Source: Planctomycetota bacterium
GTDB taxonomy: Bacteria > Planctomycetota > Phycisphaerae > UBA1845
Assembly (NCBI GenBank): GCA_030616775.1
Contig: JAUWWQ010000018.1
Location: 1-64,000, forward strand
Length of the DNA: 64,000 nt
Direction of reading: 5' to 3'
Shown: in pieces, positions 1 to 64,000 of the stretch
How the letters are laid out: every line of letters starts with the position of its first letter
How positions within the stretch are numbered: position 1 is the stretch's first letter
Program-made: the position numbers and the translations under genes
The notes under the pieces: generated by a model
Databases searched by the model: none
Seen by the model: the letters and a program-made list of their open reading frames with translations, nothing else
Told to the model about the DNA's origin: nothing

Positions 1-285
1 AACTGGGGCGACCTGGTGAGGACTTGCGCCACGTGTCCATGCAGCCCACCTGACGGAGTCGTCAACATGGCCTCCGACGTGACCGCAGTGCTCGACAAGT
101 TCAGGAACCTTGAGCCGCCGGATGTCAGTTGTGCACCGGTGAGCAAGACGCGGGCCGACCTCGACTGGGAGACCCCGAACCAGCTGATCGATATTTCGGA
201 TGCCACCTGCTGCCTGGATGCGTTCCGCGGTTGGTCTTATCCGCCGCCTTCGTTCACGCCGCCGGGTCCGCCGCCGTGCCAGTAG
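1..285 (+). CDS. C-terminal end of a secreted dockerin-like planctomycete protein (5' partial)
   Basis: The frame is open from base 1, so the gene begins outside the window; it stops with TAG at 283-285. The visible 94 residues contain two segments, PPDGVVNMASDVTAVLDKF and NQLIDISDATCCLDAF, each built as a Val/Ile-Asp-x-x-Asp-like loop followed by a short helix. That paired pattern is the usual C-terminal module of large secreted planctomycete proteins, akin to dockerin-type calcium loops. The tail is Pro-rich (PPPSFTPPGPPPC). Catalytic or ligand domains lie upstream and cannot be seen, so no function can be assigned. Confidence 0.7.
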   Translation, partial: NWGDLVRTCATCPCSPPDGVVNMASDVTAVLDKFRNLEPPDVSCAPVSKTRADLDWETPNQLIDISDATCCLDAFRGWSYPPPSFTPPGPPPCQ

Positions 286-767
286 CAGCTGGGGAGTAGG
301 TTGAAGTAAATGACCCGACTGGGATGGGGCGGGCCATATGGCCCGCTTCACCCCGGCGGCGCAAGGCAAGTTCGACAACCGCACAATAAAGGAGATGAGA
401 TAAGGATTCTGATAGCATAGACGAAAAGCCGCCCGCTACGGGTGGCCAGACCACCTGGTTGAACCTTGTTCGGAGCCTCTTCGATCGGGCTTCGGACGAC
501 ATTTAGACTGCCACCTTGGCGCAGTTTGTAACGGCCTGATCGTACAAGTCAGCCAGGCCGGCCAGGGACAGTCTGCGATATACCCCGTGCGCAAAATAGG
601 TGTCACGTGCGCAAAGTACCTGTCCCCTTTAGACCTTTAGAGCTAATCCAGAGGGTCGTTAGCTTCATGCCATTCAGGCACTACCGCTTATCGTCGGGCT
701 TTCAAGCTGGATTGCCCGACGCAGGCAGGTATCCGTAACCTTCGGATTCGGCGTGACTTACGTCACT
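286..767. other. Intergenic stretch with one perfect palindrome; no gene seen
   Basis: No reading frame here has convincing protein character or a ribosome-binding site. An 18-base perfect palindrome (GCGGGCCAT/ATGGCCCGC, 329-346) lies 44 bases after the preceding stop codon and could act as a terminator, although it lacks a T-run. Around 585-630 there are two near-copies of a GTGCGCAAA(A/G)TA(G/C) motif about 20 bases apart, of unknown meaning. The rest shows nothing recognisable. Confidence 0.4.
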
Positions 768-840
<73 letters not shown>

Positions 841-992
841 GCTATCGCTGTATCACGATATCATCCGCAGCGCCAGCGTCAAGGCACGGGCTCCATCCAA
901 GAGCCGACAGACCTCGGAGTATAAACCCTTCGGGCCTCCGCACAAGCTTAGAAAGCTTTCGCCTGGTCGCTCGACTTGCTGCACACCGCTGA

Positions 993-1940
993 TCATACGC
1001 GGCTCAGAAGGCTTGGGGATGCTCGCAAGTGCCGTTCGACGTTGGCGGCGTAGGTATGCATTGCCCGGGCAACCGCGGCTGCTTCGTCACGCACCTTCTC
1101 GGGGTCCACGAGGATCTCGACTATTTCAAGTCGGTAACGGAAGCCGTCTTCGGGCACGATGAAGGCCTGGAGCACGGGAGCCCGGCAACGAAGTGCGATG
1201 CGCAACGGGCCCGAAAGGAACAGCCGCTTTTCACCGAAGATGGTCACCTGTTCCGTCCTCTGATTCGGGTCGCGCACCCGGCTTACGTCCATGGCACTGC
1301 CCAGCAAGCAGCCGTCCCTGAAACACCGATAGATGTGTCGCGGGTAGCCGTCGGCGAAAAGCACGCGCATTCGCTGGAATTCGGGGTACACGCGGTCGAA
1401 GCGCTGCTGCACATAGCGCCGAATCGCGCCCTCCCGGCGGTCACGAACGCCTGCGGTCTTATATCCCTTCAAGGCCATGAGCATTGCTATGACGTGATGG
1501 GCCCCGTGATGCGAAAGCGCCAGGTAGACGCCGCGTCCGCGCGCCAGGGCCTCATCGAGCAACGCCTGGTTGCCGATCGATAATAGTGTCATCAGCTTGT
1601 CGCGAGGGATGCGATCGAGAATCAGGTAGAGCAGCTTGTCGCAGCGCGTGCGCACGAAGAATTCGCGCGTTGCCCGGCGCCGCTCGCTGGCCGCCGGCAC
1701 ACGCCCTAACACACGCTGAAGGGTCGCGGAAAACCGCCGCCGCCGCTTGTGGTTGATCAGCCACTCGAGCGTGCCGAACATGCGCCCAAACCTGTAAAAA
1801 CCCGAAAGGGACAAGCAGGCCAACAGCCACCCGGTCATTGCATGGGCGATCGTGAACGAGACGTACTCCCACACCGTCAAGGCGGCGGGATCCGCCGGGC
1901 GCGCTCGTGAGATAACGGAAGTCGTCGTCGAAGGCCTCAT
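993..1940 (-). CDS. LpxL/HtrB-like acyltransferase family protein
   Basis: The protein has the size and layout of lipid A late acyltransferases (LpxL/HtrB). A hydrophobic N-terminal segment (around VSFTIAHAMTGWLLACLSL) is followed by a basic helical stretch and a GVYLALSHHGAHHVI block. That block aligns with the family's catalytic HxxxxE/D region, with a mid-domain GSAMDVSR block after it. In place of the usual H-x4-E/D the sequence reads H-H-G-A-H-H, so the acidic partner appears to be His. Activity may differ, or the acyl acceptor may be another lipid. The start is uncertain: ATG at 1940 is chosen because upstream residues look non-coding; the frame is open to 2069. It is divergent from the hydrolase at 2115. 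Confidence 0.7.
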   Translation of the reverse strand: MRPSTTTSVISRARPADPAALTVWEYVSFTIAHAMTGWLLACLSLSGFYRFGRMFGTLEWLINHKRRRRFSATLQRVLGRVPAASERRRATREFFVRTRCDKLLYLILDRIPRDKLMTLLSIGNQALLDEALARGRGVYLALSHHGAHHVIAMLMALKGYKTAGVRDRREGAIRRYVQQRFDRVYPEFQRMRVLFADGYPRHIYRCFRDGCLLGSAMDVSRVRDPNQRTEQVTIFGEKRLFLSGPLRIALRCRAPVLQAFIVPEDGFRYRLEIVEILVDPEKVRDEAAAVARAMHTYAANVERHLRASPSLLSRV

Positions 1941-2114
1941 CGTGCTGGGACAAGTTGACAGGGCAAACTCCTGGCCGAAGCCTACACCATCGAATCTACG
2001 TAACTGCTCGACTGTAGCGGCGCCGGCGTCAGGCATCAAGCATTGGCCCTGGGGTCGAATCGCGATCAACCGCCTGGTGTGCGGGGTGCGGGCTGAACCT
2101 GTATAGTACGGTCC

Positions 2115-2981
2115 ATGCTAGAAGCTGACCCTTTCGAGCTGTACTCCGTCGTTACCGGGTCGATCCGCCTGGACGGCGGTGCGATGTTCGGTGTGGTACC
2201 GAAGGTGCTGTGGGAGAAGGTGGCCGATGTCGACGGGTTAAACCGCATCCTTCTTGCCACGCGTACGTTGCTGGCCGTTGATCGCTCGCATAGACGCGTA
2301 GTTCTTGTCGACACCGGATGCGGCATCAAGTGGACTCCTGATCAGGCCGAGCGCTTTAGCGTTCAATATGACCCCGATGCCATCCCCAACGCGCTAGCCG
2401 CCGTCGGCCTGGGTGTTGAAGATGTGACTGATGTAGTGGTTTCGCATCTGCACTTCGACCACAACGGCGGGCTTACCTACTGGTATGATGAGCCCGATGG
2501 CCCGACACGGCTTTCCTATCCGCAAGCCCGCCACTGGATTCACCGCGGCCATTGGGAGCATGCCAATCGGCCACACCTGAGGGACCGGGCGTCCTTCCGG
2601 AAGGAGGATTTCGCCGCCCTGGCTGACTCGGATCTCTTGCATCTTGTAGAGCGCGAGGACCCCGACCCTCCGTTTGAGGGTGTCGAGTGGTTCGTATCGA
2701 GCGGCCACACACCCTTTCAGCTACACCCCGTCTTCGGGGGGGGTTCGAGCCGGCTACTGTTCGTCGGTGATATAGTGCCAACCGTGGCACATCTGCGTTT
2801 AGCCTGGATTATGGCCTATGACTTGCGCCCGTTGGCCACAGTTGCAGAAAAGGAAGCCGTTTTCCGGCGCTGCTTTGAGGAAGGGCTGCTTCTGGCCTTC
2901 CCGCACGATCCGAAGGTAGGTGGGGTGGCAATCGACGGTACGGTGGAGCGCCCCATCGTCGCCCGGACGCTGCCGCTTTGA
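2115..2981 (+). CDS. MBL-fold metallohydrolase
   Basis: This 288-residue protein carries the metallo-beta-lactamase signature SHLHFDHNGG (HxHxDH) around residues 111-120. Upstream is VDTGCGIKW, further metal-ligand regions are SSGHTP and FVGDIVP, and a late His is in AFPHDP. The layout matches the family that includes N-acyl-homoserine lactonases and other small-ester or lactone hydrolases; the actual substrate cannot be told. It has no signal peptide, so it is probably cytoplasmic. A hairpin at 3047-3080 follows the gene. Confidence 0.85.
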   Translation: MLEADPFELYSVVTGSIRLDGGAMFGVVPKVLWEKVADVDGLNRILLATRTLLAVDRSHRRVVLVDTGCGIKWTPDQAERFSVQYDPDAIPNALAAVGLGVEDVTDVVVSHLHFDHNGGLTYWYDEPDGPTRLSYPQARHWIHRGHWEHANRPHLRDRASFRKEDFAALADSDLLHLVEREDPDPPFEGVEWFVSSGHTPFQLHPVFGGGSSRLLFVGDIVPTVAHLRLAWIMAYDLRPLATVAEKEAVFRRCFEEGLLLAFPHDPKVGGVAIDGTVERPIVARTLPL

Positions 2982-3046
2982 AGCCTGCTGGGCCCGACCG
3001 CAGACACGCCTTGGCGGGGGTTTGAGGCCGCCCATAAAACAGAAAA

Positions 3047-3080
3047 ACGCGGAACCGGTCGAGACAGACCAGTTCCGCGT
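3047..3080 (-). terminator. Strong hairpin terminator, best read on the minus strand
   Basis: A 14-base near-perfect stem (ACGCGGAACYGGTC and its complement) encloses a 6-base loop. On the minus strand it is followed directly by TTTTTCTGTTTT, so it is a good intrinsic terminator for the small gene at 3175-3372. On the plus strand it may also end the hydrolase transcript, but the T-run there is poor (CTTCTT). Confidence 0.7.
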
Positions 3081-3174
3081 CTTCTTGGCACGTTCGACCA
3101 CTCGTCGCAACGCCGTCACCGCAAAGGGTGTGCGCAGAACGAGCGGCTGAAATACCTGCTACGACCGGAGCTGC

Positions 3175-3372
3175 CTACCCGGCCTCGTCACCACCACCGG
3201 GTAGATCGAAACCTTCAATGCCGCCGTCGAGGGCATACTCCCAGCCCGTGTAAAGTGCGGCATCCCACAGCGCCCGGCCCCACAGGCTGTCCATAGTCAG
3301 GCAGCCGCCAAACTGCAGTAGGCAACTTGCCATAGCCGCCAAAGCAGCACTCTTCGCAGTCTTCTTGCGCAT
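3175..3372 (-). CDS. Small predicted lipoprotein, function unknown
   Basis: The start is ATG at 3372 with GGGAGATGG just upstream; it gives a 65-residue protein. A basic start (MRKKTAK) is followed by a hydrophobic core (AALAAMASCLLQF) and GGC, which resembles a lipobox, so it is probably exported and perhaps lipid-anchored at that Cys. The mature part is acidic and Trp-rich (MDSLWGRALWDAALYTGWEYALDG). Planctomycete genomes commonly carry such short exported proteins, but I cannot name a function. A terminator at 3047-3080 follows. The frame is open to 3771, but the upstream part looks non-coding. Confidence 0.6.
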   Translation of the reverse strand: MRKKTAKSAALAAMASCLLQFGGCLTMDSLWGRALWDAALYTGWEYALDGGIEGFDLPGGGDEAG

Positions 3373-3500
3373 CAGCCCATCTCCCTTGGGAAACGGCCTG
3401 CGATCTTGCTCACCCGAGAAACACTCGGATGGCCGGTAGAACAGCAAGAGGCCACCTTGACTCGCCGGACTACAGCCCAGCACTCTCGGACAACAGCTTC

Positions 3501-3593
3501 CTAGGCGGCCGGGGCGCCGAGGGTCATAAAGTAGGCCCAAACGCCCAAGAAAGCTGCCCCTGCCGCAAGAATCATATTCCAGATCCAGTCCAT
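3501..3593 (-). CDS. 30-residue putative membrane microprotein
   Basis: ATG at 3593 follows AAGAGAGAAATACG, and the frame stops with TAG. The product begins MDWIWNMILAAGAAF and ends APAA. It is one hydrophobic helix of about 22 residues with no charged residue after the N-terminal Asp, so a single-pass membrane peptide is plausible. It lies about 130 bases upstream of the small lipoprotein gene on the same strand and could be co-transcribed with it. Evidence is limited to composition and a Shine-Dalgarno-like sequence. Confidence 0.4.
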   Translation of the reverse strand: MDWIWNMILAAGAAFLGVWAYFMTLGAPAA

Positions 3594-4403
3594 CGTATTT
3601 CTCTCTTAAAGCAAACCCTTGCAAACCCATCGAGCACAGGAACGCTCCGTGCCCGCCCAAAACAACTAAAGCCGCATCGACCAAACCTGCATCGATGTTT
3701 CCGACTATTCCTATAAACCTTAACAATCCACAAAAGCCCGCTTGTCCGCGCCTCCGAGCCTTTGTCATCAAAGCCGGCTATTGTTAGAAAGCTGGTCGCT
3801 CTTGCCCGCCACGCGTCTTTGCCACTTAGCCAAGCCAACCCTGGCAACAGAATCACGAAGCGGGATTATGCCTCTGCCGCCTCGGCTAGGCAAGCAAATT
3901 TCTCAATAAATTCTGAGAGACCGCTGCTACTTCGTACCGCTCCGCTCGCGCAGGACTCCACAATATGTACGCCGATATCGGGTGTTCTGTACGATTAGCA
4001 TTAAGTTTTTCTAGCAAACCCTACGGAGCCACCCTTAGGCACAACAACAATCGAGAGCCGCAGAGGCTTGTTGGCTTGACGACCGCGCCTATACACGTCA
4101 AACCACGGAAACGATCGCACAGGAGCGGTCGGTTGTCAAGGCAAGAAACCCGAAAGATTTCCAAAAAACTTCCGCTATCCAAACGGTGGTAGGTGTGGTA
4201 TAATATAGTTGCGACTCGCGTGACTTCGTTCTAATACCCCCCAGGTTTGGGGTGAGGCTGCCGCCGGCTCGGTGGCGCGATTCACGTAAAATACCGAAAA
4301 AAAGTGAATTTGTAGCTGTTTTGGCGCCCTGGCACCGGCCGGGGGCGACAGCCGAAACGTACCCCCACGGACCAGGGCAATCCGGGCTCCTGCCCGTGCT
4401 ACG
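3594..4403. other. Long intergenic region upstream of rho, lower GC than its surroundings
   Basis: No convincing gene is visible in about 800 bases. The stretch 3600-4200 is clearly A/T-richer than its surroundings. It holds the upstream region of the small minus-strand genes and, near 4199, a plus-strand promoter. Bases 4210-4403 would be an untranslated leader of about 190 bases for rho. The leader contains several short C-rich and G-rich runs that could pair with each other, for example CCCCCCAGGTTTGGGG near 4237-4252. Confidence 0.45.
4196..4204 (+). promoter_or_regulatory. Extended -10 promoter, probably for rho
   Basis: The sequence TGGTATAAT has a perfect TATAAT preceded by TGn, the extended -10 configuration that can work without a good -35. 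None matching TTGACA is seen 17 bases upstream. Initiation near 4211 would give a leader of about 190 bases before rho. Long leaders fit the autoregulation by attenuation known for rho in E. coli, but this is inference here. Confidence 0.5.
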
Positions 4404-5540
4404 GTGACCCATATGGCAGAATCTACAACTGGGACTTTTGAGCAATGCGGCAAGGCGGGGGGCTTTCTCCGCTCCGCAGAGGCCGATTACGCGATCCGCA
4501 AGGAGGATGTGGCCGTGCCCCCTGGGGTATGTCAGGCCCTCGGATTGAGGGGCGGCGAGAAAGTCGTGGCCCTGCCTAGTGACGGCCAGAGGAATCGCGG
4601 AGGACGGATCGCACGGGCGGCCGACGTGGAGTCCATTAACGAACGCCCCGTGCCCGAGTACCTCGAGGCGATACCCTTTGAGAAGCTCATCCCGATCGAT
4701 CCCCAGGAGGCGGTCCGGTTTGAGATCCCCGGCGGATCGCTGTCGATGCGCGTTGTCGATCTGCTTACGCCCATCGGGCTGGGGCAGCGCGGGCTTATCG
4801 TGGCCCCTCCCCGAACGGGGAAGACGGTCCTGCTGCAACAAATGGCGGCCGGTATCGCCGCGAATCACCCGGACGTCTACATGATGGTGCTTCTGATTGA
4901 CGAGCGACCCGAGGAAGTCACCGACATGCGGCGCACGGTGCACGGCGAGGTGGTGGCCAGTTGCAACGACCAGGACATCGCCAGCCACCTCCGGCTCGGT
5001 CGGCTGGTGATCGAGAAGGCCAAGCGGCTGATCGAATGCGGACGCGACGTTCTCATTCTGCTCGACTCGCTTACGCGGGTGGGTAGGGCGTTTAACGCGG
5101 GTATCCGCGGCGGCGGGCGGATCATGTCCGGCGGGCTGGATATCCGGGCCCTTACCGAACCGAAGTCCATCTTCGGCGCAGCCCGCAACGTCGAAAACGG
5201 CGGATCGCTCACCATCATCGCGTCATGTTTGATCGAGACCGGCAGCCGCATGGACGACGTAATCTTCAACGAGTTCAAGGGCACCGGCAACATGGAGATC
5301 ATGCTCTCGCGCGAGATGGCCAACAGGCGACTGTGGCCCGCGATCGACCTGAACAGCTCAGGCACGCGCAAAGAGGAACGACTGCTCACGCCGGCGGCCC
5401 TCGAGGTCTCCCATCGGATCCGCCGAACGCTTATTGAGAAGGGACCGGTACGCTCGATGGAGATCCTGCTGGATGAGATGCGGAAGTATCCCAACAACGC
5501 CGAGTTCATCGCTCGCTTCGCGGAAAGACCTTTGCGCTAG
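4404..5540 (+). CDS. rho: Transcription termination factor Rho, short form
   Basis: Hexameric RNA-dependent ATPase that releases RNA polymerase. Residues 10-95 form the cold-shock-like RNA-binding fold (GFLRSAEADYAIRKEDV). The ATPase follows with Walker A APPRTGKT, Walker B DVLILLDSLTRVGRAFN, and the GGRIMSGGLDIRAL and EFKGTGNMEI loops of the secondary RNA site. The Walker A differs from the E. coli form (APPKAGKT). At 378 residues it lacks the N-terminal helical domain of about 45-50 residues present in E. coli Rho, and the large extensions often seen in other phyla. The start is GTG 4404 or ATG 4413; neither has a clear ribosome-binding site. It could be the only Rho or a paralogue. Confidence 0.92.
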   Translation: MTHMAESTTGTFEQCGKAGGFLRSAEADYAIRKEDVAVPPGVCQALGLRGGEKVVALPSDGQRNRGGRIARAADVESINERPVPEYLEAIPFEKLIPIDPQEAVRFEIPGGSLSMRVVDLLTPIGLGQRGLIVAPPRTGKTVLLQQMAAGIAANHPDVYMMVLLIDERPEEVTDMRRTVHGEVVASCNDQDIASHLRLGRLVIEKAKRLIECGRDVLILLDSLTRVGRAFNAGIRGGGRIMSGGLDIRALTEPKSIFGAARNVENGGSLTIIASCLIETGSRMDDVIFNEFKGTGNMEIMLSREMANRRLWPAIDLNSSGTRKEERLLTPAALEVSHRIRRTLIEKGPVRSMEILLDEMRKYPNNAEFIARFAERPLR

Positions 5541-5663
5541 CCCGCTCGCCCGAACGATACTGGACAACGTGCGGTCCGGGAAACACCGGTAAAGCACCGT
5601 TGGGCGATACGGTTTATCTTCCAACAATGGGACGGAACGACGTTCCGGACATAGGATCACCCC

Positions 5664-5933
5664 CAGTCCTTCGCCAACTCCATCGAGTACATCTTCGAGC
5701 ACGATGAGGATGCGATCAGAGCGCTGCGTGAGCTGGCTGAAGACCCCGAGCAACGCAAGATCATTGACCAGTGAGTCAAGAAGGGCTTGCTGGAGAAGAT
5801 CGGGATCCGCTTCAGGCTGACGCCACGGGCGATCAACAGCATGCAGCGAAAAGCGCTGATGGAAGTGTTCCGCGGTATGAGGACCGAACGAAGCTCATCA
5901 AGGGGGTGGCTTTCCAATGCACCAGCGGCGACC
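5664..5933 (+). pseudogene. Degraded coding remnant (possibly from a von Willebrand A/CoxE-type protein)
   Basis: Starting near 5670 one frame reads sensible protein (NSIEYIFEHDEDAIRALRE), meets an in-frame TGA at 5773, and continues (LLEKIGIRFRLTPRAINSM) before breaking up after 5880. The block RLTPRAINSMQRKALMEVF recalls the segment before the VWA domain in some bacterial VWA proteins; that link is from memory and weak. Interrupted frame, missing ends and position between complete genes support a decaying gene. The adjacent frame to 6013 (ending GPPQMR) may be its frameshifted continuation. Confidence 0.35.
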
Positions 5934-6175
5934 TAGCCAACTGCGCTGTGGAGTCCTACCTTTCCGGGCGCAAAACCAAGGGCTATCTCGCGTATGGCCC
6001 GCCTCAAATGAGATGACGAGCGCATCTGCCCGGACCCCCAGCGTGGTTCACTCGTGGGCATAACCCACCGGGCCGAAAGGTTATAGGACGTTTGTGCCCC
6101 AGGACATGGTCCCTCCTGGCGATTCGCCGGGCGTGCCCATCCCCCCTTACCAAAACCTGGTCCCTTGAGGTGACG

Positions 6176-6562
6176 ATGAACCGAGAGCATACGACCCGAG
6201 GCCGGAACCACAGTACCACAGACATACTCATGACAGACGAGCAACAACTCCCGGAGGAGCCGATCGGATCAGAGCTCCTTCGTGATGATCCCTCTTTTGC
6301 TGACATCGTCCTGCAGTTCGTGGATGGGTTGGGTGATCGCCTGGCCAAGATGGAAGAGGCCATCGCCGCCGCCGACTTTGAGGAGTTGCGCGTGGCGGCC
6401 CACCAGCTCAAAGGAAGCGGCGGAGGCTACGGGTACCCCGCTCTGTCCAATCAGGCCGCCGACCTGGAAAGACATGCCAGGGCCAAGGTCCTCGAGAACT
6501 GTGCCGAAGCCCTCGAGGTTCTTAAAAAGCTCTGCCAGCGAGTGGTCGTCGATCCCCAGTAG
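6176..6562 (+). CDS. Hpt (histidine phosphotransfer) domain protein
   Basis: This 128-residue protein is mostly one Hpt four-helix bundle. The motif AAHQLKGSGGGYGYPAL places the phosphorylatable His at about residue 76, followed by the conserved LKGS and a Gly-rich turn. It would relay phosphate between a hybrid sensor kinase and a response regulator in the cytoplasm. No partner kinase is adjacent. The start at 6176 is chosen because GAGGTG lies five bases upstream; a later ATG at 6230 is an alternative. The first 25 residues are polar and probably disordered. Confidence 0.8.
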   Translation: MNREHTTRGRNHSTTDILMTDEQQLPEEPIGSELLRDDPSFADIVLQFVDGLGDRLAKMEEAIAAADFEELRVAAHQLKGSGGGYGYPALSNQAADLERHARAKVLENCAEALEVLKKLCQRVVVDPQ

Positions 6563-6703
6563 GGCAATGGAGAATTTCGGGTAGCGGATTCGGTCCGGCG
6601 GCTTACCCGGCGCCCGACCAGAGCGCATCGGGCATGAGCTTGGGTCGGCCGGCGAGCAGAGACAGGGGCGGTCCAGCCGGGGCCACTGCGGGGTCTGACA
6701 GCC

Positions 6704-6747
6704 GTTTCATTACCCGGAGGCAGCAGGTTCGAGTCCTGCCCCCGCTA
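6704..6747 (+). other. tRNA-fMet-like 3' fragment (possible attachment-site scar)
   Basis: These 44 bases resemble the 3' part of an initiator tRNA: an anticodon-loop region with CAT, then ACCCGGAGG, a complete T-arm (GCAGG-TTCGAGT-CCTGC) and the acceptor 3' strand CCCCGCT plus A. Upstream bases do not form a D-arm or matching 5' acceptor strand, so it is not a working tRNA gene. Integrases that use tRNA genes leave exactly such 3'-end copies, so this may be an att scar. Small orphan genes with their own promoters follow directly. Confidence 0.5.
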
Positions 6748-6815
6748 TTCTAAACGGTTGCCCTATAACGACTTACAACAAGCGCTTTGTCGTTTCTATA
6801 CATCTTTCTATACGC

Positions 6816-6844
6816 TTGACAACGTCGTAGGCTGCAAGTAGAAG
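6816..6844 (+). promoter_or_regulatory. Sigma-70-type promoter for the Pro-rich peptide
   Basis: A perfect TTGACA (-35) is followed by a 17-base spacer and TAGAAG (-10). It sits 42 bases upstream of the ATG at 6887 and points toward it. Confidence 0.5.
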
Positions 6845-6886
6845 TACCGAAGTTCGACGACGAAGTTCGATTGAAAGGAACTGACG

Positions 6887-6982
6887 ATGCCAACTCACCC
6901 ACCCGGAACGCCGAAACCACCTGGTACACCGCGCCCGACTCCAACGCCCGGTCCAGTACCTAAGCCTAAGCCAGCGAGGTAG
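6887..6982 (+). CDS. 31-residue proline-rich peptide
   Basis: ATG at 6887 follows GAAAGGAACTGACG, a plausible ribosome-binding site, and a promoter lies just upstream. The product is built of PGTP and KP repeats (PPGTPKPPGTPRPTPTPGP) and ends in KPKPAR, so it is basic and surely unfolded. No signal peptide or membrane segment is seen. It may be a true small protein or a short leader. Support comes only from promoter, ribosome-binding site and regular composition. Confidence 0.4.
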   Translation: MPTHPPGTPKPPGTPRPTPTPGPVPKPKPAR

Positions 6983-7087
6983 GCAGCGGAATCGGCACCA
7001 GCCTATCACACGCCGCTTGTGCAGCGGGTCATTGACCGTCACCAGCATCCGGCGACGGCTCATCCAGCCAAAAACCGAACCTGCGCC

Positions 7088-7117
7088 TTGACTTCAATCT
7101 CGGCGACGTCCTATACT
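7088..7117 (+). promoter_or_regulatory. Sigma-70-type promoter
   Basis: TTGACT, an 18-base spacer and TATACT make a good housekeeping-type promoter. It points to the small gene at 7198 and would leave an untranslated leader of about 75 bases. Confidence 0.55.
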
Positions 7118-7197
7118 GCGGTAGACAGGGCTGTGAATTGTACCATATGGCGTGGTCAGCGACCCTGCCTTATCCATATATCGTATTGGAGTCTGTG

Positions 7198-7491
7198 ATG
7201 GCTAGTAAGCACGATCAAGCCGCCGAGCGGCTCGCCACAACGCTTGGGACGACCTACAACCGTGGTCAAGGACCCGATGTCCAAACCAAGGATCAGGTGA
7301 CGGAGACGGAAACGGTAAACACGATTCCGGATGCAGCCCGGCAATTAAGAGGATTCAATAAACCCGTCTACGTCCAAGGTGCCGATCCTGCGGCGACGAA
7401 GAAAGCCCTCGAACGATACGAGAAATCGACCATCGGCGTCCGAAACTCACAGGGCAAGATCGTCAAGCAGTCCACGCGGAAGCGTAAGTAG
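7198..7491 (+). CDS. Small basic protein of unknown function
   Basis: 97 residues, starting with MASKHDQAAERLATTLG. The start is fixed by TTGGAG a few bases before ATG 7198; an upstream in-frame ATG at 7138 lacks such a site. The protein is polar with no membrane segment, contains GRGQGP-like turn-rich sequence in the first third and ends in a basic tail (KQSTRKRK). The layout SKHDQAAERLA...YNRGQGPDVQTKD resembles short accessory-region proteins but I recognise no family. It has its own promoter and may belong to the small region following the tRNA-like scar. Confidence 0.6.
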   Translation: MASKHDQAAERLATTLGTTYNRGQGPDVQTKDQVTETETVNTIPDAARQLRGFNKPVYVQGADPAATKKALERYEKSTIGVRNSQGKIVKQSTRKRK

Positions 7492-7570
7492 CGTCCACGC
7501 CTGCGCAGCGTAACGATTCGACCGGGCTTTTTGCAGAGAAAGCGCCAGGGGCGCTTGCTCATCGGCGCAC

Positions 7571-7597
7571 AAAAAACCCTCGACGGCCGATCGAGGG
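7571..7597 (-). terminator. Intrinsic terminator of the minus-strand lipoprotein gene
   Basis: On the minus strand CCCTCGA pairs with TCGAGGG around a 7-base loop and is followed by TTTTTT. It lies 37 bases after the stop codon of the lipoprotein gene (7634-7903). Confidence 0.75.
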
Positions 7598-7633
7598 CCG
7601 CCGAAGGCATCATGTCCGTTCATGGCTTACCGT

Positions 7634-7903
7634 CTAGCGATCGTGCCAACGGGTCAGCCGCGTGGAACGCTCGGTCTGAAACAGCACGTCGAGGTCTTCC
7701 ACCAGAGCCCGGGCATCATGCGCCGCGTAGCGCGAGATCGCCTGAGCATGGTCCTGCCCGGACTGCGTCATGGTCTCGCCCGCTGCATGCGGGTAGTTCC
7801 AGCGAATGGCCTTCTGCTGTGCTCCGGCCCAGGTCGCACAACCTGTCAGGGCCAGGCCCGAAAGCACGCACAGAATTACGGCGCACCGAGCAAAACGGGT
7901 CAT
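7634..7903 (-). CDS. Small predicted lipoprotein
   Basis: 89 residues beginning MTRFARCAVILCVLSGLALTGC. The lipobox LTGC at residues 19-22 predicts cleavage by signal peptidase II and lipid anchoring at Cys22. The mature part is short, His-rich and polar. AAAGGATAACCTG precedes the ATG, and a strong terminator follows, so it is a self-contained transcription unit. The function is not known. Confidence 0.7.
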   Translation of the reverse strand: MTRFARCAVILCVLSGLALTGCATWAGAQQKAIRWNYPHAAGETMTQSGQDHAQAISRYAAHDARALVEDLDVLFQTERSTRLTRWHDR

Positions 7904-8071
7904 CAGGTTATCCTTTCCAGCGTGTCAACTCTGTGGGTTCAACAGCCAAGTTCCCCTCAGCCGATCTGACAGATCATACCCGCCGCCCCTGGTCTGTCAA
8001 CTCAGCGTTGCGTTCCCGAGTGGAATTGGCACATGTCGCTCAGTCAGCACTCGCCAGTGCGCCGCCGCACT

Positions 8072-8503
8072 CTACCGCGACTTTGGGGTCCGCAGACTTT
8101 CGATCTGAACGAAATCGTGGTGGTTGCCCTGGTTTATACCGGGGCATTTCTTGTGGGCTTCATTCCACGCATCCGGCGAGTGGAGGTTCTGGCTCCAAAA
8201 AGGCCAGGTCCTGCATTGCAAAGGCCGGACGGGATAGATGGTGCACATGGTCTCACCACCCTGGCGTCTGAGGAAGATGCAATCCCCATTGGGCTTTTCG
8301 GTGAGGCTATAGCGCAGGCCCACCCGACGGAGGTGCTCTTTGTTGACCCAGCCGTCGGTTCGGCCCGTAAACTCGGAGATGCGTCGAACCTCCTCCTTCG
8401 TGGTCCAGACGTAACCCGGCTCACCGGTGCAGCAGTTACCGCATCGGGTGCATTCAAAACACAGGCCGGCATGATACCATTTTTCCTTAGTCATCAGACC
8501 CAT
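8072..8503 (-). CDS. YkgJ-type cysteine cluster protein
   Basis: 143 residues. The N-terminal cluster FECTRCGNCC (residues 16-25) and a later CTIYPVRPLQC pattern are the marks of the YkgJ/CxxCxxCC family (UPF0153), which is thought to bind zinc or an Fe-S cluster. The family has no settled reaction. It is probably cytoplasmic. A second ATG at 8494 (MTKEKW) is an equally good start. It stands alone between the lipoprotein gene and the ctp protease, with no neighbour that suggests a partner. Confidence 0.82.
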   Translation of the reverse strand: MGLMTKEKWYHAGLCFECTRCGNCCTGEPGYVWTTKEEVRRISEFTGRTDGWVNKEHLRRVGLRYSLTEKPNGDCIFLRRQGGETMCTIYPVRPLQCRTWPFWSQNLHSPDAWNEAHKKCPGINQGNHHDFVQIESLRTPKSR

Positions 8504-8780
8504 CTACATGGCCCCGCTAACTGGCTGCGCGATGTCCGCGTGTGTTGTTCCCCATCGTTTCAAGAATCCCAGCCCCAGCCCGGTGGCGGAACATCCGATA
8601 GCTTATCCTCATCATATGGGCGAGTCGAGGCATTGCGAGTCGGTGCTCGATGGGTTGAGGCGATGTGCGTTTTTTCCCGGACCTTGGCGCCCGACTTAGT
8701 GAAGGCATGAATGTCCAGCCGCCGGCAGAAGCTGACGAAGGATGCTAGGGCCGTTTCCACCAGGAGAGCCACCCGGTCCA

Positions 8781-8910
8781 CGTAGCGACCGGCCCCTGTG
8801 GCGGTCGCAGTGAGCTTTGATCCGGGGAATCCTCCAACTGGAAACAACGCGTAGCGGCCGGCACCCGTGCCGGCCGTGGAGTACTTTACGCCGCGGAAAC
8901 CTCCAAGCAG
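8781..8910 (+). repeat. Two tandem REP-like units with a GTAG-hairpin motif
   Basis: Two 61-base units (8781-8841 and 8850-8910) align end to end without gaps at roughly 70% identity. The second contains GTAG followed by a hairpin (CGGCCGGCAC/GTGCCGGCCG). GTAG beside a GC-rich hairpin is the signature recognised by REP-associated transposases. Related hairpins recur at 30707-30822 and 33661-33776. They sit just before the ctp gene. Confidence 0.55.
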
Positions 8911-8930
8911 TGGCAGCAATAGGGCGTGCG

Positions 8931-10280
8931 ATGCACAGGAACAATCTGATCTGGGTAGCGATCTTCGGCGTCATAGCACTCATGTTCCTGCGCCTGCCCC
9001 AGATGGCGGCGAAGCAGGATGCGGTGCTCAACACCTACAGTGCGCTCGTCGAGGTCGACGCCCTGGCCAAGCAGAGGTTCGTCGAGCCGATCGAAGGTGA
9101 CCGCCTGGTCGACGGCGCCATTCGCGGCATGCTGCTTCAGCTCGATCCGTACAGCGGATATATCGCCCCAGGCGAGCTGCCCGCCTTCGAGCGGCGAGCC
9201 GCCGGTGACTACATCGGCGTGGGGATCGAGGTCGGCGTCCAGGATGGGAAGCTGACCGTGATCGCCCCTATCGAAGGGAGCCCGGCGGGAAAGGCCGGTG
9301 TCCTGCCCGGCGACGTGATCGTCTCAATCAATGGCCAAGACACTGAAGGTCTGTCAGTCTTTGACGTTGAGGAGCTTCTCAGCAGATCACCCGACAGCAC
9401 TGTTCGCTTGCGCGTTCAGCACGAGGGACAAGGCGAACCGGTGGGTCTGACCATCGTTCCCGGACCGGTCAGTCTGCTCACTGTTCGGGGTTTTCGGCGC
9501 GACACGTCCGGCCGGTCCGAGTACATGATCGATCCGGCTTATCGCATCGGTTACATCCGGGTCAGCCACTTTCTCCACAACACGCTGCGCGATTTCGATG
9601 AAACGTTGCGTGACCTCGCGAATCAGCGCCCTGACGGTCTGATCATCGATCTGCGGTTTAACCCCGGCGGTCTGATGCAGCAGGCCGTCGCCATGGTCGA
9701 TCGCTTCGTCGATGCCGGTGTCATCCTTTCGACAGTCACGCGACGCAAAGCTGTTCAGGAGTACCGGGCCACACAGCGAGGAACCATCGGGGATGTCAAG
9801 CTGGCAGTGCTTATCAACTCGGCGTCAGCCAGCGCCGCAGAGATCGTCGCGGGTTCCCTGCAGGCCTACGACCGGGCACTGATCGTGGGGGAGCGCAGCT
9901 TCGGAAAGGGCAGCGTTCAACATCTGATTTATCTGACCGAATCCAAAGGGGCCGTCAAGCTGACCACCGCCTATTACCGGCTTCCCGATGGGCGGATCAT
10001 CCATCGCACCAAGAAGAACGCCCACACCGATTCATGGGGCGTGATACCGGACATCGAAGTTACGCTGGGCGATGATGAGGTGCGGGCAATTCAAGAGTCC
10101 CGCCGGGCATTAGACTACGCCTTTGCCGAAACGGCTTCCACGCCCGATTCTCTAGAGAGTGACAGCACGAGTCACCAACCCGGCCAGAGCAGCTCACTCG
10201 AAATCCACCGCGACCGCCAACTGCGCGAGGCCCTGTCCCAGCTTCGCCGACAGATCAGCGACCGCCCGATCGATGGGTAA
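8931..10280 (+). CDS. ctpA: C-terminal processing protease (S41 family)
   Basis: 449-residue serine protease that trims or degrades proteins outside the cytoplasm. A membrane-anchor or signal segment (NNLIWVAIFGVIALMFL) lies at residues 3-20. A PDZ domain (GVGIEVGVQDGKLTVIAPIEGS to GLTIVP) spans about 95-185. The catalytic S41 domain has the NSASASAAEIVAG nucleophile motif at about 296-308 and Lys326 in GERSFGKGSVQ. DGLIIDLRFNPGG is the conserved core. The start at 8931 puts the anchor at the very N-terminus; the frame is open upstream into REP-like DNA. The C-terminal 60 residues are polar and variable. Confidence 0.9.
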   Translation: MHRNNLIWVAIFGVIALMFLRLPQMAAKQDAVLNTYSALVEVDALAKQRFVEPIEGDRLVDGAIRGMLLQLDPYSGYIAPGELPAFERRAAGDYIGVGIEVGVQDGKLTVIAPIEGSPAGKAGVLPGDVIVSINGQDTEGLSVFDVEELLSRSPDSTVRLRVQHEGQGEPVGLTIVPGPVSLLTVRGFRRDTSGRSEYMIDPAYRIGYIRVSHFLHNTLRDFDETLRDLANQRPDGLIIDLRFNPGGLMQQAVAMVDRFVDAGVILSTVTRRKAVQEYRATQRGTIGDVKLAVLINSASASAAEIVAGSLQAYDRALIVGERSFGKGSVQHLIYLTESKGAVKLTTAYYRLPDGRIIHRTKKNAHTDSWGVIPDIEVTLGDDEVRAIQESRRALDYAFAETASTPDSLESDSTSHQPGQSSSLEIHRDRQLREALSQLRRQISDRPIDG

Positions 10281-10345
10281 CCGTTGGCGCGACTGTCCGC
10301 GTTGGGACTGTTCAACTTGTGAAGACGGGATGGCTACGCCGCCCC

Positions 10346-12304
10346 TCAGCGTCCGAAGAGCCTCTGGAAGGCCGCGAAGTCCCGAAGGTCGATGTCGTGC
10401 TCGGCCGGGTTGTCGTAATCGAACCAATTGGTGCACAGGGAAGATATCGGTACGCCGGGCCCCCCGATACTGAGGCAGGTAAAGAGCCGTGGCCAGAAGT
10501 CGCCTAGATCGATCACGCAGCTTCCGTCGAAGTCACCCAGCGTCCTACCTGTAGCGGTTATGGGCACACCCGGAGACGTGAAATCGCACTCGTCGGCTTC
10601 GTTGAGGACGCCGTCGCCGTCGATGTCCGGATCGCACTCGTCAATTGATCCGTCGTCGTCGAAGTCCGGATCGCACTCATCGGGAACCAGGTTGTTGTTG
10701 CAATCGTCGGCCAAGCCGTCTCTGGCCTCGCATTCATCAACAAGATCATTGTTGTTGCAGTCCGGATCGCATATGTCGGGGATGTCATTCTCGTTGCAGT
10801 CGTCGCTGGTCCCTTGGGCTATATCTTCGGAGTCGGGGACCCCGTTGCCGTTGCAGTCGAATTCACCGATCCGCAGATAGTACACGTCCTGCTCTAGGTT
10901 GAACGTGGCCGCATAAGCGATGCTTACGCCGAAGTTCTCTGACACCATATCGTAATAGTCGCCGATTTTGTTCTGGCTCGGCCATCCGACACGGCTGTTG
11001 AACATTAGGCTGATGGGTACGTTTGCCGACCAGGTGGTGCCGCCGTCAATGGAGTAGGCGTAGAAAAGTTCGGAGAGATATCCTACCCCGCTGTTGCGGG
11101 TGTCGCTCCAGATTGCGTCGATCCGGCCGTTCGGGGCGACCGACAGGGTGCCGAACCATTGCCACGCCCCGTTATTCGTCGGGTCGTCGTTGACGCGAAC
11201 GGGTTCACTCCATGTCAGCCCGCCATCGGTGCTGCGAATGAACATTATATCAAGGGGGTCCGACCCCAGCGGATCGACCGATCCGAGTATGTACACGTTT
11301 CCGCGACTCGGCCCAGAAGAGTGGTCGGTGGCGATCCAGACCTGGCCGAGCAAACCACCCGGGTTAGGCTCCCCCCCGTTGTAGGCAGTAACTCCACCAA
11401 GCCCCACGTAGTTGACGAAGTCAAAGAAGGGTATCTGGTTCGGGTCTTGGGCGTTAGTGGATTTGGCCACAATGTGTGAGCTTCCGCCCAGGGTTGAACC
11501 GGCGAGGTAGAGTTCGCCATCCGGGCCGACATCCATCGTTCCCCATTTCATACTGGGATGCGGGACAGCCCTGGGCGGCCCGAATGACAGTCCGTCGTTG
11601 GTGGATCGCGTGAAGTCGTTGGGCGGGCAACAGCTAAACTGAACGTTCCAAATACCATAGATAATGCCGCGCCCGAACCCTGTCGTGCGATCGATAGTCA
11701 TCCACTCCTTGTCACCGCCCTGAGCAGGTACCGGCCCCGTCCAGGTCACACCGCCATCCGTCGACTTGAACATCTCCGCGGAGTATACACTGCTCAGGCT
11801 GTAGAAGTAGAAATTCCCGTCGGCGTCGGAGTCGAGAACCGGGTCGCTGCGAAACTGACCGGGGTCTAGAACACCGGGGAAGGTCCACGTTTGGCCGGCG
11901 TCGTGACTGTATGCCCAACCGGCCTGACGGAAGTTCGAGGTGATGCTGTCAAACTGGCGCCATCCGATGGCCATCCGGCTGGGGTTGGTTGGGTCCACCG
12001 CAATGGAGGGTTCGTTGGCGGCGTCGCCGACGATGTTGTTGCCAAACGCGTCGACGTTAACCTGGATGCTTTCGTAGGTACTCCTGACCCAAACACGGGC
12101 CGGTGATGTGGTCCGGGTGCGCAGAATGACAGACCTTGGAACCGGCGGATCGTCAGGAATTTCGTGATGAATGGGCATCGGGCTTGGGGGCCCGATAGTG
12201 GGGGTCGCGGCTTTGCGTGGCCGGCTTCCCGACGCGATGGTTGCAATACTGACCAGAATAAGCGACGCGAAAACCGCCAGCAGCAGTATCAGCCTGGGCC
12301 TCAT
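10346..12304 (-). CDS. Secreted BNR/sialidase-like beta-propeller protein with calcium-binding C-terminus
   Basis: 652 residues. A signal peptide (RLILLLAVFASLILVSIATIASG) starts the protein. The middle 100-430 holds repeated STDGGxTW and DAGQTW (Asp-box/BNR) motifs, as in sialidase-type propellers. Residues 460-580 are a run of Asp/Asn/Cys-rich loops (DCNNNDLVDEC, DCNNNLVPDECDPDFDDDG) of the thrombospondin type-3 kind that bind calcium. The final 70 residues (LGDFDGSCVIDLGDF ... HDIDLRDFAAFQRLFG) are a dockerin-like pair. No sialidase catalytic residues are evident; it is more likely a cell-surface or extracellular binding protein. It follows nadD on the same strand after 280 bases. Confidence 0.82.
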   Translation of the reverse strand: MRPRLILLLAVFASLILVSIATIASGSRPRKAATPTIGPPSPMPIHHEIPDDPPVPRSVILRTRTTSPARVWVRSTYESIQVNVDAFGNNIVGDAANEPSIAVDPTNPSRMAIGWRQFDSITSNFRQAGWAYSHDAGQTWTFPGVLDPGQFRSDPVLDSDADGNFYFYSLSSVYSAEMFKSTDGGVTWTGPVPAQGGDKEWMTIDRTTGFGRGIIYGIWNVQFSCCPPNDFTRSTNDGLSFGPPRAVPHPSMKWGTMDVGPDGELYLAGSTLGGSSHIVAKSTNAQDPNQIPFFDFVNYVGLGGVTAYNGGEPNPGGLLGQVWIATDHSSGPSRGNVYILGSVDPLGSDPLDIMFIRSTDGGLTWSEPVRVNDDPTNNGAWQWFGTLSVAPNGRIDAIWSDTRNSGVGYLSELFYAYSIDGGTTWSANVPISLMFNSRVGWPSQNKIGDYYDMVSENFGVSIAYAATFNLEQDVYYLRIGEFDCNGNGVPDSEDIAQGTSDDCNENDIPDICDPDCNNNDLVDECEARDGLADDCNNNLVPDECDPDFDDDGSIDECDPDIDGDGVLNEADECDFTSPGVPITATGRTLGDFDGSCVIDLGDFWPRLFTCLSIGGPGVPISSLCTNWFDYDNPAEHDIDLRDFAAFQRLFGR

Positions 12305-12582
12305 GCGGTACCTTCCTTCCTGTTGCCAATGTCATGGAAGACGGCGTAACCTCATGGGTAAGAGGGTACCCCTCACATTTACCCTCTCAGTATACTGCGA
12401 GGTTATTCCCACAATGCCCGCAATCGCTGCGAAAGCCGTAAAGGATCCCTACCTTTTCCGCAGATACGGTGAGAAGTTCAATGTCACTGTTGGACGCGGA
12501 CCTGTGCGTCTCCTAGAGGCTGGATGGTCGGTTTCAGCCTTCTCGGGTGCACGTGCCTCGTCGCGGAGCGGCGGAATGAGTC

Positions 12583-13224
12583 TTATGTGTTTGGGTGGCC
12601 CGACAACGAGTCACGGTACAAGCCATGTACTTCGATATATGATCGGACTTTATCGGGGACCAGATAGCGGGTCGATCGGCCCTCTCTTATCCGCCTGCGA
12701 ATATCGGTAGACGCAATCTCGATCACCGGGGTATCGAGCACGCCGGCTCGGAGACTGGCGATCTGCGATTCGCTCAGGGGCTTACGGAACTCGTTCCAGT
12801 CGATCTGTTCCCAGCCGGCCCGGGCGGCGGTAATGACATGGCAGGCATCGACCAACGCCGACGCGTGATACCACGTGACTATTTCAGGCAACGAATCCGC
12901 TCCAATAATCCAGTGTAAATCGGCATCTCGACCGAGCAGCTCGCGGAAGTGTATGACCGTGTCGATCGTGTAGCTCGGACCGCTTCGTGTCAGGTCGAAG
13001 TCACTGAACTCGAAGGACGGTTCGTCCTCGATGGCCAGCTTGACCATCTCGGCCCGGTGGGCGGGATCGAGCAGCCCCTCCTCGGGCTTGTGAGGCGGGG
13101 CGGCTGAGGGGAGGAAGATCACTCGCTCGAGGCCAAGCCGCTCAACGATCGCGCGGGCCACGATCAGGTGGCCGTTGTGGATCGGGTTGAAGCTCCCGCC
13201 GTAGAGTCCAATCCGTCTGGGCAT
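12583..13224 (-). CDS. nadD: Nicotinate-nucleotide adenylyltransferase
   Basis: Joins nicotinate mononucleotide with ATP to give deamido-NAD in NAD synthesis. The N-terminal GLYGGSFNPIHNGHL holds the nucleotidyltransferase GSFNPxHxGH motif. HWIIGADSLPEIVTWY and EIASTDIRRRIREGRS (the ISSTxIR-like motif) follow in the normal order. 213 residues is the usual length. It stands alone, without the rsfS/obg neighbours often seen, and is divergent from the glycosyltransferase at 13344. Confidence 0.93.
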   Translation of the reverse strand: MPRRIGLYGGSFNPIHNGHLIVARAIVERLGLERVIFLPSAAPPHKPEEGLLDPAHRAEMVKLAIEDEPSFEFSDFDLTRSGPSYTIDTVIHFRELLGRDADLHWIIGADSLPEIVTWYHASALVDACHVITAARAGWEQIDWNEFRKPLSESQIASLRAGVLDTPVIEIASTDIRRRIREGRSTRYLVPDKVRSYIEVHGLYRDSLSGHPNT

Positions 13225-13343
13225 AGGCGTAGTTTAAGGTGAACTGTCCGCAATGAGTAGCGAATCCGCCGGCAGCGATCTGTCGGCCTCAATGCTCGCC
13301 GCATTCCCGACCGATAATACGTCTGTCCTGAGTACTTCCAACA

Positions 13344-14591
13344 ATGAGCAGCAACCGTCGGCCACCAGTAAGCTTCGTCCTCGCCACGCATAACCGTCGG
13401 GCCATCGTGGTCAAGACGCTCGAGCGACTCGCCGGGTGTGGGCTTGATCAGCGCGATTACGAAATCATCGTGGTGGACAACGCTTCTGATGACGGGACGC
13501 CAGATGCCGTGGCCTCCCGGAGCGATGTTCTGATCACGTTCCGTCGCAACGCCGGCAGTTGCGCCAAGGCATACGGGATTGAGCGGGCGGCAGGTCGCTA
13601 CATCGTGTTCCTCGACGACGACTCGTACCCACGCCCCGGTTCGATTGCCCGGATGATCCACCGATTTGAGGATGATCCATTGCTGGGGGCGGCCGGGTTC
13701 ACTGTTCATCTGCCGGATGGCCGCCAAGAGGGAAGCGCCCTGCCGGGAGTATTCGTTGGATGCGGAGTCGGTTTTCGGAGCGAAGCGCTGAAGGCGGTGG
13801 GCGGCCTGGACCACTCCTTCTTCATGCAGGCTGAGGAGTACGATCTTTCGTTCCGTCTGGTCGGTGCCGGGTGGCGGGTTGGAGTTTTTGACGACCTGCA
13901 CGTCGACCATCTCAAGACGGACTGTGCCCGCAAGAGCGCCCGGACGACCTATTACGACATCCGGAACAACTTGCGCATCATCGCCCGCTACCTCCCATCA
14001 CCATATCGCAGGGTTTACCGGAAGGACTGGCTGCAACGTTATGGGTGGCTTGCGCAGCGCGATGGGCACACTCGATCGTTCAGGCAAGGAACCCGCACCG
14101 GTCGTCTGCGCGGTCTACTGGAGCGATGGACCTACCATAAGCACCGACTTTCAACCAGTGTGCTAGAGCACTTCTTTCGATGGGAGTACGTTGGTCGCCG
14201 AATGGCCGACGTGCGCGCTTCCGGCGCCAGGCGAATTGTGCTGGCGGATCTGGGCAAGAATATCTATGCCTATTACCGGGCAGCCAGGGACGCGGACATC
14301 ACCGTGCTGGCTGTTGGTGACGACCGCTTTTGTGGGCCGGGGCGTCGATATCGTGGTGTGCCGGTGCTATCCGTCGAAGATGCGTTGGGGCTCGACCCCG
14401 ATGCAGTGATTGTGGGCAACAGTTCTGCGGTACACGGTACCGACACTTACAACCGATTGCTGCGGCGTGTTTCGCAGCCGGTTCATCACTGGTTCGCTCC
14501 GACCGATCACCTGCCGGGCGAGGAAATCGGCTCGCCGTCCCCTGCGCACCTGGCCGATGATAGGTGCGTGCCGGAGGCTGTTGCACCTTGA
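13344..14591 (+). CDS. Family 2 glycosyltransferase with a C-terminal extension
   Basis: Residues 8-230 are a GT-A glycosyltransferase: SFVLATHNRRAIVVKTLE, IIVVDNASDDGT, YIVFLDDDSYP (the DxD-type metal site) and FFMQAEEYDLSFRL (acceptor-side ED motif). It would move a sugar from a nucleotide donor to a polysaccharide or lipid. Residues 290-370 form a second region (RRIVLADLGKNIYAYYRAA, ITVLAVGDDRFCGPGRRYRGVPVL, DAVIVGNSS) with the look of a nucleotide-binding or sugar-epimerase-like fold of unknown role. gmd follows after 44 bases and is probably co-transcribed, suggesting GDP-sugar-linked glycan synthesis. Confidence 0.82.
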   Translation: MSSNRRPPVSFVLATHNRRAIVVKTLERLAGCGLDQRDYEIIVVDNASDDGTPDAVASRSDVLITFRRNAGSCAKAYGIERAAGRYIVFLDDDSYPRPGSIARMIHRFEDDPLLGAAGFTVHLPDGRQEGSALPGVFVGCGVGFRSEALKAVGGLDHSFFMQAEEYDLSFRLVGAGWRVGVFDDLHVDHLKTDCARKSARTTYYDIRNNLRIIARYLPSPYRRVYRKDWLQRYGWLAQRDGHTRSFRQGTRTGRLRGLLERWTYHKHRLSTSVLEHFFRWEYVGRRMADVRASGARRIVLADLGKNIYAYYRAARDADITVLAVGDDRFCGPGRRYRGVPVLSVEDALGLDPDAVIVGNSSAVHGTDTYNRLLRRVSQPVHHWFAPTDHLPGEEIGSPSPAHLADDRCVPEAVAP

Positions 14592-14635
14592 GATTGACCG
14601 GCACGTGAGCGTTCTGGATTGGAAAGGGTAGGCAA

Positions 14636-15664
14636 GTGGGCAAAGTCGCGTTGATCACCGGCATTACGGGGCAGGACGGTTCATACCTGACAGAGCTGCT
14701 GCTGGAGAAGGGATATCAAGTTCACGGCGTTATGCGCCGAGCAAGCAACTTTACCACCCAGCGCATCGACCACCTGTACTCTGATCGCCATGAGGGCGAT
14801 ATACGCCTTCACCTGCACTACGGCGATCTGGTCGACGCCATCAGCCTGCGGCGGATCATCAGTGAGGCCAAGCCCGACGAGGTCTATAATCTGGCTGCCC
14901 AGTCGCACGTGCGCACCAGCTTTGACCAACCGGTCTACACGTCCGAGGTCATCGCCATCGGGACGCTGCATCTGCTGGAAGCAATCCGGGACTACCGAGA
15001 CAGCAGCGGTGCGGACGTTCGCTTCTATCAGGCGTCCAGCAGTGAGATGTACGGGAAGGCGGCTGAGATTCCCCAGACCGAATACACACCGTTCTACCCC
15101 CGCAGCCCGTACGCCTGTGCCAAGGTTCAGGCACATTGGCAGACGGTCAATTACCGCGAAGCGTACGGTCTGTTCGCCTGTAACGGCATCTTGTTCAATC
15201 ACGAATCCCCGCGTCGCGGTGAAACGTTCGTGACCCGCAAGATCACCCGGGCCGCCACCCGGATCAAGCTGGGGCTGCAGGACCTGCTTTACCTGGGCAA
15301 TCTTGACGCCAAGCGCGACTGGGGCTTTGCCGGCGAGTACGTCGAAACCATGTGGCTGATGCTGCAGCAGGAGGACCCCGACGATTACGTGGTCGCCACG
15401 GGGCAGTCTCACAGCGTTCGCGAGTTTGCGCAGGAAGCCTTCGGTTGCCTCGACCTGAACTGGCAGGAATATGTTCGATTTGACCCGCGATACCTCCGCC
15501 CCACTGAGGTGAACACCCTGCAGGGTGACGCGACAAAGGCACGCAATCTACTTGGTTGGAAGCCGAAGGTGATGATGTCGCAACTCTGCCGGATGATGGT
15601 CGACGCCGACATGCGCCTGGCCCAGCAGGAACGCACGCTTGTAGACGCCGGCCACCTCGTATAA
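14636..15664 (+). CDS. gmd: GDP-mannose 4,6-dehydratase
   Basis: Converts GDP-mannose to GDP-4-keto-6-deoxymannose, the precursor of GDP-fucose, GDP-rhamnose and perosamine. It is a short-chain dehydrogenase fold: NADP site [10 protein letters not shown] at residues 9-18, [11 protein letters not shown], catalytic YxxxK in YACAK, and [16 protein letters not shown] substrate loop. 342 residues matches the family. It starts with GTG. No fucose synthase follows, so the next enzyme must be elsewhere. Confidence 0.95.
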
Positions 15665-15997
15665 GAGCCGCCGCTGAGCGGAGCAGGATGGCCCACCCAT
15701 CCGATATCTTCTCCGATTCATCCTTCATCCTTCATATTTCATCCTTCTCGGAGCCCGACTTACCTGTCTGGTCGAGTCAATAATCGCCAGCCCACCCCGA
15801 AACGGAATGGGCCGCCCTTCCCGCGCAAAACAACTCTGCCCCCTTTCGCCACAGGCAGCAGCACCGCGATCAGACCCGATTCGGAGACGCAGAGGTCGTC
15901 GAGCACGTGATAATCGCGTTTATCACGTAGAGGATTTAGTACGTTTTGGAGCTTGGTACAACTGCGGTTCAACGCTGTGTCGGGAGACTCCTCGCCC
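15665..15997. other. Intergenic region with low-complexity sequence and a possible gene remnant
   Basis: TTCATCCTTCATCC-type low-complexity repeats occur near 15716-15748. On the minus strand, roughly 15774-15975, one frame reads LCVSESGLIAVLLPVAKGG and RFGVGWRLLTRPDR, which looks like the end of a real protein, but it lacks a start and runs into the REP-like repeats. It may be a gene remnant; I cannot identify it. Confidence 0.35.
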
Positions 15998-16008
15998 ACC
16001 CAGCCTGA

Positions 16009-16138
16009 AAGGCTGGCCGACAATAGACTTGGGCAATCGGAGCGCCTCACATTTCCCAGCCTGAAAGGCTGGCCGACAATAGACTTGGGCAATCGGAGCG
16101 CCTCACATTTCCCAGCCTGAAAGGCTGGTCGACAGTAG
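16009..16138 (+). repeat. Tandem 56-base REP-like repeats (2 full copies plus a diverged third)
   Basis: Two consecutive copies of a 56-base unit begin CCCAGCCTGAAAGGCTGGCC; the copies are almost identical. A third unit starts the same way but diverges after the hairpin and runs into the GTAG-hairpin at 16139. Each unit contains the hairpin CCAGCCT-GAA-AGGCTGG. They lie directly upstream of the RAYT transposase gene. Confidence 0.75.
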
Positions 16139-16166
16139 CCGTGGGCAAGCGCAGCGCCGCCCACGG
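16139..16166 (+). repeat. Upstream REP hairpin of the RAYT locus (inverted partner at 16756-16783)
   Basis: CCGTGGGC-AAGCGCAGCGCC-GCCCACGG forms an 8-base stem and is preceded by AGTAG. The region at 16756-16783, read on the opposite strand, gives almost the same hairpin (CCGGTGGC...GCCACCGG with the same loop AAGCGCAGCGCC). It is also preceded by AAGTAG and by a diverged copy of the flanking sequence. The two therefore flank the transposase gene as inverted REPs. Confidence 0.7.
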
Positions 16167-16252
16167 ATTCCGGAACGCCAACGATTCACCCCACCCTGAA
16201 AGGGTCGTCCAAGCGTCTGCTCATCCAGAAGATTCGCCGGTAGAATGCCCCC

Positions 16253-16705
16253 ATGGCGCAAACGCTCACACGGCTCCTGGTGCACGTTGTCTTCTCCACA
16301 AAGGAACGTCGCAATCTGATAATTCCCGCGGTTGAGCTCGAGTTGCATGCCTACCTCGGCGGAATCTGTCGGAATCGAGAGTCGCCGGCGTTGGCCATCG
16401 GCGGAACCGAGAATCACGTTCATCTGCTGATCAGCCTGTCAAAGAACATCGCCCTCAGCAACTTGATGATGACGCTGAAGAAGGATTCCTCGAAGTGGAT
16501 CAAAACGAACGGAGACGCGTTCCGGGGTTTCCATTGGCAGGATGGATACGGAGCATTCTCCATCGGTGAGTCGCAGGTCCGTACGGTTACGGACTACATT
16601 CGCGGACAGAAGGAAAGGCACAAGACCCTGACCTTCAAGGACGAACTTGTTGCACTGGCCGAACGGTACGGTGTGGCCTTCGATCCTCGCTATCTTTGGA
16701 CGTGA
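16253..16705 (+). CDS. REP-associated tyrosine transposase (RAYT, IS200-like)
   Basis: 150-residue Y1 transposase of the IS200/IS605 TnpA superfamily. The HUH metal motif is NHVHLLISL (about residues 57-65) and the nucleophilic Tyr is in TDYIRGQKERH, on the expected helix. LLVHVVFSTKERR at the N-terminus is the family start. RAYTs cut single-stranded DNA at GTAG-type tetranucleotides beside REP hairpins and are single-copy, host-kept genes. The gene is flanked by inverted hairpins with GTAG (16139-16166 and 16756-16783), which is the classic layout. The frame is intact, so the gene may be active. Confidence 0.85.
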   Translation: MAQTLTRLLVHVVFSTKERRNLIIPAVELELHAYLGGICRNRESPALAIGGTENHVHLLISLSKNIALSNLMMTLKKDSSKWIKTNGDAFRGFHWQDGYGAFSIGESQVRTVTDYIRGQKERHKTLTFKDELVALAERYGVAFDPRYLWT

Positions 16706-16755
16706 CGGCCAATAGACGACCCCTTCAGAGTCGTGGTGTCCAACGTCAACCTGTT

Positions 16756-16783
16756 CCGGTGGCGGCGCTGCGCTTGCCACCGG
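16756..16783 (-). repeat. Downstream REP hairpin of the RAYT locus
   Basis: An 8-base stem (CCGGTGGC/GCCACCGG) with the same 12-base loop as the upstream hairpin, but inverted. It begins 51 bases after the transposase stop codon. The GTAG tetranucleotide lies on the minus strand next to the stem, as required for RAYT recognition. Confidence 0.65.
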
Positions 16784-16801
16784 CTACTTCAGGGCAGACC
16801 T

Positions 16802-17434
16802 TCAGCCTGCAACGCGCGACACGCGACGCCGCGTTAGCACCACCGTTCCTGCTGACATGACGAGCAACGCCATCACGGCCAAGCCCCACGCGGAGACGGT
16901 GGGAATGTCCCCATGAAGATAATAGACGTACACGGAGCCGGACGTGGAGCCGTTGTCGTCGTTGCGGGGTGCACCGACAATGGCGGTACTCCCGGCCAGG
17001 GATACCCTAAGCCCAAACCAGTCGTTGGCCGCCGCATCACTGGCCGTGAGCTTAGCGACTTCGCCCCAGTTGTTGGGACCACCCCAATGGCGCTGGAAGA
17101 TGTAGGCCGCGCCCGACATCGTCCCGGCACCATCGTGCGTGTAAGCACCTACAATGGCTGTGTCACCATCGATAGACACGCAATTGCCAAACTTGTGGCC
17201 AGTTGCCGCATCGCTCGCGGTGAGTTTCGTGACCTCACCCCAGTTGTCGGGTCCCCCTTGGTCGCGCTGGAAGATGTAGGCGGCACCGGAGCTTTCGCCG
17301 TTGTCATCATTGAAGAATGCACCGACAATAGCAGTTTGGCCGCTCACGGAGACGGAATACCCAAACTCGTCACCGCTCGCCGCATCGGAGGCACTCAGCT
17401 TGATCTCCGTATATTGGGCAGCTGCTGGCGCGCC
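16802..17434 (-). pseudogene. 5'-truncated FG-GAP repeat protein with an IPTL-CTERM-like sorting tail
   Basis: The frame begins right after a stop at 17435-17437, in mid-repeat, with no signal peptide. It then encodes three repeats of the form TAIVGA(x)n SGAAYIFQR ... WGEVxKLTASDAA (FG-GAP-like, beta-propeller). The C-terminus is IPTVSAWGLAVMALL, a hydrophobic helix, then RRR. That is the IPTL-CTERM layout known for exosortase-type cell-surface sorting. The missing N-terminus implies it is the tail of a once larger secreted gene, broken between here and gyrB. A GTG at 17347 could allow translation of the remnant, but without export signals. Confidence 0.65.
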
Positions 17435-17544
17435 CTATCGGTCCCGGGAAGGTGTGGTCAACATTATAGGACTATTAGCCCCCGGACCTGTATCAGTCAT
17501 TCCCCGTGTACCCTACGGAAATATCGCCGACCGCTTCTCGGCTC

Positions 17545-20525
<2,981 letters not shown>

Positions 20526-20573
20526 CTAAATGCGCTCCAGTTACCGTTTGCGAGGCATATCTGCCCGGCTTGT

Positions 20574-21680
20574 TCACGCCGATGACAGGTTTACCGGCAT
20601 GACTACGTATACGAAGTCGTCCCCCAGACGAATGACGCCGGGACGATTCGAGGCCTTAAACGCAAATGTCAGCTCCTCGGTGTGCGCCACCCGCAGCAGT
20701 TCGAGGATAAACACCGGGTTGAAGCCTATCTCCAGCGACTCTCCTGAGTATGCCACCGGCAAGGAAACCTCCGCCTCACCTTGTTCCGGGGCCCGGCTGG
20801 TCAAGACCAGGCTGCCGTCGGAAAAGGCAAAACGAACGCCCTTGGACTCCTCGTTTGTAAGCAGCGCCGCCTGTTTCAGAGCACTAAGGAACTCTATAGT
20901 GTTCAGGGCCACCACGCAGTCGCAATCAGTCGGGATCACATCCTGATACTTGGGGAACTGCCCCTCAACCAGCGCGGTACTCAGCATCGCCCGCCCCATA
21001 TTGAGCAGCATCTGATTAGTTGTGATTTTCACTCCGACCAGCGCGTCAGGCTCTGCTGGTAACCGAGCAAACAACGACAAGGCCTTGGCCGGTACGACGG
21101 CACGCGGGGACTCCATCGAACCGCTCTTAACGAGCGGACCATGTGCCAGCGACAACCGCCGTCCGTCCGTGGCAGCCAGCGTCAGCTTCTCCCCCTCCAC
21201 CTCCCACAAAACACCGTTAATGGCGTAGCGCGTGCTCTCTTTCGCCGCTGCAAATGCCGTGAGCTCGATAAGCCGGCGCAACAGCCCGTGGTCAATGCTG
21301 ACGTCCGGCTCACCTTCCATACTCGGAATGGCAGGAAAATCAGCCAGATCCTGTGTAACGATCTGAAAATGACTACCCGCACCACGAATATGCAGCAGGT
21401 TCTCGGCTGTCTCCACAGTGAGAATCTCGTCGGTGCACTCATGGACGATTTTGGCGAGCGTGTCCGCTACCACCAGCACATCACCGGCCTCATCCACCTC
21501 AATCTGGGTCACAGCACATCGAAGGCTGAGTTCGAGATCCGTGGCCGACAACAAGACAACATCCGAATGAACCTCAACACGAACACACCGGAGGATCTCC
21601 TTGGGCGTACGCGTGGTGGCTACGCTGCACACTGCCGAGAGTCCTTCGGCCATTTCCTGCCGGTTGAATCTAAGCTTCAT
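20574..21680 (-). CDS. dnaN: DNA polymerase III beta sliding clamp
   Basis: Ring-shaped processivity clamp that tethers polymerase III to DNA. It shows the three-fold clamp architecture over 368 residues. MKLRFNRQEMAEGLSAV starts the first domain, LTLAATDGRRLSLAHG lies in the middle, and the protein ends FVYVVMPVNL, close to the conserved clamp terminus (VIMPMRL in E. coli). It lies 290 bases downstream of dnaA in the usual order. Confidence 0.94.
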   Translation of the reverse strand: MKLRFNRQEMAEGLSAVCSVATTRTPKEILRCVRVEVHSDVVLLSATDLELSLRCAVTQIEVDEAGDVLVVADTLAKIVHECTDEILTVETAENLLHIRGAGSHFQIVTQDLADFPAIPSMEGEPDVSIDHGLLRRLIELTAFAAAKESTRYAINGVLWEVEGEKLTLAATDGRRLSLAHGPLVKSGSMESPRAVVPAKALSLFARLPAEPDALVGVKITTNQMLLNMGRAMLSTALVEGQFPKYQDVIPTDCDCVVALNTIEFLSALKQAALLTNEESKGVRFAFSDGSLVLTSRAPEQGEAEVSLPVAYSGESLEIGFNPVFILELLRVAHTEELTFAFKASNRPGVIRLGDDFVYVVMPVNLSSA

Positions 21681-21970
21681 GGGAAGTCTATTCCTCTCAG
21701 ATTACTCCCGTTACGGGTAAGTCTTATTACTCTCAGTATTGAACTTAGTACTCATAGTAACCAGGTGAGAAACGTGCATATGTCAGACCGCCGCGAACGT
21801 AAGTGCTTGCAGTTTCGTAGGCTACCCGCCGCTGCGGCCGCTCCGAACAGTGAAAAGGCTGTGAACAACTCTGTGATGCTTGGGCCTGAATGGCACGCTT
21901 CCACCGTCACGAACTCCGAAGTATCGAAAGTCCCACGCAGTCGACAGGGAACCTAACGGGATTCACACGC
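21681..21970. promoter_or_regulatory. dnaA-dnaN intergenic region, candidate replication origin
   Basis: 290 non-coding bases. At 21690-21765 there is an A/T-rich patch with repeated TTACTC/AGTACTC motifs and short inverted GTTAC/GTAAC pairs, which could be an unwinding element. One good DnaA-box-like site (TTGTTCACA on the minus strand, 21860-21868, one mismatch to TTATNCACA) and one poor site (GGATTCACA, 21959-21967) are seen. That is fewer boxes than a typical oriC, so this is a candidate only. It also holds the dnaN promoter. Confidence 0.35.
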
Positions 21971-23287
21971 TCAATAAGCTCCATTCTTCACCTCTGATGC
22001 GATTTCGTCAAGCAGGGCGCGAAGTTGTGGATCCTCGTCGGCCTGTCGCTCGATGGTACGGCTAGCATGAAGTACCGTGCTGTGATCGCGGCCACCAAAG
22101 TATCCGCCGATCTCCTCTAAGCTCTGGGATGTCAGTTGCCGGGCCAGGAAGATGGACACATGCCGTGGGTGGGTAACGGCTTTCGATCGCTTCTTACCCT
22201 GCAAGTCTGATACTTTCATGTCGAACCGCTTGGAAACCGCCTCCAGGATGGACGGAATCTTGACAGCGCGCCCCGAATCGGCTCCCAGGGCTTCCTGGGC
22301 GATCTCAAGGGTGATTGCGCCGGAGTACATCTGGCTGAGGGCGTCGATCTTGACCAGGGTACCCTCGAGACTCCGGATGTTCGTGTCGATGCGGCTGGCG
22401 ACGAAGCGGATGACTTCTTCCGGAACCTCGATACACCGAAGCTTTGCCTTTTTGTGGATGATAGCCATCCGAGTTTCCAGGCACGGCCGGTCTAAGAGGG
22501 CAACCAGGCCGGAGTTGAAGCGGCTGATTAGCCGCTCCTCCAGGCTAGGGATCTCCGAAGGCGAACAGTCCGCTGAGAGGATAATCTGACGCTGCGACTG
22601 GTACAGCGTGTTGAATGTGTGGAAAAACTCTTCCTGGCTGCGTTCTCGATCAGCAAGGAACTGGATGTCATCGATCACTAGCACGTCTACGTGGCGGTAT
22701 CGGTAGCGGAAGCGGTGCAGCCCACCCAGCTCGACAGCCTCGATAAAGTCGTTGATGAACGTCTCGCATGAAATGTAGTGGCTAGTGGTATCTGATCGCT
22801 TCTTGCGGATCGCATGGCAAATCGCCTGGAGGAGATGTGTCTTTCCGAGTCCCACACGCCCGTGGATAAAGAATGGGTTGTACGCCCGGCCAGGTTCCTC
22901 TGCCACAGCCAGGGCTGCTGCATGGGCGAGCCGATTGCACGGGCCGGTGACGAAATTGTCGAATGTGTAGTCGGGATTGAGCAGGAGCTGATCGGAATGG
23001 CCACTAAGCGAGAGGACCGCTTCCGGGTGATCCTCCTGCACCGGTTCGACTTCAATTGTCACGGAGACGAGCCGCCCCGTGGCTGCTTGGGCGGCCTCCG
23101 TGAAGGCAGCGCGACAGTGCTGCTGGAGATAGTCCGATTGGGCATGATTGCGCGTGCCGATATGGAGAACTCCGTCCTCTAGCTTGGTGAGCTGTAGCTC
23201 GAAGAACCAGCCGCGAGCCAGTTGAGGATAATTCAGGCGGACCTGCCCGAGAATGTCGCTCCAAATAGTCGCTGGCGGTGTTGCCAT
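21971..23287 (-). CDS. dnaA: Chromosomal replication initiator DnaA
   Basis: AAA+ initiator that binds oriC and opens the duplex. Domain I spans about 1-90. The ATPase carries Walker A GRVGLGKTH (about 147-155), Walker B VDVLVIDDIQFL, sensor 1 ILSADC and the Arg-finger region LEERLISRFNSGLV. Domain IV has the DNA-binding signature GGYFGGRDHSTVLHA near the C-terminus. 438 residues is normal; the domain II linker is short. Divergent from top6B. Confidence 0.96.
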   Translation of the reverse strand: MATPPATIWSDILGQVRLNYPQLARGWFFELQLTKLEDGVLHIGTRNHAQSDYLQQHCRAAFTEAAQAATGRLVSVTIEVEPVQEDHPEAVLSLSGHSDQLLLNPDYTFDNFVTGPCNRLAHAAALAVAEEPGRAYNPFFIHGRVGLGKTHLLQAICHAIRKKRSDTTSHYISCETFINDFIEAVELGGLHRFRYRYRHVDVLVIDDIQFLADRERSQEEFFHTFNTLYQSQRQIILSADCSPSEIPSLEERLISRFNSGLVALLDRPCLETRMAIIHKKAKLRCIEVPEEVIRFVASRIDTNIRSLEGTLVKIDALSQMYSGAITLEIAQEALGADSGRAVKIPSILEAVSKRFDMKVSDLQGKKRSKAVTHPRHVSIFLARQLTSQSLEEIGGYFGGRDHSTVLHASRTIERQADEDPQLRALLDEIASEVKNGAY

Positions 23288-23586
23288 GGGTTGTCGACGT
23301 TAAGCTGAGGACCTAATACGCCAGGCGAGGGTCACGGAACGCGGCCCCTTTGCTATCGTGCTTCGTAAGCTCATCACTGACAAGTAGTTGTATAAGGATC
23401 GCGCCCTCCACGCCAGGGCTCGCATTGTAGCACAACCTGCGCGGAAGACCAGCCTAAAAAGTAGACTTTGCGGCAGGTTACTGACCCACTGCTCGGCTAG
23501 GTTGAAGGGGCTGGGCCTGCCGCTTATGATGGCCGACAAACCGCGTTTGCGGTAGCGTAAGAGCGCCATTGATCGGAGAGCCACGG
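23288..23586. promoter_or_regulatory. Divergent regulatory region between dnaA and top6B
   Basis: About 300 non-coding bases must hold both promoters. I see no clear consensus promoter and no DnaA-box matches. Upstream of top6B, GGAGAG at 23575-23580 is the ribosome-binding site that fixes ATG 23587. Confidence 0.4.
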
Positions 23587-25563
23587 ATGGCAACCAAGCC
23601 CTCTACTGAGCAGGTTCGTCCCCCAAGCGGTCAACTCACGCTACCGTTTCCTAGTGCTGCCGTGGGTACAACCGTACAAAGACCAGCTTCACCCAGCCGC
23701 CGTAGAGCCAGAGGTGCAGCCGCCGTTCGTAAGTCCGGGGCCAAGCGTGATGGCCCGGCTCGAAGGGGCCTGACCGCAGATGTGCTGGCCAAGCAGCAGC
23801 GCGAGATCTCTGTTTCGGAGTTCTTTGCAAAGAACCGTCACCTGCTTGGCTTTGACAATAAACGCAAGGCCTTACTTACGGCGGTAAAGGAGGCAGTGGA
23901 CAACAGCCTGGATGCCTGTGAGGAGGGCGGCATCCTTCCCGACATCGAGATAGCCGTCAGACAAACCGATCAGGATCGATTCGCGGTCACGGCACGCGAC
24001 AACGGCCCGGGAATTATCAAACAGCAGATCCCCAACGTCTTCGGCAAACTGCTCTACGGCTCCAAGTTTCATCGGCTGAAAATGGCTCGTGGGCAGCAGG
24101 GTATCGGCATAAGTGCGGCGGGCATGTATGGCCTGATTACCACCGGGAAGCCCATCCGTATCGTCAGCCGCACCAGTAGCCGGTCGCAGGCCCACATGTA
24201 CAAGCTGGCCATCGACACCAAGAAGAACCGGCCCGACATCATCGCAGACGAGACCGTTGAGGTCGATTGGCCGCATGGCACCGAAGTGACCATCGAGCTG
24301 CAAGGTGCCTACAACAAGGGCCGGCAGAGTGTCGACGAATACCTCGAACTCACCGCTATCGCCAATCCGCATGCGCGTTTTGCGTATCACCCGCCGATCG
24401 GGCCCAGCGTTGAGTTCCCGCGCGGCACACAGACGCCGCCCGAGGAGACCAGGGAGATCAAGCCCCACCCTTACGGTATCGAGCTCGGCACGCTCATGAA
24501 GATGCTCAAGGATACCAGGGCCAAGAAGCTCGGGGCGTTTCTGACATCGGAGTTCTCGCGTGTGAGCGGCGCCGTTGCCAAGAGGGTATGCGCCCAGGCC
24601 GGTGTCACGACATCAACCTGGGTCAATGCCGTGACACCGCCGGCGGCAGAGAGGCTCTACAACATCCTGCAGAGCACCAAGCTCAAGGCTCCCTCTACTG
24701 ATTGCCTGGCACCGATGGGAGCGGAGGCCATTCTCAGCGGCCTGCTCAAAGGCATTAAGGCCGAGTTCTACACCGCCAGCACCCGGCCGCCTGCTGTCTA
24801 CCGCGGAAACCCCTTTCAGATCGAGGTCGGTTTGGCCTACGGCGGCGAACTGGGCTCCGATCACCGGTACAGCGAGGGCGACGGGAGAGAGGGTAAAGAG
24901 CCGGGGCAAACCCGCGTCATCCGTTTCGCGAATCGTGTTCCCTTGCTCTACCAGCAAAGCTCATGCTGCATGTACAAGGCTGTGGTCGAGACCAAGTGGA
25001 ACAATTACGGCCTGTCGCAGTCCTCGGGAACTCTGCCACATGCGCCGATGGTTGCGTTGATCCACATGGCCAGCGTCTGGGTTCCCTTTATTTCCGAGGG
25101 TAAGGAGGCCATCGCCGACTACGATGAAATCCGCAAGGAGGTGAAGCTCGCAATCGCCGAGTGCGGCCGGCGACTGGGTACCCTCCTGAAACGCAAGCGA
25201 AAGAAGGCGACCTACACCAAGCGGCGCGACGTGTTCACCCGCTATATCGACGAGGTCGTCGACGCCACTCGCTCGATCACCAGGATCAACAAGGAGGAGT
25301 TCCGCAAGAACCTGGTGTCGCTCTCTACGGTCTACACCACTCAGGCAGATATAGAATTCGATGAGCACGGCAAGATCGTCCGCAAAGAACACCCCGGCAA
25401 CGACCTGGGCCTGTCCGACACCATCGTCGTCGACCGGGAGCAGGACTCGCCGGATCCGGGAATGCTGTTTGACCTGAACGACAAGCCCACCGGGACGAAG
25501 AAGCGCAAAGCACGGAAAGCCAAAGCAACAAGGAAATCACGTAAAAAGAGGCGTAAACGCTAA
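23587..25563 (+). CDS. top6B: DNA topoisomerase VI subunit B
   Basis: ATP-binding subunit of topoisomerase VI, a type IIB enzyme that relaxes or decatenates DNA by passing one duplex through a break made by the A subunit. A GHKL ATPase lies after a variable basic leader: LLTAVKEAVDNSLDACEEGG (Asn-Asp motif), RDNGPGI, and the lid KMARGQQGIGISAAGMYG. VSEFFAKNRHLLGFDN just before it is typical of Top6B. The transducer follows, and the C-terminus is a basic tail (KKRKARKAKATRKSRKKRR). No A subunit gene is in the window. The enzyme is mainly archaeal and patchy in bacteria. Its 3' end is duplicated at 28529-28822. Confidence 0.92.
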   Translation: MATKPSTEQVRPPSGQLTLPFPSAAVGTTVQRPASPSRRRARGAAAVRKSGAKRDGPARRGLTADVLAKQQREISVSEFFAKNRHLLGFDNKRKALLTAVKEAVDNSLDACEEGGILPDIEIAVRQTDQDRFAVTARDNGPGIIKQQIPNVFGKLLYGSKFHRLKMARGQQGIGISAAGMYGLITTGKPIRIVSRTSSRSQAHMYKLAIDTKKNRPDIIADETVEVDWPHGTEVTIELQGAYNKGRQSVDEYLELTAIANPHARFAYHPPIGPSVEFPRGTQTPPEETREIKPHPYGIELGTLMKMLKDTRAKKLGAFLTSEFSRVSGAVAKRVCAQAGVTTSTWVNAVTPPAAERLYNILQSTKLKAPSTDCLAPMGAEAILSGLLKGIKAEFYTASTRPPAVYRGNPFQIEVGLAYGGELGSDHRYSEGDGREGKEPGQTRVIRFANRVPLLYQQSSCCMYKAVVETKWNNYGLSQSSGTLPHAPMVALIHMASVWVPFISEGKEAIADYDEIRKEVKLAIAECGRRLGTLLKRKRKKATYTKRRDVFTRYIDEVVDATRSITRINKEEFRKNLVSLSTVYTTQADIEFDEHGKIVRKEHPGNDLGLSDTIVVDREQDSPDPGMLFDLNDKPTGTKKRKARKAKATRKSRKKRRKR

Positions 25564-25660
25564 TCCCCGAGCCGTGGGCGGAATGGAATCCCGACTTGTC
25601 GGGAGCCCGCGCGGATACCGTCCGCGCATGCGAAATAGGGGCGAATCGCGTGTTGTCTCA

Positions 25661-26248
25661 TCACGTGGTTGATGATAGTCGTTTCGCCACATCATCGAGC
25701 TCGATTTTGCCGATCCAAGGCTTTCGTCGCGCGGCGAACGAGGTTACGTCAGTAGCTGCGGTGGAAGTCTCGACCTTATGGAGGAAGACCTGGCAAATCG
25801 TCATTCCCGGTTTTATCTTAATTGGTACCCTGCCAACATTGGTGAGTTCAAGTGTTAAACAGCCGGTAAAACCTGGGTGTACGCCCGTAGCAGTCGCAAT
25901 GATCAGACCACATCTACCCCACGAAGAGCGCCCGATGACGTACCCAGCGAGATCCTTTGGAAAACGAACCCACTCAAGTGTGATGGCGAGCACGAAGTAG
26001 CCAGGATGAAGCACATAATCGCGACCGAACGGCGTATAATATGTTTCAGTAGAAGGTGGCTTGCCCAGTTGTAATGCTTCAGTCCGTGAGTGACGTAACA
26101 GAGTAAACCATGTCCCCAAACGGAGATCGATTGAGGCGGACCCTGACTCCCTGACGGTTTTCAAATCCGGTTGCGGGGTTATCACGAAAGGGTCCTGTTC
26201 ATCGGGATTCGATAACAGATCAGCAATCTTTTCTGCTTTGAGGATCAT
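25661..26248 (-). CDS. dCTP deaminase family protein
   Basis: 195 residues, the usual Dcd length. SASIDLRLG and LHPGYFVLAITLEWVRFP lead to GRSSWGRCGL (residues 107-115) and HPGFTGCLTLELTN. These match the active-site GRSSxxRxGL and DPGxxGxxxLEL regions, with the catalytic Ser, Arg112 and Glu134 kept. IKIKPGMTICQVF is the next conserved block. The usual C-terminal tail differs. dCTP deaminases make dUTP from dCTP; some homologues defend against phage by draining dCTP. Its start overlaps the stop of the metallopeptidase gene by four bases, so the two are translationally coupled. It is the last gene of a three-gene operon in an inserted segment, which favours a defence role over housekeeping. 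Confidence 0.82.
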   Translation of the reverse strand: MILKAEKIADLLSNPDEQDPFVITPQPDLKTVRESGSASIDLRLGTWFTLLRHSRTEALQLGKPPSTETYYTPFGRDYVLHPGYFVLAITLEWVRFPKDLAGYVIGRSSWGRCGLIIATATGVHPGFTGCLTLELTNVGRVPIKIKPGMTICQVFLHKVETSTAATDVTSFAARRKPWIGKIELDDVAKRLSSTT

Positions 26249-27474
26249 AAACCGGTTCCGCCTAGACGATGATCAATTTCCAAGACCTCTATATTCTTGA
26301 GCACAAGCTCTTGGAGCGCCCGATCCCGGTCATCAACATTATTGTCCTTCCACAGCTCGTCATCGTGGAACAGGTTCCAAGCCGCATTAATAATGCAAGC
26401 AAGGGATTTCGGTTTATTCGCAGGAACCATCCAGTCTCTGAACGTTTTCTCAATGCGCTTGATATCGTCGTCGGCTCCGTCTAGCGCACCATCACCAACT
26501 ACCTCCCTCGCACTTTCGATTAGGTCGTCGACGACAGACCCCAACGCTTTATCGGCCACCGAGAGCAAGAATGTCTCGCGCTGTTCGCCATCCAACTCTA
26601 GGTCATCAAACTTGTCCCGATATTCGTCTGGGACGCCGAACAGATAATCCTTCGCGGCCTTCATCAGATTCTGAGCGCGCGCCTTCATACTCGGATAACC
26701 TGGAGGACGCGATCCCTCCTGGGAGGGAGCAAACAGGTACGCGAAGGAATGAAGGTACGCTTCTCCAAACAGACGCACTCCGACGAAGTCACAGAATGTT
26801 TCTTCGGTTTGCTGCGCCGCCCAAGTGGACGCTTGGCTCCAAGTCCATCTGGTTGTCCGGAAATCGTTGCTGATAGTATCCTTGTGAATGTTTGGGAAGA
26901 ACTTAGCGCATTCATCCCAGCCGTCTTTAATAGTCGTCGCGACGTGGTCGTCTATCCTTGAGCTATACATACCCGCCAATCCTCTGTCGTGCCAAATGGA
27001 ATGACCTAACTCGTGCCCTGCTAGAGGGATCAGGAGAGGGTTGGACGACTCCGGGGCGGGAAGCCCGATAAAGACGAAGTTGGGAAGCAAAGGGACTGCG
27101 AAGTAGGTGTAAGGAGAATAGTCCCACTCGGACGAAAGCACAAGCTTCGTATTGCTGCCGAGGAATCGCTGGGCAAGCCGAAGTAAAGGGGCGTATACCT
27201 CGAACGCGTTCCTCGACTCGGTCGATCGGACAATAAAGCCGACCAGCGGAAGATAAGTAAATAAACTCGTCAGTGTGCTGGTGCAGGCGGAGCGCACGGT
27301 ATCCGGATCGTGGTCCGGAGTAAGACCGTTCATATAGCCCAGGTGCGTGTCAAACTTGGTGCGGATATGCTCAAGAGCCTCTCTTGAATGCGGATAGCCG
27401 AAGTCAAGCTCCTCCAGCGTTCCGAGTTCATTCAAGAAGGCAGCGACCCGTTTCCGAGAGTAGGTAAGGGGCAC
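26245..27474 (-). CDS. Putative zinc metallopeptidase (HELGH) of a dCTP deaminase operon
   Basis: 409 residues with no signal peptide or obvious membrane helix, so probably cytoplasmic. LAGHELGHSIWH (residues 152-162) is a gluzincin-type HExxH zinc site. TEETFCDFVG (about 223-232) can supply the third ligand Glu or Asp. The rest is largely helical and charged, ending with a Lys/Asp-rich region (ELWKDNNVDDRDRALQE). I recognise no named family. It starts with GTG preceded by GGAGATAGGA, three bases after the stop of the upstream gene, and overlaps the deaminase start by four bases. This tight coupling implies a joint task, perhaps a protease-controlled or protease-activated effector. Confidence 0.7.
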   Translation of the reverse strand: MPLTYSRKRVAAFLNELGTLEELDFGYPHSREALEHIRTKFDTHLGYMNGLTPDHDPDTVRSACTSTLTSLFTYLPLVGFIVRSTESRNAFEVYAPLLRLAQRFLGSNTKLVLSSEWDYSPYTYFAVPLLPNFVFIGLPAPESSNPLLIPLAGHELGHSIWHDRGLAGMYSSRIDDHVATTIKDGWDECAKFFPNIHKDTISNDFRTTRWTWSQASTWAAQQTEETFCDFVGVRLFGEAYLHSFAYLFAPSQEGSRPPGYPSMKARAQNLMKAAKDYLFGVPDEYRDKFDDLELDGEQRETFLLSVADKALGSVVDDLIESAREVVGDGALDGADDDIKRIEKTFRDWMVPANKPKSLACIINAAWNLFHDDELWKDNNVDDRDRALQELVLKNIEVLEIDHRLGGTGL

Positions 27475-27477
27475 TTC

Positions 27478-27915
27478 CTATCTCCGAAACGGATGTGACG
27501 CCCGAACGCGGTTTGTAGACTGGTAGTATGATGCGCAACGAGAAAGCGCGACGCAGAATGCTCGTACACGTTCAATCTGAGTGGCGACCGGGGTTTTTAG
27601 GTTGTCCGCTACTTCGCACGCTTTTTGGAGAAGTTCATCCAGTGTCTTCGGGGCGGTCTGATAGGAATCGCTTAAAGCACGTTCGATAAGCGTTACGGTT
27701 GTCGAGTCGATTAAGGCCCGGTGTCCGGGTGCACTTGGATCGCTTTCGATCGAGTTCTCAAGGAGCCCCCTAAGGCGGTCCACCGCCGGGGTTTCGTCGC
27801 TCCTGCCAAGACGAATGTTATCCAGCTCTATGGCGGCCTGCGACGCCAGCATCGGGAGATCCGGATCTAGGGCGCGTAGCGCGGACCTTGTATGCGGTCG
27901 AGTTATAGTCGTCAT
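27478..27915 (-). CDS. Unknown helical protein, first gene of the deaminase operon
   Basis: 145 residues, ATG at 27915 with AAGGA upstream. No membrane segment or Cys-rich motif. It is predicted helical throughout (RALDPDLPMLASQAAIELDNIR, TLDELLQKACEVADNLKTP, IERVRAFCVALSRCASYY). I recognise no domain. Being first in a coupled operon with a peptidase and a deaminase, it could be a sensor, an inhibitor or a substrate of the peptidase; that is inference. Base composition appears A/T-richer than the surrounding chromosome. Confidence 0.6.
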   Translation of the reverse strand: MTTITRPHTRSALRALDPDLPMLASQAAIELDNIRLGRSDETPAVDRLRGLLENSIESDPSAPGHRALIDSTTVTLIERALSDSYQTAPKTLDELLQKACEVADNLKTPVATQIERVRAFCVALSRCASYYQSTNRVRASHPFRR

Positions 27916-27955
27916 ATCTTCATCCTTGTTTTTTTGTAACGGATTGAGCTAGACC

Positions 27956-28077
27956 GTGCGTACGCCGCCCACCGACCGGATGGTAGTGAAGCACTCCCCA
28001 CCACGTACGCACACCTCCTTGCCACGGCGAACAAAACCCTGACTATATTACGACAAAAGTCAAGTGAAAAGTCAAGT
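27956..28077 (-). promoter_or_regulatory. Operator-like repeats upstream of the deaminase operon
   Basis: GTGCGTACG (27956-27964) and CGTACGCAC (28004-28012) form an inverted pair 39 bases apart; each also contains the palindrome CGTACG. Further out, AAAAGTCAAGT occurs twice in direct repeat (28055-28065 and 28067-28077). They lie 40-160 bases before the first start codon and may bind a regulator, or mark the edge of the inserted segment. Confidence 0.4.
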
Positions 28078-28100
28078 AAACCGTCGCTTTATTGTTTGAT

Positions 28101-28471
28101 CCGTGCCAGTAAAGAACCTGACGATCCCTCGGCGCGTATGGCATCAGGTGCTCGGCTTGACGATCGGGTACGGCTATCGCCCCTGGCAGGCTCTCTTGTG
28201 GATTCTGGGGTTCATCGTGCTCGGTTGGTTCCTTTTCTGGATCGGCTCTCAGCAAGGCCTGTTGGCGGAGACAAAGGAAGGCATGGTCCCGACATTCAAC
28301 GCCTTAGTCTATTCGCTGGATACGTTCGTCCCGCTGGTCGATCTCCATCAGGCGAAATACCGACTGCCGACTGGGCCGGGTCTGCGACTGTATCTCTGGA
28401 TTCACATCAGCTCCGGCTGGCTTCTGACGACACTGCTGGTCGTCGGCCTGACGGGCTTGGTGCGAAAGTGA
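28101..28471 (+). pseudogene. 3' remnant of a beta-helix/membrane protein gene
   Basis: The 122 codons encode only the C-terminal membrane part of the protein found complete at 28875-30473. RVWHQVLGLTIGYGYRPWQALLW aligns with RVWHHLLGSTFGYGYRPWLALLV, and both end in WLLTTLLVVGL or a close variant, then GLVRK. Similarity starts abruptly near 28101, where the inserted segment ends. The cytoplasmic repeat part is missing, so it is the cut-down first copy of a tandem duplication. The 3' boundary passes straight into the duplicated top6B tail. Confidence 0.75.
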
Positions 28472-28528
28472 TAGAATCCTAAGCATTCGCGGACGTGGGC
28501 AGGTGACGGTTCTCCGGCACGCTCCGTG

Positions 28529-28822
28529 CGCTCGATCACCAGGATCAACAAGGAGGAGTTCCGTAAGAACCTGGTGTCGCTCTCTACGGTCTACACCACC
28601 CAGGCAGATATGGAGTTCGACGAGCACGGCAAGATCATCCGCAAAGAACACCCCGGCAACGACCTGGGTCTGTCCGACACCATCGTCGTCGACCGGGAGC
28701 AGGACTCGCCGGATCCGGGAACCCTGTTTGACCTGAACGACAAACCCACCGGGACGAAGAAGCGCAAACCACGGAAAGCCAAAGCAACAAGGAAATCACG
28801 TAAGAAGAGGCGCAAACGCTGA
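28529..28822 (+). pseudogene. Duplicated 3' end of top6B
   Basis: This is a near-identical copy of 25270-25563. It begins at GCTCGATCACCAGGATCAAC and runs to the stop codon, encoding ITRINKEEFRKNLVSLSTVY through the basic tail. The reading frame is kept and only a few bases differ, so the duplication is recent or maintained. It has no ATPase domain. It precedes the intact membrane gene just as the complete top6B end precedes the damaged copy. Confidence 0.85.
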
Positions 28823-28874
28823 CCCCCGAGCCGCGGGCTCAAAGCCCGCGCGGACTTGCGGAGCAAAGAGTACC

Positions 28875-30473
28875 GTGGCGTTACTCGAGCTGGCCAGGCA
28901 AAGATTCCGCGACGATTGGACCGATGCGGACGAGACGCTGTTCCGCCAGACCGCCAAAGGTGAGATCGCCGCCTATGGCAAGGGCGACCCCGCCGACGCC
29001 GACAAGTGGGGTAAGGATCGCGTTCTCCGGGCGGACCGGATCGAATGGCTGTGCACCGATCGGGACGCGGTCAAGGAAGTTACGCGTAAGGGTGTTCGGA
29101 TCAAAGGAGCGCGCATCGAGGGGCACGTTGATCTGAGTTATGTGAAGATCGAATTCCCTTTGTGGATCGTCAATAGCGCTGTCCGGCGCGGTTTTACTAT
29201 GCAATGTTGCCATCTCCGCACGTTGTTACTGAACGGAACGCACACCGGCCCCATCGTTGCCGACGGACTCAGAGTCGAGCACGATGTCTTCATGCGGGAT
29301 GGATTCCAGTCCACCGGCGAGGTGCGCCTGCTCGGCGCGAAGATCAGCGGGACGCTTGATTGCAGGAAAGGTCAGTTCAGCAACCCGGACGGGAAGGCTC
29401 TTAACGCCGACCGCGTCGATGTGAAGGGGACCGTTTGCTTGACCGACGGATTCCAGGCCATGGGCGAGGTGCGCCTCCTGGGCGCGACGATCGGCAAGAG
29501 TCTTGACTGCGTCAAAGGCCACTTCAGCAACCCGGACGGGAAGGCCCTCAGCGCCGATGGCGTCCAGGTGGATGGCAGCGTCTTCTTGAACGACGGGTTC
29601 CAGGCCACGGGCGAGGTGCGCCTGCTCGGCGCGATGATCGGCAGGAATCTTGAATGCGACAACGGGTGCTTCAGCAATCCCAACGGGAAGGCCCTTACCG
29701 CTGCCGGCGTCGAGGTGAAGGGGTCTGTCTTCCTGCGCCAGCAATTCCGGGCAGAAGGTAAAGTCGATTTCATAGGTGCAAGCGTCAACGGGTCTTTTCT
29801 ATGGTTGATGCTTGAGTGCGCCGAACGGTGTACACTCCGTCTGGAATCCGCAAAGATCGGGACGCTGTGGGACGAAGAGGCGAGTTGGCCGGCGAAGCTC
29901 TATCTGGACGGCCTGGTCTATGACCGGCTGCACAATGACGCCCCGCTTAGCTCTGAAGCGCGATTGCGGTGGTTTCGGCGGCAAGGGTATGACAGGGACA
30001 GATTCGTCCCCCAGCCCTATGTACAACTGGCCAGAGTGCTGCAAGAGATGGGCCATGAGGCGGACGCCCGCAGGATCCTCATCGCCAAGCAAAAGGACCC
30101 CGCGCGGGTAAAAAGCTTGTCGATCCCCGGGCGCGTATGGCATCATCTGCTCGGTTCGACGTTCGGTTACGGATATCGCCCATGGCTGGCGCTCTTGGTG
30201 GCGTGGTTGCTGTATATCGCGCTGGGCACCGGTCTTTTTCAGATCGGGATTGACAAAGCCCTGTTTGCGGAGACGGAAGCGGGCACGGTGCCAGCGTTCA
30301 ACGCGTTGGTTTATTCATTGGATGCGTTCGTTTCGCTGGTTGATTTTCATCAGGCGAAATACCGGTTGCCGACCGTCTGGTGGCTGCGAGGGTATCTCTG
30401 GCTCCACATCGGCTTCGGATGGTTTCTGACGACGCTGCTGGTCGTCGGGCTGGCAGGGTTGGTGCGAAAGTGA
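28875..30473 (+). CDS. Beta-helix repeat protein with C-terminal membrane domain
   Basis: 532 residues. Residues 1-110 are a charged cytoplasmic region (DDWTDADETLFRQTAKGEIAAY). About 130-330 hold three repeats of roughly 43 residues, each with a pattern like TGEVRLLGAxIG, LDC, GxFSNPDGKAL and VxGSVFL, probably a right-handed beta-helix akin to pentapeptide proteins. QPYVQLARVLQEMGHEADARRILIAKQ is a conserved link to a membrane domain (GYGYRPWLALLVAWLLYIALG, LHIGFGWFLTTLLVVGL) with two or three helices. Similar proteins are annotated as pentapeptide-repeat or channel-like; none has a proven role. It starts with GTG. A truncated paralogue lies at 28101-28471. Confidence 0.65.
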   Translation: MALLELARQRFRDDWTDADETLFRQTAKGEIAAYGKGDPADADKWGKDRVLRADRIEWLCTDRDAVKEVTRKGVRIKGARIEGHVDLSYVKIEFPLWIVNSAVRRGFTMQCCHLRTLLLNGTHTGPIVADGLRVEHDVFMRDGFQSTGEVRLLGAKISGTLDCRKGQFSNPDGKALNADRVDVKGTVCLTDGFQAMGEVRLLGATIGKSLDCVKGHFSNPDGKALSADGVQVDGSVFLNDGFQATGEVRLLGAMIGRNLECDNGCFSNPNGKALTAAGVEVKGSVFLRQQFRAEGKVDFIGASVNGSFLWLMLECAERCTLRLESAKIGTLWDEEASWPAKLYLDGLVYDRLHNDAPLSSEARLRWFRRQGYDRDRFVPQPYVQLARVLQEMGHEADARRILIAKQKDPARVKSLSIPGRVWHHLLGSTFGYGYRPWLALLVAWLLYIALGTGLFQIGIDKALFAETEAGTVPAFNALVYSLDAFVSLVDFHQAKYRLPTVWWLRGYLWLHIGFGWFLTTLLVVGLAGLVRK

Positions 30474-30706
30474 TGGTACGCCGAACCGGAGACGCAGCAG
30501 GAGATGATTCTGGACAAACTGAACCTAAAGCTGCCGATACAGCCACCACCGCGGATTCGAAGCGGAGAGGTCCTCATGCCGAAAGCGTAGAAGTGTTCAT
30601 GCCGCCGGATCCACCAATGTCATTTGGTAGTACAGACCTGGGGATCAAAGCCGCCTTGCCTTCCCCGCCAACGCAGTTCGACGCTCGAATCTGCGAAGGT
30701 TGGGCT

Positions 30707-30822
30707 ATGAGTGATCTCTGTTTTTGAGTAGCGGTTTGTTCCGCCGCGCCAGGCTTGCACCCGTGCGACATACTACGGCCGGCACAGGGGCTGGCCGTTA
30801 CACAAAAAACGAGGATGTTCTA
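30707..30822. repeat. 116-base inverted-repeat element (REP/MITE-like), copy 1
   Basis: It aligns without gaps to 33661-33776 at roughly 87-89% identity. The ends are imperfect inverted repeats: TTTTTGAGTAGCGG near the left and the reverse of the right end TTTTTTGTGTAACGG. The middle has a GGCCGGC...GCTGGCC hairpin flanked by a GTAG-type tetranucleotide on the minus strand (CTAC at 30772-30775). There is no coding capacity. It may be a non-autonomous element served by a RAYT. Confidence 0.65.
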
Positions 30823-30923
30823 AGGTCGCGCACAGGCTCCGGATTCCGTCGGAGGTATCAACGCGTCACGATCCGGTGTCGGACCACACGGAGCTTATTG
30901 CACGGGTCCCCCGCCCTTTGCTG

Positions 30924-32174
30924 TCACACCCAGCCGCGGATCTTACACGCCTCGGCTACCCGGGCGACTGCAATCATATATGCCACCAGACGGTTGTGTG
31001 CTTTGGCCTTCTTCGACATCTCGTGAACCACCCCAAAGGCCTCGGTCATCTTGCGGTCCAACTGCTGATATGCGTCCTGGAGCGTCCAGTAATAGTTGTA
31101 AGTATTCTGAACCTGCTCGAAGTAGGAAACGGTCACACCACCGGCGTTAGCCAAGAGGTCGGGTATGACATACACGCCCCTGTCGAACAGAATCCTGTCC
31201 GCCTCGGGCGTGGTGGGCCCGTTGGCCAGTTCGCACGAGATCTTGGCCTTGATGTTGCCGGCGTTCTTGGCGGTAATCACGCCTTCTAAGGCGGACGGGT
31301 ACAGCACGTCGCACTCGATCTCGAGCAGCTCCTCATTGGAGATCGGCTTTGAGCCCGGGAAGTCCAGCACCGACCCGGTTTCCAGCTTGTGCCTGACCAG
31401 GGCGGCCGGGTCCATGCCGCCTTTGTTCATCACACCGCCGCGCGAGTCGCTGGCAGCGATTAGCGTCCCGGTGCCGAGAATCTCCGGATGTAGCGTGGCC
31501 GCGAACTGGCCGGCGTTGCCGAAGCCCTGAATCACATACGTCGTCTTGGCCAGATCGATGTTCAGAACCTTGCCCGCCTCGCGTACGCAGTACACGCCGC
31601 CTCGGGCGGTGGCATCCACACGACCCTGCGAGCCACCGACGGATAACGGTTTGCCCGTGATCATCCCGGGATGCGATTGGCCCACGAGCTTCTCATACTC
31701 GTCCATCATCCAGGCCATAATCTGAGGTGTGGTGTAGACGTCCGGGGCGGGGACATCGCGGTGTACCCCAAGCTCCCGGCCAACGGCACGAATGTAGGCT
31801 CTGGCCAGCCGCTCCTTCTCACCATCCGACATTTCCTTCGGATTGCAGGTGACGCCACCCTTGCCGCCACCCAGCGGGATGTCCACCATTGCTGTCTTCC
31901 AGGTCATCCAGGCTGCCAGCGCCCGGACGGTATCAATGGTCTCTTCGGGGTGCCAGCGCAGTCCGCCCTTGGTCGGTCCGCGGGCATCGTTATATTGCAC
32001 GCGATAGCCCTGGAAGATTCGCGTCGTGCCACTGTCCATCCTCACGGGGATCGTGAAGCGGTACTCGCGCATCGGCCAGCGGAGCAACTCGTGCGTCGCG
32101 GCATCGAGCCCCAGCCTCTCAGCGGCTTCATCCAATTGTTGTTGTGCAATCGAAAAGGGGTTCAGTCTTGTCAT
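30924..32174 (-). CDS. gdhA: Glutamate dehydrogenase
   Basis: Interconverts glutamate and 2-oxoglutarate plus ammonia using NAD(P). 416 residues, the short hexameric class. The substrate region contains KGGLRWHPE, AAWMTWKTAMVDIPLGGGKGG (catalytic Lys) and the dinucleotide fold starts at YVIQGFGNAGQF. CELANGPTTPEAD and IPDLLANAGGVTVSYFE are family blocks. NAD versus NADP preference cannot be read with confidence; the fingerprint GFGNAG followed later by an acidic residue is more like NAD enzymes. It stands alone. Confidence 0.94.
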   Translation of the reverse strand: MTRLNPFSIAQQQLDEAAERLGLDAATHELLRWPMREYRFTIPVRMDSGTTRIFQGYRVQYNDARGPTKGGLRWHPEETIDTVRALAAWMTWKTAMVDIPLGGGKGGVTCNPKEMSDGEKERLARAYIRAVGRELGVHRDVPAPDVYTTPQIMAWMMDEYEKLVGQSHPGMITGKPLSVGGSQGRVDATARGGVYCVREAGKVLNIDLAKTTYVIQGFGNAGQFAATLHPEILGTGTLIAASDSRGGVMNKGGMDPAALVRHKLETGSVLDFPGSKPISNEELLEIECDVLYPSALEGVITAKNAGNIKAKISCELANGPTTPEADRILFDRGVYVIPDLLANAGGVTVSYFEQVQNTYNYYWTLQDAYQQLDRKMTEAFGVVHEMSKKAKAHNRLVAYMIAVARVAEACKIRGWV

Positions 32175-32690
32175 CTCGGAGACTCCTTGACTAAAGCTCT
32201 CTCGTCACCAGAGGTCGACGAGGCTTGGCATCCCAGGTCGGCTCGAACATCTGCCCGCTATGATGTCAGCTCGCATTGTGCTGCCGGGTGTGCGTCTGCC
32301 CGGTTTCTGGCGAACCCCGCCATGCTCGTCTAAACACGTCCGGCCCGGCTAGTCAGATCGCAGGGATGCACGAAGATGCCACAGCATACCGTGCGGGCAA
32401 GCGGCGTGCCAAAGCCGCCTCTCTTACCCCCAATCCCCGCCACAAAACCCCCATTCTAGCAGAGAAACCATGCCTTGGCGAGATGTGCGCGTCCCGGTGC
32501 TGCTCCTGTCACGCAACCTGTGTGAGCGACTATGTCAATGAGCAGGTTATCAGCGGCGGCAGGACGGAATTGGCCAAGTGTGCTGTCTATTGGGGCGCCG
32601 CCGCCGTTGACTTGGCTGATTAAAGCGCAGCCAACGGGAAGTGGCACCATCGGCGTACCCGGCATTTGCGGATTCGCATACCATAAGGCC
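32175..32690. other. Intergenic region between gdhA and recO
   Basis: About 515 bases with the gdhA promoter on the minus strand and the recO promoter on the plus strand. A frame from 32532 runs into recO but its first 53 codons look non-coding. No RNA gene or repeat is recognised. Confidence 0.4.
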
Positions 32691-33443
32691 ATGCCGGCCG
32701 TTCGAGATGATGCTGTTGTTCTCAGTCGGCTCGACTATTCCGAGACCTCGCAGGTGATCGTTCTGTTCACGCGGGACCACGGCAAGGTGCGGGCTATTGC
32801 CAAGGGCATCAGGCGGGGCACGAAGACGCGATTCGCCGCAGGCATCGATCTACTCGAGGTCGGGCAGGTCGTTCTCAGCAGCCGGCAGGAACGCACGGCC
32901 AACCTGGCGACCGTGATCGAGTGGAAGCAGACGCTCAGCGTGTCGGGCCTCCGCGAGAAGCTCTCAAGAATCCAGGGAGCCGAGTACCTGGCGGAGATCA
33001 CGGGGCACCTGATCGAAGTCTGGGACCCACATGTGGAGCTGTACGACGCGCTTATCTCGACGCTGGTCTCCCTTTCGGAAGCGGCTGACCCGCTGGGGCC
33101 GGTTGTCGCCTATCAGCTTCGGCTGCTTGAATCGATCGGCTCGATCCCCAGGTTGGACACATGCGTACTCTGTGGCCGGGAGACCGACCTGACCCACTTC
33201 TCCTCGCTTGAAGGGGGTATGATCTGTCGGAATTGCGAACCGGGACAGGTTGAGAAGTGGGAGTTATCCCCGTCCACACTTCGGATTCTGCGCGCTCACA
33301 GAAGGGGCCGACCCGGATCCATCTCAGGATCGCTTGCCGGTGCCTTTGGCGTGCTCAATTACCACATCGCCCACCTTATGGGCCGCGAACCTCTGCTGGC
33401 TGCCAGACTCCTGCCCACCGCCCAGCGCCGAATCGTGGAGTGA
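32691..33443 (+). CDS. recO: DNA repair protein RecO
   Basis: Helps RecR load RecA on gaps covered by SSB in the RecFOR pathway. 250 residues. The N-terminal OB-fold has AVVLSRLDYSETSQVIVLFTRDHGKVRAIAKG, the standard RecO start. The helical middle is followed by a zinc finger CVLCGRETDLTHFSS ... CRNC. ATG 32691 is chosen since the family begins within a few residues of this point. RecF is not found near dnaN, so RecO here may work with RecR alone or with a distant RecF. Confidence 0.9.
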   Translation: MPAVRDDAVVLSRLDYSETSQVIVLFTRDHGKVRAIAKGIRRGTKTRFAAGIDLLEVGQVVLSSRQERTANLATVIEWKQTLSVSGLREKLSRIQGAEYLAEITGHLIEVWDPHVELYDALISTLVSLSEAADPLGPVVAYQLRLLESIGSIPRLDTCVLCGRETDLTHFSSLEGGMICRNCEPGQVEKWELSPSTLRILRAHRRGRPGSISGSLAGAFGVLNYHIAHLMGREPLLAARLLPTAQRRIVE

Positions 33444-34113
33444 TGTGCCCGGTGAGTCTCGGCTCGCACCTTCCGCGTACATCAAGCGCCAGCGTCGTCG
33501 CTCTCGTTGGCTCCCGGACGAACAAGACAGTTGAACTCCGCTGGCCGACTCGTAACTCGGCGCGCGTGATGGCCTATGTTCAACCCCTGAGCACGATCGC
33601 CGACATAATGAAGGTGGCTGCCCATCCGATTTCAGGTGGTGCAGCGGCCGTTTGCATGTTTAGAGCGATCTTTGTTTTTGCGTAGCGGTTTGTTCCTCCG
33701 CACCAGGCTTGCTCACGTGCGACAGACTACGGCCGGCACAGGGGCCGGCCACTACACAAAAAATGAGGATGCTCTAGCTCGATGTGTTGTGGCCCACAGC
33801 GGGTTTGGTCTCACGCACAAGTAAAGCCAAACGCACTTTTTCGTCGGGGGAGCGCAATTCCCGGGAGCCACGGAGAACCCGAGCCTGCGGACAACAGGCG
33901 GACTGTCCTTCGGACCCGGGTTTGACGCAACGACGCGGCAAGTTACCATGCGCTGAGATACGACGGTTTGGCGTGGTCGTGTTTGAGAGGATGATGATGA
34001 CACCAGCGAGGTGGCCGGTTGAGGACTCCGTTCGTGATTCGGTGTGTAGTGCCCGGAGGACTGCTCACCGCACGTGCCCGGAATCCGGCCTGTGCGATAG
34101 TCGAGATGCTGCC
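33444..34113. other. Intergenic region holding an inverted-repeat element; no gene seen
   Basis: Apart from the repeat at 33661-33776 I see only weak hairpins, such as GTCC(TT)CGGAC near 33910. Frames here are shadows without start signals. The minus-strand gene at 34114 ends at its edge. Confidence 0.4.
33661..33776. repeat. 116-base inverted-repeat element (REP/MITE-like), copy 2
   Basis: The element begins TAGAGCGATCTTTG and, on the opposite strand, begins TAGAGCATCCTC, so the ends are inverted repeats. They match at TAGAGC and again at TTTTTGCGTAGCGG / TTTTTGTGTAGTGG. The centre has GGCCGGCACAGGGGCCGGCC, a strong hairpin, with CTAC and CACTAC on either side (GTAG on the complement). It matches copy 1 without gaps. 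Confidence 0.7.
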
Positions 34114-34671
34114 TCAGATCAGCTCGTGGTCGGCAGCATACCCAGTGGCCGCGTCAAGCCCCTGCGTGAAAAACAGGTCAATCCACGCTACCAGCGTGGC
34201 TCGCCTCGGGATTCGGCTCTTCAACCTCCCGAAGAACTCCCAGTCCACAGGCCAGGGGACCACGGTCTGCTCATGCGACACCGTATCGCGTCGGATCTCC
34301 TTTTCCCAAGCTTCCTGGATCCGCGACAGATCCCTTGCGGCCTCGGCGCTTCCGAAAGCCATCAGTTCCGAGAGGACCTCGGTTGCGGCGTTGGGGAAGG
34401 GTCTTCCGTCGACGTCCCAGACGCTCCCGTGGATGGCGATATCAACTGCGCGGGTTCGCAAGAGGTGGCTGACTGCAGCCTGATCGGGTGTGCAGGCAGT
34501 TTTGGCGACATCCAGGTGATAGTCCATCGGCCCCTCCTCCAAATGCCTGCGTCCCGTCACAAGGCACGTTGCCGGGTGGACGAGCTGGGCGAGCTGTAAG
34601 TTGTTAAGCGCGAGGTGCGTTTTTAGTTCTACATGAAACTGTTCTGGAAGCTCGGTTATGCTTACCTCCAC
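34114..34671 (-). CDS. Conserved-looking hypothetical protein
   Basis: 185 residues, starting with GTG preceded by GAGGAGACGCAAAC, a good ribosome-binding site. It starts MEVSITELPEQFHVELKTHL. No signal peptide, membrane segment or metal motif is evident. The last third has Trp-rich WPVDWEFFGRLKSR and ends in AADHELI. Residues 40-55 contain TGRRHLEEGPMDYHLDVAKT. I do not recognise a family. Divergent from the ppdK gene. Confidence 0.5.
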   Translation of the reverse strand: MEVSITELPEQFHVELKTHLALNNLQLAQLVHPATCLVTGRRHLEEGPMDYHLDVAKTACTPDQAAVSHLLRTRAVDIAIHGSVWDVDGRPFPNAATEVLSELMAFGSAEAARDLSRIQEAWEKEIRRDTVSHEQTVVPWPVDWEFFGRLKSRIPRRATLVAWIDLFFTQGLDAATGYAADHELI

Positions 34672-34864
34672 GTTTGCGTCTCCTCAACTCTTCGGCGCGC
34701 CCCCTTGGTATCGGTGTTTTGGGTGGGCACTTGTATCATATCGGGAATCTAGTCCAGGACGTTAACGAAGTCAAGACGGTAGACGATTTTTTTGGAGACA
34801 AAGTGCAAGAAGTGCGGCTATTCGGACGCTAGGCTGATGCTCGGCTATAACGAGGTTCATAGCG

Positions 34865-37867
<3,003 letters not shown>

Positions 37868-37936
37868 CCTTAAGACGAGAGGTAAACACCTACCCCCAAG
37901 CGTGAGAATTAGCGGCGCCAATGGCGCCATTGCAAT

Positions 37937-38767
37937 TCACTGTGCGTTTCGCTCGGTAGCGGGCAGCGCGAGGGTAAACGTCGTGCCCGTATTGGCTTCG
38001 CTGGTCACGGAGATTGTGCCGCCGTTCTCCTCGGTCAGGTCACGGCACAGGGCCAGCCCAAGCCCGGCGCAGCGGTTGCGGCCTCCACGTTCCGCCGCTT
38101 TGGAGCTGTGAAGCGGGTCGAAAACGTGGGGGAGCCGATCGGGTGGGATGGCTGCACCGGTATTCCGTACCGCTATAAGCACCCTCTGTCCCTCACCTTT
38201 CGCAGAGACGGTCAAACGCCCTGAGTGTACGGATGCCATCGCCTCTCGGGCGTTGAGAAACAGGTTGAAGAAAACCTGTTTGAGCTGGAGTGCATCGGCC
38301 CAGACGGTGATCGACTCCTCCACGTCGATCGAAAACCGGATTCCGTCCTTGGACAGGTCACGGCATAAGCTGGCGGTTGCATCCTGAGCCATGGCCCGCA
38401 CGGAAACCAGCTCCCGTTTAGGCGGCCTGGCCGCACTGATCTCCAGCACACGCTCCGACATCGCGACTAAGACTTCCACGTTCCTTATTGTGACGGTGAG
38501 CGCCTTTCTGTGCAGTTCGACGTCGTTCGCCTCCAACGCGGCCTTGGCGTAGGAGAGAATCGGGGTTAGCCAGTTGTTGACTTCGTGGACCATCGTCGCC
38601 GCCGCCGTCCCGAGGCTGGCAAGTTGCTGAGCCTGTCGAACCTGAACCTTAAGCAGATCAAACTGCGCTTGCAGCTTGGCGAGCTGCGTTTCGATCGTCG
38701 GGCTTGAGTCGAGCGGTGGTATTAAACTGTCTGATGGACACGTGCGAATAGCAGGCCGTTTGCCCAT
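37937..38767 (-). CDS. Soluble sensor histidine kinase
   Basis: 276 residues. A short coiled coil (IETQLAKLQAQFDLLKVQVRQAQQ) leads into a dimerisation domain with MVHEVNNWLTPILSY, the H-box with phospho-His at about residue 61. The ATPase has N-box FFNLFLNAREAM, G1-like VRNTGAAIPPDRL and G2-like AGLGLALCRDL. There is no sensor or membrane domain, so input probably comes from a partner protein. It is divergent from a small conserved gene. The H-box resembles NtrB/AtoS types; its response regulator is not adjacent. Confidence 0.85.
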   Translation of the reverse strand: MGKRPAIRTCPSDSLIPPLDSSPTIETQLAKLQAQFDLLKVQVRQAQQLASLGTAAATMVHEVNNWLTPILSYAKAALEANDVELHRKALTVTIRNVEVLVAMSERVLEISAARPPKRELVSVRAMAQDATASLCRDLSKDGIRFSIDVEESITVWADALQLKQVFFNLFLNAREAMASVHSGRLTVSAKGEGQRVLIAVRNTGAAIPPDRLPHVFDPLHSSKAAERGGRNRCAGLGLALCRDLTEENGGTISVTSEANTGTTFTLALPATERNAQ

Positions 38768-38861
38768 TTGGGTAGCGCTCCTGATTATGCTATGGTTGAT
38801 GACTTACAGACCGGGGATATCGGCAGCGACGGTCGCCACTCTTGAACAGGCGCAAGCCGGC

Positions 38862-39122
38862 ATGGATACAACAGCCCAATTTGATACTGTTATTGACCTT
38901 CTTGGGCGTTTAGGTGTCGATGTACGACAGGAGCATCTGGGTGGGGCGTGTGGGGGTCTTTGCGAGGTGCACGGCCGCCGGGTGGTCTTTGTCGATCTTG
39001 ACGCAGATGCGGCTACGCGATTGGAGTGGTGTGTCCGGGCCCTGGCATCGCTTCCCGAACTCGATTCGGTCTATGTGACACCGGCCCTGCGGGACTTGAT
39101 CGAAGGTGTGCGAGATTCATGA
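38862..39122 (+). CDS. Small conserved-looking hypothetical protein
   Basis: 86 residues from ATG 38862. It opens MDTTAQFDTVIDLLGRLGVDVRQEHLGG, carries a Cys-containing turn GACGGLCEVHGRRVVFVDLDADAATRLEW, and ends in a helix YVTPALRDLIEGV. The alternation of strands and helices suggests a small alpha/beta fold. An ATG at 38787 would add 25 residues with poor protein character. It follows the kinase gene divergently. No named family is recognised. Confidence 0.55.
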   Translation: MDTTAQFDTVIDLLGRLGVDVRQEHLGGACGGLCEVHGRRVVFVDLDADAATRLEWCVRALASLPELDSVYVTPALRDLIEGVRDS

Positions 39123-39875
39123 CCCTGGCATTGGCGGGCTGCCTTTTGTGGTGCGATTGGGGATGCGCATAAAAAAGCGGCTCCCCGCCGAACCCATTGG
39201 TCTGAGCAACGCTCATCTCCCCGAAAAGCGATCGTCAGACCCCTGACTTCGGCGGGTCGCCCGCGGAGGAAAAGTGTTCCCTGGGACCTGGGAACACGCC
39301 CTAGCGTCCCCCCCATGTTGCGGTGCGTTGCGTCTAGTAGCCTCCGTTGCGTCAGGTCGTTCAGTCATATCAATAGACCATAAGGGCACGTGCCATGCCA
39401 CGCCCACGCGACGAAGGTGCTAGTCGAGGGAAGCGTTGTAACCCTATTATTTGCAAGAAGTTACGATAATCTTCTATGCCGAGCTGCGCCGCGTTTGGTG
39501 CAGCCGGTGGGTAAGAAACGAACTGGGTGGGGAGCCACTATGGGCACTATTGCCCAGCAGCGCCATCGGGCGCTGGGCGTTACGCGCGAATAGCGAGTCC
39601 GTCCAGTGGGGATGGCGTGCCCGAGGGACGGCCTTACAGGTGTGTCAGCGCGGGGAGTGCACCTCGTCCACAAGGGATGGCGCTACGTCCGGTCGGTAAT
39701 ACAACTGCGACTTTGGAATCACGTTCGCCCGATGGCCCGTGACTATATGTTCACAGGTAGATTGGAAGGCAGGCAAGTTATGTCAGGGTCGCATGTGGCT
39801 TGGGCAGTTGGTCGTTCGGCTCATTTTCATAGCAGTTGGTGCTCATCGCGGACCATCCGCTCACCAACAGCGACC
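39123..39875. other. Intergenic region with a candidate structured RNA; no convincing gene
   Basis: About 750 bases. Bases 39171-39297 contain stacked hairpins and a minus-strand terminator (listed separately). The rest contains short frames without ribosome-binding sites. A GGGATGGCG-type motif appears near 39606 and 39674. Nothing else is recognised. Confidence 0.4.
39171..39297 (-). ncRNA. Candidate structured RNA with an intrinsic terminator (minus strand)
   Basis: Read on the minus strand there are three hairpins: GTGTTCCC/GGGAACAC (39274-39297, perfect 8-base stem), GCGGG/CCCGC near 39252-39264, and GTCTGACGAT.../GTTGCTCAGAC (39200-39240, about ten pairs with a bulge). They are followed by CGGC-GGGGA-GCCG-C-TTTTTT at 39171-39190, a compact terminator with a good T-run. 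No minus-strand protein gene precedes the terminator, so an independent small RNA is the simplest reading. No known family is recognised, and no promoter match is clear. Confidence 0.35.
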
Positions 39876-41921
39876 CTATGTTGGTCCCATTATCGCATCG
39901 TGCAATTCAGAGAAGTCGGCTGAGTCGATCTCGTTAGTTGTATCCGTATCAAACTGAGTACACTCCACGGAAACCGGTTTCTCTCCGTAGCATCGTTGAA
40001 ACAGGGAAATGTCGAATAGATCGACGTCACAGTCCCCATCGGAGTCAGCGCTGATCACTCCGTTCTTTAACTCCCAGGTATGGCGATCGACGGAGTACCC
40101 CCCAAATACTACTGTGGCTTCGCGGGCACTGTCATATGCCATTGAGTGCTCAGCCCTTGCTGACGGTCCTCGGGTCACCCGTTCCGTCCACATTATTCCG
40201 TCCCACTCCCACACGTCGTCCAACTCATCTGGGTAGCCAGCACCAGTAGTGCCACCAAAGAGCACGGTTACGCCACGGGCATCATCGTACACCATGGCGT
40301 GAGAACTGCGTTCACGAGGACCGCCAGCGGCCCGTTGTGTCCAGGCAGTTCCGTCCCACTCCCAAGTATCGTCCAGGTCGGAGTCACCACTCTGGCTGTC
40401 GCATCCATGTCCCCCAAAGAGCACCGTCACCGCCCGCGCGCTGTCATAAGCCACCGCGTGGTTGCCGCGCATGGTTGGGCCGGCAGCGTCCCGTTGTGTC
40501 CACGTGATGCTATCCCACTCCCAAGTGTCACTAAAACACTGCAGCTCGCCGTCCTGACGGCCATATCCACCGAAGAGCACGGTCACCTGGCGGACGCTGT
40601 CGTAAGCCATGGCATGAGCGTAGCGTGCGGAAGGTCCTGAAGCAGCTCGCTGCGTCCAACTCTCCCCCTCCCATTCCCAGGTATCGTCTCTGGGACAACA
40701 GTGGGCCACATGGCCAACGCCCAATCCCATGCCGCCAAACAGGACGACAACGCTTCGAGCGCCGTCATATGCCATCGCGTGACGCTCGCGTGGCGGCACA
40801 CCGGTGACGCAACTAAGGGACCAGGTCGTCCCATCCCATTCCCACGTATCCCCAAGGTAGCCAGGCGCAGGCGATCGTCCACCAAACAAGACCGTTACCC
40901 CATGAGCGCTGTCGTAAGCCATCGCATGCCAATATCGCCACGTCGGGCCGGTGTTACCGCGCAGCATCCACGTTGTGCCATCCCATTCCCACGTCTGCCC
41001 ATCGGAATAAAAGAATGTATCCCAGGCAGAAGGGCCGAACAGGACCGACACGCTTCGAGCGCTGTCGTAGGCCATCAAATAACCGAATTCTGACAAGGCC
41101 TGATCGTTGCTTCGGAGGGTCCAAGCCGTGCCGTCCCATTCCCAAGTCTCACCCCCGTCGTCGAGTCCCACGAAAAGCACCGTTACGTCACGTGCACTGT
41201 CATAAACCATCGCCTGAACCTGGCGCGGTAACGGTCCGAAGCTGGTTCGGAGCGTCCAGATTTGCCCATCCCACTCCCAGGTGTCGCTGCCGTAGCCCGC
41301 CTTCCCCTCGACCGAGCCCCCATGTAGGACCGTCACCCCACGCCCGCTGTCATACGCCATCGAATGCGATGAACGGGGCGATGGTCCGGCGACGCTGCGG
41401 AGTGTCCAACTCTGGCCATCCCACTCCCAAGTGTCGTCATACCTGTGGTAGCCAAGGTGATCGCGGTAGCCACCGCCAAACAGCACGACGACTCCGCGAG
41501 CGCCATCGTAAGCCATAGCGTGGCGATCTCGCGGCGACGGTCCGCTGGTCGCGCGCAGCGTCCAGGCGGATCCATCCCATTCCCAGGTATCGCCCACAGC
41601 GCTCCGGCCGCCAAACAGCACGGTCACGCCTCGGCGCGCATCGAAGGCCATGGCGTGACCATAGCGCCACGTGGGTCCCGCGGTGCGCCGCTGCAGCCAC
41701 GCCGTCCCGTCCCATTCCCACGTCTCCTCCACGCTGAAGAACACCGTTACGCCGCGAACGCTGTCGTAAGCCATTGCGGCATCCCCGTTGCCCGGATCGG
41801 GGGCCACCAGGTGCTTCTCCCACGTGAGGCAGCCTTGCCCCCGAGCGAAGCCCGAATCCAGCAGACTCAACCCGGTAGTCATTATCACGATCGCAATATT
41901 GCGTTGGCCGGTTCTTGACAT
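39876..41921 (-). CDS. Secreted Kelch-like repeat protein with C-terminal dockerin-like domain
   Basis: 681 residues from ATG 41921, which follows GAGGGATGAC. An N-terminal signal segment (NIAIVIMTTGLSLLDSGFA) is followed by 11 repeats of about 50 residues. Each has the form DTWEWDGTxWTxRxxxGPxxRxxHAMAYDSARGVTVLFGG, the Kelch/galactose-oxidase beta-propeller pattern. The final 60 residues (DSDGDCDVDLFDISLFQRCYG, EIDSADFSELHDAIMG) are a dockerin-like calcium module. Eleven blades exceed one propeller, so it may form two. It is likely an extracellular or surface binding protein with no catalytic motif. Confidence 0.8.
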   Translation of the reverse strand: MSRTGQRNIAIVIMTTGLSLLDSGFARGQGCLTWEKHLVAPDPGNGDAAMAYDSVRGVTVFFSVEETWEWDGTAWLQRRTAGPTWRYGHAMAFDARRGVTVLFGGRSAVGDTWEWDGSAWTLRATSGPSPRDRHAMAYDGARGVVVLFGGGYRDHLGYHRYDDTWEWDGQSWTLRSVAGPSPRSSHSMAYDSGRGVTVLHGGSVEGKAGYGSDTWEWDGQIWTLRTSFGPLPRQVQAMVYDSARDVTVLFVGLDDGGETWEWDGTAWTLRSNDQALSEFGYLMAYDSARSVSVLFGPSAWDTFFYSDGQTWEWDGTTWMLRGNTGPTWRYWHAMAYDSAHGVTVLFGGRSPAPGYLGDTWEWDGTTWSLSCVTGVPPRERHAMAYDGARSVVVLFGGMGLGVGHVAHCCPRDDTWEWEGESWTQRAASGPSARYAHAMAYDSVRQVTVLFGGYGRQDGELQCFSDTWEWDSITWTQRDAAGPTMRGNHAVAYDSARAVTVLFGGHGCDSQSGDSDLDDTWEWDGTAWTQRAAGGPRERSSHAMVYDDARGVTVLFGGTTGAGYPDELDDVWEWDGIMWTERVTRGPSARAEHSMAYDSAREATVVFGGYSVDRHTWELKNGVISADSDGDCDVDLFDISLFQRCYGEKPVSVECTQFDTDTTNEIDSADFSELHDAIMGPT

Positions 41922-42483
41922 GTCATCCCTCGCGCGCAAATGCAGACCCACAGTCCATGACGCCGGTCCCGCCCTACCATATTAGTACGCTCAACTGGTC
42001 GAAGCGACGGAAAAACTCGATAAGTCTTGTGAAGCGCTGCAAGAATGGAGCAGGACGGCCGTGCTGTGGTAAACGAGAATTGGCAGGCGCCCTCACCTGC
42101 AGAGCGGCCAGCCAGGGTAGCGTTGCCTGGCGTTAGGCCCGCGGAAACTCATTACATTGGACGAGGGGCTACGGTGCCGGGATCCACGCTGGCCACGAGA
42201 TGATGGCATACCACAAGATCGAGGGGACGGCGCTACACGGGGTGGTAAAGCGAACTTCGCTATTGGGTATCGCTCGACCCCCCTGTTTCCCCCCTTGGTA
42301 AGGGGGGACGGAAGGGGGATTCCGCTACGCGTGACGTCTAGGTCTTTCATAAGTCCTGCTACTACCTGAGCCGCGGGCTTTAGCCCGCGCGGTGCTCCGC
42401 GCAGGCTAAAGCCTGCGGCTCGGCGCGTGATCTATAGTCGTAGTATTTGTGAAACACGGTTAGTGCCGTAAGACAATCGATCT
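41922..42483. other. Intergenic region with two palindromic repeats; no gene seen
   Basis: Bases 42288-42308 form TCCCCCCTT-GGT-AAGGGGGGA, a common dispersed bacterial hairpin. Bases 42368-42421 are a pair of inverted GAGCCGCGGGCT-type palindromes. The remainder has no supported gene. Confidence 0.45.
42368..42421. repeat. Inverted pair of GAGCCGCGGGCT-type REP-like palindromes
   Basis: The first copy reads GAGCCGCGGGCTTTAGCCCG then CGCGG. The second copy, on the other strand, reads GAGCCGCAGGCTTTAGCCTG then CGCGG. The same motif occurs singly at 28828-28853 and 51073-51099, and a split version at 25569-25614, always outside genes. Together they form a dispersed REP-like family. Confidence 0.65.
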
Positions 42484-43296
42484 TCACAATGGTTCGATGC
42501 GCAGTCGAAGCTCGCAATCTTCGATCTCGATGGACTCGATTCTGAAAGGCCGGTCGCCGTTGGGCCACACGAAGCGATTATCGATCCTGACGCCTTCAAA
42601 AAGATCGTCGAGGGACTCAATCTCTCGAAGAGCCGAGGCGAGCGCGTCCCCTGCGTGCCTCGGCTCATCTTGACCGGCCCCGGCGCTGCGCGAGAGTTGA
42701 TCGAAAACTTGGTCAAGGACACTTCGTGGTATGGGGAGCGATCCGCCGCGGGCGCTGTTCAGGGCGATCTCGACTGCGGTTCCATCTGCTGACACGCCCA
42801 GCGTCAGACCCATGCTGACAATGGTCCGCCACCCATCGGCAGCGTAGTGAGCCCCGACCTTGATACAACCATCTTCAAAGCGAACCACCGGTTCGGTGAG
42901 CTCCGGCGGCAGGGCGTCGCGGGCATCGGGCCAGACATGCGGCAGGGCGGCAAGCCACTCATTGACGGACCGGTCCTGGAGCACGACGCGAAACGGCCGC
43001 CCTTCGACCATCTGATCACCCACATCGTCGGCCACGGCCACCGCTTGACTCTGTGCCCGCTGAATACCCGCGTCGTCCAAGACCACCGGCCTATACCAGC
43101 CCGGTTTGTATTGAAACGCCAGCCAAAGCGCGATAAGCGCAATAAGCCCCAGAACGAGCGCCAACGATAGCGCCCGCCCTGAAACAAGCCGGACTTTGCG
43201 TTTCAGCCTTCTGGTACGCACCTGTATCCGCCGTTTCGCGAGCAAGCTGTCAGCTTCCCACGTTTGACCCTTCCGACGTTCCAACCGTACAATCAT
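42484..43296 (-). CDS. Hypothetical membrane-anchored protein
   Basis: 270 residues. A basic cytoplasmic start (MIVRLERRKG, RRLKRKVRLV) leads to one membrane helix (LSLALVLGLIALIALWLAF, about residues 43-61). A periplasmic domain follows with mixed strands and helices (FRVVLQDRSVNEWLAALPHVWPD, SMGLTLGVSADGTAVEIALN) and ends FRIESIEIEDCELRLRIEPL. No known motif is seen. ATG 43296 is chosen because the longer open frame to 43746 would lie antisense to the next gene. Divergent from the ABC exporter operon. Confidence 0.55.
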   Translation of the reverse strand: MIVRLERRKGQTWEADSLLAKRRIQVRTRRLKRKVRLVSGRALSLALVLGLIALIALWLAFQYKPGWYRPVVLDDAGIQRAQSQAVAVADDVGDQMVEGRPFRVVLQDRSVNEWLAALPHVWPDARDALPPELTEPVVRFEDGCIKVGAHYAADGWRTIVSMGLTLGVSADGTAVEIALNSARGGSLPIPRSVLDQVFDQLSRSAGAGQDEPRHAGDALASALREIESLDDLFEGVRIDNRFVWPNGDRPFRIESIEIEDCELRLRIEPL

Positions 43297-43356
43297 CAGT
43301 CGGCACGCGAAAGTGGCAAACCGCGGGATACAGGCCTGCTTGGCGGGGTAACAGCG

Positions 43357-44190
43357 TTGTTTACGCGTACGACCGGGTTTCTGATCGTGCCGCTGTGGCT
43401 GGCGGCGATGGGCTGGCTGGTGGCGCACGACGTGTGGCCGGTCTGGACGGCCCAGGATCCACCACGCCTCCACGGCACACATTGGCTCAAAGGAGAGGGC
43501 AAGAAAGCCCAGTTCACCATCTTCTGTGACAACATGCCAATCGGGACGATCTGGACGAACTATCTGATAGGCGGTGCCTCGGTCCAGCGGTACGATCTTA
43601 TCTGGATTGAGCGGTTTCCCATCGCCATCGCTCCTCTCCGCGTCAATGTTGATTCCACATTCACCGGCCAAGGCCTTCTGGACGAGTTGAGCGTTCACCT
43701 GGTCAACCGCGATGCGAACGTCCGCCTGCACGGCGAGCGATTTCACGCTGATTTCTCATTTACAATCAAGAGCGGCACGATCGAAAGGGCTTTCAAGATC
43801 CCGCTGGCCCACGGTGAGGTGATCACCGGGGCCTTCAATCCTTTTGCCCAGCTCACCGATCTTCGCGTCGGGCAGACCTGGTGGATGCAGGTATTCAACC
43901 CCGTGGCCGCCCTTACCGGTGTAGGTGACCGGTTCATCTCCATGCTGGTGGAGGTCACCGGCGAAGAGACTATCGCCACACCCCAAGGCCCGCGGCGCTG
44001 TCTGGTTGTCCAGTCGCCCAATGCCAAAGCCTGGGTGGATGCCCGCGGTGCGGTGCTTGCACAAGAGATGACCTTGCCGCTTGCCGGCAAGATTCGTATT
44101 GTCCGCGAGGCCGATTACGACGAAGAGGCCATGAGCGCGGTCAGGAAGAGGACCTTGGGCCCCAAGATGCCCAGACGAAGACGGGGGTGA
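43357..44190 (+). CDS. Membrane-anchored hypothetical protein, first gene of an ABC exporter operon
   Basis: About 277 residues with one N-terminal membrane helix (TTGFLIVPLWLAAMGWLVAHD). A large beta-rich extracytoplasmic domain follows, with blocks such as TFTGQGLLDELSVHLVNRDANVRLHGERFHADFSF and GEVITGAFNPFAQLTDLRVGQTW. The end is basic (RKRTLGPKMPRRRRG). Its stop codon overlaps the start of the ATPase gene (TGATG), so they are coupled. The start is uncertain: TTG 43357 after GGCGGGG is preferred, TTG 43264 would overlap the divergent gene. The family is unknown; it may be a substrate-linked accessory of the transporter. Confidence 0.55.
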   Translation: MFTRTTGFLIVPLWLAAMGWLVAHDVWPVWTAQDPPRLHGTHWLKGEGKKAQFTIFCDNMPIGTIWTNYLIGGASVQRYDLIWIERFPIAIAPLRVNVDSTFTGQGLLDELSVHLVNRDANVRLHGERFHADFSFTIKSGTIERAFKIPLAHGEVITGAFNPFAQLTDLRVGQTWWMQVFNPVAALTGVGDRFISMLVEVTGEETIATPQGPRRCLVVQSPNAKAWVDARGAVLAQEMTLPLAGKIRIVREADYDEEAMSAVRKRTLGPKMPRRRRG

Positions 44191-44936
44191 TGAACAACAC
44201 CGACCATGCCATCGCGTTAGTGGGCGTTACCAAGTCTTATGGCCGGACAATCGCGGTGCGCGATCTGTCGCTGGAGGTTCCCCGTGGTAAGCTCTTTGCA
44301 TTTCTCGGCCCCAATGGTGCCGGCAAGACCACGACGATCAAGCTGATTGTCGGATTGCTGAGACCCGACACCGGTTGGATCCATGTCTGCGGCCATGAAG
44401 TAGGCTCCAACGGCCTGGCCGCCAAGGCGCAGCTTGCCTATGTGCCCGATCAGCCCTTCCTCTACGAAAAGCTCACCGGTCGGGAGTTCCTCTACTTTGT
44501 CGCGGAGTTGTATGGGATCTCCACCCGGCGGCGAGATAGCCTGCTGGAGTCGCTGATCCACCGGCTCGATGTCGGCGAGTTTCTCGACCAGCTCACCGAG
44601 AGCTACAGTCACGGAATGAAGCAGCGGGTGGTGCTTGCGGCTGCGTTGTTGCACGAGCCGGCCGTTCTCGTCATCGACGAACCTATGGTCGGTCTTGACC
44701 CGCGGGCCATTCGGGTGGTCAAGAACCTGTTCGTCGAGCACGCCCAAAACGGTGGGACGGTGTTCATGAGCACGCACACGCTCGATATCGCCGAAGCCGT
44801 GGCCGACCAGATCGGGATCATTCACCGCGGTGTACTCATCGCCGTCGGCACCCTCGACGAGCTGCGAGCCCTGGCACGTCGCCAACATTCACTCGAAGAG
44901 ATCTTCCTTCAGCTTACGGAAGTCGGCGATGGCTGA
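44190..44936 (+). CDS. ABC transporter ATP-binding protein
   Basis: 248-residue nucleotide-binding subunit of an ABC-2-type exporter. Walker A GPNGAGKTTTIKLIVG (about 36-51), Q-loop YVPDQPFL, signature YSHGMKQRV, Walker B AVLVIDEPMVGLDPR and switch His in STHTLDIAEAV are all intact. The signature reads YSHGMKQ, a variant common in bacterial export ATPases such as those for polysaccharide or antibiotic efflux. It overlaps the genes on both sides, so the three are one operon. Confidence 0.9.
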   Translation: MNNTDHAIALVGVTKSYGRTIAVRDLSLEVPRGKLFAFLGPNGAGKTTTIKLIVGLLRPDTGWIHVCGHEVGSNGLAAKAQLAYVPDQPFLYEKLTGREFLYFVAELYGISTRRRDSLLESLIHRLDVGEFLDQLTESYSHGMKQRVVLAAALLHEPAVLVIDEPMVGLDPRAIRVVKNLFVEHAQNGGTVFMSTHTLDIAEAVADQIGIIHRGVLIAVGTLDELRALARRQHSLEEIFLQLTEVGDG

Positions 44937-46647
44937 GCCGCTCGCCATCCCACCGACTCGATCCCTGCTCGGTCTGCTCCTGCGTGTCAAGGTACGCTCG
45001 ATGTGGAACCGGACCCGACAAGCGGTGGATGAGGCGCCGGTGCGGCTCAGTGCGGCGGTGATCCTCGTCGCCTTGATCTGGTTGGGACTCTACTGGCTGT
45101 TCTACCTGGTGTTCGGGCAGTTTCGGCGTACGCCGCTGGAAGCGACCGTGGCTATCCCGCTGGTGTTCAACTTCTTTTTCGTGGCCATGCTGGTGATGCT
45201 GACGTTTTCCAATGCCATCATCGCCTACGGAGCGCTGTTCGGAAAAACGGAATCCGCCTATTTGCTGACTGCTCCGCTCACCCCGCGCGACGTGGTCACG
45301 CTCAAGTATCTGGAGAGCACGGTCATGGCGAGTTGGTCGCTAATTCTGTTGGGTCTGCCGCTGATGATAGCCCTGGCGGACGCTGCGGAGCGTTCCGTGC
45401 TCTCAGTGGCACAGCGACCGGTGTTCTACGCGGTATTCATCGCCTTCTTTCTGGCGTTCATCCCTATCCCGGGAGCGTTGGGCATGTTGCTGGCCTGGGC
45501 GGCGGCGCGATTCTGCCCCCGGCGGACCATCCAGTCCGCTGCAGTTGCAGGCGGCATCCTTGTTGCCGGCTTCGTCGTTTGGGGCATGCGCTCTTTGCGG
45601 TTGGGCGAAACCGAGGCCGAGGTGTGGCTTCGATCCTTCCTCGCCAGGATGAGCTTCATCGAGTCTGCTTTACTCCCCAACAACTGGGTGGCCGCCGGCA
45701 TCGACCACATGATCCATAACCAGTTGTCCCAATCCTTATTGTATCTGGGTGTCACTCTGGCCAATGCGTTTTTTATCAGTTGGTTGGCGGTGATGATCGT
45801 CTCGAGGTATTTCGACCGTGCTCACGATCGTGCCGCAGCCGGTCGCAGCGGGAGCAAGCGACCGGCCTCGCGAGCTTCGGGGGGCCTCGCCGGTCTGCTG
45901 TTCTTCTACCTCCCACCGCCGCTTCGGCTGATAGCAGCCAAGGACCTCCGAACATTTTCCCGGGACCCGTTGCAGTGGAGTCAACTGGTCATCCTGTTCG
46001 GGCTGATGGCCCTGTATCTGACGAATATGCCCACGTTGCGGGTGGAGTTCAGTGGATCGGGCTGGTTTCTGATTATCCCGTTTCTCAACCTGTGCGCAGT
46101 TAGCCTGATTCTGGCGACATTCACATGCCGATTCGTGTTTCCACTGGTCTCGCTGGAGGGACAGAAGCTGTGGTTGGTCGGCCTGGTGCCCACGCCGCGC
46201 GGGCACATCTTGCTGGCCAAGTTCGCGTTCGCCATGACCGTTACCGTGTTTGTGGCGGTTGCTACCATGGCACTAGCCACGGTCATGCTCGAACTGGATA
46301 TCGTTTGGGCCGTCATTCACGTGGTTGTCACCGTTGGGATCTGCTTCGGCTTGTGCGGGTTTTCGGTGGGCATCGGCGCTCGACTGCCCATGTTCAACCA
46401 GACCAATACCGCCCGCATCGCCAACGGTCTGGGCGGTACCACGAACCTGCTGGCTTCCGTCGCACTTGTAGCCACGGTATTGATCGGCGTGGGCGTGGCA
46501 ACGTGGCGCTCGCGAGATCTGACGAGCGGCAGGTTACCCGACGCGGCATCGCTTGCGATCTGTGGTGCGGCTGTGCTCGTCACCGTCGCAGCCGGCCTTG
46601 CAGCGCTGTGGATCGGCGCGAGACACTTCAACCGCGTTGAGGTCTAG
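44929..46647 (+). CDS. ABC-2-type exporter permease
   Basis: 572 residues with at least ten membrane helices, for example LSAAVILVALIWLGLYWLFYLVFG, VFNFFFVAMLVMLTFSNAIIAYGALFG and LLASVALVATVLIGVGVATW. A cytoplasmic loop near 300-340 is basic and Gly/Ala-rich. It forms the membrane channel of the exporter with the ATPase gene, whose end it overlaps by eight bases. The substrate is not evident; linkage to a membrane-anchored accessory suggests export of a cell-envelope component. Confidence 0.8.
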   Translation: MAEPLAIPPTRSLLGLLLRVKVRSMWNRTRQAVDEAPVRLSAAVILVALIWLGLYWLFYLVFGQFRRTPLEATVAIPLVFNFFFVAMLVMLTFSNAIIAYGALFGKTESAYLLTAPLTPRDVVTLKYLESTVMASWSLILLGLPLMIALADAAERSVLSVAQRPVFYAVFIAFFLAFIPIPGALGMLLAWAAARFCPRRTIQSAAVAGGILVAGFVVWGMRSLRLGETEAEVWLRSFLARMSFIESALLPNNWVAAGIDHMIHNQLSQSLLYLGVTLANAFFISWLAVMIVSRYFDRAHDRAAAGRSGSKRPASRASGGLAGLLFFYLPPPLRLIAAKDLRTFSRDPLQWSQLVILFGLMALYLTNMPTLRVEFSGSGWFLIIPFLNLCAVSLILATFTCRFVFPLVSLEGQKLWLVGLVPTPRGHILLAKFAFAMTVTVFVAVATMALATVMLELDIVWAVIHVVVTVGICFGLCGFSVGIGARLPMFNQTNTARIANGLGGTTNLLASVALVATVLIGVGVATWRSRDLTSGRLPDAASLAICGAAVLVTVAAGLAALWIGARHFNRVEV

Positions 46648-46802
46648 CGCGATGCGCAATGACAGAGTCTGCTCCAATCCCACGAGGCCGATAAGATCCT
46701 CCTCGCATAGTCCGCGACAACAGATCATTGCATAGGCCGTATGTGCCGTGAAATCCACGCCGCGGCCACCTATGATCGAAGTGAAGGAAAGGAGAGGAGA
46801 GA

Positions 46803-47186
46803 ATGCCCAGCAAGCCGGCTCCCGGTCCACAAGCTGCAAACTCGAAGCCACGGCACGACCTCCCTGCGTTTGTGCCGTCCATTGACACTAACGAGGTGTT
46901 CCGGCAGCTCATCGTGGACGAGATACGCAACGGCCGACTTACGCCGGCCCGACGTCGGCGTATCGTCCGCTACGCCGCCCAGCTCGGCCTGTCCGCCGTC
47001 CAGGCCGGACGGTTGATCGCCGCCTGCCGCGAGGAGGTGCTCAAAGGCCGCGACCCGACCGAGCGCTACCACGCGTTGCATCTGGTCGATTCGACACCGA
47101 CCAGAGTGCCGACACACATCAAGATAGCGCTGGTCATAGCCGGTGCCATCGTATTGGATCTGCTGTTGCTCAACTGGCTTTGGTAG
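46803..47186 (+). CDS. Tail-anchored small hypothetical protein
   Basis: 127 residues, preceded by a strong ribosome-binding site (AAAGGAGAGGAGAGA). Residues 1-20 are Pro/Lys-rich and disordered. The middle has a helical segment (NGRLTPARRRRIVRYAAQLGLSAVQAGRLIAACREEVL) resembling a small basic helix-turn-helix. The C-terminus is one membrane helix (IKIALVIAGAIVLDLLLLNWLW) ending the protein, as in tail-anchored proteins. Its family is unknown. It follows the exporter operon by 155 bases and could share its transcript. Confidence 0.65.
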   Translation: MPSKPAPGPQAANSKPRHDLPAFVPSIDTNEVFRQLIVDEIRNGRLTPARRRRIVRYAAQLGLSAVQAGRLIAACREEVLKGRDPTERYHALHLVDSTPTRVPTHIKIALVIAGAIVLDLLLLNWLW

Positions 47187-47292
47187 AGGGTGCTCGGAAT
47201 TACGAATTACGAGTTGCGAATTACAAATTACGAGGTGAAGAGAGAGTTGCCGGTGGGTGCTCGGCGTTTGACAATCGGTGATTCGTAACTCC
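47187..47292. other. Low-complexity spacer
   Basis: Short repeats of GAATTACGAATTACGAG and AATTACAAATTACGA type at about 47196-47230. There is no gene; it lies between two convergent genes. Confidence 0.5.
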
Positions 47293-47850
47293 TTAGTTGA
47301 CTTGATGCGGCTTCTTCTCTTCGAGGGCCAGGACTCGATGTACGAGTCGACGCTGGGCCCCTACAAGATCACGACAGATCAGCTCGATCCGGCGGTTCAG
47401 ATCACGCCGTTCAGAAATGACTCGACGCACCAGTTCACGCATCCGGCGATACTTGGCCGCCCGCCGGCGATACAAGTCGTGCTCACGAAGCACCCGGCCG
47501 GCCGCATCGAGAAACTGCTCGACGCGGAAGGGCTTACGGAATAGATCACTCACACCGAGCCGCATCGCCTCGGTTATGTCATCGCACGTTGCCTCGTTTG
47601 CAAGCAGAATGACCGGCCGGTTGCTCAGGGCCATGAGTTTCTCAGAAAGCTCCAGCCCACCGGAATCTTCCAGCTCCAGTTCGGCGATCACCAGATCGTG
47701 CGGGTCGACGATCTCGATGTCCAAACATGACGTTGCATCGGCCACACAGGTGATGTGGGCATCGAATCGTCGAGACAGCGAGGCCACGAGGATCTCCAGA
47801 ACCTCAGCGTCCGGCTCGACAAGCATAATCTTGTGTGACCGATCAGTCAT
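47293..47850 (-). CDS. Pseudo-receiver response regulator (Glu at the phosphoacceptor site)
   Basis: 185 residues. A CheY-like receiver (MLVEPDAEVLEILVASL, HDLVIAELELEDSGGLEL, VILLANEATCDDITEAM, FRKPF) spans about 8-125. The position of the phosphorylated Asp is Glu57 (IAELEL), so normal phosphorylation is not expected. Glu may mimic the phosphorylated state. The switch Thr position is also unusual (NEAT), while the Lys (RKPF) is kept. The C-terminal 60 residues are a basic coiled coil (RRRAAKYRRMRELVRRVISERRDL). It lies downstream of the HDOD kinase on the same strand, after 100 bases. Confidence 0.78.
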   Translation of the reverse strand: MTDRSHKIMLVEPDAEVLEILVASLSRRFDAHITCVADATSCLDIEIVDPHDLVIAELELEDSGGLELSEKLMALSNRPVILLANEATCDDITEAMRLGVSDLFRKPFRVEQFLDAAGRVLREHDLYRRRAAKYRRMRELVRRVISERRDLNRRIELICRDLVGAQRRLVHRVLALEEKKPHQVN

Positions 47851-47950
47851 GGAAACGTCAAAACTTCAGAACGTCAAAACGTTACCGTGTGCGTATTTCC
47901 ACTTTTCGACGTTTGCTGCGGGATGTTGTCGAAGGAACGTGAAGGAACTG

Positions 47951-50227
47951 CTACGAGGTTGGCGGCCGGGCGGGTAGCTCGATCGTGACCCTCGTGCCGA
48001 CGTCCGGCGTCGACTCGAGCCGCAATCGCCCACCGTTGATCCCCAGGAGTCGATGCGTTCGCGACAGCCCAAGACCCCGCCCACGACCGGCCGGGCGGCT
48101 CGAGAAAAACGGGTCGATAGCGTGCTCCAACACCTCGCGCGTCATACCCACGCCGTTATCCTCCACAACAATCCGGACTGTTTCATCGGAAGCGCGGGAG
48201 GGCGAGTTGATATGCAAACGGGCTGTTTCCCGCTTCGTGGCCTGAAGCGCGTTTGACACGACGGCGTCAAGAGCCTCGCGAAGCTGCTGCGGATCGGCGT
48301 ACACCGCTGCCTCGCGATCGGCGAGGGAAACGATCAACTGGTCCTCACGCAGCGATGAGCTTGCACGCCAGTGTTGACAAAGCGGTTCGAGCAAATCGGG
48401 AAGCCGGCGGGTCACCGGTCTGGGCGGTGCCGGCTTCGCGAAGTGCATCAGGTCCGTCACGATCTGCGTCACCTGCCCTGTCCGCTCTATGATGATCTTT
48501 AACGCTCGGACGGACTCCTCGTCCGGGCACCTTCCCAGCTCCATTTGCGCCCGACCGGAGATGACCGCCAGGGGATTATTCAGTTCGTGGGCCGCCCCGG
48601 CCGCCATCGCTGCAATCATCGAAATCGAACGGGTCCGCACGAGCTCTCTCTGGACGACAGTCAGTCGGCGATTCAAATCCAACAGTTCCTCGTTGGTTCG
48701 CTCGGATTCAATCCGGGCTTTGGCCGACATCAAAGCCAGCCCCATCGCCGCCGACAGGGCCTCGCATTCAGCGGGGGCGGACACAAACCGGACGATTGCA
48801 TTCTCCTCAGCAGGGACCAGTACGCCCCCAGCCGCCGCTTCTCCACCCATAAGCGGCAGCATCCAAAGCGGATCGCGCGGTTGCATTCCCGTGCACCGCT
48901 GCCAGATGATCCGGCAGCCGTCTGGGGCGGCAATAAACCCCTGAGCGGGCGGTATCGACCGTATCAGCTCGGCCCCCGCCGCATCCGGCGATTCGCCCAG
49001 GTCGATGATCGAATCGGCCCTACACTGCTCACGGGTTTGCGAACAGCCCACATGGATACAGCGGCTCGAGGCTTCGCCGAAAAACGCCGACGCCCGCTCA
49101 GCACCCAGCATGGCCCGTATACTCTCAGCCGCTGTCACACAGACGTCACTGATACGATCGCGCTCAGTAAGCCCCTTCGTGAAATTCTCCAGAGCCGCAA
49201 GACAAGCCGACCGGACCTCCAGTCGCCGGTTAGCCGCCGCCAGCTTCGCATTGATTTGAGCGAGCTGCCGGTTTGCTGTGACCAGCGAGGCCGCGTATTC
49301 GCGGCGACCGCGCCCGTCGTCAAGACCGACAAGCTCTCGGAACGGCTCCATCCGTTCCGGCAACCGCTGGAGGACGCCTCCCAGCCCGTCGCCACCGACA
49401 CCCAGCTCACCCGCCAGCTCATCTACATCATCAACATATCCGTATCCCGAAAAACCGATCCCCTCTCGGCGAACCAGATTGTCGGCCAGGTGCACTATTC
49501 GAACCAGCCGGCTGAAGACCACGGATGAGGGCAGGGCGTCAAAACTCTGGTGATGGAGCCAAGTACATTCCCCGATCGCCTGGGGAAGCTGCCACCGTTC
49601 CGCCAGACGTTTACCGGCCACGGTGTGGTCCAACCCGAAGACCTCCCGTTCAGCGTCGCAGATGCAAGCGTACTGACGCTCCACACGTTCCGTGACACGG
49701 GCGTAGCTTTTCGGCAAACACGCGTCCAATGCGATCTTGCCGATATCATGCAGCAATCCGCAGACAAAGGCTTCACCTCCCATGCCCGGTCCGCCGACCA
49801 GCTCCCCGATCGCCTCAGCAGCGCAGGCCACCGCCAGGCTGTGTTGCCATACTCCCTTTCGAGTTGCCGCGGCCCGACGGTTCTCATCGGGTCTTGAAAA
49901 CGCCTCATAAAGCTGAACCGACAGCACGGCATTGCGCACCGCGCTAAAGCCCAGCAGCGTCACTGCACGCGGGACGGTCATCGGTTCGCCGCGCGCTCCC
50001 AGGTCGGCACGCCGGACCAGTTTGAGAATAGCCGCGGTCAAGGCCGTGTCGGATTCAACGATCTCTACGACGTCCTGGGCGGAGGACTCGTCCGAGGAGG
50101 TAACAGCCAACAGGTGGGCTGCAACTGCCGGCAGCGTCGGTAGCTGGTCCAGTTGACCGAGAATCAGCTCTACGCGCTCGCGCTGTGGAATCTCACTAAC
50201 GGATTGAGAACCGGCCCGTTGAGTCAT
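47951..50227 (-). CDS. HDOD-GAF-histidine kinase multi-domain signalling protein
   Basis: 758 residues. An HDOD domain (about 20-230) includes LPTLPAVAAHLLAVTSSDESSAQDVVEIVESD and CGLLHDIGKIALDA, with HD residues kept though HDOD domains are usually non-catalytic. A coiled coil and GAF-like domain (LENFTKGLTERDRISDVC ... ADSIIDLGES) span about 330-500. The kinase has AGAAHELNNPLAVISG, N-box EALDAVVSNALQAT, G1 DNGVGM and G2 GRGLGLSRTH. No membrane helix, so it is cytoplasmic. It is flanked by an HTH-receiver (50272) and the pseudo-receiver (47293) on the same strand, a likely pathway. Confidence 0.87.
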   Translation of the reverse strand: MTQRAGSQSVSEIPQRERVELILGQLDQLPTLPAVAAHLLAVTSSDESSAQDVVEIVESDTALTAAILKLVRRADLGARGEPMTVPRAVTLLGFSAVRNAVLSVQLYEAFSRPDENRRAAATRKGVWQHSLAVACAAEAIGELVGGPGMGGEAFVCGLLHDIGKIALDACLPKSYARVTERVERQYACICDAEREVFGLDHTVAGKRLAERWQLPQAIGECTWLHHQSFDALPSSVVFSRLVRIVHLADNLVRREGIGFSGYGYVDDVDELAGELGVGGDGLGGVLQRLPERMEPFRELVGLDDGRGRREYAASLVTANRQLAQINAKLAAANRRLEVRSACLAALENFTKGLTERDRISDVCVTAAESIRAMLGAERASAFFGEASSRCIHVGCSQTREQCRADSIIDLGESPDAAGAELIRSIPPAQGFIAAPDGCRIIWQRCTGMQPRDPLWMLPLMGGEAAAGGVLVPAEENAIVRFVSAPAECEALSAAMGLALMSAKARIESERTNEELLDLNRRLTVVQRELVRTRSISMIAAMAAGAAHELNNPLAVISGRAQMELGRCPDEESVRALKIIIERTGQVTQIVTDLMHFAKPAPPRPVTRRLPDLLEPLCQHWRASSSLREDQLIVSLADREAAVYADPQQLREALDAVVSNALQATKRETARLHINSPSRASDETVRIVVEDNGVGMTREVLEHAIDPFFSSRPAGRGRGLGLSRTHRLLGINGGRLRLESTPDVGTRVTIELPARPPTS

Positions 50228-50271
50228 AGTCGAGATGCTTTCTTACAAGCAGCGCACCGTGCAGCATGCAC

Positions 50272-50853
50272 TTATGCGACGTTGAGCAGCTCCGTCATAC
50301 GACCGATGACCATGTTGATGTCGAACGGCTTGCGGATAAACTCGTTGGCCCCGGCTGCAAGCAGCTCCTGCACCTCGTCCGGATCCGCAACTCCACTAAT
50401 AGCAATGATCTTGATGTGCTCGTAGTTGGAGTTGGCGCGGATCGTGCGGCAGACCGCATTCCCGTTGATGTCCGGAAGCTTGAAGTCCAGGAGTAAGAGG
50501 TCGGGACGAAACTGCTCGGTCACGATTCCGGCGTCATATCCGGTCGAAGCCGTTCGGACCTCAAAGCGACCGTCCCTTTCGAGCAGCTCGGTGAACATTT
50601 CGACGATCGCCTCGTCATCATCCACAACCAGTACCCGCCTCTTTCCACTTTCCAGTTGATCCAGCGGAATCCGGTTATCCTTCATGAACGAGAGCAGCGA
50701 CTCTCGCGGGATGCGCCGAAAGCGTGAGCCGGGAACCCGAAACCCCTTAAGCCGACCACTGTCGAAGCAGCGAATGACGGTCTGCTGGCTGACTTTGCAG
50801 ACCTGGGCGACCTCGCCAGTGGTGAATACCTGTTTGGTACGGTTGTCCGCCAT
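50272..50853 (-). CDS. Response regulator with N-terminal excisionase-type HTH
   Basis: 193 residues. Residues 8-58 are a MerR/excisionase-like winged helix (VFTTGEVAQVCKVSQQTVIRCFDSGRLKGFRVPGS, SLLSFMKDN). Residues 72-190 are a full receiver (RRVLVVDDDEAIVEMF, phospho-Asp123 in LLLLDFKLPDING, ISGVADPD, FIRKPF). The DNA-binding part precedes the receiver, the reverse of most response regulators. The architecture is known from planctomycetes. Its place 44 bases upstream of the HDOD kinase suggests a cognate pair. Upstream is an A/T-rich region that may hold the promoter. Confidence 0.88.
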   Translation of the reverse strand: MADNRTKQVFTTGEVAQVCKVSQQTVIRCFDSGRLKGFRVPGSRFRRIPRESLLSFMKDNRIPLDQLESGKRRVLVVDDDEAIVEMFTELLERDGRFEVRTASTGYDAGIVTEQFRPDLLLLDFKLPDINGNAVCRTIRANSNYEHIKIIAISGVADPDEVQELLAAGANEFIRKPFDINMVIGRMTELLNVA

Positions 50854-51164
50854 GGGTATCCCTCCGTCCTAGCGATTCTACCAAATCAGAACCTACGCAC
50901 ATTGTCCATGTTCCCTATGTTCCCTATACGATACATAGCGCACATTTTGTTGTCAACGAAAAAATCGCGTGAGGGCGGATTTCGCGGAGAAGAGGTGATT
51001 CAAGGCGTGAACAGCGGCTCCATGGCTGGTCCGGCGATTCTAAATGACCGTGCGCAATCTTGCAGCGCGCCCGAGCCGCGGGCTTCAGCCCGCGCGGTGA
51101 ATCGAGCAGGACGGTGTCGCACAATTGCACACGGTCATATAGGACCTGCCGCCGACCCGGCGGT
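50854..51164. other. Intergenic region with one REP-like palindrome
   Basis: It holds the upstream region of the HTH-receiver gene, with repeated TGTTCCCTATG near 50907-50927. It also holds a GAGCCGCGGGCTTCAGCCCG palindrome at 51073-51099, which lies after the end of mnmG and may also act as a terminator. No gene is seen. Confidence 0.5.
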
Positions 51165-53018
51165 CTATCTCGCTCTGGGGACCAAGCGTCGGCCCGATAG
51201 GTATACCCACAGGATTGTGACATCAGCCGGGTTGATGCCGCTAACGCGGGCCGCCTGGCCCAGCGTGCGAGGAGCGACCCGGGCCAGCCGCTCCCGCGCC
51301 TCCAGCCGCAGTTCGGGCATTGCCGCGTAGTCAATGTGCTCGGGGATCGACAGGGACTCCAGCCGCCGAAAACGCTCGATCTGTTGCGCCTGACGCTCCA
51401 CGTAGCCGCTGTACTTGGCATCCACAAGCACCTGCCACAACGCGTCGGCGCAAAAGGTCTGATCTGTGAGGCGGGCCAGGGCAGCGGCAAAATCCGCGAC
51501 GTCCGCATTCGGCCGGCGAATCCACGTTCGCAGGGGCATTCCGTTAATCCGGCCGGGATCACACAGTGCTTCGATGGCGGCCATCGCCTGGCGCTTTCGC
51601 TGATAGCGTTCCCAGCGCCGGTTATCGACCGTTCCAAGTGCCCGTCCGATCGGGGTGAGGCGTTGATCGGCGTTGTCGGCCCGCAGCCGCAGCCGGTATT
51701 CCGCCCGCGAGGTAAACATCCGATACGGTTCGACCGGCGGCTTGGTGATCAGGTCATCGATCATCACGCCGATGTACGCTTCGTCCCGCCCCAGTACGAA
51801 CGGCTCGTCACCGTTTAAGGACCGCACCGCGTTGATCCCCGCGACAACGCCCTGGCCGGCCGCTTCTTCGTAGCCGCTGGTGCCATTGATCTGACCCGCC
51901 AGAAACAGCCCCTCGACAAGCTTGCTCTCCAGCGAGGTTTTCGTCTGATGAGTTGGGACAAAGTCGTATTCAATGGCGTAGCCGTATTGAAGGATCTTTG
52001 CGTGCCTGAGTCCCGGCACTTCGTGAACCATCGCCTCCTGGACATCTTTGGGCAGCGACGTGCTGATGCCATTGCAGTAGACGCGCTCATTGTCGTACCC
52101 TTCCGGTTCCAAAAAGATCTGATGCCTGGGTTTGTCGGCGAAGCGAACGACCTTGTCTTCGATGCTCGGGCAATAGCGTGGGCCTGTTGACTCGATCTGG
52201 CCCGTGTACAGCGGGGCCCGGTCGAGGTTGGCAAGGATGTGCTGGTGGGCGCGGTCGTTTGTCCAAGTGATCCAGCAGTTGATCTGGCGCTGGGTGATCG
52301 CGTCGGTCATCGACGAAAACAGTGTCGGCACCTCGTCACCTGGTTGAATCTCACAAAGGTCGTAATCAATCGAATCCCGATGGACCCGCGGCGGCGTCCC
52401 GGTTTTGAGCCGTCCTAATTCCAAACCCAACCCTCGCAACGAGGCACTAAGACCCACCGCAGCCGGTTCTCCGAGCCGGCCACCTTCGGTCTTCTCCAAA
52501 CCACAATGCATCAGCCCGGACAGGAATGTCCCGGTCGTCAAGATGATAGCCCGGGCCTTAAGGACCCGGCCGTCCTGCAGCGTGACCGAGCAAACGCGAC
52601 GGCGCCCACCGCTATCAGAGCTTGCCTTCGTCGAGATCGCTTCCACCGTGCCTTCGATGATGTCCAGCGACCGGGCCTCAGCTAGCAGAGATTGCATGAC
52701 CTTCGGATACTCATGACGGTCAGCCTGGGCACGTGGTGCCCAAACCGCCGGGCCCTTGCTGCGGTTGAGCATGCGGAATTGGATCCCCGCCCGATCGATG
52801 GCCATGCCCATAAGGCCGCCAAGGGCGTCGATCTCGCGGACAATCTGCCCCTTTCCCAGCCCGCCGATGGCCGGATTGCAGGACATCCGCCCGATGGCAT
52901 GGTAACGCATGGTGATAAGCGCGGTATCCGCGCCCAGTTTGGAAGCCATCCAAGCCGCTTCAATCCCAGCGTGCCCACCGCCGATGACCACTACGTCGTA
53001 ATGACCCGCCAGAGTCAA
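51165..53018 (-). CDS. mnmG: tRNA uridine-5-carboxymethylaminomethyl modification enzyme MnmG (GidA)
   Basis: FAD enzyme that, with MnmE, adds the carboxymethylaminomethyl group to U34 of certain tRNAs. The N-terminal FAD site VVVIGGGHAGIEAAWMASKLGA is followed by CNPAIGGLGKG, the hallmark GidA block. A late block is AGQINGTSGYEEAAGQG. The C-terminal helical domain binds MnmE and tRNA and ends YLSGRRLVPRAR. The start is TTG 53018, fixed by AGGAGGG just upstream; the frame is open to 53048 (TTG). 617 residues is the normal length. No mnmE or rsmG is next to it. Confidence 0.94.
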   Translation of the reverse strand: MTLAGHYDVVVIGGGHAGIEAAWMASKLGADTALITMRYHAIGRMSCNPAIGGLGKGQIVREIDALGGLMGMAIDRAGIQFRMLNRSKGPAVWAPRAQADRHEYPKVMQSLLAEARSLDIIEGTVEAISTKASSDSGGRRRVCSVTLQDGRVLKARAIILTTGTFLSGLMHCGLEKTEGGRLGEPAAVGLSASLRGLGLELGRLKTGTPPRVHRDSIDYDLCEIQPGDEVPTLFSSMTDAITQRQINCWITWTNDRAHQHILANLDRAPLYTGQIESTGPRYCPSIEDKVVRFADKPRHQIFLEPEGYDNERVYCNGISTSLPKDVQEAMVHEVPGLRHAKILQYGYAIEYDFVPTHQTKTSLESKLVEGLFLAGQINGTSGYEEAAGQGVVAGINAVRSLNGDEPFVLGRDEAYIGVMIDDLITKPPVEPYRMFTSRAEYRLRLRADNADQRLTPIGRALGTVDNRRWERYQRKRQAMAAIEALCDPGRINGMPLRTWIRRPNADVADFAAALARLTDQTFCADALWQVLVDAKYSGYVERQAQQIERFRRLESLSIPEHIDYAAMPELRLEARERLARVAPRTLGQAARVSGINPADVTILWVYLSGRRLVPRAR

Positions 53019-53397
53019 AACCCTCCTGCTCCAACACACCCACGGCAACGGATCGCAAGCCCCGACCCCACCCCAATCAGAAACAAGTAGTATACTCTGT
53101 ATTCAACCTGGGCGAGATGGTACTGACCAAAGAGCCTCGGCCCCGTCCGGATCGGCTGACGACTGATGGCTGACGGCTGATCGCCGATGGCTGACCGCTG
53201 CGTGCCCGCTCCCTGACCGCCCAGCGGCTCAAACGGACCTGGGATACCTTCTGGAAAACCGACCCACAACGGGCCACCGCATGACGAATCCAGGTGTCAA
53301 AAGATATCTGTGCCCCTGTCCGATTAGGAGAGCATACGTTCGGTCGGTGGTCCGGACACGCCGCGAAGTGAGCGGGATCAATTGTCGAGGAGTTCGG
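53019..53397. other. Divergent spacer with CTGA-rich low-complexity repeats
   Basis: Around 53155-53218 short CTGACGG/CTGATGG repeats occur (GATGGCTGACGGCTGATCGC). A ribosome-binding site GAGGAG precedes the cyclophilin start. No gene is seen. Confidence 0.4.
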
Positions 53398-54597
53398 ATG
53401 AAAGCCAGGCGACGTGGTTGTGAGTTTTGTTTTGGCGCACTGCTGCCGGTCCTAACGATGGGGGCGTGTGTGCCCCTGGAGGATGCCGCGAACGTCACAG
53501 GGCCCGAAGGCCCAAGTGATCTCGCGGTAGTTGCCGACACGGATACGCCCGAAGTGTTCGAGGGAATGACCGTGGCGCTTAGCGCTGAAGCGACAGGTGG
53601 AACCGCGCCCTATCTGTACCGCTGGAACCAAAATGATGGGCCGGCGGAGTTGGCCCTGACCGACGTGATGTCCGACGTGGTCACAACTGAAGCATTTACC
53701 GCCCCGGGGCGGTACGTCTTCCGCATCGTGGCTACCGACAGCGAGGGCTTCCACGCGACGGACTTCGTAGCCGTTGAGGTCATCGAGGCGGTCACCGCGA
53801 GAGCACCCAAGCTTGCAGTGGTGGGTGAACCGGTCGAGCTGTCCGCCGAACTCGCACTGGAGGCTGCGGACGCGACATTGAAGTGGGAGGTTGCCCGTGG
53901 AACCGCCTTACTCGAGGACGAGACCTCCTCCAACCCGACCCTTACGACGACGGCCGGCGAGACCGTCGAGGTGCTGCTGACCGTGACGCTTCCGTCAGCC
54001 GGTGCGTCATCGGTAAACACGACCCGCTCTTTTGAGATCGTCTCCGTCTACGACCTGCACCCACAGGTGTTGATCGAGACGAGCGTCGGGGACATCACCG
54101 TGGACCTCGACGGCGAACTCGCACCGCTGCACACCGCCAACTTTCTGCTGTACGTTGACGAAGGGTTCTACGACGGCCTTCTGTTCCATCGCAACGTATG
54201 TCCGGACGACCCCGAAACGGGCGAATGCCAGCCTTACGTTCTGCAGGGTGGCGGGTACAAGCGGGTCGACGGGGAGCTCGAGCTGGTTGAGCCGACCCGC
54301 GATCCGGTTCCATCAGAGGCCGATAATGGTCTGAGCAACGGTGTTGTGTATTCGATTTCGCTGGCGTTAACCGGCGGCCAATCCGGCTCGGGCACGACGG
54401 AGTTTTTCATCAACCTGGCCGACAACGGTTTTCTCGATGAACAGGGATTCACCGTGTTCGGGATGGTGGTCGCTGGTACGGACGTTGTGGATGCCATCGC
54501 AGCGGCCGAAAGGACTGACAGTCCCATTATCCCCGGCGAGGTGTCGTTGCTGGTGGAAGACGTTATCATGCAGCGCGTAAGTCGGGTCAGTCCGTGA
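53398..54597 (+). CDS. Cyclophilin-type peptidyl-prolyl isomerase lipoprotein
   Basis: 399 residues. A signal sequence (MKARRRGCEFCFGALLPVLTMGAC) ends in a lipobox-like MGAC, so the protein is likely lipid-anchored outside the cytoplasm. Two beta-rich PKD/Ig-like domains (about 40-225: VVADTDTPEVFEGMTVALSA; PGRYVFRIVATDSEGFHATDF) precede a cyclophilin domain (LIETSVGDITVDLDGELAPLHTANFLLYVDEGFYDG, LLFHR, GSGTTEFFINLADNGFLD, FTVFGMVV). It would assist folding of secreted proteins. Some conserved active-site residues (FHR, F-x-N) are present; others are diverged. Start 53398 follows GGAGTTCGG; the frame is open from 53281. Confidence 0.82.
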   Translation: MKARRRGCEFCFGALLPVLTMGACVPLEDAANVTGPEGPSDLAVVADTDTPEVFEGMTVALSAEATGGTAPYLYRWNQNDGPAELALTDVMSDVVTTEAFTAPGRYVFRIVATDSEGFHATDFVAVEVIEAVTARAPKLAVVGEPVELSAELALEAADATLKWEVARGTALLEDETSSNPTLTTTAGETVEVLLTVTLPSAGASSVNTTRSFEIVSVYDLHPQVLIETSVGDITVDLDGELAPLHTANFLLYVDEGFYDGLLFHRNVCPDDPETGECQPYVLQGGGYKRVDGELELVEPTRDPVPSEADNGLSNGVVYSISLALTGGQSGSGTTEFFINLADNGFLDEQGFTVFGMVVAGTDVVDAIAAAERTDSPIIPGEVSLLVEDVIMQRVSRVSP

Positions 54598-54682
54598 GTA
54601 TCGTAGGAAGAGCTTGCCAGCCTGTCTCGCAACCGGCCTCTTGACCGATGGGAAAGTCGGTCCCACAATAAGTGAGAGAACG

Positions 54683-55796
54683 ATGAGCTACGAAGACCCT
54701 ATCGCAACGCTACAAGAGCTTTCTGCCCGGATCATTGCCATCCGGGACTCTCTTTGACTTCCCCAACAAACTCGAAGCCCTTGCGGCCATCGAGAAGAAG
54801 ATGGCCGCCCACAACTTCTGGGACAATCCCGAGGCCGCCAGGCAAACGGTGAAGAAACTGAAGTCGCTCAGCGCGGTTGTGGAACCGGTGCGTGCCGCCC
54901 AGAGCAAAGTCGACGACCTGGGCGCGATGATCGAGCTTCTGGCTGATGGCGAGGACCCCGAAGTCCAGCTAGAGCTTGACGAGGGGCTTGGCAAGCTCCG
55001 TAGAGATGTTGACCACTTCGAGTTGCTTACGCTCCTTTCCGGTGCCAATGATGATCGCGATTGTTATTTCAACATTCAGGCGGGTACGGGTGGGGCCGAC
55101 GCCTGTGATTGGGCGGAGATACTCCTTCGACTCTACCTGCGCTACTTCGAGCGAAACGACTACGAGGTGGAAGAGCTCTCGATGCGGCATGGCGAGGAGG
55201 CAGGCATCCAATCGTGCAGCCTGCTGGTGAGGGGACCATATGCCTACGGGTATCTTTCCTGCGAGACCGGCGTGCATCGGCTGGTGCGCATCTCGCCGTT
55301 CAGTGCCCAGGGCAAGCGGGAGACCAGCTTCGCTTCCGTGGATGTTCAGCCGGAGCTGGACGACATCGGCATCGAAATCGACTGGGAACAGGACGTTCGC
55401 GAGGACACCTATCGGGCCAGCGGCAAAGGTGGACAGCATGTCAACAAGACGTCATCAGCCGTTCGGCTGACGCATTTGCCGACGGGCTTGGCCGCCCAAT
55501 GTCAGAACGAACGATCGCAGCACAAGAACCGGGCGACGGCCCGCAAAATGCTCATGGCCCGGCTGTACCAGGCTGAGCAGGCCAAGCGCGACACCGAGCT
55601 GGCCAAGATATACAGTGAAAAGGGCCAGATCGGCTGGGGCAACGCGATCCGCAGCTATTTCCTCTACCCTGAACAGCGGGTCAAAGACGCCCGAACCGGT
55701 GTAACCACGTCCAACACCCAGGGCGTGCTCGATGGTGACATCCAAATGTTCATAAACGCCGAGCTGCGCCACCGCGCCGCCGCCCGGCATAAGTAG
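54683..55796 (+). CDS. prfB: Peptide chain release factor 2 (programmed +1 frameshift)
   Basis: Releases peptides at UGA and UAA. The gene is read in two frames: ATG 54683 runs 24 codons to CTT-TGA (TGA 54755-54757), where ribosomes slip +1 and continue at GAC 54756 to the stop at 55796, giving about 370 residues. The SPF anticodon motif (RISPFSAQGKRETSF) and catalytic GGQ (SGKGGQHVNKTSS) are intact. The frameshift site CTTTGAC is the universal one. Upstream GGGAC is a weak Shine-Dalgarno-like stimulator compared with the usual AGGGGG. Without the shift only a 24-residue peptide would be made, so synthesis is autoregulated by RF2. Confidence 0.95.
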
Positions 55797-55848
55797 ACGG
55801 CGGTACCGCCGAGTGCCCGCTGCCTGTGTCCGTCGGCTCGCGGGATCA

Positions 55849-57135
55849 TTAACCCGCGCCTGTGCTGTCTCTGTTCCCATGACCTGTGGCTTGCTGGGCA
55901 TTCCCTTCCAGCAGGTGATGATAAATGTCCATGAGTCGATCGTTTAGCCGTTCGATATCGAAGTGTTCCACGGCAAATCTCCGCCCCGCCCGGCCCATTT
56001 CGGGCCACAGGGCGGGGTGCTCGATCAGGTAACCAAGCTTCGCTGACAGGGCGTCGACATCGCCCTGGTCTACCAGATAACCCGACTCGCCATCGAGGAC
56101 TGACTCCGGGACGCCGCCGACGCGCGTTGCAAGGACCGGAAGGCCGGTGGCCTGGGCTTCGATGAGCACTAGGCCCTGCGCTTCCTGGGCTCCGTCCCGC
56201 GCGACCACTCCCGGAAGCATGAACAGATGGGCACCGGCATAGAGCCGGCGTACCTCATCATGGGTCTGCCCGCCGAGAAACTCCACCTGATCCGCTACAC
56301 CAAGCTTCGTTGCCAGCTCCTTGAGCTCTGTGAGAAGGGGTCCTTGGCCGACGATCTGATAGCGAACGTTGGGATGGTCGGGCAGCACCCTGGCCACTGC
56401 TCGTATGCCGTACTCGATGCCCTTCACCTCAACCAGCCGACCAACCGTCAGAATTCGGATTGTACCTTCGGGATCTGGACTGCGTTCGGTAAACGAAAAG
56501 AGCCTGGTGTCCACGCCGGTGGGGAGCTTGACGATCTTGTCAGCGGGGCATCCCAACGCAACAGCTCGGCGGGTGGTGAACATCGAGTTGGCGGTGTACA
56601 TGTCACCGCGCTGAAAGAGCCGCCGGTAAATACCCTTGCCATGCTTGCGCGCGTAAGTGTTAACGTCGTAGCCGTGGAATGTGGTCAGCAACTTCCCCTG
56701 CAGGATACCGGCATCCCGAGCCAACGCCGCGACCAGGGCGTTGGGGGCGAAATGACAGTGTATGATGTCGTACCTGCGCTCGGGAAGAAAAGTCGTGACC
56801 CTATGCAGCAAAGTGAGCCACGAGGCGCGATTGCCGTACTTGTAGAAGGAAGTGAGCACGCCCAGGCGCCCCGTCAGATTGGCGAACGGATGGTCAAGCA
56901 GCAATCTCGCTGCTCTTCCGACTCGGGCCAGGCGTCTGCGCGGCTGGGTGGGTGCATACGTTGTTCGATCGAGCAGCCCATAGGTTGTGACCGACCGGTG
57001 CACCTTGCCGGTTCCACCGGGCCTGTTGGCGTAGATATCAACCTGGTTTCCTCGATCGATCAGGCTGGTGATCTGGCTGATGATGAATGTTACGGACAGG
57101 TTCGGAAACTCGCCGACGACGAAAGCGATCCGCAT
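55849..57135 (-). CDS. Family 4 glycosyltransferase (GT-B)
   Basis: 428 residues with the GT-B double-Rossmann layout. The N-terminus is MRIAFVVGEFPNLSVTFIISQI, as in colanic-acid-type transferases. The C-terminal domain has GTIRILTVGRLVEVKGIEYGIRA, LLTELKELATKLGVADQVEFLGG and EAQGLVLIEAQATGLPVLAT, the nucleotide-sugar site with the E-x7-E pattern. It probably adds a sugar to a lipid-linked glycan. It ends the minus-strand polysaccharide cluster 76 bases after the GT2 gene. The substrate is not predictable. Confidence 0.88.
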   Translation of the reverse strand: MRIAFVVGEFPNLSVTFIISQITSLIDRGNQVDIYANRPGGTGKVHRSVTTYGLLDRTTYAPTQPRRRLARVGRAARLLLDHPFANLTGRLGVLTSFYKYGNRASWLTLLHRVTTFLPERRYDIIHCHFAPNALVAALARDAGILQGKLLTTFHGYDVNTYARKHGKGIYRRLFQRGDMYTANSMFTTRRAVALGCPADKIVKLPTGVDTRLFSFTERSPDPEGTIRILTVGRLVEVKGIEYGIRAVARVLPDHPNVRYQIVGQGPLLTELKELATKLGVADQVEFLGGQTHDEVRRLYAGAHLFMLPGVVARDGAQEAQGLVLIEAQATGLPVLATRVGGVPESVLDGESGYLVDQGDVDALSAKLGYLIEHPALWPEMGRAGRRFAVEHFDIERLNDRLMDIYHHLLEGNAQQATGHGNRDSTGAG

Positions 57136-57211
57136 GGGGTCGTACCCTCGACTGAGTGAACAAGGCGCAGCACGTTAATCCGGCTGCGACCTGAGGCCCG
57201 CACACCTCGAG

Positions 57212-58129
57212 TCATGCGCTGCGCCATAGCCGCTTCGTCCGACCGATCAGAAGGCCGGTCTTGGTTCGCAGTCTACAGGCGGAAACGCGACGTTCATAGG
57301 GACTCTTCCGGGCAAGCCGCATCCACAACAGGGCAGCCAGTCGGTAGAATACACTAATCAGACCCGACAATACTCTTGCCACCTGTGTCCCCATGCTGGC
57401 ATCCGGCTCGGCGAGTGCAAATGATTCTCCCATCCCAAGAGTCATTCGCGTGAAGTAACTCCACTCCACGCGATCTGCACTGATAAGATGTCCGACCACT
57501 GCGTCCGGATCGTACACTACGACCCCGCCGGAACCGGCGATGCTCCGTACCAGTGTTGTCTCCTCCCCACCGAGTAATCCTGAACCTTTGCGGCCCAGGT
57601 TCTCGTCAAAGGGAGCATCTCCAACCAACGCGGAACGTCGGAACGAAAGGTTCAGACCGAGCAACCCACGTCCGTCGGAAACCACCTTGCGCCTTTCTCC
57701 CAGATCCACCTGCGACAAGAGCCTGCCGAAATAGGGTCCAAACCAGTCTGAGGGGTGTTTCTCGAAGATCAGATAGCTTCGACCGCCCACTACGTCCGCT
57801 GTCGTGGCGTCAAAACACTCCTGGAGCTTGACCAGCCACCCCTTGTCCACAATAGCGTCGTCGTCCAGGAAAGCCACGATCTCGCCGTTGGCTTCGGCGA
57901 TTCCACGGTTGCGAGCGCACGAAAGGCCCTGGCGCTCCTCGACTACGTACCGCAGGCTCGGGAAGCGCCGGAATCCGTCCACGACTACAGGTGTATTATC
58001 CGACGAGTTGTTATCAACCACAATCAGCTCGTGATCCACGACAGCAAGGTCCCTTTGCGCGAAGAAGGCCTCTAACATCTGCCGCAACGTCCCTGCTCGG
58101 TTGTACGTGCAGACTACCACAGTGATCAT
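57212..58129 (-). CDS. Family 2 glycosyltransferase
   Basis: 305 residues from ATG 58129. The GT-A core reads MITVVVCTYNRAGTLRQMLE, ELIVVDNNSSDNT, GEIVAFLDDDAIV (metal site) and LGRKGSGLLGGEETTLVRSI (acceptor motif). Near the C-terminus a Arg-rich amphipathic helix (MRLARKSPYERRVSACRLRT) may sit at the membrane. The frame is open to 58240 but those residues do not fit the family start. It would build a surface polysaccharide with its neighbours. Confidence 0.83.
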   Translation of the reverse strand: MITVVVCTYNRAGTLRQMLEAFFAQRDLAVVDHELIVVDNNSSDNTPVVVDGFRRFPSLRYVVEERQGLSCARNRGIAEANGEIVAFLDDDAIVDKGWLVKLQECFDATTADVVGGRSYLIFEKHPSDWFGPYFGRLLSQVDLGERRKVVSDGRGLLGLNLSFRRSALVGDAPFDENLGRKGSGLLGGEETTLVRSIAGSGGVVVYDPDAVVGHLISADRVEWSYFTRMTLGMGESFALAEPDASMGTQVARVLSGLISVFYRLAALLWMRLARKSPYERRVSACRLRTKTGLLIGRTKRLWRSA

Positions 58130-58170
58130 GACGCCTTGCCTTGCCTGAATCTCGTTACTTCCTGAGCCGA

Positions 58171-59049
58171 TTACTTCCGCAGAATGATTAACGGATATCT
58201 TCCCATTCTCCCCAACAAGTGAGGAAAAAGGTCTTCGCACCGGAATATTACAGCCAGTAGAAACCGCCCAAATGAATTGTCAGGTATCATCCGCTCAGTG
58301 AACAGTCGATCCACGCTTCGCCATGCCCGAATCTCCATGCTCACCTTCGCCCCAAAAGTCTGCCTGAACCAACGACGGTCGTGGGGCCTGAAGTACAGTG
58401 GTGGACGTTCATTCCCGGTCATACATTGGTCATTACCGGCTGCTTGCCGGTGTTTTCCGGTAATCATCCGGATCACGTTCCACGCGCCTCTTATGCCCGG
58501 CAGGTTCCCTAGCAGCATACACAGCCGCACACAGCGACGACGTAACCACGAATACCAGTAGTCCGGCCAACTGTATATAATAACTCCCACGCGTCCCCGG
58601 GCCAAAGTTCTGTACAGTTCCTGGACCCCCGCTTCTTGCTCGTCGTAGGGAACGTGATAAAGTACGTGGGCCGACACGGCTGCATCGAATGTGTCATCTG
58701 CAAGCGGAAGATTTGTGACATCCGCGACCACGTATAGGCCATGATCACCGAGCTTCGCTCGGGCCTCCTTGAGGGCCTTCTCAGACAGATCAACGCACAC
58801 ACGATGTCTGTAGCCCCGGGAGTATTCAAGGTATTCGCGGTGGGGAATCGCCCCGCAACCTGCATCAAGAAAATACTCGCCCTGAACGGGCAGATACTTG
58901 GAAACACGCCTGTGTGTTCTGTGCCGGTACCTATCAAGGACCGGGCGCCGGTCCACAAAGGCGCTAGTGTCCTTATAGACGCCGTCGACACTCTTTTCCC
59001 AACCATAAAGGTCATAGAAATCTCTGACGACTTGCTTTTCAGGCCTCAT
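58171..59049 (-). CDS. SAM-dependent methyltransferase, class I
   Basis: 292 residues from ATG 59049. EYFLDAGCGAIPHREYLEYS is the SAM-binding motif I and RVCVDLSEKALKEARAKLG follows as motif II. DTFDAAVSAHVLYHVP is the post-motif region. The C-terminus adds a Trp/Arg-rich segment (YFRPHDRRWFRQTFGAKVSM) and a hydrophobic end. The start is supported by a duplicated copy of the first 28 or so codons at 59896-59980, which also begins at ATG. Likely methylates a glycan or glycolipid in this cluster. Confidence 0.8.
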   Translation of the reverse strand: MRPEKQVVRDFYDLYGWEKSVDGVYKDTSAFVDRRPVLDRYRHRTHRRVSKYLPVQGEYFLDAGCGAIPHREYLEYSRGYRHRVCVDLSEKALKEARAKLGDHGLYVVADVTNLPLADDTFDAAVSAHVLYHVPYDEQEAGVQELYRTLARGRVGVIIYSWPDYWYSWLRRRCVRLCMLLGNLPGIRGAWNVIRMITGKHRQAAGNDQCMTGNERPPLYFRPHDRRWFRQTFGAKVSMEIRAWRSVDRLFTERMIPDNSFGRFLLAVIFRCEDLFPHLLGRMGRYPLIILRK

Positions 59050-59171
59050 AGAGGAACATCCATGTCCTGGAATGGACGTAGACCAACTGGGGAATAAGAG
59101 TGACATTGGATTGTATGTGAGAAACCATAGGCTTCGCATTGGCTTCCTAGACCGTTGCTGTCTCATGCATT

Positions 59172-59888
59172 CTAGTCAGCAATATACTTGACCATGACCT
59201 GTCCGCGAGGATGATTCCAATCACCGATGTATTCCGGGATCCAAGCGTGAAGTCGGCCAAAGGCTTCCATTTGACCTCTCGTGTAGAAGAAAGCACAATG
59301 GTCGTGTGGCTTCCTCGGGTTCTTGCGTTGTTGCTGCGTTTCGAAAAACGTCGCGAAGAACAGCCCGCCCGGAACAATGACGGTCCGGAGGTTGCGTAGG
59401 CACTTTTCGATGTAGGCGGGGGGCAGGTGGGTGAACAGCGATTGCGCAAGGGCAAAATCGGGGCGAGCGTCAAAGCGCTCAAACTCGAATGCAGAAGACA
59501 CGACTAGCTGGGGCTGCTTGGTATCGAGCAGTTCTCGGCCCAACTCTTGTTCCATACCGGCTTCGATAAGTCTTCGCTCCTTCTCGATCCCCAGATAGTG
59601 CCCCCGTTCGAGATACGGAATGAAGTGGACCCCGCCCCTGAGACTTCCACAGGCGATATCGAGGAAATAGTGGTGAGGTATGAGGCCTTGGGAGATCAGG
59701 AAATCGAACTGCAGGCGGCCTATTTCCTCCCACAGCCCGCCCACGTAGGTGCGATGCCCAACCTGCCGTATCCCAGCGTTACCGTGTCCCTTTTGCCGGA
59801 ACAGGAACCAGCCAATCCAGTTACCACCGGGGAGGTGCCTTGCCAACTTTCTCAGTCGCACAAACACTCGAGGCTCCTCAGGTTCCAC
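59172..59888 (-). CDS. SAM-dependent methyltransferase, second type
   Basis: 238 residues. It begins with GTG 59888 inside the duplicated fragment described below. VGGLWEEIGRLQFDFLISQG leads to FLDIACGSLRGGVHFIPYLERGHYLGIEKE (SAM motif I and II). LAQSLFTHLPPAYIEKCLRNL follows, as in class I enzymes. The sequence is unlike the first methyltransferase apart from the fold, so its target probably differs. The N-terminus is short and unusual, a result of the recombination upstream; the true start may lie elsewhere. Confidence 0.75.
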   Translation of the reverse strand: MEPEEPRVFVRLRKLARHLPGGNWIGWFLFRQKGHGNAGIRQVGHRTYVGGLWEEIGRLQFDFLISQGLIPHHYFLDIACGSLRGGVHFIPYLERGHYLGIEKERRLIEAGMEQELGRELLDTKQPQLVVSSAFEFERFDARPDFALAQSLFTHLPPAYIEKCLRNLRTVIVPGGLFFATFFETQQQRKNPRKPHDHCAFFYTRGQMEAFGRLHAWIPEYIGDWNHPRGQVMVKYIAD

Positions 59889-59895
59889 GAGGTCC

Positions 59896-59980
59896 TGGTG
59901 TCCTTATAGACACCATCGGCGCTCTTTTCCCAACCGTAAAGGTCATAGAAATCTCTGACAACCTGTTTTTCCTGCCTCAT
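59896..59980 (-). pseudogene. Duplicated 5' fragment of the neighbouring methyltransferase gene
   Basis: On the minus strand from ATG 59980 it encodes MRQEKQVVRDFYDLYGWEK and DGVYKDT. The methyltransferase at 59049 begins MRPEKQVVRDFYDLYGWEK. DNA identity is roughly 84%. Homology stops near 59896, where another frame takes over and the second methyltransferase begins. It has the upstream signal of the first gene but not its body, so it looks like the scar of a duplication followed by replacement. Confidence 0.75.
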
Positions 59981-59991
59981 GGGAAGTCCGT

Positions 59992-60858
59992 TTATCGGTA
60001 GCCAAAGACTTCCATCATTCGTCGCGTCACCAGCCACACGCACAACTTTTCCAGCAGACCCAGATCCCGGCGCCAGGACCCCGGCACACCCGACCGGATA
60101 AAACCAGCGGGATCCCTGACGATATCGCCGTTCTGCTTCGCAAACCTTCCCCCCTTAGGAATTGGCGTGCCACGTCCACTCTTCACCGCAGCTATGCTGT
60201 TCTTCCGGACCGCCTCCGCGACGGCGTCCTCTTCCCATGATAGCTTCAGGAACGAGACCAGGTCTTGCAGAATCGATTCAGGCCGAGCAACCAGGTCCTC
60301 ATATCGGACTTCATGGAACTGCTCTTCTGGAATAGTTTTCTGCCCCTCCTTTGCAGCCCGTACATGTCTGAGCCATATCAATGCCGCCCGGCGCGCAGAA
60401 CGAGGAGCCCAGCCACCGCCCCAGGACCTCGATGCCGCCAGCATTGATGCCACCACGTCCCGGGGGTCTCTCACAATGTGAATAATGCGGCAGTCGGGCA
60501 GTAATTCGATGATCTCCGGTAGAAACACTGCATGCTGGGGGGTTTTCTCAACGAAGAGCATCCCCGGGCTGAGTTTGCCCATCATGGGTTCCAGCAGCTC
60601 ATGTAGAAATTCCCTTAGGATCCGAAGAAACTCCTTTTCTTCAAAATAACACCCTAGTCCCACTCCGCCGCGTCCATCAGCCTGTCGGCCCTCGGCATGC
60701 CATCTTCGCAGTAATGGGCCTGCATACTGGAAAACGTTGGACTCCTGACCCGTCAAGACCATTTCATGGCTGGCCAACAGTCTCTGCAGGTAAGTAGTAC
60801 CGCTCCGAGGACTCCCCACAATGAATACAAGACTGGAGCCTGTGTAGGTATCAGCCAC
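59992..60858 (-). CDS. Sulfotransferase
   Basis: 288 residues. LVFIVGSPRSGTTYLQRLLASHE (about 10-32) is the 5'-PSB loop that binds PAPS, with the GSPRSGTT signature. RIIHIVRDPRDVVASMLA holds the 3'-phosphate-binding site and FHEVRYEDLVARPESILQDLVSFL is the usual conserved block near the end. It transfers sulfate from PAPS to a sugar hydroxyl or similar acceptor. One of three sulfotransferases in this cluster; stop and start are 71 bases from the next. Confidence 0.88.
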   Translation of the reverse strand: MADTYTGSSLVFIVGSPRSGTTYLQRLLASHEMVLTGQESNVFQYAGPLLRRWHAEGRQADGRGGVGLGCYFEEKEFLRILREFLHELLEPMMGKLSPGMLFVEKTPQHAVFLPEIIELLPDCRIIHIVRDPRDVVASMLAASRSWGGGWAPRSARRAALIWLRHVRAAKEGQKTIPEEQFHEVRYEDLVARPESILQDLVSFLKLSWEEDAVAEAVRKNSIAAVKSGRGTPIPKGGRFAKQNGDIVRDPAGFIRSGVPGSWRRDLGLLEKLCVWLVTRRMMEVFGYR

Positions 60859-60928
60859 ACCCGCCGTCCCTTCGCCGATATATGGGAGTGTTGCAGGGGA
60901 ACTGCGTGTTCAACACGATAACACTCTC

Positions 60929-61702
60929 CTAGTGGTAGCCCAATTCCTTATAGAGCGCCCCGGAACGATAACGAAAGAGTGCTTTGAGAAACACACCCAA
61001 TTCCTTCTTGCCGGCGCCGATACGCGTGGCATAGATAGCAGACTGGCTGCTGCCGTCCGCGCGGCGGGACTCGACGAAAGCCCCGTAACGGTCTGCTATG
61101 TCGTGCTGCGCTGTGTCGTACTGCAACACAGCGAGGTCCCAGGGTTCGCCCAGGAACTCGAACAGGTCCCGCAGTACCGCCTCAGGGGTGTGCACGAGGT
61201 CTTCGTAGCGAAGCTCATGGTAACGGTCATTGGAGATCGTCTCGCCGAAGTCGCGGGCCAGTGTGACGTACCTCCGCCAAAATGCAGTTGCTCTTATGGC
61301 CGACTTGTATCCCCAGCGGTGACGATGCGAGGCCACCACATCGTAACCATCTCTAATAATGTGAATGAACTGACTGGTTGGGAATAGCTCGTTGATGAAA
61401 TCGAGAATCGTCGTATAGTACGGCGTTTTGTCGGCCCACCGCTTCTTACCCCTCATCTCGGCATAGTCTTTCTGGAACGAGTCGAAGAACTCAGCCACTT
61501 TTCGGTACCAATACGCCTTTTCGAAGCCGTATCGTTCAATCAACTCCCACCGGCGACCGACGATCGTTGACAGCCCCATCAGAAAGTGGGTTTCCGGCCC
61601 GCAACTGATGTTGGGGTGCGAATCCAGTATCAGCCGAAGAAGGGTGGTCCCGGACCGGGGGCTCCCGACGACAAAGATCGGCCGATGTTGATCATCAGTC
61701 AT
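60929..61702 (-). CDS. Sulfotransferase
   Basis: 257 residues from ATG 61702, chosen to place the PSB loop PIFVVGSPRSGTTLLRLILDSHP near the N-terminus; the frame is open to 61873 with poor upstream sequence. TSQFIHIIRDGYDVVASH is the 3'-PB motif and YHELRYEDLVHTPEAVLRDLFEFL the block before the C-terminus. It is similar to but clearly distinct from its neighbours, so the three enzymes may sulfate different positions. Confidence 0.85.
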   Translation of the reverse strand: MTDDQHRPIFVVGSPRSGTTLLRLILDSHPNISCGPETHFLMGLSTIVGRRWELIERYGFEKAYWYRKVAEFFDSFQKDYAEMRGKKRWADKTPYYTTILDFINELFPTSQFIHIIRDGYDVVASHRHRWGYKSAIRATAFWRRYVTLARDFGETISNDRYHELRYEDLVHTPEAVLRDLFEFLGEPWDLAVLQYDTAQHDIADRYGAFVESRRADGSSQSAIYATRIGAGKKELGVFLKALFRYRSGALYKELGYH

Positions 61703-61899
61703 TCCCGAATGCCTAACAATTGAGCAAGCCATGTCATACGAGGCTCCCGCTTGCTGCAGGTTCAGTCGTGGGACTGATAGAAGCGGCGCCATGTATATTG
61801 GCACATGGACAAGTGTCCTCAGGTTTAATACAGCATACGAACCCGTCGAACCGGCAAATGAATATTGCACCAATGTGACAGCCTGGTATTCTTGTCTTT

Positions 61900-62089
61900 G
61901 CCGACGTCCCGGAGAACAAAGGCAACTGGGGGTATTCCGCCGCGTGCCGCAGGCGGCCGAGTGTGATCACCCAAGTCGCAAACCTGTACACTAACACTCC
62001 AATCAGAACGGACATAACAAGCAATGAATGTAGTCTGAAGGTGTCTGCGGGCGTGCGCATGGTCGTATAAACACACACAATGTTCGATT
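61900..62089 (-). pseudogene. Remnant of a flippase C-terminus between two sulfotransferase genes
   Basis: One minus-strand frame reads DTFRLHSLLVMSVLIGVLVYRFATWVITLGRLRHAAEYPQLPLF. It aligns with the end of the flippase at 63249: DSLNLHALLVVCVVVGVLVY, GRLRQAIEYVRLAL. About half the residues match. The similarity runs from the end of the sulfotransferase gene (62090) to about 61900, then fades. No start or body of a flippase is present, so it is a fragment. It suggests a duplicated sulfotransferase-flippase unit. Confidence 0.6.
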
Positions 62090-63070
62090 CTAACACAAGT
62101 AGCCCAGAGTGCGGAGTAGGACCCCAGCTTCGTCGTCGATCTGCCTCAACGCGTCGGATGACAGCTCGCGCGCACCGGCCCCAATCGACTGTGGCTTGGC
62201 GCGGTCGGCCGCTTCGTGGAAAAGACGTCTTGAGAGGGAATCGCGGACCTCGAGATATTCCAGCAGACGATCGGCTTCCTCGCGTGGATGAGTCACCAAG
62301 GATTCGTAACGCAGCTCGTGATATTGCTTCTTTGGCAAACACCGCGCTTGGTCGAGGGCACTTTCCGTGAAACGCCGCCAGGTCCAAATACAACGATGAA
62401 TGTCCGTTGTAGTTTCGAACTCCTGTCGACGTTCCGGTTCGATCCAAAACCGGGGGTAGGGACCAATGAGCTGGCCACTCATATCCCTTCGCCCCGAGCC
62501 GGCCAGAGCCACCCCCAACCACTCTTTCTTGCTGTGCGATAGGGCCGCGTCTCTTCCATTCCTGATGATATGAACGAATTGCGCATCCGGAAAAGCCTTG
62601 TGAAGGAAGCCGATGATCAAGCAGTTGGTCGGGGTCTTCTCCGCAAAGCGCAGCTCCCCGTCCATGTGGATGCGCATGAGCCAGGAATACACCTGCCGAT
62701 AGAAAAACCTGGCCTTACGGTCACTCCAAGTGCCTTCGTACACGTACCGGGCCGCAGCTTTGGTGGCTGGGGGTTCGTAGTGATACGACACACTGGGGAT
62801 TGCTTGGACACACTTGCCCAAGAACGTCGTCCCGGAACGCGGGGCACCCACAACAAAGATGGGCCGTCGCAGATTGGGTACCGCCGTACGCCAGATACGG
62901 CCCGCGGTGAGTGGCCGGGGGGTCTTTCGATACAACGATCTGTCGGCCCGAACCGTACGGCGCGCCCAAATGCGCAGATTGACCAGGGATATTGGGGTGT
63001 TAATCGGGTCACCGTCTCCCGTACCCTTGTGACTCACAGCTTTGCGCATCTCTCGCCAAACACCCAGCAC
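62090..63070 (-). CDS. Sulfotransferase
   Basis: 326 residues. PIFVVGAPRSGTTFLGKCVQAIPS (about 72-95) is the PSB loop; AQFVHIIRNGRDAALSHSKKEW is the 3'-PB motif; YHELRYESLVTHPREEADRLLEYL follows. It is longer than its neighbours, with a basic N-terminal segment of about 60 residues. The start at 63070 or the ATG at 63049 are both possible. Its stop abuts the flippase remnant. Confidence 0.85.
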   Translation of the reverse strand: MLGVWREMRKAVSHKGTGDGDPINTPISLVNLRIWARRTVRADRSLYRKTPRPLTAGRIWRTAVPNLRRPIFVVGAPRSGTTFLGKCVQAIPSVSYHYEPPATKAAARYVYEGTWSDRKARFFYRQVYSWLMRIHMDGELRFAEKTPTNCLIIGFLHKAFPDAQFVHIIRNGRDAALSHSKKEWLGVALAGSGRRDMSGQLIGPYPRFWIEPERRQEFETTTDIHRCIWTWRRFTESALDQARCLPKKQYHELRYESLVTHPREEADRLLEYLEVRDSLSRRLFHEAADRAKPQSIGAGARELSSDALRQIDDEAGVLLRTLGYLC

Positions 63071-63248
63071 GTGCCGAACACGAACGGGCTGGGAAGCGAC
63101 CCTCCCCGCTTGCTATAGGTCTAACGCCACAACTCAGAAAGACGTCACCACATACACTCGGGCAACGACAAGTATACCGACGCCCACTGACACGTACAAG
63201 TACGACGAATCTGCAAACGACCGCCGCTACGAAGCTACTCTTCTGTAC

Positions 63249-64000
63249 TCACTTACTTGCCGAACTCCCGGATGGCAGAGCCAATCGGACGTACTCGATG
63301 GCCTGCCGCAGGCGACCCGGCGCGATCAGATGGATTGCAAGCGTGTATACCAACACGCCGACCACAACGCACACCACGAGCAATGCGTGCAGGTTCAACG
63401 AGTCTGTGAGTACGTGCTTGGCCGCATACACGAACACGACCATCGTCAGCGATCCGGCCACCGGAGCGATCAACTGGCGAAGGTAGCGCCTGATGCTGAG
63501 CCCGATAAGCTTCCGAACCGCAAGCAGCGGCAGCGGCGCAAAGGCGTATCCGCGAATCACAAACGCCGCAGCCACGACGACGATGCCCCAGGGAAGCGCG
63601 ATGGCGAGAATCACCACGTTGGCTACCGCGTTCACCAGCCCCAGGCCCAGGGCCCACGAAGGCTTGCCGCAGGCAATGAGTACAGGAGTGTTGAAGAAGG
63701 TGACCGATTGCATGATGCCGATGAAGGCCAGGATTTGCATGATGGGCACGCTCTGGTTCCACTTTTCGCCGATCAGGCCGACCACCAGCTCCGGAGCCAG
63801 GACGGCCATCCCCAAAAAGGCCGGGATGGCCAACAGACTGGTCATGCTCGTGGCGGTCAGCAAGGCCTGTCCCATCTGTGCGTAGTCGTGTTGCAGGCGC
63901 GAGAAAGTGGGCAGGGCCACTCCGGAAATACTCTGAGTGAACAACCGGCGCATGATGAGCAGCAACCGGAAACCGACTGTGTAGTAGCCCAGTAACGCCG
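63249..64000 (-). CDS. Polysaccharide flippase (Wzx/MOP type), 5' end beyond the window
   Basis: The minus-strand frame stays open to the right edge of the window (base 64000), so the start is not included; visible sequence begins ALLGYYTVGFRLLLIMRRL. RLFTQSISGVALPTFSRLQ is a typical MOP-family segment. Several membrane helices follow (LLAIPAFLGMAVLAPELVVGLIG, VVAAAFVIRGYAFAPLPLLAV, LLVVCVVVGVLVYTLAIHLI). It would move a lipid-linked glycan across the inner membrane. It ends 178 bases upstream of a sulfotransferase and belongs to the same cluster. Confidence 0.82.
   Translation of the reverse strand, partial: ALLGYYTVGFRLLLIMRRLFTQSISGVALPTFSRLQHDYAQMGQALLTATSMTSLLAIPAFLGMAVLAPELVVGLIGEKWNQSVPIMQILAFIGIMQSVTFFNTPVLIACGKPSWALGLGLVNAVANVVILAIALPWGIVVVAAAFVIRGYAFAPLPLLAVRKLIGLSIRRYLRQLIAPVAGSLTMVVFVYAAKHVLTDSLNLHALLVVCVVVGVLVYTLAIHLIAPGRLRQAIEYVRLALPSGSSASK

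Follow-up and report, generated by a model that had tools for sequence, protein, structure and literature searches.

IS200/IS605 insertion sequences end in subterminal hairpins that lie on the same strand. The class 2 TnpA_REP proteins, which are encoded in REPtrons, have the motif Y---NP in common (Quentin et al., 2018, PMC6006769), and for TnpA_REP a GTAG foot and hairpin direct the cleavage of single-stranded DNA (PMC8266576). Gene-less inverted REP pairs are described as REPINs or BIMEs (Bertels and Rainey, 2011, PMC3116915); GTAG repeats are reported from R. baltica, and in Anabaena GTAG-15 dimers occur within longer palindromes (Di Nocera, 2013, PMC3733652). Planctomycete GTAG REPs (those of R. 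baltica), REPINs and REPtrons are already in print. A term search of PMC2817692 for Planctomycetes and kin gave no mention. TnpA-Y1 subclass 1.2 is defined by Y---Q--HH, a WQ motif and a length of ~148 aa, and is entered in Table 1 of Quentin et al. (2018, PMC6006769) with a distribution of Cyanobacteria/Bacteroidetes and “no” for REP. The RNAMotif rule of that study demanded GTAG or GTGG, and was applied to TnpA_REP-encoding genomes. The literature searched, mostly as listings and with Bertels et al. (2017) outside the comparison, held no report linking subclass 1.2 to REP-like units, and none of a twin-hairpin unit or of REPINs carried within a MITE whose TSD is defined.

The locus and its Y1 protein

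The window, i.e., the whole stretch of DNA analyzed here, is positions 1-64000 of one contig (C99) in a 4.45-Mb assembly of 108 contigs. It contains a Y1 gene framed by two structures of the same build that face one another. Each consists of hairpin A, a 7-nt gap, GTAG, hairpin B, and a gene-proximal hairpin C (the last by eye), for an overall layout of A-B-C ... C'-B'-A' (Table 1). The arms (16113-16167 and 16755-16809, 55 nt) are 78% complementary. Hairpin B has the loop AAGCGCAGCGCC on both sides, and its left and right stems differ by compensatory changes (CCGTGGGC vs. CCGGTGGC). A first-pass annotation had described inverted hairpins at the flanks with a shared loop and a GTAG beside the stem, and all of these were located on both sides. 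It had also described two 56-base repeats and a diverged third; the window does contain three 56-bp repeats, beginning at 15999, 16055, and 16111, but it is the third that is intact, and the two identical ones that are decayed. Copies in relatives also have a hairpin resembling hairpin C (by eye).

Table 1. Features of the locus, in window coordinates.
Feature	Position	Strand	Remarks
Decayed twin-hairpin units, two identical, 56 bp each	15999..16110	+	Hairpin A intact, ATAG foot, 3' arm of hairpin B gone; 32.1 bits each
Left hairpin A (CAGCC-TGAAA-GGCTG)	16113..16127	+	Part of the intact repeat beginning at 16111
GTAG foot and left REP hairpin B, loop AAGCGCAGCGCC	16135..16166	+	GTAG 16135-16138, stem 16139-16146/16159-16166; covariance-model match 16112-16166, 78.3 bits
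Left hairpin C (ACCCT-GAA-AGGGT), in B-gene interval	16193..16205	+	By eye
Y1/HuH transposase ORF, 150 aa	16253..16705	+	Subclass-1.2-like signature: NHVH, WQ, YIRGQKERH, C-terminal tail
Right hairpin C', imperfect	16716..16734	-	By eye
Right REP hairpin B', GTAG foot (+ strand: CTAC)	16756..16787	-	Stem 16756-16763/16776-16783, CTAC 16784-16787; covariance-model match 16756-16810, 76.0 bits
Right hairpin A' (CAGGCTGAAGGTCTG on - strand)	16795..16809	-	One G-T pair

Neither of the two ORFs neighboring the Y1 gene is TnpB. One, an FG-GAP/IPTL-CTERM ORF (16802-17347, - strand), terminates within right hairpin A', so the unit may sit at the 3' end of that gene. Homologs of gyrB, dnaN, and dnaA (Pfam) lie consecutively on the - strand at 17545-23287; judging from this row, the locus is ~0.8 kb off the gyrB end of a replication-gene cluster.

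The ORF is, as first annotated, an intact IS200-like tyrosine transposase: it matches Pfam Y1_Tnp (E = 4.8e-26), with complete HuH, WQ, and Tyr motifs. Its tyrosine region reads Y---Q--RH rather than Y---NP. Of 31 homologs from the window's genus to its order, 27 were parsed and four did not parse; Y---Q is found in 27/27, Y---Q--HH in 26/27 (RH in the window protein), and WQ in 24/27, and the C-terminal tail is conserved. By the published signature (Y---Q--HH, WQ, HuH, ~148 aa, tail), the window protein fits TnpA-Y1 subclass 1.2.

The first-pass annotation took the gene for a RAYT. The inverted GT[AG]G-footed hairpins beside it and the copies elsewhere in the genome agree with this, and an ordinary class 2 RAYT/REPtron would show just such a GTAG foot, inverted flanking hairpins, and dispersed copies; but the protein has Y---Q--RH where Y---NP is expected, and reaches 22.9 bits with NCBIfam REP_Tyr_transpos, whose cut-off is 80, vs. 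67.6 with NCBIfam IS200/IS605 (cut-off 55). Members of one alignment of the family (A3) match the IS200 model in 16/16 cases, and REP_Tyr_transpos as well in 10/16. In a 63-row tree, the window family is one group of 51 rows, Bacteroidota members included, at 90/88 (under the program's 95/80 mark), and adjoins the IS605 proteins (98/86); the two together stand apart from class 2 at 92/86, again under the mark and with the long class 2 branches that call for a long-branch warning. The class 2 side consists of E. coli RayT and four other window-genome proteins labeled class 2, of which three have a plain Y---NP and one (L020) is less clear. A class 2 identity thus defined is improbable. The suggested planctomycete origin would fit some of the named relatives (Phycisphaerales), but the closest named relative among the matches listed is a Terriglobia record, at 64%.

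An AlphaFold model of the protein (pLDDT 91) has IS608 TnpA as its closest solved structure (E = 8.9e-9); E. coli TnpA_REP (4er8) also matches, at rank 30 (9.8e-6). With sequence and fold both nearest IS608 TnpA, and the IS200 model matched over its cut-off, the locus might be an IS200-type insertion sequence, intact or decayed, whose ends are the hairpins and whose copies elsewhere are solo ends. Its ends are inverted, however, where those of IS200/IS605 are on the same strand; the window genome has two matches to the Y1 protein, itself and one 42% identical, and no near-identical gene-bearing copies; and several genomes contain gene-less inverted pairs of units (below). This explanation is hardly likely. 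Two more Y1 proteins (L021, G000:C88; L022, G000:C75:105733) are of a different type (YVVEGQ/YVCEGQ) and resemble Quentin class 3 by eye; five GGAG-footed CACCGGG...CCCGGTG hairpins close to L021 are perhaps another REP system.

Twin hairpins beside homologs in several phyla

At least 584 relatives are from named genomes. Eighty of their loci were kept, by record title 47 from Bacteroidota and the others including Planctomycetota, Acidobacteria, and Verrucomicrobia. The repeat unit consists of two hairpins, A and B, with about 8 nt and then NTAG between them. Gene-facing twin hairpins were found within 300 bp on either side of the gene at 62/80 loci, and on both sides at 35/80, vs. means of 5.45 and 0.15 in 20 dinucleotide shuffles, and 7 and 1 in distant flanks (some of these far windows being short or missing). 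On the wrong strand the figures are 45 and 16. These high numbers may come from arrays of units, and make orientation a bias rather than a rule. When complete windows only are counted, twin hairpins are near 42/53 named loci vs. 6/53 in far flanks, or by sides, 79/133 vs. 8. They are absent by script at 18/80 of the kept loci; Bacteroides xylanisolvens (L245) carries a homolog that has units on both flanks. From the window's genus to its order, 30/31 loci have them on some side and 15/31 on both, vs. 4/31 for far flanks, again with some far windows short or missing (complete windows: 24/25 near, 3/25 far). No twin hairpins were found at the five control loci, which are E. coli rayT and four TnpB-linked IS605 loci with flanks of 222-294 bp.

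Among the 64 trinucleotide feet, TAG is at the top, with 63 A-preceded stems at 38 loci and a median of 2 over all feet; there are 15 such TAG-footed stems on the wrong strand and two in far flanks. For 51 units (one per flank, gaps of 5-11 nt allowed), the distance from A to NTAG is most often 8 nt (36 units) and otherwise 9 nt (13) or 7 nt (two); at the N position, A accounts for 61% and G for 22%. Where a TAG foot is missing, as in Chryseobacterium, twin hairpins with other feet are seen (14 loci, by eye). Since the sequence 5' of A shows no conservation, hairpin A is not proposed to be a guide-bearing “left end.” ATAG is the commonest foot at the loci analyzed here, and the published “no” for REP in subclass 1.2 probably stems from a search that needed GTAG or GTGG feet and was made within TnpA_REP-encoding genomes.

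Dispersed units and the MITE that carries them

For the 15-mer of hairpin A, the assembly has 17 exact matches, three of them within the window, and none to the reversed 15-mer; GTAGCCGTGGGCAAG, with up to one mismatch, occurs 18 times vs. 0, two of the 18 without a surrounding hairpin unit. A covariance model (R1) was made from 19 A-B units, 16 from the window genome and three from two relatives. In its alignment (A2), 98.4% of cells are paired vs. 86.8% when shuffled, in part by selection, as near-paired B stems were chosen. R1 matches 33 units in the window genome. The genome-wide count proposed in the first-pass annotation thus finds the hairpin not to be unique to the locus, but 33 copies is low for REPs, which typically exceed 100 (PMC2817692). 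R1 units are found in 21/60 genomes of the window's order, with at least 63 in the richest (all counts being lower bounds). Among copies inspected, units are mostly single in G034, and form inverted pairs, ~217-261 bp across, in G018, G021, and G002. Gene-less inverted pairs (REPINs, in which a short spacer separates REPs of opposite orientation) are dispersed in the window genome and in these last three, in the layout A-B-C...C'-B'-A', which is that of the window locus minus the gene.

Gene and unit tend to occur together: of the 60 genomes, 17 have both, 16 the gene only, four the R1 unit only, and 23 neither (Fisher p = 0.006). R1 covers a single unit type, so the “gene only” genomes may hold others. 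The four with units and no gene match are G002, G013, G014, and G058; G013 has at least 34 R1 units and no Y1 protein match, and units there may outlast, or spread independently of, the Y1 gene. A second model, R2, was built from 15 of 30 units in an alignment (A6) used in place of A5, which left loops of 3 and 4 nt out of register. With 150 candidates scored per genome, R2 finds dispersed copies in 18/18 gene-bearing genomes searched, from at least two to at least 83 each; all 18 carry the gene, and several contributed units to R2. The covariation figures for A6 are partly circular, its units having been picked for paired stems, as are those for A2 to a lesser degree; the case rests on the foot, flank-control, spacing, and complete-window counts rather than on covariation.

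Enrichment next to the 3' ends of genes, which the first-pass annotation had proposed looking for, was not found: the nearest flanking ORF ends are 34 three-prime vs. 30 five-prime (ORFs only). By the same measure (ORFs, no annotation), 17/48 units overall are inside ORFs vs. 0.51-0.86 of random points; G018 is an exception, with 4/6 vs. 0.51.

The hairpin pair in the window genome is usually inside an element of ~307 bp bounded by the 13-bp TIR GGGTCCGTGACAG. A TIR match (up to three mismatches) lies within ~110 bp outside hairpin A at 21/30 window-genome units, these 30 being the 33 R1 matches minus three, two of them the decayed window copies; these units thus appear to be carried by a MITE rather than to exist as free REPs. 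Of 18 candidate TIR pairs in the window genome and relatives, 11 have 9-bp target duplications matching at seven or more of nine positions, vs. a mean of 0.67 and a maximum of 4 in 1000 shuffled pairings of the 9-bp flanks; seven of the 11 rows have a hairpin unit, with one element listed twice. TIR matches outnumber those to the reversed pattern by 27 to 2 in the window genome (with a slightly different pattern), and in the same genus by 27 to 2 in G001 and 49 to 9 in G002; elsewhere the numbers are 12 vs. 7 (G021), 7 vs. 3 (G013), 8 vs. 9 (G034), and 5 vs. 9 (G018). One TIR pair with an 8/9 duplication (L341) was seen in G013. In the window's genus, then, a MITE that has 13-bp TIRs and makes 9-bp target duplications appears to have acquired a REPIN, and most copies in the window genome were probably dispersed by the MITE's own putative DDE transposase. 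Elements of ~150-160 bp without hairpin units are bounded by similar TIRs, and in 6/9 MITE copies among the matches listed, the foot of the right-hand hairpin is ATAG, not GTAG. What had been called a “classic” REPtron layout is consequently so in its GTAG foot, inverted ends, and dispersed copies, but not in its protein, which lacks the class 2 signature, nor in its units, most of those checked being MITE-associated.

A rival account takes the hairpin units to be nothing but MITE sequence, dispersed by a DDE transposase; the Y1 gene would then be an insertion in one copy, or a neighbor of it, and have no role. The TIRs outside hairpin A at 21/30 units and the target duplications are what such an origin would leave; but the TIR excess is largely confined to the genus, yet A-B units without TIRs are found in G018, G021, and G034, and the gene-facing arrangement recurs in other phyla, so that the 80-locus and complete-window counts disfavor it. 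Its probability is put as low.

No autonomous parent with GGGTCCGTGACAG TIRs was found in the window genome and the relatives scanned. For an ISKra4-type parent, there are seven family-model matches in the genome, none over the cut-off and, among the matches listed, none with a convincing adjoining TIR; a TIR on C24 has a 52-aa ORF next to it, a lead that came to nothing. A TIR pair of the REPIN-MITE type spanning 1831 bp in a relative (L349, G001:C219, 270-2100) was considered as the parent, but is read instead as a MITE copy with an insertion, because it encloses a hairpin unit together with a gene of the IS110 family (Pfam 4e-16). Two contig ends (L050, the end of G000:C85, and L009, the start of G000:C53) are interpreted by eye as the halves of a single MITE copy, divided by an insertion at TA; the 9-bp CGTGCCACC lies at each outer end, and the C53 TIR is displaced by the insertion. 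The insertion is presumably of IS630 type. REPs have been reported as targets of some insertion sequences (PMC1525189).

Interpretation and comparison with known systems

The locus is probably a REPtron-like element with a Y1 protein of the IS200 side; in this genus, a DDE-type MITE would have acquired derivatives of the element that lack the gene. The Y1 protein would most likely bind the NTAG-footed hairpin B on single-stranded DNA, and cut and rejoin near it via Tyr115, which could move or rearrange gene-less units in trans, both as single A-B-C units and as inverted pairs (REPINs). The narrow range of the A-to-NTAG distance (7-9 nt) suggests joint recognition of the two hairpins. The proposed recognition and cleavage of single strands draws on analogy with TnpA_REP (PMC8266576).

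A wider reading, held with a little more belief than doubt, is that subclass 1.2 as a whole is a second, IS200-side branch of REP systems, present in several phyla and acting on a bipartite substrate of hairpin A, ~8 nt, NTAG, and hairpin B. If so, REPtrons arose twice, or predate the split between class 1 and class 2. This bears on whether domesticated REP systems emerged from relatives of IS200/IS605 once or repeatedly, which the 2021 TnpA_REP paper (PMC8266576) leaves open. A protein class with no described function would also gain a candidate substrate, testable with short oligonucleotides. REP-like units are, moreover, seen here to travel on a different kind of mobile element, a MITE.

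Of the described systems, TnpA-Y1 subclass 1.2 shares with the window family a length of ~150 aa, the HuH, WQ, and Y---Q--HH motifs, the C-terminal tail, and many Bacteroidetes members; the window family differs in being flanked by REP-like units, and in being found in Planctomycetota, Acidobacteria, and Verrucomicrobia records as well. Class 2 REPtrons (E. coli RayT, 4er8) likewise have a Y1 HuH gene amid inverted GTAG-footed hairpins, with dispersed REPs and inverted pairs, but the signature here is Y---Q--HH, not Y---NP, and a hairpin A is added 7-9 nt before NTAG. IS200/IS605 elements (IS608, ISDra2) supply the nearest solved structures and the NCBIfam model, in contrast to which the window ends are inverted, no near-identical gene copy was found, and the adjoining ORFs are not TnpB. 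REPINs/BIMEs and the GTAG REP families also include inverted REP pairs without a gene; in the window genome, however, the pair is made up of A-B-C units, and in this genus is inside a MITE with a 9-bp TSD.
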